From: a virus
IMG/VR virus record: IMGVR_UViG_3300023481_000010
Coordinates: 1-28,035 of that record
Strand: one strand, 5' to 3'
Length of the DNA stretch: 28,035 nucleotides
Numbering within the stretch: the first letter of the stretch is position 1; each line of letters opens with the position of its first letter. Under the pieces are notes generated by a model. It did no database searches. It had not been told where the DNA came from and was given only the letters and a program-made list of their open reading frames with translations. Below, piece after piece: positions 1 to 28,035 of the stretch. Position numbers and translations under genes: made by a program.

Positions 1-263
1 TCGTCAGGGACTACAGCAGAATTGTTCGCAGCGCAGCGCTTGCCATGTATGTAGTGTGCGCAAAGGTCACAACCACGATATGTGGGTATGTCGTCCAGGC
101 TTCTTCGGACTAGCTTGCCGATCTTCTCACCGAAGATGTCAGTGGCAATCTCGACGAGTTCTTCTTTGTACGGAGCCGTGTAGCGTTTCTTCATTTCGAT
201 TCCCACAAACTCCGCCTGACTTACAAGATCGATCAGCTTCTTGCTCGGCTCGTTGCTGCTCAT
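1..263 (-). CDS. Hypothetical phage protein, cut off at the window edge
   Basis: This reading frame starts at ATG 263 and stays open to the window edge, so its C-terminus is missing; about 87 residues are visible. The start is chosen because a clear AAGGAG ribosome site lies about 7 nt upstream and an in-frame stop sits about 24 nt before it. The product begins MSSNEPSKKLIDLVSQ and has a Cys pair near its visible end (CDLCAHYIHGKRC, roughly residues 67-79), which may bind a metal. No family is recognised. Its first 125 nt overlap the end of the upstream gene in another frame, an unusually long overlap. It looks like a further member of the minus-strand operon that begins at the helicase. Confidence 0.6.
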   Translation of the reverse strand, partial: MSSNEPSKKLIDLVSQAEFVGIEMKKRYTAPYKEELVEIATDIFGEKIGKLVRRSLDDIPTYRGCDLCAHYIHGKRCAANNSAVVPD

Positions 264-477
264 TGAGTTTCTCCTTGTAGGGTCTCACTAGCCTCGCCCT
301 GACTAGGCCGGCGTACATTCCCTGCACCGGAGTCCACCATTGCCAAGCGCCCTCATGCCAGACGCGCCAGGCCTGAACTTCTTCGCACCACTCGTCACTC
401 AGTTCTCGTATCCTTCCACACTTATCGCACTGTTGTGGTTCCTCAGCATAGATCATCCCACGCTCAAGATCACTCAT
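139..477 (-). CDS. Small Cys-containing hypothetical protein
   Basis: A 112-residue product starting MSDLERGMIYAEEPQQC. The start overlaps the end of the preceding gene by 8 nt, which suggests translational coupling. An early CDKC pair (residues 17-20) and C31 hint at a small metal-binding head, and residues 36-50 are rich in Trp. No family is recognised. The last 41 residues lie over the start of the next gene in another frame and look low in information (many Arg, Gln, Glu). The true C-terminus may therefore differ, for example through a frameshift or a sequencing error. The N-terminal two thirds are the supported part. Confidence 0.5.
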   Translation of the reverse strand: MSDLERGMIYAEEPQQCDKCGRIRELSDEWCEEVQAWRVWHEGAWQWWTPVQGMYAGLVRARLVRPYKEKLNEQQRAEQEADRSCKSGGVCGNRNEETLHGSVQRRTRRDCH

Positions 478-724
478 CGAGCTTCTCTAATAAGAGTTCG
501 GCAGCTTCGCTGTCAAATTCGGGATAGATCCTGTCTGGCTCGTGAGCTAGTGCAGCACGAACAAAGCGTATGAGCCCCTTGATAGCCCCGGGGTTGGCGA
601 GGCCTTCGCAGGCATTCACGCAAGCGACGGCTCGCGCATAGTCTACTCGCTTGATCTCTACGAAGCGGTGCCTACCTGGCTCCATCGGCACGTATTCCCA
701 TGGCTCTTTTGTGTAGTCGCTCAT
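470..724 (-). CDS. Small conserved phage protein
   Basis: An 84-residue acidic protein starting MSDYTKEPWEYVPMEPG. The central stretch (ARAVACVNACEGLANPGA) matches, from memory, a short protein common in phage early regions with the pattern R-x-V-A-C-V-N-A-C-x-G-L/I. That family has no established function. Its start overlaps the upstream gene in an ATGA, and its stop overlaps the downstream start by 8 nt, so it sits in a tightly packed operon downstream of the helicase. Confidence 0.75.
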   Translation of the reverse strand: MSDYTKEPWEYVPMEPGRHRFVEIKRVDYARAVACVNACEGLANPGAIKGLIRFVRAALAHEPDRIYPEFDSEAAELLLEKLDE

Positions 725-1200
725 GCGCGCACCATATTGGCATGCATAAGCGATTGACGGACTTGACGATTCACCTCATATTCGATCATCTCGCAAAGAT
801 ATTCGCGCTGATCGCCCATGGGGGCTAAGTCAAGCATCTGCGAAGACATGCGCACCATGATTGCCAGGTCGCGCCCCCACTGAGGAGGGCGATAGTCGTA
901 GTGTGTAGGATTCTTAAAGTCGCACGAGCTGATCTCCGTGAAGACGACTGGCTCTTGTTGGGGCATCGCCACCTTCTCCCACTCGCGCTTGAGCTGACAG
1001 AACTGAAGGAAGCTCGCCTTCTGAACCTTCTTGATCTCCTTGATCCGGTACTTGTGCAGCCTGGTTGCCTGGGCTTGAAACTGCCTCTCGGTGTAAACGG
1101 GGATGGGCGTCTTCTTGATCTGCATGAGGGCCTTGGCCCACACGCGCTTCATCCATCCCTTGAGAACGCGCTCTTGCTTCTGGAAAGGGAGTTGGGTCAT
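721..1200 (-). CDS. Hypothetical basic phage protein
   Basis: A 159-residue product with a strongly basic N-terminal half (many Lys/Arg and Gln, residues 8-75) and a more neutral C-terminal half. The basic half could bind nucleic acid, but this is only inferred from charge. A good ribosome site (AGGAGG, 4-5 nt before ATG) lies inside the end of the small helix-turn-helix gene, and the two genes overlap by 4 nt. The stop overlaps the next gene in ATGA. No family is recognised. Confidence 0.7.
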   Translation of the reverse strand: MTQLPFQKQERVLKGWMKRVWAKALMQIKKTPIPVYTERQFQAQATRLHKYRIKEIKKVQKASFLQFCQLKREWEKVAMPQQEPVVFTEISSCDFKNPTHYDYRPPQWGRDLAIMVRMSSQMLDLAPMGDQREYLCEMIEYEVNRQVRQSLMHANMVRA

Positions 1201-1373
1201 AACAGCCTCCTCTTGCCGCGCACGATCAGGCTGACATATGCCTGCGAAATTCCATAAACGAAAGCGAGTCGCCTTTGCGTGAAGATGCCCCTCTTCCAGT
1301 TTTTTCTGATGTCCGCGACTTCCTCTTTTGAGATAGCAGTATATATTCGTTCGCCACGCTTACGCTTCTTCAT
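1197..1373 (-). CDS. Mini helix-turn-helix protein (58 aa)
   Basis: A 58-residue gene beginning MKKRKRGERIYTAISKEEVA and ending IVRGKRRLL. It is almost entirely a helix-turn-helix: a helix at about residues 16-27, then QRRLAFVYGISQAYVSLIVRG, which has the usual shape of a positioning helix, a Gly turn and a recognition helix (SQAYVSLIVRG). The start forms TAATG with the stop of the upstream gene and the stop overlaps the next ATG, so it is translationally coupled on both sides. The pattern resembles HTH proteins related to HNH/intron homing domains and small phage regulators. It likely binds DNA, perhaps as a repressor of early transcription; the target is unknown. Confidence 0.75.
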   Translation of the reverse strand: MKKRKRGERIYTAISKEEVADIRKNWKRGIFTQRRLAFVYGISQAYVSLIVRGKRRLL

Positions 1374-1627
1374 TATCGGTTTACTCCTAACAATAACTCA
1401 AGTAGCGAGCGTCTCTTTGCCTTGGCCTTCCAGTAATTTCGATCCTTCTCTGCTTGTTGGAGTCGATCCCGAAGGGACCAGACCTCGTGAGTATTGGTTT
1501 GAAATGCCTGTGCCACAATCTCCCTGTCGTGTGCAATCTCTCTCGAAATGACGCTACCCTCGGCCTTTTGGATCTCCCGATGGATTCCCGTGAGACGCTT
1601 ACGCTCGTCTAGCTGCTCCACTCTCAT
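1373..1627 (-). CDS. Coiled-coil hypothetical protein
   Basis: An 84-residue charged protein starting MRVEQLDERKRLTG. Residues 45-75 (WSLRDRLQQAEKDRNYWKAK) show heptad-like spacing typical of a coiled coil. The start overlaps the helicase stop by 4 nt (ATGA) and the stop overlaps the next start (TAATG). It has no recognised family. Its position right after the helicase could mean an accessory role, but nothing in the sequence proves that. Confidence 0.7.
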   Translation of the reverse strand: MRVEQLDERKRLTGIHREIQKAEGSVISREIAHDREIVAQAFQTNTHEVWSLRDRLQQAEKDRNYWKAKAKRRSLLELLLGVNR

Positions 1628-3294
1628 CGATTCTCCTGGTTCTGGAGTGTCATGTCCTGCTCGGACCAGCTCACTCGTTTGATGCGGTCATACGATCCTT
1701 CCCTAGAAACCTGAATCCATCTAGGGATATTCTCGACAATTTCTTCGGTTCTCTCCAGAGCGTCTTCGACGGTGGCTGGGATGGCGCCAGGCGAGACGTG
1801 GTTTATCCACCACCGCTCGGCCTTCTCCCTTGCGAATCCATTGTGATTTAAGCACACCCATTCGGAAACCGTCCTCATGCCGCATACGTAGTCGATGCGC
1901 AATGAGGAGATGCCTCCTCCAGCCTTGAAGTGCTGTCGTGGCCATATTGAATCGACCCGAAGCCACGGAGCAACAAGCTCCAGTGGATCGATCGTACCAG
2001 CCTCTCGGCCGTGACGGTCAACTTCAGGCCCAGCTCCTTTCTCTGGGATGGGGAATTTCGCGCCACAGTGATCGCACACAGTCGAACCCATGGGGCAGTA
2101 GGCTTGGCACGCGGGGCAGACTTTGACGATGACCCCTTCGATGTCTTTGGGCCCGCGCTTCGGCTTGACCTTATTGACTGGCCCGTGTCGTTCGACGTTG
2201 CCGCCGAAGTCCATGACCAGTGCGTTCTCTTTACCAGGGGCAATGCGCATGGCGCGCCCCATGATCTGCACATAGAGACCAGTTGACTGTGTAGGTCTCA
2301 TCAACCCCAAGAGATCCACTTGGGGTGCGTCGAACCCCGTGGTCAGCACTCCCACGTTGACGATGCAACGAAGCTCGCCGGCCTTGTACTTGGCAATGAT
2401 GGCGTCGCGATCGGCCTTGGGCGTGGTCCCCAGTATAACCTCGTTCTCGATTCCTGCTCGTAACAGGGCCTCGCTCACCTGGGCGGCGTGGTCCACGCCG
2501 CAGGCGAAGATCAGCCAGGCCCTGCGAGCCGATCCCTCGCGGACCATCTCCTCAACGGCAGCGTGGACATCGGCAGCCATTGCGGCCTGCTCTAGTTCGT
2601 CCTTCTTGAAGTCGCCTGTGGCGCTCTTTACGTTCGAGGTGTCAATGACGCCAGCCCTGGGACGCTTAGCCACCAGCCCACAAAGGTAGCCGGACCGTAC
2701 CAGCCTTTCGATCGGAACGTCGTAGCAGATAGCATCGAAGATGCGGGACTTGAAGGCGCCCTTCAGAGGCCCTGCGATGCCCTTGCCTTTGTGCAGGAAG
2801 CCGCCGTCAAGCCGATAGGGCGTGGCGGTCATGCCCACCACGCGGACGCCCGGGTTGATCTCGTGTAGCGCCTGAAGATAAGTCAGATACCTGCCGTGCC
2901 CGCTCTTCGGGATCAAATGTGCCTCATCCACAAGGACGATGTCGAACCGGCCTAGTTCTTCGGCGCGCTGGAAGACCGATTGAATGCCGGCGAAGAGCAC
3001 CTGGCTCCGCGTGTCGCGGAACCCCATGCCAGCAGAATAAATGCCCACGTCGTTCAACGTAGGTGCGAGCTTTCGCAGCGTCAGGAAGTTCTGCTGGATT
3101 AGCTCACGCACATGCGTCAGGCAAAGCACGCGCGTGCCCTCCCAGGTCTCCACGCACTGCCGGATGAACTCCGCTTGGATGACGCTCTTGCCCGAGCCTG
3201 TGGGCAATACAAGCAGCGGATTGCCCTCGGCACAGCCGAAATACTTCCACAAGGCATCGAGTGCCTCTGCTTGGTAGTCGCGGAGTCGGATCAT
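1624..3294 (-). CDS. Superfamily 2 DNA/RNA helicase with zinc-ribbon insertion
   Basis: A 556-residue ATP-dependent helicase of superfamily 2, related to the helicase subunits of restriction systems. Visible motifs: Q-like RDYQAEAL (5-12), Walker A PTGSGKS (31-37), DEAH (123-126), motif III TATP (156-159), motif V TTGFDAP (318-324) and motif VI QIMGRAMR (343-350). After the second RecA domain comes a CPAC (393-396) / CDHC (407-410) zinc ribbon and a C-terminal domain of about 140 residues with no recognised motif. It most likely unwinds DNA during phage replication or recombination, working with the Sak4-like, DUF669 and nuclease genes upstream. The ribosome site is weak (GAAGA). The start follows a 470-bp gene-free stretch, so the gene may begin its own transcript. 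Confidence 0.95.
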   Translation of the reverse strand: MIRLRDYQAEALDALWKYFGCAEGNPLLVLPTGSGKSVIQAEFIRQCVETWEGTRVLCLTHVRELIQQNFLTLRKLAPTLNDVGIYSAGMGFRDTRSQVLFAGIQSVFQRAEELGRFDIVLVDEAHLIPKSGHGRYLTYLQALHEINPGVRVVGMTATPYRLDGGFLHKGKGIAGPLKGAFKSRIFDAICYDVPIERLVRSGYLCGLVAKRPRAGVIDTSNVKSATGDFKKDELEQAAMAADVHAAVEEMVREGSARRAWLIFACGVDHAAQVSEALLRAGIENEVILGTTPKADRDAIIAKYKAGELRCIVNVGVLTTGFDAPQVDLLGLMRPTQSTGLYVQIMGRAMRIAPGKENALVMDFGGNVERHGPVNKVKPKRGPKDIEGVIVKVCPACQAYCPMGSTVCDHCGAKFPIPEKGAGPEVDRHGREAGTIDPLELVAPWLRVDSIWPRQHFKAGGGISSLRIDYVCGMRTVSEWVCLNHNGFAREKAERWWINHVSPGAIPATVEDALERTEEIVENIPRWIQVSREGSYDRIKRVSWSEQDMTLQNQENR

Positions 3295-3317
3295 TCTTCG
3301 ACACCATAAACGAAGTT

Positions 3318-3351
3318 GCCCCGCCGCAGGGTGTTATTCCTACGGCGGGGC
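3318..3351. other. Strong GC hairpin upstream of the helicase
   Basis: A perfect 9-bp inverted repeat (GCCCCGCCG at 3318-3326, CGGCGGGGC at 3343-3351) continues inward, after one mismatch, by three more pairs. It has no T-run on either side, so it is not a classical terminator. It lies 24 bp upstream of the helicase start and next to the pentamer tract. It could be a leader structure, a factor-dependent terminator or part of a replication origin. Confidence 0.6.
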
Positions 3352-3367
3352 GTTGGCCTTCGCCAGC

Positions 3368-3752
3368 TAGGCTCTGACCCGCTAAGCACAACTGTGCTTT
3401 GCGGCGCTCAGATGAGCTTAGCCCGCTGTGCTTCGCCATGCATCGCTGTGCTAGGCTCTACTCAGCTTAGCCCGCTGTGCCACACCGCGCATTGCTACGC
3501 TAGGTAGCGCTGTGCTAGGCCGGCTAAGCTCAGCTACGCTTAGCTTAGCTATGCTTACTCGGCTTTGCCCGCTGCGCTCAGACGTGCTTGGCTCGGCCAG
3601 GCTGCGCTTGGCTAGGCTTCGCCCGCTTCGCTCCGCTCAGATGTGCCACGCTTGGCTCGGCAGCGCTTCGCTCCACTCAGCTCGGTCCGCTTCGCTTTAC
3701 TGGGCTCGGCTCTGCTAGGCCGTGCTGTGCCCGGCTGCGCTTCGCCCGCTTT
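3368..3752. repeat. Degenerate CTNNG pentanucleotide tract (about 75 units)
   Basis: This gene-free stretch can be cut almost without remainder into 5-mers of the form CTNNG, for example CTGTG, CTAGG, CTCAG, CTTAG, CTTCG, CTCGG, CTGCG, with occasional 4-mers such as CCCG that shift the phase. On the minus strand the unit is CNNAG. Positions 1, 2 and 5 are conserved while 3 and 4 vary, so this is not a simple tandem repeat. Longer repeats are embedded: AGCTTAGCCCGCTGTGC occurs at about 3416-3432 and again about 50 bp on. Several reading frames stay open across it only because of the repeat composition; the implied proteins are low complexity and not credible. It lies between the replication helicase and the 148-residue gene. 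Confidence 0.85.
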
Positions 3753-3763
3753 GAATGCGACGG

Positions 3764-4210
3764 CTACTTTCGCCGTCGTCTATTCCTCTTGGCGCGATCA
3801 AGCGCTTCGAAGATGGCATCGAGCTCTTTTAGGAGCCCATACCGTTGCCGGAGAGAGTCAAGTTCCTCCAGCGCTCTATCGAGGAGTGCCTTTCTGAGAT
3901 CCTTGCTTTTGGCGATCTCGTTGATGTCTTTATACCCTGCTCCAAGGCCATGGAACTTCCTGATCTTGACAGAGCATTGAAGGGTCTTGGCTTCGGATGG
4001 AAGGATGCGAACAGAACAGATCAGGCTTCGGGCTATCACTAGTCGGCCCTGCCTAGCGGCTTCCCTTTCGTCGTCCCAAAGGAACATAGAATGGAACGCG
4101 CTAGACTTGCGCTTCGACGCCTGAATAATCATGGCCTCGCTTAGCTTGCCATTCTGGTCATTCAAAGCCTGAAGCTCCGCCCGCATCTCCTTCGTTACAT
4201 GGAAGCGCAT
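3764..4210 (-). CDS. Hypothetical helical phage protein
   Basis: A 148-residue product starting MRFHVTKEMRAELQALNDQ. Residues 97-148 are strongly helical and charged, ending in a basic tail (RAKRNRRRRK), which suggests nucleic-acid binding. The start is 7 bp after the stop of the 224-residue gene, so the two are probably co-transcribed. The stop codon lies in the loop of a small hairpin (GACGGC/GCCGTC, about 3759-3777), just before the pentamer tract. No family is recognised. Confidence 0.7.
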   Translation of the reverse strand: MRFHVTKEMRAELQALNDQNGKLSEAMIIQASKRKSSAFHSMFLWDDEREAARQGRLVIARSLICSVRILPSEAKTLQCSVKIRKFHGLGAGYKDINEIAKSKDLRKALLDRALEELDSLRQRYGLLKELDAIFEALDRAKRNRRRRK

Positions 4211-4217
4211 GGATGAG

Positions 4218-4892
4218 CTACTTGAGAATCTTGAAACAGCCCCAGCCCATGCCGAAGCTGTCTTTTGAGTTGTGTCGACCGGCGCCGATACCTACCTGAA
4301 GTCCAGCGCGCGCCAAGAGGTTGGCGATATCTTCGACTCTGAATTGATCGGCGTCGAACATGATGCGGACCTTTGCTTTCCAAGAAGCCCAATGGGCTCT
4401 TGGCTTGATGTCCATAACCCCTGTTGCGAGCCGGACAGTGGAGTCCACCCGATGGGGTTTTCCGGTGATCTTTATCAGCGGTGTGTTGTCATCTGGATCG
4501 TTGCCGTCGGCCAAAATAAAGACAGACAGCTTGGCCTTTGTCATGGCGTAGCCGGATATGCGACAGGAGTCGATCAAGGCATTGCGCAAGGCTGTTGCGG
4601 GAATCCCACGCCAGCCTTCAACGGACTTGTGCATCGATCCCTCGTAAATCGCTCCGAAGTCCTTGGGTTTGCGCTTTGGCTTCTTGGCGCTCTCTCCAAG
4701 CTTTTGCTTCGCCACGACCACCATTTTATCGCGGGTAGAAAACTTGTTCTGAACATACGGACTGCTCAGGCCAGCGTTTCCAATTTCGAACTCACCGACC
4801 TGCATGTTGGGCGGGGAGATCACAAGGTGAATCCCATCCTTGACTGCCTTCTTGGTCACCTTCTTGGCGGCCTTCTTTTTCTTCTTTGCCAT
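4218..4892 (-). CDS. Phage protein with RAMP (Cas7-like) features
   Basis: A 224-residue protein with a Lys-rich N-terminus (residues 3-18). Three stretches resemble RAMP-superfamily proteins (Cas7/Csm3/Cmr4). These are GIPATALRNALIDSCR (96-111), similar to the I-P-G-S-S-L-K-G-x-x-R pattern; VDSTVRLATGVMDIKPRAHW (149-168); and a C-terminal Gly-rich loop, VGIGAGRHNSKDSFGMGWG (200-218), similar to the G-hG-x5-GhG loop. I infer an RNA- or DNA-binding ferredoxin-like fold. No cas genes or CRISPR array are near. Related sequences appear as unannotated proteins in phage genomes, from memory. It lies in the replication block between a zinc protein and a basic protein. The ribosome site is weak; a 9-bp inverted repeat sits just upstream. 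Confidence 0.65.
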   Translation of the reverse strand: MAKKKKKAAKKVTKKAVKDGIHLVISPPNMQVGEFEIGNAGLSSPYVQNKFSTRDKMVVVAKQKLGESAKKPKRKPKDFGAIYEGSMHKSVEGWRGIPATALRNALIDSCRISGYAMTKAKLSVFILADGNDPDDNTPLIKITGKPHRVDSTVRLATGVMDIKPRAHWASWKAKVRIMFDADQFRVEDIANLLARAGLQVGIGAGRHNSKDSFGMGWGCFKILK

Positions 4893-4904
4893 TGTCTTTG
4901 CTTT

Positions 4905-4937
4905 GGTTTGAGGGGGTTTCTAGGAACACCTCAAACC
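4905..4937. other. Inverted repeat in the leader of the RAMP-like gene
   Basis: GGTTTGAGG (4905-4913) and CCTCAAACC (4929-4937) form a perfect 9-bp inverted repeat with a 15-nt loop, ending 13 bp before the start codon at 4892. On the minus strand an A-rich leader follows rather than a T-run, so it is more likely an operator or an mRNA leader hairpin than an intrinsic terminator. Confidence 0.55.
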
Positions 4938-4964
4938 TACCCCGCTCTCCGCCCAGGAGCTTTA

Positions 4965-5186
4965 CTATCTCAGATCCTCTCTCACCCAGTCAGCGAACGG
5001 CTTCCCGTCTGGACACCTTTTCGTAATGAAGTGCGTCTCCTTGTAGTTCTTGGCCGTACTCTCCCAGTTTGGCGCACAAATCGGACAGATAGCCTTTGAC
5101 ATGAATAGGAATCCGCCGACTGCAATTGAGACAGTGAAATCGACGCCACAGGCATCGCACTGAACATTGTCATTATTGTTGCTCAT
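4965..5186 (-). CDS. Small zinc-binding protein
   Basis: A 73-residue protein starting MSNNNDNVQCDACGVDF. Two Cys pairs, CDAC (10-13) and CPIC (34-37), are spaced like a zinc ribbon; C58 is extra. It starts 2 nt after the stop of the nuclease gene (TAAGAATG), which indicates coupled translation. Zinc-ribbon proteins in phage replication blocks are common, but their partners are unknown here. Confidence 0.75.
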   Translation of the reverse strand: MSNNNDNVQCDACGVDFTVSIAVGGFLFMSKAICPICAPNWESTAKNYKETHFITKRCPDGKPFADWVREDLR

Positions 5187-5188
5187 TC

Positions 5189-6178
5189 TTAATGCTCGTC
5201 GTCCACCTGCTTCGGTTGCTTGGCATCATGGAATAGCAACCCCGAATGTTTGATCTCCCCACCGTGGTCCACGAGTCCGTTCTCGTAAGCCAAGCTCCGC
5301 CCAAGTTTGTCGAACTTGAGAGGCTTGCCATCTACAAAGTCGGGGATCAGGATGTGCTTGTTGCATCCGTCGCGCTGGGCATCGACATCGAGATAGATGT
5401 TCTTCATCTCACAATGCCACTCGCCGTTGGGGGTGGGTGTTGCGCTGACGCAGGTTCGGCAGTTCCGGTCCACCTTGTCATGCTTCATGTCATGGCATAT
5501 CTCGGAGAAGTCGCACCACTTGCACTTGTACCAGGAGGGGTCCTCGCTGATCTTCGAGAGCGGCGTCTCGGCATCAATGACCATCTTCGCCTTGGCGATG
5601 ATGCCTTCGGCGTGGGCATTGTCGAATTTCACCCGCTCGACGTAGAGCTGGTCGTCGTTCTTGTTGACAGCAATGTAAATCGCCCGCTTCAGTTTCAGCC
5701 CATGCATGTAGGTCTGCATCTGGTCGAAGTGCTCGGGCTTAGACTCTCGAACGCCCTTCTTCTTGAGATCCTTCCAGGAGCGATCGTTCGCGGTCTTCGC
5801 TTCAAAAAGGTGCCACGTCTTTGGAGCCTCGGGAAATCCGATTCCTACGCCATCACAGGACCCTCCGAAGTGACCCCCATGATACGAGACGCGGTATTGC
5901 TCCCCTTGAAAGTCTACCGCATGCAGTTCGACGCCAGCGAGAGTCAGTTCGTCCACCAACTGAGCCTCTTCGCGGTCTCCGCGGTTGAACAGCCGAAGCA
6001 TACGGCCGTCGAAGCTGGGCGGGGTTGCCCAGCGGAAGGAATACCAGAGCGCCCGTAGGCACTCCTTGCCGATCTGAGATGCGCCCAAGTGCGGCCTCCG
6101 CCAGTCGGAGGCCGCGTCCGTGTGGACCTTGTAGATGGCGCCAGAGGTCAGATCAGCCTGCTCGGGCAGGCGAGCCAC
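5189..6178 (-). CDS. Cas4/RecB-like PD-(D/E)XK exonuclease with Fe-S cysteines
   Basis: Phage exonuclease of the PD-(D/E)XK superfamily, 329 residues from the GTG at 6178. Numbered from that start, it shows an N-terminal Cys (C40 in IGKECLRALW), GGSCDG with the catalytic Asp (D109), the E-x-K pair in LFEAKT (E126, K128), a Q-rich motif QMQTYM, and a C-terminal C-x2-C-x5-C (C219, C222, C228). The four Cys match the 4Fe-4S staple of Cas4 and AddB nucleases. A second Cys group follows (CRTC, WHC, GCNKH). It probably resects DNA ends for the Sak4-like annealing ATPase. The frame opens further upstream to a TTG at 6265, but that would overlap DUF669 by 86 nt; GTG directly after its stop (TAAGGTG) fits better. 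Confidence 0.88.
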   Translation of the reverse strand: MARLPEQADLTSGAIYKVHTDAASDWRRPHLGASQIGKECLRALWYSFRWATPPSFDGRMLRLFNRGDREEAQLVDELTLAGVELHAVDFQGEQYRVSYHGGHFGGSCDGVGIGFPEAPKTWHLFEAKTANDRSWKDLKKKGVRESKPEHFDQMQTYMHGLKLKRAIYIAVNKNDDQLYVERVKFDNAHAEGIIAKAKMVIDAETPLSKISEDPSWYKCKWCDFSEICHDMKHDKVDRNCRTCVSATPTPNGEWHCEMKNIYLDVDAQRDGCNKHILIPDFVDGKPLKFDKLGRSLAYENGLVDHGGEIKHSGLLFHDAKQPKQVDDEH

Positions 6179-6179
6179 C

Positions 6180-6725
6180 TTAGCGTTGCCAGGGAGGGAT
6201 GCCTCCGGCCGGCGGTGCGCCGGTCGGCGTTGTCGCGGCTTGGGCCAGGGCTTGTGCCGGCGCAACGCCAGGCGTCACCGCGGGCTGCACAGTAGAAGGC
6301 TGTGCATTGGGGATGCGGTTGGCAATGGAGTCGTAACCGCAGATTTCATTACTGGGTGCATATTCTCCAGAGGCAGGCCGAATTTTCAGCTTTATAGCAA
6401 TCGGCTTGTGGTGGAGAAGTTCCGAATCTGAGACGACCTGCATCATCATCAGCGACTGGCAAATCTTCGTCAGATCGCCGCGAGCGATTGATACGACAGT
6501 TGCGTTATCATTGATCAGGTTGAGCCGTTCGAAGGCCTTCCGGCCTTTATGTTGTGGGTGGTATTGTTCCAGCAGTTCGAAGTTGAGCTGCAGATACTGG
6601 CCGCTGCTCGACTTGCTTTGCTTCATTTCTGACGCAACGATCTGCGCTGCATACCATCCAGAGGGCAGCGGATCAAGGGCCTCATTTGCAGGCTGTGCGT
6701 TAGGGTCGAAATCAATTCTTGCCAT
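6180..6725 (-). CDS. DUF669 phage protein, probable ssDNA-binding partner
   Basis: A 181-residue protein of the DUF669 type, starting MARIDFDPNAQP. The core GWYAAQIVASEMKQSKSSSG followed by LQLNFELLE (about residues 23-52) is the family signature. The core is followed by an Ala/Pro/Thr-rich linker (about 138-175) and the end PPAGGIPPWQR. A flexible tail with a short conserved tip is the design of single-stranded DNA-binding proteins, although the tip is not the classical acidic one. DUF669 genes commonly sit beside Sak4/AAA_24 ATPases in phages, as here. The likely role is to coat single-stranded DNA during recombination or replication. The start overlaps the ATPase gene by 14 nt. Confidence 0.88.
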   Translation of the reverse strand: MARIDFDPNAQPANEALDPLPSGWYAAQIVASEMKQSKSSSGQYLQLNFELLEQYHPQHKGRKAFERLNLINDNATVVSIARGDLTKICQSLMMMQVVSDSELLHHKPIAIKLKIRPASGEYAPSNEICGYDSIANRIPNAQPSTVQPAVTPGVAPAQALAQAATTPTGAPPAGGIPPWQR

Positions 6726-7557
6726 CTTGCTTGTCTTCCTTTGGCCTTATGGCCTGTTTCGGATTCGACGCAGCAACAGAGGCCGCCACCGCGCCCTGGA
6801 ATGCCTCCCAATTCATGGGAAGCTCCAAGGGCAGACGATAGCGATTCTTTGCCCACCATGCTGGTCGTTCTTCTGTGTACATCACGCGCTCACCTTGTCC
6901 CACACCACGCGCCGTTTCCTTCTTTGACTTGCCCGATCCCTTCACGTCCTTGACGATGTGCGAGCGCCAGTTGGCGAATAGCAGCGCGTCCGACCAGTCG
7001 TGGACTAGGTTGCCGAGCCTGTCGTGAAGGCGGAGCTTATAACGATCGTATGGCTCATGATCAGGGGCGTCATACTTCTTCGTGTCCGAGTGCGCCAAGA
7101 GAATGATACTCATGCCGCGCTGGTCTCGAAGCATGTCCAGCCCGGCCAAAAGGCTGCGCGCCTCGTCTACTGCGTAGACGTAGCCTTTCCCATAGCCGAA
7201 GTCTTCGATGTCGGGCTTGGAATACTTCTCAGCGGTGTGCTTCCACAAGAGGGGTTCGGCGAAGTCGAGCGTGTCCACGACGACGGTCTGGTAATCGTGT
7301 TTCCCCGTGCAGAGCGCCGAAACGCAATCTAGCAGCTCTTGCCACGATCGAATGATCGCGTCCTTGCGTCCGCCCTCTCGCTCGAATTCGAAACGCTTCA
7401 CATCAAGCAAGCCGATGCCATCCTCCGTTGGCAGGAAGATAGGCTTCGGGGCCATAGATGCAAAGGTGGTCTTGCCGATGCCGCCAACGCCATAGACCGT
7501 GATCTTGGGGGGTCTTATGGACTGGCCGCCAGTGATGTTGGAAAGAGAAATTGCCAT
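6712..7557 (-). CDS. Sak4-like RecA-fold ATPase (AAA_24)
   Basis: A 281-residue phage nucleotide-binding protein of the AAA_24 / Sak4 type. It shows Walker A GVGGIGKTT (23-31), Walker B TVVVDTLD (91-98) and the strand IILLAHSDTKK (151-161) that ends in the sensor His region. Sak4 proteins are small RecA/Rad51-like single-strand annealing ATPases that work with an SSB. Here the SSB-like DUF669 and the Cas4-like nuclease follow directly, making a complete annealing cassette. The C-terminal 25 residues are an Ala/Lys-rich tail. The start directly follows the stop of the 144-residue gene. Confidence 0.9.
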   Translation of the reverse strand: MAISLSNITGGQSIRPPKITVYGVGGIGKTTFASMAPKPIFLPTEDGIGLLDVKRFEFEREGGRKDAIIRSWQELLDCVSALCTGKHDYQTVVVDTLDFAEPLLWKHTAEKYSKPDIEDFGYGKGYVYAVDEARSLLAGLDMLRDQRGMSIILLAHSDTKKYDAPDHEPYDRYKLRLHDRLGNLVHDWSDALLFANWRSHIVKDVKGSGKSKKETARGVGQGERVMYTEERPAWWAKNRYRLPLELPMNWEAFQGAVAASVAASNPKQAIRPKEDKQDGKN

Positions 7558-7992
7558 CTAGGATGCGTGCTCCGTTTCGATTTCTTGGATGACGACGGAT
7601 ACCTTGCCAGGGCTGCGCGTGAGAAGTTTGGCAATCCGTCTCCACTCTGTTGGCATATCCTTCTGGATTGTACGTGCGACCTTTGTGTCGATCTCATATT
7701 TGGTCCGCACAGCAAGGCGCGCATCAGGATGGACACTCTCACGCACAAAGGGCCAAGCTTTCGAATCAAACGTGGATGAAATCGGTTGCTTGACAACAAC
7801 CTTGCAACGAGACTCAGACCCATCCGGAATGGTGTATGTCTGCTGACCTTCCGGTAGCCTGAAGTCTACGAAGTCAATAATCGCTTGCTCGCGACTGATC
7901 CTTCTTAGCTTCGCTTCGGCCTCGTCTTCTCTTGCTTGCGCGAGCGCCACCGTCAGCCTTGCGAGCTGAACTCCCACTTTGATTGATGCCAT
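7558..7992 (-). CDS. Hypothetical phage protein opening the recombination operon
   Basis: A 144-residue protein starting MASIKVGVQLARLTVALAQ, with a helical N-terminal third (about 1-45) and a mixed remainder. Proteins of this size directly upstream of Sak4-like ATPases are frequent in phages and of unknown function. No catalytic motif is visible. There is no ribosome site before the ATG. A possible promoter places transcription start at or very near the start codon, so the message may be leaderless. Confidence 0.75.
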   Translation of the reverse strand: MASIKVGVQLARLTVALAQAREDEAEAKLRRISREQAIIDFVDFRLPEGQQTYTIPDGSESRCKVVVKQPISSTFDSKAWPFVRESVHPDARLAVRTKYEIDTKVARTIQKDMPTEWRRIAKLLTRSPGKVSVVIQEIETEHAS

Positions 7993-7998
7993 GCGCGC

Positions 7999-8026
7999 AG
8001 CGTAGTAGGTGGCGAACCGATGTCAA
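7999..8026 (-). promoter_or_regulatory. Candidate promoter of the recombination operon
   Basis: On the minus strand, a perfect -35 box TTGACA (8026-8021) is followed after 16 nt by TACGCT (8004-7999), a weak -10 box. Start of transcription would fall around 7992, the ATG itself. A run of seven T precedes the -35 box. The perfect -35 and its position before a long operon support it; the poor -10 does not. Confidence 0.35.
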
Positions 8027-8052
8027 CAAAAAAAGTGCCCCGACCATGTTGG

Positions 8053-8077
8053 CCTTGCGCGAGTGGGACGCGCAAGG
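8053..8077. other. 9-bp hairpin in the 8208-7992 gap
   Basis: CCTTGCGCG (8053-8061) pairs with CGCGCAAGG (8069-8077) around a 7-nt loop. On the minus strand a T7 run follows, but 19-25 nt later, too far for a standard intrinsic terminator. A second small repeat, CAACAG/CTGTTG, lies at about 8093-8112. The gap holds no convincing gene. Confidence 0.5.
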
Positions 8078-8179
8078 TGGATGGCCGAGGCAACAGGGCC
8101 GACGCTGTTGAGGATCAGCTTCGGCGAGAGGGATGATGAGGATTGGCTCTAAGTGCGGTGGAGGCTACTCATATCCCAA

Positions 8180-8208
8180 TCGAAAATCAAAGCAGTCATT
8201 CCTGCTTT
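8180..8208 (-). terminator. Probable weak terminator after the lipoprotein gene
   Basis: On the minus strand AAAGCAG and CTGCTTT form a 7-bp stem with a 6-nt loop (8189-8208), followed by GATTTTCG. The hairpin begins inside the stop codon of the lipoprotein gene. Confidence 0.45.
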
Positions 8209-8630
8209 CAAACAGAGGCAATGATTTGTCCTAGCAATGCCTGAGCAATGCCGATCCAAATCAAATATTCTGCTTGACGATCGCCATCATCAAGAACAAG
8301 CATTGCCAGCTCATCGAGCTGATCGATGGCAATCGACATTATCGACTGTATGTCTCCAACGCCACCCGATTCTATTCCTGAAACAACTGCGACATCAATT
8401 GCTCCCAGTGTTTCGCTGAATGATCGAAAGGCTGATGCCGTGTCTTCATCTCCAGCGGCATCGAAGGCGTTCGCCCACGTGCCGGTAGATGCGACAAGGG
8501 GGGCTATTCGAAGATGAAGGAGCTTCAGGTTGATCGTCGTGTTGCCTGTAGATGGGTCTACGGTCAACAATCCCGAACAACTCGATGCAGGCGCAAGGCA
8601 AAGGAGGAGAGCAAGGAGGGCTCGCTTCAT
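8208..8630 (-). CDS. Predicted small lipoprotein
   Basis: A 140-residue protein with a Lys/Arg-Leu signal peptide (MKRALLALLLCLAPASSC); Cys 18 sits in a lipobox-like ASSC, so it is probably lipid-anchored after cleavage. The mature part is mostly helical, acidic, and ends in a hydrophobic helix (EYLIWIGIAQALLGQIIASV). No family is recognised. Its ATG overlaps the stop of the 86-residue gene (ATGA). A role at the host envelope, such as lysis or superinfection exclusion, is possible but not shown. Confidence 0.65.
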   Translation of the reverse strand: MKRALLALLLCLAPASSCSGLLTVDPSTGNTTINLKLLHLRIAPLVASTGTWANAFDAAGDEDTASAFRSFSETLGAIDVAVVSGIESGGVGDIQSIMSIAIDQLDELAMLVLDDGDRQAEYLIWIGIAQALLGQIIASV

Positions 8631-8887
8631 TTGACAGTCACCTCAGTTCGCGCCTGGTAGGCGGCGCGCTTGACAAGGGGGCGACCGGCTTGATATAGGC
8701 CCTCAAGGCCGGCTACGATTAGCATCGCTGTCTCTCCATCAAGGTCGATCCCGAGACCGATTTTCTTGTTGAGGATCAACACCAATTGGATCAGGAGCTT
8801 GCTCCACAATTCAGTGCTTGCAATGCCAGGTTTGACTCTTATTTCAGCGATGGGTTGCATGCCTCCACCGCACAGTGGCGGAGGCAC
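8627..8887 (-). CDS. Small holin-like-region protein, function unknown
   Basis: An 86-residue product from GTG 8887, which lies 4 nt after the upstream stop; an ATG at 8860 (MQPIAEIRVKPG) is an alternative. The middle (KIGLGIDLDGETAMLIVAGL) followed by EGLYQAGRPLVKRA resembles the segment of small phage membrane proteins with L-x-P-E-T-x-x-x-I-V-x-G-x-x-x-x-Y-x-x-G-R-x-x-V-K. The helices here are only moderately hydrophobic, so a holin call is not supported. It is coupled to the lipoprotein gene. A hairpin over 8861-8885 may control which start is used. Confidence 0.55.
   Translation of the reverse strand: MPPPLCGGGMQPIAEIRVKPGIASTELWSKLLIQLVLILNKKIGLGIDLDGETAMLIVAGLEGLYQAGRPLVKRAAYQARTEVTVK
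8861..8885 (-). promoter_or_regulatory. mRNA hairpin at the start of the 86-residue gene
   Basis: On the minus strand GCCUCCGCC pairs with GGUGGAGGC (one G-U) around a 7-nt loop, directly between the GTG at 8887 and the ATG at 8860. It buries a GGUGGAGG sequence that would otherwise act as a ribosome site. This may block internal initiation or make translation depend on the upstream gene. Confidence 0.4.
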
Positions 8888-8891
8888 ATTG

Positions 8892-9131
8892 TCAACCCTC
8901 TTTCAGTTTTTGATCTCGGTCCATGGATTCAATTCTAGCCAGGAGAAGCTCCAAGGCATGACCGATGTCTGTCCCGAGAGCTTCATCATCCTCTCCCCAC
9001 ATCCTTAGAAGAACCAGGGCTACCCCGAGAGAGTGAGTTGCGCGCATGATTCTCGAACGGCCCTCAATGCGTAATAGGTCCCTACTCCATCCGTGTGTGA
9101 ATCGCTCAACCTCTGCTTTGTCGGCCATCAC
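8892..9131 (-). CDS. Small hypothetical helical protein
   Basis: A 79-residue product; the first two codons are GTG ATG, so the start may be at 9128. It is helical throughout with no membrane segment (DLLRIEGRSRIMRATHSLGV, then an acidic stretch). No ribosome site is obvious. It begins a three-gene coupled group and follows a terminator, so a promoter should lie in 9132-9181. No family is recognised. Confidence 0.5.
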   Translation of the reverse strand: MMADKAEVERFTHGWSRDLLRIEGRSRIMRATHSLGVALVLLRMWGEDDEALGTDIGHALELLLARIESMDRDQKLKEG

Positions 9132-9181
9132 GGTCGCGCGTCCCGCAAGCGAGATGAAGGTTGAACAGTTCCGGTAAATTG

Positions 9182-9215
9182 AAAAGCAGGGCCCATCCTT
9201 TTGGATGAACCCTGC
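9182..9215 (-). terminator. Intrinsic terminator after the 9314-12153 operon
   Basis: GCAGGG/CCCTGC (9186-9191 with 9210-9215) encloses CATCC/GGATG (9194-9198 with 9203-9207) and a TTTT/AAAA loop. On the minus strand the stem is followed directly by TTTTC. It lies about 100 bp past the stop at 9314. Confidence 0.7.
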
Positions 9216-9223
9216 CTCCAGCG

Positions 9224-9285
9224 CCCCGCCGCGTTTCGGTCGGGGTCTTTGATCTCCGTTTTCTTCATGCCGGTCTCTTCGGCAT
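9224..9285. other. Two more hairpins before the terminator
   Basis: CCCCG/CGGGG (9224-9228 with 9241-9245) and ATGCCG/CGGCAT (9267-9272 with 9280-9285) are two further hairpins. With the terminator at 9182 they make three in a row in a gene-free gap of about 180 bp, which could be a structured 3' end or a small RNA. Confidence 0.45.
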
Positions 9286-9313
9286 TCTGAAGCCTCTTAC
9301 TTGAGGTGTGCGT

Positions 9314-9712
9314 TCAGATTTCGTATGCGTCGTTGGGATGCGAAGGCAAGTCAACGATGGGGATATCAGCCGGCACCCGTGAGCGGTACTTCAGGTGCCC
9401 CCCGCTCAATGAGGGTGTTGGTATCCGCCGGCTCAGCTTCAGTCGGTAGACGCGGGCCATATGCTCGCGGTGCGGCGGCGGCGTCGTGACGACTGGCATG
9501 GGCTGTTCAGAAAGGAGGGCCACAATGGACCAGCCGCGACTGTCGCCCAGCATGTCGCGCACAATCTCCATGAACCTGTCATAATTGTCTCGGTCATTCC
9601 AGATCACAAGCAGTGGTTCCCCTTCCTCAAAGAGGATGAGACCGCGAGGGCAAGCCAGGATAGGGTTGAGATAGAAGGCTGCATTCTTTGCTCTGACATA
9701 GACTTCGCTCAT
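9314..9712 (-). CDS. Hypothetical phage protein
   Basis: A 132-residue protein starting MSEVYVRAKNAAFYL. The first 70 residues look like a mixed alpha/beta domain (RGLILFEEGEPLLVIWNDRD). The C-terminal 50 are Pro/Arg-rich and probably flexible. No family is recognised. It is the last gene of the operon that starts at the Ro gene or just after it. Confidence 0.6.
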   Translation of the reverse strand: MSEVYVRAKNAAFYLNPILACPRGLILFEEGEPLLVIWNDRDNYDRFMEIVRDMLGDSRGWSIVALLSEQPMPVVTTPPPHREHMARVYRLKLSRRIPTPSLSGGHLKYRSRVPADIPIVDLPSHPNDAYEI

Positions 9713-9751
9713 TTGGATGCAGGCTTTCTTGAAATCAGCTTGAGAGAATTA

Positions 9752-10273
9752 CTATGCGCTGTAAATGATCCAGGGCCAGTCGTATGTACCGAGATCCTCA
9801 AGTAGGACAGCAAGCCTGAGCGCACGCTCCTCTTCGGGTAGGACTTGGAGCACTGAATGTCCAAGCAGATATTCATCTTCGCTGAGAGGCCATCTTTCAA
9901 TGATGCGATATGCGAGTTCCTCTGAGGTTCTGATCTTCACGAGCAGAAGGAATGCCCTCTCTGATTGCCCGCTCCCTATCCATCCATGGATAAGATCCAC
10001 AAAGGCAGCGAAGCCTGCAGCCTTGCGAACTCGACAAAGAAGAGCTGCTGCCTCTTCTCCTGATATACCGTGCCGGATGTCCATGGATATGGTGAGTCGC
10101 GTGAGCTTCGCCTTGGCATCAGCCTCGACAAGTTTTAGCGCATCCCAGTTGAGCTTCCAGTCCTTTGACCTGTCCGGATAATCCCATTGGAGATTTTCCC
10201 ACCGGACAAGGGCTCGGCGAGAAGCGAAAAGCCTTTGTTGTGCCCGCTGAATTTCGTTTCGATTTACCACCAA
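9752..10273 (-). CDS. Hypothetical helical repeat-like protein
   Basis: A 173-residue, almost all-helical protein. The frame begins with TTG GTG at 10273/10270, 5 nt after a GGAGG ribosome site, and overlaps the stop of the preceding gene by 10 nt. Helix pairs such as AAFVDLIHGWIGSGQSERAF and RIIERWPLSEDEYLLG suggest a small helical-repeat fold. No catalytic or metal motif is seen and no family is recognised. Confidence 0.6.
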   Translation of the reverse strand: MVVNRNEIQRAQQRLFASRRALVRWENLQWDYPDRSKDWKLNWDALKLVEADAKAKLTRLTISMDIRHGISGEEAAALLCRVRKAAGFAAFVDLIHGWIGSGQSERAFLLLVKIRTSEELAYRIIERWPLSEDEYLLGHSVLQVLPEEERALRLAVLLEDLGTYDWPWIIYSA

Positions 10274-10545
10274 CGGAGCCTCCGAAGGTCCTCGTTCATC
10301 CGCTGCAATACCCTCCGCAGGGCGCCATGGCCTGGATTATTCCCGCCAGCTATGATCTGGCGTGCATATTCGTTGCGCAGAGTGACTGCCTCGTCCTTGG
10401 TTAATCTACCATGGAATGTCCTGCCGTTTCCGGCCGTCTTGATCTCAGACATCCCCTTCACCATATCGGGCGGGGCCAGATCAAAGGCAACTCCTGAAAG
10501 ATTGACTTCCATTCTGGTTCTGTTCTTGCCACTACTCTTCGTCAT
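10264..10545 (-). CDS. Hypothetical phage protein
   Basis: A 93-residue protein starting MTKSSGKNRTRMEVNLSG. It has a Gly/Asn-rich centre and an Arg-rich helical end (ALRRVLQRMNEDLRRLRWW). The start overlaps the zinc-ribbon gene (ATGA). No family is recognised. Confidence 0.6.
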   Translation of the reverse strand: MTKSSGKNRTRMEVNLSGVAFDLAPPDMVKGMSEIKTAGNGRTFHGRLTKDEAVTLRNEYARQIIAGGNNPGHGALRRVLQRMNEDLRRLRWW

Positions 10546-11003
10546 CTCAGATTGCCCCCTGTCCTTCTGTCCTTAACCATACCGCACAGCGTGCCACCAT
10601 GCCGAATGAGTCCGTTGGGTCCCCAGTATTTGATACGGATGGACTTGGCCTTGGTGGTGTCCGGCATAAGACTGCAAAGGCCACTAGGGATGGTCTTCTC
10701 TGCACGCCACTGAATAGGGTCCCCTGCCGCCCCATGCCTCGCCAGATCATTTACAGCCTCGGCTAGATCCATATCCTCTGGCCGCAAGTCGCTGCTATGA
10801 GGCGAGAGCTCCAATGGTGGACGCTCGGCTGATGTCAGCCTTGTTCGTCCTTCGCACTCAAGGCAAAGAGCAAACTGAGGAAAAACTGAAGCATCATCTT
10901 CGTGTTCAGTAGTTCCCCATTTGCCAATCCTCTTCACCCTGACGACATAATGGAATCCAACTCTGCCTCCGCATTTCGGGCAACAGGCCTCTTGTCTTTT
11001 CAT
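10542..11003 (-). CDS. Zinc-ribbon-containing hypothetical protein
   Basis: A 153-residue protein with an N-terminal CPKCGGRVGFHYVVR (from residue 8) and CLEC about 35 residues later (47-50), a standard four-Cys zinc ribbon. The remaining two thirds have no recognised motif. The start overlaps the metallopeptidase stop (ATGA) and the stop overlaps the next ATG, so the four genes 11749-9752 are translationally coupled. Confidence 0.65.
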   Translation of the reverse strand: MKRQEACCPKCGGRVGFHYVVRVKRIGKWGTTEHEDDASVFPQFALCLECEGRTRLTSAERPPLELSPHSSDLRPEDMDLAEAVNDLARHGAAGDPIQWRAEKTIPSGLCSLMPDTTKAKSIRIKYWGPNGLIRHGGTLCGMVKDRRTGGNLR

Positions 11004-11749
11004 TTCCCTGTCCTCATGAATCGTACGAGCACGCCTTCCGCCGTGGTTGGGTTGACTCCCTCGACTACGCAGAGGCGCACCTTCTCAGAGAACTTGGCCT
11101 TGGGGTTGGCGCGCGCTATGCGCCTGATGATATCGCTCGGCCGCTCGATGCAGTTGGATGGCTTGCCCACTTCTCCAGGCCGAACTTTCCATCTGGGCGA
11201 AAGGATCGAGCTCCTTGATACCCTGAGCCTAGCCTTGCGTGCGTGCTTTTCTAGCCAGGTAAATCTACCCTGAAGGGTGGGGAGGTATTTTGACAGCAGC
11301 TCGATATAGGTTCGCATGAAGACCCCCCCATGGCCGGCTGCATGAACGTCGCCAAGTTGGTCGCAAAGAAGATGAGCAGTCTCGTGGAGCACAACCCATC
11401 GCTTCGAACTAACAAGGAGCCATTGCACACGTGGGTGTCTGCCGTGTCTAAGTGCGCCCTCTGCGCCGCGCCATCCGCAGGCCCCTCCGCGATTGGCCTT
11501 TGGACCCACTCCGCTTCTCCAGTGGACCAGCTCTGATCTATCCGCATAGAAGGTCCGGCCGTTCAGTTCTGTTCCCCAAGGGGCCCACGACACACCATGG
11601 TCATCTAGCACCTTGTTTACGAAGGCTCTTAGCTCGTCTAGGGAATCATATCGTACAGAGTCGTGTCTCGCGTCCGATCCGAGTAGACGGTCCTCCCATG
11701 CGTAGACTTGTTTGCGTTGCGTGTCGCATGCCTGCTTTACTTTAGCCAC
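11000..11749 (-). CDS. Predicted zinc metallopeptidase-like protein (HExxH)
   Basis: A 249-residue protein starting at GTG 11749, 3 nt after the stop of a small membrane-protein gene. VVLHETAHLL places an HExxH motif at residues 122-126, followed by a third candidate ligand in AAGHGGVFMRTY (H140). This H-E-x-x-H ... G-H-G-x-x-F layout is shared by SprT-like proteins and by small actinobacterial metallohydrolases. The N-terminal 110 residues hold a short alpha/beta region and an Arg/Gly-rich stretch. The C-terminal 100 are basic and may bind nucleic acid (ERPSDIIRRIARANPKAKF). Substrate unknown; SprT-like enzymes cut DNA-bound proteins, but this assignment is inference. Confidence 0.65.
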   Translation of the reverse strand: MAKVKQACDTQRKQVYAWEDRLLGSDARHDSVRYDSLDELRAFVNKVLDDHGVSWAPWGTELNGRTFYADRSELVHWRSGVGPKANRGGACGWRGAEGALRHGRHPRVQWLLVSSKRWVVLHETAHLLCDQLGDVHAAGHGGVFMRTYIELLSKYLPTLQGRFTWLEKHARKARLRVSRSSILSPRWKVRPGEVGKPSNCIERPSDIIRRIARANPKAKFSEKVRLCVVEGVNPTTAEGVLVRFMRTGK

Positions 11750-11752
11750 AGA

Positions 11753-11863
11753 TTAGATCCCTACTGAGGTGGCGAGGGCATGAAGCGTGAAGACCATCCA
11801 GGCGCCCGCGGCGAGTGCGGCGAAGATGGCTACTGTGCGGAGAAGGTTGGCGGTTGCTTGCAT
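11753..11863 (-). CDS. Small single-pass membrane protein (36 aa)
   Basis: A 36-residue gene with an excellent ribosome site (AAAGGAG, 9-10 nt before ATG). The product is MQATANLLRTVAIFAALAAG followed by AWMVFTLHALATSVGI, essentially one transmembrane helix. Its stop lies 3 nt before the GTG of the metallopeptidase gene, so it probably couples translation of that gene. Function unknown; phages carry many such small membrane proteins. Confidence 0.65.
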   Translation of the reverse strand: MQATANLLRTVAIFAALAAGAWMVFTLHALATSVGI

Positions 11864-11946
11864 GGTTGTTTGCTCCTTTGCTATGGACTCTATTCGGCGT
11901 TTGACTGCTGCCCCCTAAAGGGGCTTCTCTTGTTTTCAGGCTACTA

Positions 11947-12153
11947 TTACTCGTCGATGCGTATGGGGCGGCTTGCGCGCCATTCTTCGAAGGTCATTCG
12001 CTGGGCGTCGTTGGGGCGGTCCAGCCTAAGAAGGCCTTTGGCCTCTAGCCCGTTGAGCAGGTTGCGCAGGCCGAAGCGGGCTCGCGTGCGGGGGAAGGCG
12101 GCCAATACTTTGGCATCGCGGGCGGCGTCTCTGCTGTTGTCCTGCTTGCTCAT
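11947..12153 (-). CDS. Small hypothetical protein
   Basis: A 68-residue basic protein starting MSKQDNSRDAARDAKVLAAF. ATG 12153 is chosen because AAAGGG lies about 6-7 nt upstream; the frame extends seven codons further to a TTG without support. The middle (RFGLRNLLNGLEAKGLLRLD) reads like a winged-helix-style wing, but too little is present to call it. It is the first gene after the Ro terminator. Confidence 0.55.
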   Translation of the reverse strand: MSKQDNSRDAARDAKVLAAFPRTRARFGLRNLLNGLEAKGLLRLDRPNDAQRMTFEEWRASRPIRIDE

Positions 12154-12213
12154 ACCTACCCTTTCGGCAGTCAACTCCCTCTATCTGAATAAGCTTCTGC
12201 TTTCTTGCTGTAG

Positions 12214-12250
12214 AAAAACAGGCCCGCCTGGCCCCCCGGCCAGGCGGGCC
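12214..12250 (-). terminator. Strong intrinsic terminator after the Ro gene
   Basis: A perfect 13-bp stem (GGCCCGCCTGGCC, 12221-12233, with its complement at 12238-12250) and a 4-nt loop. On the minus strand TG and then TTTTT follow. It lies about 50 bp past the Ro stop codon. Confidence 0.9.
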
Positions 12251-12300
12251 CCAGGTAAGGGCAACAAGAAAGTCAGGTCTTGCTCAAGATGCCCCTCCCC

Positions 12301-13992
12301 TCAGAAGCGGTCGGCGACGAAGTCGCTGATCAATTTCGGTGCTGAGGAGTCGAATCCCGCGATGGATAGCATGAGCGAGTCCTCCGGGTCGCCAAGGCTT
12401 GAGCCGCCGGCCGTCATGGCGCACCACACGACCTTGGCGTTCGGGTTGACCTTGTTGCGATATTCCTGAAGCGCCTGGGAAGGATGTGAACGTCCGGTCC
12501 AGCCCTCGTTGTCCGTGTAGACCACGAAGGCATCGACCCTGATCTTGTGCTTCAGGGCATGCACGAACGGCAACGAGCAATCGGTGGCGCCACCTGCCCC
12601 GATCGCTTCGATGGCGCGCATGGCGTCCTGAGACCGCATCCTCCCTGAAAGTACAAGCGGATATACACCTGGACCCTTAGCGGCAGTTCCGTCCCAATAC
12701 CTTCCGGTCTTACGCTCGTGCGCTCCGCCCTCGTAGTCGAAGGCAATGCATTGAGCATTATCTAACCGAACGTGCGTCAAGGCCATGCCCCCCGCGAGAT
12801 GGAACAGGGGGATCCCCATGGCCGTTCCGCCTCCGTAGCGTGGGTGCATCGAACCTGAAACATCCACTGCAACGAGCACTGTCTTACCGGAGGGCTCGGC
12901 ATCCTTGAGAGCAAGCTGAAAGGCATCATCCAGGGCATCAACAATTCTGGGGTCGGGCGTCCAAGTGAGGTTGCGACCTTGCCCCTTCTCGTAGGCGCAG
13001 CCAGCAAGCATGAGGGCCACTGGGTGGATCCGAGACTTCTTGACCTGCTCGACGTTCGTCAGCCGGGCGATGGCATCATTCATCCGACCCTCAAGCACAC
13101 CATGGGCTTGAAGCTTCGAGAGCTGCCGGACCGTGGCCATCATGGGCATGTTGTCGAACAAGGCGTCAAGCACGATGGGGTTGGAGCTCATTCCGCTCGG
13201 CACACACTCCCAAGGGAGCTTCGTCTGCCGGATATGTGCAGCCAGCTTCTCAGGATCATCGCATGATTGCGCCACGGTAAAGGCCTGAACTATCGGGCCA
13301 TAGTTGCGTCCAATAACAGGCTTGCCGGAAGCCCACTCGTAGAGCAGACGACGAGATTGAATCTCCTCTGCGCCAAGGAGATCGCTCTCAACCTGGGCTT
13401 GCTCAGACGGAGGCTTTGGACGGAAACGGCGCATTACATCGCGCCACGTCCATCCCTCTCGCTGCCGATATTTGACCATCTGATAAGCCAGCTTCCCGAC
13501 CTCTCTGTTGTCGAGCCAGTAGCGGACCGATCCGTTCAGGGAACGCCCGCCACCGCGCATGCCCTTGACCATCTCCAGGAACTGAAAGAGGTGCGTTCCC
13601 GTACGGCAAACAAGCGCCAAGGCGTCTCGCCGAGCCAAGGTAGGCGCTGATTTCTCACAAAACGACAGGGCCATCGCGAGGATTGCGTAGTCGTTCTTCG
13701 GCGCGAGGGCTTTCACGGACACCTCGGCAATGCGATCGATGGTGCGTTCGGGGTCTTCCTTCAGGCAACGACCGACGACTTCAGCGTTTGCGCGTGTGAG
13801 ATCGCCTTCGCCTGCGTAGTACGTGCCACCCTCAGTGCCAAGGATTAGGAAGCGATCGAGCTGTTCCCAGTCCCCCGTCTTGAAAACGTACCCTCCGGCC
13901 GGCCCACGATACATCTCCTTCGCCCGACCGGGGATCGGCTTTGAAGGAGAAGTCGTTCGCGGATTAGCGAGGTGCTGTGCGATGTTCTTCAT
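12301..13992 (-). CDS. rsr: Ro60/Rsr-type TROVE-domain RNA chaperone
   Basis: A 563-residue orthologue of Ro60 (Rsr in bacteria), the ring protein that binds Y RNAs and the ends of misfolded RNAs. The TROVE part has family hallmarks: FLILGTEGGTYY (48-59), CRTGTHLFQF (129-138) and KYRQREGWTWRDVMRRFRPK (174-193). The C-terminal von Willebrand A domain has an intact metal site DVSGS (377-381). Length is normal. ATG 13992 (MKNIAQHLANPR) is chosen; the frame runs 15 codons further to a TTG, but that part lies inside the terminator hairpin's T-run. The gene stands alone between two strong terminators. The region upstream carries four Y-RNA-like units. In Deinococcus, Rsr with a Y RNA steers PNPase; no nuclease gene of that kind is in this window, so a host partner is likely. 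Confidence 0.95.
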   Translation of the reverse strand: MKNIAQHLANPRTTSPSKPIPGRAKEMYRGPAGGYVFKTGDWEQLDRFLILGTEGGTYYAGEGDLTRANAEVVGRCLKEDPERTIDRIAEVSVKALAPKNDYAILAMALSFCEKSAPTLARRDALALVCRTGTHLFQFLEMVKGMRGGGRSLNGSVRYWLDNREVGKLAYQMVKYRQREGWTWRDVMRRFRPKPPSEQAQVESDLLGAEEIQSRRLLYEWASGKPVIGRNYGPIVQAFTVAQSCDDPEKLAAHIRQTKLPWECVPSGMSSNPIVLDALFDNMPMMATVRQLSKLQAHGVLEGRMNDAIARLTNVEQVKKSRIHPVALMLAGCAYEKGQGRNLTWTPDPRIVDALDDAFQLALKDAEPSGKTVLVAVDVSGSMHPRYGGGTAMGIPLFHLAGGMALTHVRLDNAQCIAFDYEGGAHERKTGRYWDGTAAKGPGVYPLVLSGRMRSQDAMRAIEAIGAGGATDCSLPFVHALKHKIRVDAFVVYTDNEGWTGRSHPSQALQEYRNKVNPNAKVVWCAMTAGGSSLGDPEDSLMLSIAGFDSSAPKLISDFVADRF

Positions 13993-19079: not shown

Positions 19080-22031
19080 TTATGCGAAGAACAGGCCATA
19101 GCCGAGAAGGGTGTTGGGGCCTGTTTGCGTTAGCTCGAAACCCTTTTGATGGGTTTCAGATGAGGTGGTTCTGAACTCCAGAGTGTCGCTCGTCGCCAAT
19201 GCGGCAGCGAGAATGGCTCCAGTCGTGCTTGCCGCCGGGATCACCTGAGTCCACGCGCCAGCATTGATCCGATACTGGACATCGCCAGTTGTGTACGCTG
19301 ACGAGATCGTTACATCCACGCCCGCCGCCGCGTCGCCGGCCGTCACGACGTAGTTGTTCGTGTCGATATTTGTTGTCCTTGCGCCGAACGTAAAGGCTGC
19401 AATCAGGGGCGACGAAAGGAGCGTCACGCGATATGTGTTGTCTCTACTGAATAGCTGGCCAGAGCTGACCGTGTGGAGGGCGCGGAATTCAAGCCGTACG
19501 CTTGATGGGTACGAGGAGTCATTTAGGACCTGAACGAAATCAAGTTGGGTGATAGACACCGTCGTCCCCGAAGCAAACGACGCGGAGAGATATGGGACGC
19601 TCGCAAGGTCTGCGATGATTGCTTCATGCGTGGTGCTATTGAACGATGGGTAATCGCTATTCAGAGTGCCCGCATCCACAGTCAGGGCTTCAACCTCGTT
19701 CACTTGACGGTAATCCCGCCTAGTGATTTCGAAGTCAAGGCTAGACGCCTCGGTTAGATAGGATCCAAACGCAACGCTCGAAGGATAGCGGACCGTGTTG
19801 ACTTTATATTCGCTGGGGGGGATCGGCCGCAAGGCGCGTTGGGTCATCTGAATTGCGACCTCTGTAACAGCCGCATCTTGTGGATCGATGTTGCCGAAGT
19901 AGGCAGCAGGCCCGAGCCGGATATGCGCGTATTCTCCATTCACAACTTCCGAGAAGGATACCGTCCCTGAAAGAAAGATCATCCACACGGGGTCGCCGGC
20001 TTCGTGTCTTTGCTGAACGGAATCCAAGACGCCACGGTATACATCATTCAATGTTACATCTCCGCCGATGCCCGGTCCACTAGACGTAACAAGGATGAAC
20101 TCACCGCCGTTCGTTCCGTCGATGTAGCAAAGTTGTGATAAGTCCGTACCAAGGTCATCTGGATTGACAATCGTTCCAAACGATCCCTCGATATCCAGAG
20201 CTGTCGATGGCAGCGCGTCAATCTGTATTTCTGGAATCGATCCTACATACTGCCCACCCGGATCGATTGCTACTGTAAGCGATCCGATGAAAGCAAAGCT
20301 AGCTGAACTAATCTCCTGGGTATAAGCGCCCTCATTGATTCCGTCAGTACTCGTTGCCTGAACGCCAAATACAAAAGACTCTGCTGTTTGCCTACGAGTC
20401 ACGCAGAATATCTTGGACGCATCATCGGTGGCAGACCCATCATCCCGCATGATGATTCCACGCGGAGCCTCGATTATGAATTGCTCTGCAGCAGGTATGG
20501 CCTGCAAGTCTCCTAGACCTGGATCGGTCCACGTTGTGTCCTGCGGGTCAGCGAAGGTGGGTGCTGCGTCGTAGAAGATGTCCTCTGCGAATTCAATTCG
20601 GATAGAGCCCTCAAGAATGTTACCGAAATCCACCTCTTTTACGCGGATAGCCATGTCCGTAATGCCCAGAGCAGCATTGGTAAACCTAAGCACTTGACCT
20701 GGAGACACACTCGATGCGGTGCGGTCAACAATGATCGCGCCTTGTGCCAAAGGGAAGCTCAGCGTTCGAAGGGTTCTCCATGCAAGCTTGTTGGCAAGGG
20801 ACCGATTTTTACAACCAGGGAATACCTTTTCGGTAACCACAGCAGACTGAACGATAAACTCGTTTGCCATATCCTGAGAGAAAGCGCTAGTCTCTTTGTA
20901 GTTATCCTCGCGGTCTTTGAACTTGACAGTGACCTGGTTCGTGGTCCCCTCCCAGGTGCCACGCGTAAATGTGGACACTTCTATGATGTTGTCTTCATTG
21001 ACAGCAAACAGGTTCAGCAGCTTGTAGTCGGTCCGGAACAGCTTGATCTGCCATTTTCCTGCTGTCGGGCTCTTGAACAGAATGCCATCCATGTGCTCTT
21101 CAACTCCCCTTATCAGGTTGAGGATGTCTTCCTTCACATCGATCAGGTTGGTATACCCGTTCCCTTCCCCGAAAAGTGCTGTCCCAGCCGTGACAAAGCT
21201 CGCCGTGTCTACCTCTATTGCAGGCACGCCAAGTCCCCAATCTGCATTTGTCAATATTTCATAGAGAATGCAGGCGGGATTGGCATCAGCCCCATTGACC
21301 TCCTCCATCGTTCCGGTAAGGCCTATCCCGTTTGGGAATCTACTGATCTCTGCGGAGATGGGCGGAACCTTTCCGCTGTTGCCAACATAGCTGTTAGCTA
21401 AACCGCCAGTTACCAAGTTAACAGGAAACTCCAGATTCATTGAATAGCATATGCCCGGGTAGGTTGGGATCTGCGCGTTGATCGTTTGGTCGCCGCTCAG
21501 CGTGTAGTAGGTCGCTGCCGTTTGATTAAACGTACCCAGTTTCCATTCCCACGTTAGCGAGAACCCATCCCAAACGGCAGGAACTGTACTGCTTCCGGGT
21601 GCTCCAGCAAAGAAGTTGAGATTCCTTTTCGTCAGAGTGGAATTGGAGGAGTTGATAATAGGATCGCCGTCCGCTATGTCGTAGAAAATATCATCCTTGT
21701 TCCACCACAAGCGAGTGATATCTTTCACTGGTCCATAACACCATCCGAGTTGCAACGCTACGCTATATCGATATCCAACAACATCTCGTGTTGATGTAAA
21801 CAGCCCAGTCTTCCTTCTGAGAAGGATGGGTTCCTCCAAAGGTATGCCAACGAAGAGAGCATTGGGTGAATCGATCTTGGTTCTGCCAAACAGAATAGGA
21901 ATGCGTCGGTCTTCCTTAGAAGAGGGATCATCTATGCCCTTATCTTTTTCCTCTTCATCATCCTTGGGTCGCATCAATTCGCCGATGGCATACGTAGCTG
22001 CCCAAAGCAGGAAAACAAGCCAGAAGGCCAT
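19080..22031 (-). CDS. Large phage tail-tip / central fibre protein
   Basis: A 983-residue protein with a hydrophobic N-terminus (MAFWLVFLLWAATYAIGELM), then RRIPILFGRTKIDSPNALFV, typical of tail-tip proteins of the J / Phage-tail_3 group and of gene transfer agent baseplate proteins. The region 250-550 (LYEILTNADWGLGVP, VSTFTRGTWEGTTNQVTVKF) matches the hub part; from about 780 on, beta-rich domains such as YTTGDVQYRINAGAWTQVIP suggest a fibre-like or receptor-binding end. It likely forms the tail tip that contacts the host. It is the last gene of the tail operon and overlaps the hub gene by one base (TAATG). Confidence 0.85.
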   Translation of the reverse strand: MAFWLVFLLWAATYAIGELMRPKDDEEEKDKGIDDPSSKEDRRIPILFGRTKIDSPNALFVGIPLEEPILLRRKTGLFTSTRDVVGYRYSVALQLGWCYGPVKDITRLWWNKDDIFYDIADGDPIINSSNSTLTKRNLNFFAGAPGSSTVPAVWDGFSLTWEWKLGTFNQTAATYYTLSGDQTINAQIPTYPGICYSMNLEFPVNLVTGGLANSYVGNSGKVPPISAEISRFPNGIGLTGTMEEVNGADANPACILYEILTNADWGLGVPAIEVDTASFVTAGTALFGEGNGYTNLIDVKEDILNLIRGVEEHMDGILFKSPTAGKWQIKLFRTDYKLLNLFAVNEDNIIEVSTFTRGTWEGTTNQVTVKFKDREDNYKETSAFSQDMANEFIVQSAVVTEKVFPGCKNRSLANKLAWRTLRTLSFPLAQGAIIVDRTASSVSPGQVLRFTNAALGITDMAIRVKEVDFGNILEGSIRIEFAEDIFYDAAPTFADPQDTTWTDPGLGDLQAIPAAEQFIIEAPRGIIMRDDGSATDDASKIFCVTRRQTAESFVFGVQATSTDGINEGAYTQEISSASFAFIGSLTVAIDPGGQYVGSIPEIQIDALPSTALDIEGSFGTIVNPDDLGTDLSQLCYIDGTNGGEFILVTSSGPGIGGDVTLNDVYRGVLDSVQQRHEAGDPVWMIFLSGTVSFSEVVNGEYAHIRLGPAAYFGNIDPQDAAVTEVAIQMTQRALRPIPPSEYKVNTVRYPSSVAFGSYLTEASSLDFEITRRDYRQVNEVEALTVDAGTLNSDYPSFNSTTHEAIIADLASVPYLSASFASGTTVSITQLDFVQVLNDSSYPSSVRLEFRALHTVSSGQLFSRDNTYRVTLLSSPLIAAFTFGARTTNIDTNNYVVTAGDAAAGVDVTISSAYTTGDVQYRINAGAWTQVIPAASTTGAILAAALATSDTLEFRTTSSETHQKGFELTQTGPNTLLGYGLFFA

Positions 22032-22849
22032 TAGACCAACCTCCTAAATGGATCCTTCAGCGGGACACTAATGAACCCGCCGAACCTCGCGTAGTTAAGG
22101 AACTTGACAGCACAAACCACCGATGAATGGTCGCAACCGGCAAAGATGTTCACTGTGGGTGGGATGATGAAGAATTGGGATAGGAGAGTCAGGTCGTTGC
22201 CGGTGTGATTTAGTATGAGTCGTTGATCACCAGTTCCATCAAGACTTTTCACATATCCTCCGGTGAACCAGCCCGGATCGAAAGCGCCTATCCCAGTCAC
22301 GGTGAGCACGTTCAAAGCTGATCCTGTTACGGAGATGTTGGATGCCCTAAATGAAGGGTTTGTATCGTCAACTTGGCAGATGGCATCATAAAGCGTGTGG
22401 TTACAGAGAGACCGATATGTCCTACGCGGGAGAATCTTTCCTGCACCTCCTACGGAGGTTCGCGCGCTGATCACGCACTCGGATGCATTCTTCCTGAAGC
22501 TCCCAGAAATGCATAGCCCATCAAACAGTTCTACCACCTCTTCGGCGGTGTCTGTTCTGTGGTAGCGGAGGATCTTGAGACCAAGGCGGACTCCCGGCAA
22601 CTTGGCCGTGTAGAGCTGGGAAACGACATCGGAAGTTGGGAGCACAACCTGCGTCTCGCTTTCTCTGCTCGTCGTCCCATCGCTTGTGTCGCCTCTTTGA
22701 ATGCTGACCGCTGTGTATGTCTGCCCTCCACCTGGGGTCACGTCTGCATCTGAGGACGTGTAGAATCTGATCGAGGATCCCAAATCGAACTCGAACAGTT
22801 CAACAGGCGCTCCACCCTCGATGCTTGTCTCTTGCGCAACGTAAGTCAT
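22031..22849 (-). CDS. Tail hub protein, DUF2163 / BR0599 type
   Basis: A 272-residue protein. The N-terminal part (FYTSSDADVTPGGGQTYTAV, LPGVRLGLKILRYH) is DUF2163-like. The C-terminal part has paired Cys, CNHTLYDAIC and GCDHSSVVCAVKFLNYARFG, followed by FISVPLKDPF, the BR0599 signature. Relatives in lambda (L) and the Rhodobacter gene transfer agent hold an iron-sulfur cluster at such cysteines; four candidates are present here. It would sit in the tail tip between the distal-tail and tip proteins. It overlaps both neighbours by 1-4 nt. Confidence 0.85.
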   Translation of the reverse strand: MTYVAQETSIEGGAPVELFEFDLGSSIRFYTSSDADVTPGGGQTYTAVSIQRGDTSDGTTSRESETQVVLPTSDVVSQLYTAKLPGVRLGLKILRYHRTDTAEEVVELFDGLCISGSFRKNASECVISARTSVGGAGKILPRRTYRSLCNHTLYDAICQVDDTNPSFRASNISVTGSALNVLTVTGIGAFDPGWFTGGYVKSLDGTGDQRLILNHTGNDLTLLSQFFIIPPTVNIFAGCDHSSVVCAVKFLNYARFGGFISVPLKDPFRRLV

Positions 22850-24585
22850 TCAAGAACACTCCTCAACGAAGTTTGGAATCGAGCAGTCGAACCATTTATG
22901 TCGTGTTGGATCTCTAAGGTGTCGTTATCTAGCCTTGCCCTTTCGACGTATTCGATGCTTTCGATGTCCGCGATTGCCACGTTCTCTCCCCAATTGGAAT
23001 TCACGGTTAGTAGTTCTTGAGTAAGGCTAAGTTCAGTCGTCGATACGATCTCTCGGATGAGGGATGAGCCGTCGGTCTTGTTCACGCGAAGCGTGTTCTT
23101 TGGCTGGACAGCATTTACAAATTGCGTGTATCCGACATTCTCGATCTGCAACAAAACAGATGATGATGCGATAGCCACCGTGGCGACAAAGTCTGGACCT
23201 GCTCTGGGATACTCAAACGACGCCTGCCTTCCAGCAAGCGCATAGAACATCTGGCGCGTCTCCCACTCCTGCTGGTGGCCCGAAGTGTAGAGAGTTAGTG
23301 GAGATGATCTTCTTGAGTTGGGCCAGTTCGTAGTTCGAACAGAAACTCCCGTGAGAGAATCGGCATCAAACACGTCTATGGCATGGGACTCCCTTTTCGT
23401 GGTACCACCCATTAGGTTTCCTTGATCCATCAAAAGGCGCGTCAGATAGGAATTGAATGCCACCAGGCTGCCGATGTTGAGGTCGTTGTCGATGACGCCA
23501 AACTCTACCTGGAATGAAGTAAGCCCCACCGTCCATCGGGCGCCACCAGCAGCGGGACTCATATCGCACACCTGGACAGGATAAACCTCAAGGCCGGTCG
23601 CATATGGATTGGACATCGGCGTCACAAGGGTGATCGTCGTTGCTGTAAGTGAAAGGATCTCGTGCGTATCGAACGATCTGGTATCGCCGGAAGCGAAGAT
23701 CACGACCGGCGCTCCAACGCGAAAATCCCTGAACGACGTGCTTACTACATTCAACACCGTATCAGTGGCGACTACTGGCGATGTCAGAAACGTCTGATGT
23801 TTCCACAGGGGCATCCCGATGTTGATGCTCTGACGCGAGAAAATCAGGTTCTCGGTGTATTGCCTGTCTGGGGCGCTGTCCAGCATGCGGAAGTTGTATC
23901 GATACGTCACGCGCGGACTCCCGCGGAGGCGCTCGCGCTTCTCTTTGCCGCTGCGAGCCTTATAGATGGTGGTTAGCCATTCCAGGAGTTCCGAGTACTT
24001 CCTCTCAGGCTTAGTAATCCACATCGACAGCCGCTGGAGCGTGACCGGAAGGAGAATGACTTCCGATCCAAATGTGAAGTCGAGTGTGGCGTTGACGAAC
24101 GGGGCGCCATTGCTATCCACGGCCAACGCCACGCCGGCAAACACGCCGAACGGAGGGATTGTCTCGGGGAAGATAGGCTCTCCATTTAGGACTGTGCCCA
24201 CGCCTGCGTTGTTCGTAAAGGCCGTCCATGCCTCCGATATTCTCCTGTGCGCGCTGAATACCGTAATCGCCACAGTCACATCGCTCGCCACGTTTCCCAA
24301 CGTGATCGATCGAGGAATGATATGGAAATGATCGAACCAAGTGTAACCAGACGAACTTTGCTGCGCTTCCAACGCATCGCCAGTGACCGTCAATGCATTC
24401 GATGCGGACTGTTGGAACTCAGCAGCAAAGGAGAACGTAACAGATCCGGTGTTCTGTGGATTGGGTGTCGCAAACGCCTGGATATCATCTCGCCCAAGCC
24501 CTACGGGTCCCAATGTTCCCCTGGCCTCAACTGCAATAGAAAGCCCAAGGACCAAAGGAACTACGGCTACGGTGAGATCGGCCAC
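22846..24585 (-). CDS. Distal-tail-like virion protein
   Basis: A 579-residue protein from GTG 24585, 4 nt after the upstream stop; ATG 24636 would overlap that gene by 47 nt. It is beta-rich throughout. The C-terminal 150 residues (EWETRQMFYALAGRQASFEY followed by PRAGPDF) show a pattern seen in phage tail proteins placed before DUF2163 genes. Position and fold suggest a structural ring or tip component. The N-terminal part has no recognised family. Confidence 0.75.
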   Translation of the reverse strand: MADLTVAVVPLVLGLSIAVEARGTLGPVGLGRDDIQAFATPNPQNTGSVTFSFAAEFQQSASNALTVTGDALEAQQSSSGYTWFDHFHIIPRSITLGNVASDVTVAITVFSAHRRISEAWTAFTNNAGVGTVLNGEPIFPETIPPFGVFAGVALAVDSNGAPFVNATLDFTFGSEVILLPVTLQRLSMWITKPERKYSELLEWLTTIYKARSGKEKRERLRGSPRVTYRYNFRMLDSAPDRQYTENLIFSRQSINIGMPLWKHQTFLTSPVVATDTVLNVVSTSFRDFRVGAPVVIFASGDTRSFDTHEILSLTATTITLVTPMSNPYATGLEVYPVQVCDMSPAAGGARWTVGLTSFQVEFGVIDNDLNIGSLVAFNSYLTRLLMDQGNLMGGTTKRESHAIDVFDADSLTGVSVRTTNWPNSRRSSPLTLYTSGHQQEWETRQMFYALAGRQASFEYPRAGPDFVATVAIASSSVLLQIENVGYTQFVNAVQPKNTLRVNKTDGSSLIREIVSTTELSLTQELLTVNSNWGENVAIADIESIEYVERARLDNDTLEIQHDINGSTARFQTSLRSVLE

Positions 24586-24589
24586 GGCC

Positions 24590-25594
24590 CTAGACCACCT
24601 TCTTGTATGCGATGCCCAAGAATTGCGATCTATCATTCACAGATGCAGTTGTCTTGATCGACATCGGAAACAAGATCCAAGTGCTGCCGTCGAACGTGAC
24701 TTCTTGCTCTGGTTGGAAATTTCTAATGTTGAGTTGCTTCGTATCTGGCTGCCAACCCAAAAGCTGAAAGCGAGCATTATTCGGGTCTTTGTAGTAGACG
24801 GGTATCGGAGCCATTGAAATGAACCCAGATGATGAGTTGCCCGATGTAGATCCAAATGCTCGCATCTCAAATCCACCAGACCTGTAGCCTCCTGGAGTCT
24901 TCTGGCGTGCGACGGAGTCTGAATCATTTCCTGGCGTGGTTATATTCCCACAGATTCCAAAGTTCGATGCTCCACGGTTCAAAAGACCAGCGTCCGCAAT
25001 GCGGATTGTTGCAACCTTTGAGGACGTTGTGCCTAACCCATCAAGAAGAGTTGAGTGGAATCCGGAAGCGCCAGGCTGGGTAGAACTTACAGCCTGAAAA
25101 TGCCCGTAGACATACTCACCCCCCACGAAGCTGTTGAACTTGTCTAGCGTGCCAAACCCGAAATGCCGATATTTAGCTTGGGAAGCCTGGACGACTACAT
25201 GAATGTAATCGTATGAGCCAACCGCATCGTGGAACATATGGTAGCTGATAAACGGTCCATTGCCGATATCGCTCACGCACCGTTCGCCAAGGATGTTCGT
25301 GTTTGTTGTCGCGATAGTAGTGTTGTATCCATTGCCGCTGTCGTTAGTGTGATCGCCAGGCGCAGTGGACGAGTTAAGAAACGTGATTGCATGATGACAG
25401 CTTAGGTGCAAGGGGGTTGCGGTGACATATCTTGAGCTGAAGGACAGGCTTCCCTTGTGCAGTTCAAACCAGCCATTTGTTGTGTCTGGATTTGGCGAGT
25501 ATCCGGCTACATATGCGGGCGTTCCGATAGCGAACGTGTTTAGGATCGAAAGCAGATCCTCTAGATCGGAAGCTGTTCCTGTTTGGTATGTCAT
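24590..25594 (-). CDS. Phage virion-associated protein
   Basis: A 334-residue protein starting MTYQTGTASDLEDLLSILNT. This opening is common to a group of phage tail proteins (M-T-Y-x-T-G-T-A-x-x-x-x-D-L-L-x). The rest is Gly/Ser/Asn-rich and beta-prone (HFGFGTLDKFNSFVGGEYVY), as in surface-exposed virion proteins. It lies 3 bp after the 540-residue gene. Exact role unknown; a tail appendage or tip decoration is plausible. Confidence 0.75.
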   Translation of the reverse strand: MTYQTGTASDLEDLLSILNTFAIGTPAYVAGYSPNPDTTNGWFELHKGSLSFSSRYVTATPLHLSCHHAITFLNSSTAPGDHTNDSGNGYNTTIATTNTNILGERCVSDIGNGPFISYHMFHDAVGSYDYIHVVVQASQAKYRHFGFGTLDKFNSFVGGEYVYGHFQAVSSTQPGASGFHSTLLDGLGTTSSKVATIRIADAGLLNRGASNFGICGNITTPGNDSDSVARQKTPGGYRSGGFEMRAFGSTSGNSSSGFISMAPIPVYYKDPNNARFQLLGWQPDTKQLNIRNFQPEQEVTFDGSTWILFPMSIKTTASVNDRSQFLGIAYKKVV

Positions 25595-25597
25595 TGC

Positions 25598-27220
25598 TCA
25601 GTCTTCCCTGACGGCGATATAGGACCAGACATCAGCTCTCGTTCCGTTCTGAAACACCTTGTATCGCGTGTTCCCGAAGATGATTCTGTCTCGACTCGTG
25701 AGGCCGGTATCTGCAAGCGAGAACCAGAAAACGCCGTCCACCTCGCCAAAGAGGCGATACTGGACAGGCGCGCTTGTCTTAGTTTGGCCACCGATAACAG
25801 GGTAAAGCGGTGGAGATGTGCCTCCAGTTCCTGGCGTTGGGTAAATCTGCGTAGGATTTGCAGCGAGAACAATCTGATCCGTATTAAACGAGTTCGTTCC
25901 AGATGACAAAATCCAAATCTGATCGTCATCAAAAATCTGAGCCCCGGCGCCGATTGGCCAGAGCCATGCCCTGTCATTCAATTGGCCCTGTCCATAGGTG
26001 ATTCCTGGGTTGATATCAGACGAAAGAAACCCAGCGGCTAAGGAAGCCCACTGGCCCTCTGTGGTCCAGGCAAAGAACGGACCATTGAGCGAACGCGAAA
26101 GCACCTGAACGAGCCCGCCCCACTCCGGAGCAGTGTCTGCATAATAGGCATTCGGTCTGTCCGTAGCCCCTGCTACGTATGCGGGGTAGGGAAGCTCTGC
26201 GGGCACGCCGAACGGATTGAATAGGCCAAAGGAGCAATGCGCTTCGAACACAGTAGGGATGTTAGACTCCACCTTGAAGCTGATGAATACGCGACGACTC
26301 GTTGCCGAAATCGCCCATTCAATATCGAAGGCATCGCTGGCCTTCAATGGAACAAAGGCCCCCCCGTTGACTAGATCGACCGTAAGCCCCGGAGGCGAAA
26401 GCTCAAACCCCGGCGAGATGTTCGCCTGTTCGTACATGGAGAACTGGTCGGACCATGCGGTCATTGAGAAAATGGCCCAGTTCCGAACCGTAGGCCCGCC
26501 AGTCGCATCGGTGCGGTCCGAATAGGTGAAGATCCCCACGATGGGATCCGTCTCTGCGCCAGCGTTGCCTTGAAGCACCACGGCATTCTCAACGCCAACC
26601 GAGTCTGTCCACGTCACATCCAAAAGGGCGCTATTCCCCGTGCCTCCGGTGACGGTGATTGGGTTGGCAGGGATCACCTCGTAGTCGCCTGCAGTCACAA
26701 GCGAAAGCCCTGTGATGGCGCCGCCACCGTCGATTGTGTCTACGTTGAACACAGCAGCCACGCCTGCGGACCACAGTTGCCCCCCAACAAGCGTTACGTC
26801 ATCGCCCACCGTGTATGCGGCCCCGCCAGGGTTCTGCACGGCAGAGGCCGCTACACGGCGCCGAGAGAGCACCGTCCAACCCGTGGCGGCGAACGTCAAG
26901 GTGAACGTGGCCCCTGTGCCGACCCCGGTCACGGCAGTCGTTGTACTTGGAGAAATGTTCGGGGGGTCCACAGTATATGCCCCCCCACGATAAATTCTCT
27001 GGTCCGTGATCAGACCAGATGAGACTGCCGTAACCTCAATTTGGGCGTCAAAGAATCGAGTAGAACTAGTGTTATCGATGGCCAGGATGTCCCCCACCGC
27101 ATAGTTAGCCCCCTGCGCGACACGAACAACGGTCGCCATATGGCGGGATGTGACCACATGAATCAAGTCCTCAAGCGCCTCGATGTAATCATTGCAAGTC
27201 GTCTTCTCGTTCCAAGTCAT
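25598..27220 (-). CDS. Virion protein with beta-repeat N-terminus
   Basis: A 540-residue protein starting MTWNEKTTCNDYIEALEDLI. Residues 30-205 contain repeated motifs of the type G-G-A-x-Y-T-V-G-D-x-V/I-T/L (GANYAVGDILAID, GGAAYTVGDDVTLVGG), common in phage tail and fibre proteins. The rest is beta-rich (FGLFNPFGVPAELPYPAYVA, near residue 330). It follows the tape measure by 4 bp and so is probably in the tail tip or fibre. The start of the next gene is 3 bp on. Confidence 0.75.
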   Translation of the reverse strand: MTWNEKTTCNDYIEALEDLIHVVTSRHMATVVRVAQGANYAVGDILAIDNTSSTRFFDAQIEVTAVSSGLITDQRIYRGGAYTVDPPNISPSTTTAVTGVGTGATFTLTFAATGWTVLSRRRVAASAVQNPGGAAYTVGDDVTLVGGQLWSAGVAAVFNVDTIDGGGAITGLSLVTAGDYEVIPANPITVTGGTGNSALLDVTWTDSVGVENAVVLQGNAGAETDPIVGIFTYSDRTDATGGPTVRNWAIFSMTAWSDQFSMYEQANISPGFELSPPGLTVDLVNGGAFVPLKASDAFDIEWAISATSRRVFISFKVESNIPTVFEAHCSFGLFNPFGVPAELPYPAYVAGATDRPNAYYADTAPEWGGLVQVLSRSLNGPFFAWTTEGQWASLAAGFLSSDINPGITYGQGQLNDRAWLWPIGAGAQIFDDDQIWILSSGTNSFNTDQIVLAANPTQIYPTPGTGGTSPPLYPVIGGQTKTSAPVQYRLFGEVDGVFWFSLADTGLTSRDRIIFGNTRYKVFQNGTRADVWSYIAVRED

Positions 27221-27224
27221 GGCT

Positions 27225-28035
27225 CTAATTCCTGGGAAGCGTTGCGCTGATCTGGCGACGGTTGCGTTTGATGACGTTCATTATGGACTGTTGTCCAGCA
27301 GTGCTCTCGATCCCATTGGGGACCTCGTTCGGATCGGAAACGTTCACAACCTGAACCTGGGCAGGGGCAGCCATGACGTTGATGGGCTGGCTGGGCCTAT
27401 TGCTGGAGTCCATCCCAGCTATGAACGCAGCAGACTCACCCGCAGGAACGATAGTCCCCGACGAACTAGGCTCGAAGATTTCAGGACCGCGCTCTCCCAC
27501 AAGGAATCGCTTCCCTGGACTTACGTCGCCGCCTTCGGCTCTTGTTCCAGCAAGTAATGTGCCCAGCTCTGTGCTCTCGCCACCGACCAGCGCGATCAGA
27601 GCCTTCTGCGCCGCAAGGATGGCGAGCTGCTCAATCAATGAATCGATCAGGCTGGAGAATGAATCGAGGAGTCTATCGCCAAGCTCCTCGAACGCGTCGC
27701 CGGCATCCTCGCTGCTGCTTGTGAATCCAACAAAGGCCTGCCCTATTGTGTTGAGGCTATCCGCGAAGCTGTCCACAGCAAACTGTGCGATCGTTTGTGC
27801 GATCTCCTGAAACTCACCGAACCCTTCTGCTGCGAACGAAGCCGCATCTCCAGTCTCTCCGTATTTCACTCTCAAGCGCTCAAGTGCTGCAGTCAGTTCA
27901 TCGGAGGTAATGATCCCATCTCTTTGGAGATCCTGTAGCGTCCTTTGAGCGTTCTCGAACTCGCTGGCTCCGCCTCCGGCGCCCGGTGCGGCGCCGCCAC
28001 CCGGAGAGCCGCCCCCGCCACCATCTCCTTGAGCC
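27225..28035 (-). CDS. Tail tape measure protein, C-terminal part
   Basis: The frame is open from the window edge to the stop at 27225, giving the last 269 or so residues; the N-terminus lies outside. There is a Gly/Pro-rich linker near the edge, then an acidic helical stretch (NAQRTLQDLQRDGIITSDEL), hydrophobic helices, and the classical tape-measure ending GGDVSPGKRFLVGERGPEIF followed by EPSSSGTIVP. The protein sets tail length and is the first of the tail-tip gene order. A shorter frame starting at TTG 27875 is an artefact of the truncation. Confidence 0.88.
   Translation of the reverse strand, partial: AQGDGGGGGSPGGGAAPGAGGGASEFENAQRTLQDLQRDGIITSDELTAALERLRVKYGETGDAASFAAEGFGEFQEIAQTIAQFAVDSFADSLNTIGQAFVGFTSSSEDAGDAFEELGDRLLDSFSSLIDSLIEQLAILAAQKALIALVGGESTELGTLLAGTRAEGGDVSPGKRFLVGERGPEIFEPSSSGTIVPAGESAAFIAGMDSSNRPSQPINVMAAPAQVQVVNVSDPNEVPNGIESTAGQQSIMNVIKRNRRQISATLPRN

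What the first reader, a model, noticed from the sequence alone, without database searches (positions are those of the whole stretch)
12301..13992. Intact Ro60/Rsr protein encoded by a phage
TROVE hallmarks and the metal site of the von Willebrand domain are all present, so the protein is likely functional. Ro60 homologues have been noted in a few phages, but their purpose is unknown. Here it is a stand-alone unit bounded by two strong terminators and no RtcB, RtcA or PNPase gene is in the window, so it must use host partners or act differently.
Basis: partly seen in the sequence, partly recalled or inferred. Interest (0 to 1): 0.85.

Follow-up and report, generated by a model that had tools for sequence, protein, structure and literature searches.

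The report
Phage Ro60 with four Y RNAs

Summary
The Ro60/Rsr gene is real. It lies on the minus strand (13992-12304, 563 aa), with both Pfam domains, an intact MIDAS site and a confident model (pLDDT 89.7) matching Ro60-RNA structures (TM 0.85/0.91). The reading as a lone unit is wrong. Between 14587 and 14066, same strand, lie four tandem Y RNAs. Each has the Ro60-binding stem with GGUUAUC, and each 5' arm pairs best with its own 3' arm. The last, Yd, holds a circularly permuted tRNA module: sub-threshold Rfam YrlA hit (E 7.6e-7); un-permuted, ARAGORN calls it a tRNA, 0 of 1000 shuffles. A terminator sits between array and gene, leaving 28 nt, so rsr is probably read through from the array. 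Such Y motifs flank rsr in 63 of 87 viral loci, almost only in sense. Of 48 virus records with rsr, none encodes PNPase and 3 encode RtcB, so missing partners are normal. Most likely mechanism: a Ro60-Y RNA particle that borrows host exonuclease (PNPase), like Deinococcus RYPER; host partner and purpose are inferred. Phage Ro60 and phage Y RNAs were already reported, so this is a new member of a known kind. Side lead: some phages carry the same tRNA-mimic module next to a DUF2828 protein instead of Ro60.

The parts
12301..13992 (-). rsr, Ro60/TROVE-vWA protein, 563 aa plus stop; TROVE about 30-365, vWA 372-559; MIDAS D377 S379 S381 T470 D494
14066..14214 (-). Y RNA 'Yd', 149 nt: Ro60-binding stem (GGAGGCGAGCUGAA...CGGUUAUC / CCGACCCUC...GCUCGCUUCC) carrying a permuted tRNA module, ending in a U-run
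   Evidence: MFE -57.6, z -3.6, 0 of 200 shuffles as stable; motif; cross-pairing
14109..14177 (-). permuted tRNA module of Yd: T arm, 7-bp acceptor stem closed by a loop, D arm; flanking ACUGU/ACAGU form the anticodon-stem equivalent
   Evidence: Rfam YrlA RF02553 40.7 bits, E 7.6e-7, below gathering 69; model R1 67.1 bits (the window is one of its 7 training sequences); un-permuted form called tRNA by ARAGORN, 0 of 1000 shuffles
14296..14366 (-). Y RNA 'Yc', 71 nt, minimal loop
   Evidence: (stem score above all 20 shuffles)
14375..14471 (-). Y RNA 'Yb', 97 nt
   Evidence: stem score above all 20 shuffles; z -3.2
14493..14587 (-). Y RNA 'Ya', 95 nt
   Evidence: z -2.5; the ungapped stem score did not exceed shuffles because its stem has bulges
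14021..14060 (-). intrinsic terminator (10-bp stem, 15-nt loop, U5) between the Y array and rsr, 28 nt before the ATG; candidate attenuator
12214..12251 (-). strong intrinsic terminator after rsr
14224..14289 (-). 66-nt structured element between Yc and Yd without the Y motif; role unknown
   Evidence: z -2.2

Best explanation
The locus encodes a complete Ro60-Y RNA particle: one Rsr ring and four Y RNAs that compete for its outer surface. SHOWN from sequence: an intact Rsr, four Y RNAs with the Ro60-binding stem, one with a permuted tRNA module, and a terminator between array and gene. INFERRED: the array and rsr are one transcription unit in which most transcripts stop at the terminator, giving many Y RNAs per Rsr, with rsr made by read-through. 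INFERRED from Deinococcus and Salmonella work: Rsr holds each Y RNA by the lower stem; the Y RNA gates the ring, and its other end tethers a host exoribonuclease, most likely PNPase, so that structured or damaged RNA is threaded through the ring and degraded in the infected cell. The different Y RNA ends would offer different contacts.
For: Protein. Y RNAs: four sense copies of GAGCUG...GGUUAUC, 0.01 expected per window; all eight 5' arms (upper and lower stems) pair most strongly with their own 3' arm (arms laid out by hand); Yd folds unprompted into the YrlA shape. tRNA module; 9 of 16 pairs show compensatory changes over 7 phages. Context: GGUUAUC occurs 154 times sense against 2 antisense within 2 kb upstream of viral rsr, in 63 of 87 loci up- or downstream. 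Terminator-like sites within 200 nt before rsr in 13 of 61 viral loci with upstream Y motifs against 1.1 expected. PNPase absent from 48 of 48 virus records with rsr. Precedent: D. radiodurans Rsr-Y RNA-PNPase (PMC4726728); Listeria phage CKA15 has highly transcribed putative Y RNAs within 2 kb of its rsr (PMC12282133).
Against: No transcript, binding or infection data exist for this phage. Arg191 replaces the Y-RNA-binding histidine, and 28 positions depart from residues kept in at least 85% of homologues. PNPase tethering rests on other organisms; no PNPase-binding determinant was tested here. No convincing promoter was found before the array. The host is unknown.
Confidence: 0.6

Rival explanations
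1. tRNA-mimic decoy: Yd, held and stabilised by Rsr, soaks up host proteins that recognise the tRNA elbow or acceptor, such as tRNA nucleases of defence systems or tRNA-modifying enzymes.
For: Near-complete tRNA elbow with 7-bp acceptor stem; many phage rsr loci carry this module (38 of 87 other viral loci at 40 bits or more, counted); competitive inhibition of an anticodon nuclease was proposed for YrlA (PMC7790460).
Against: The module has no anticodon loop; three of the four Y RNAs lack the module; in Salmonella YrlA was not cut by the tRNA nuclease.
Confidence: 0.2
2. RNA repair: Rsr and Y RNAs act with host RtcB/RtcA to mend cleaved tRNAs.
For: In Salmonella and other bacteria rsr and Y RNA genes share an operon with rtcBA (PMC7790460); jumbo phages carry RNA ligases and some TROVE proteins (PMC7824862).
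Against: RtcB found in only 3 of 48 virus records with rsr and not in this record; no repair gene in the window.
Confidence: 0.1
3. Passenger cargo: a host rsr locus picked up by the phage and no longer selected.
For: Long branch and several departures from conserved residues.
Against: Intact ORF, all MIDAS residues kept, high-confidence fold, four Y RNAs with compensatory pairing; recurrent in hundreds of phages.
Confidence: 0.05

Closest known systems
Ro60/Rsr-Y RNA locus of D. radiodurans (RYPER: Rsr, Y RNA, PNPase)
   Same: Rsr ring fold; Y RNAs with a Ro60-binding stem beside rsr
   Different: Carried by a phage; PNPase must come from the host; four Y RNAs; Arg in place of the Y-RNA-binding His
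Salmonella rsr-yrlBA-rtcBA operon and the Rfam family YrlA (RF02553)
   Same: tRNA-like permuted module on a Y RNA next to rsr
   Different: No rtcB/rtcA here; match below Rfam's gathering score (40.7 against 69 bits)
Ro-like loci of actinophages such as PurduePete, Sparky, Sixama, Magritte
   Same: rsr with Y RNA motifs nearby, six of seven with a YrlA-type module
   Different: 34-39% protein identity; the window's tail and exonuclease genes resemble those of proteobacterial phages
Listeria phage CKA15 (PMC12282133)
   Same: phage Rsr with putative Y RNAs just upstream, strongly transcribed
   Different: Y RNAs there are proposed from transcription, not shown by structure; no sequence comparison made here
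Thermus phage phiLo Ro60 (PDB 9l5y)
   Same: phage Ro60 with a solved structure
   Different: Only 18% identity and TM 0.53/0.63 to this model

Membership tests
Ro60/Rsr (TROVE-vWA) | TROVE domain over Pfam cut-off | tested here: met
   107.8 bits against 23
Ro60/Rsr (TROVE-vWA) | Ro60-type vWA domain with MIDAS DxSxS..T..D | tested here: met
   139 bits against 27.7; residues invariant
Ro60/Rsr (TROVE-vWA) | HEAT-like ring closed by the vWA domain | tested here: met
   AF2 model; TM 0.85/0.91 to 2i91_B
Ro60/Rsr (TROVE-vWA) | Y-RNA-contact residues (K170, H187 in frog Ro60) | tested here: inconclusive
   K174 kept; H187 equivalent is Arg191; the positions in frog Ro60 were counted from the alignment, the role of K170 is from memory
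Ro60/Rsr (TROVE-vWA) | binds Y RNA and misfolded RNA ends | not testable with these tools
   needs binding assays
Bacterial Y RNA | Ro60-binding lower stem with conserved motif, next to rsr | tested here: met
   four copies
Bacterial Y RNA | at least one Y RNA with a tRNA-like module | tested here: met
YrlA (Rfam RF02553) | score at or over Rfam gathering threshold | tested here: not met
   40.7 bits against 69, E 7.6e-7; six known phage rsr loci also score below it
RYPER | complex with PNPase | not testable with these tools
   no PNPase gene in 48 virus records with rsr; host unknown
rsr-yrl-rtcBA RNA repair operon | RtcB encoded with rsr | tested here: not met
   none in this 28-kb record; record may be a fragment

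The most novel reading that the evidence does not exclude
The phage makes a Ro60 ring with interchangeable RNA adaptors: four Y RNAs sharing one grip for Rsr but bearing different outer ends, so that one ring recruits several host proteins (one through tRNA mimicry), while the terminator after the array acts as an Rsr-sensing attenuator. An 8-nt stretch of Yd's 3' stem arm (CGCCGACC) can pair perfectly with the terminator's 3' arm, which 12 of 2000 shuffles match.
Probability: 0.2. Interest if true: 0.75.

Novelty: new member of a known kind. Interest (0 to 1): 0.45.

Why it matters
What phages do with Ro60 is an open question. This locus gives both halves of the particle, intact and compact, so it can be expressed and deleted piece by piece. 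The survey suggests that phage rsr usually travels with its own Y RNAs but not with PNPase or RtcB, which points to the borrowing of a host nuclease or a host tRNA-binding protein.

Tried and rejected
Single-protein scan of viral contigs found no close relative; the alignment scan did. Rfam at gathering threshold and ARAGORN on the native window found nothing, because the tRNA module is permuted and the YrlA score is sub-threshold. Considered that Yd's module is only the junction of two tandem tRNAs: rejected, since no tRNA is present in the window and its two acceptor halves pair with each other; weak R1 hits in tRNA-rich loci may well be such junctions and were not counted. MAFFT of the four full Y RNAs (A1) misaligned them; stems were compared by hand. 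Ungapped stem scoring missed Ya and Yd because of bulges. Placement of the protein by tree is unsafe: FastTree only, long branch, warning of long-branch joining. No promoter upstream of the array could be named.

Full report
OBSERVATION. The ORF at 12301-13992 is on the minus strand and encodes 563 residues. Pfam gives TROVE (E 1e-30) and vWA_Ro60 (E 1.8e-40). The nearest solved relatives by sequence are human Ro60, frog Ro60 and Deinococcus Rsr. All five MIDAS residues are present. An AlphaFold2 model from 43 sequences has mean pLDDT 89.7 and pTM 0.90; Foldseek places Ro60-RNA complexes first, with 2i91_B at TM 0.85/0.91 and rmsd 2.3. One departure matters: the residue equivalent to H187 of vertebrate Ro60, needed for Y RNA binding (PMC11277228), is Arg191 here.

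On the same strand just upstream lie four copies of GAGCUG...GGUUAUC at 14580, 14466, 14362 and 14206; shuffles give 0.01 per window. Each copy folds into a stem-bulge-stem. With the arms laid out by hand, every upper and every lower 5' arm pairs best with its own 3' arm among the four, which is compensatory change between copies. The last copy, Yd, carries a T arm, an acceptor stem closed by a loop, and a D arm, in that order: a circularly permuted tRNA. Rfam's YrlA model finds it at 40.7 bits, E 7.6e-7, below its gathering score of 69. Put back in tRNA order with an artificial anticodon loop, ARAGORN calls it a tRNA for all five loops tried and for 0 of 1000 shuffles. In seven phages the module's alignment shows 9 of 16 pairs with changes on both sides.

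SURROUNDINGS. A terminator with a 10-bp stem (14060-14021) stands between Yd and rsr, and only 28 nt separate its U-run from the ATG. No promoter-like site was found there. The simplest reading, an inference, is that rsr is transcribed by read-through of the Y array. Terminator-like sites lie in the last 200 nt before rsr in 13 of 61 viral loci with upstream Y motifs, the window included, against 1.1 expected. Other genes in the window are a helicase, a Cas4-type exonuclease, a Sak4-like protein, a possible single-strand binding protein and tail genes. The nearest tail and exonuclease relatives are in phages of proteobacteria, so the host may be one, but this is weak.

RELATIVES. Ro60 is found in 342 phage records. 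I fetched 7 of these, 80 viral contigs and 80 bacterial or archaeal contigs. Within 2 kb upstream of viral rsr, GGUUAUC occurs 154 times in sense and twice in antisense; 63 of 87 viral and 68 of 80 cellular loci have at least one sense copy up- or downstream. Twenty of the 87 viral loci have four or more, so an array of four is not unusual. A covariance model of the tRNA-like module finds it at 40 bits or more in 38 of the 87 other viral loci (my count; six of those loci trained the model). In the tree, viral and cellular proteins are interleaved, with at least 15 changes of label forced by starred branches, which indicates repeated transfer. The window's own position is unsafe because its branch is long.

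PARTNERS. Of 48 virus records with rsr, PNPase (PF01138) was found in none and RtcB in three; the control genomes rang as expected. Many of these records may be incomplete.

MECHANISM. Shown: the parts and their pairing. Inferred: Rsr binds the lower stems, the Y RNAs gate the ring, and a host exonuclease is tethered, as in Deinococcus, where Y RNA links Rsr to PNPase (PMC4726728). Rivals are a tRNA decoy (raised for YrlA in PMC7790460), RtcB-type repair with host enzymes, and passenger cargo.

WHAT IS KNOWN. Y RNAs in mycobacteriophages are cited in the Listeria phage CKA15 paper, which also proposes highly transcribed Y RNAs beside a phage Rsr (PMC12282133). YrlA in several phages is cited in PMC7765460. 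Jumbo phages with TROVE proteins are described in PMC7824862. A Ro60 structure from Thermus phage phiLo exists (9l5y). The 2014 survey of bacterial Y RNAs was not held; from memory it reports Y RNAs near Ro60 in over 250 bacterial and phage species.

SIDE LEAD. The array's tRNA module also matched unannotated permuted modules in phages phiM12, KP13-26 and KP13-16, which have a DUF2828-DUF7788 (vWA-like) protein within about 1.5 kb, with no TROVE match seen in the stretches read. Among 80 viral DUF2828 loci, six have such a module within about 150 nt upstream of the gene (L183, L191, L194, L195, L226, L257; two of these have the same score and may be near-copies). DUF2828 proteins may be a second Ro60-like family with its own Y-like RNAs. 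I did not test this further and do not know whether it has been published.

Noticed in passing
L172 1504-1568, L175 1504-1574, L176 1506-1576, L226 2873-2939, L183 2830-2905: Permuted tRNA modules lie next to DUF2828-DUF7788 (vWA-like) proteins in phages phiM12, KP13-26, KP13-16 and several viral contigs, suggesting a second Ro60-like protein family with Y-like RNAs.
   Followed up: partly
L173 1504-1572: Synechococcus phage S-CRM01 carries a permuted tRNA module (57 bits) upstream of SCRM01_174, a 613-aa protein without any Pfam match.
   Followed up: no
14224-14289: A 66-nt, strongly folded element sits between Yc and Yd without the Y motif (z -2.2); function unknown.
   Followed up: partly
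14687-14715: A 12-bp inverted repeat without a U-run overlaps the stop of ORF 14714-15511, just upstream of the Y array.
   Followed up: no
L004 4753-7493; L092, L094, L096: rsr and Y RNAs are embedded in tRNA gene arrays in Gordonia phage Sixama and apparently in some myxobacterial genomes.
   Followed up: no
11000-11749: ORF with a weak SprT-like metalloprotease match (E 0.0097, below cut-off) just downstream of the rsr terminator.
   Followed up: no
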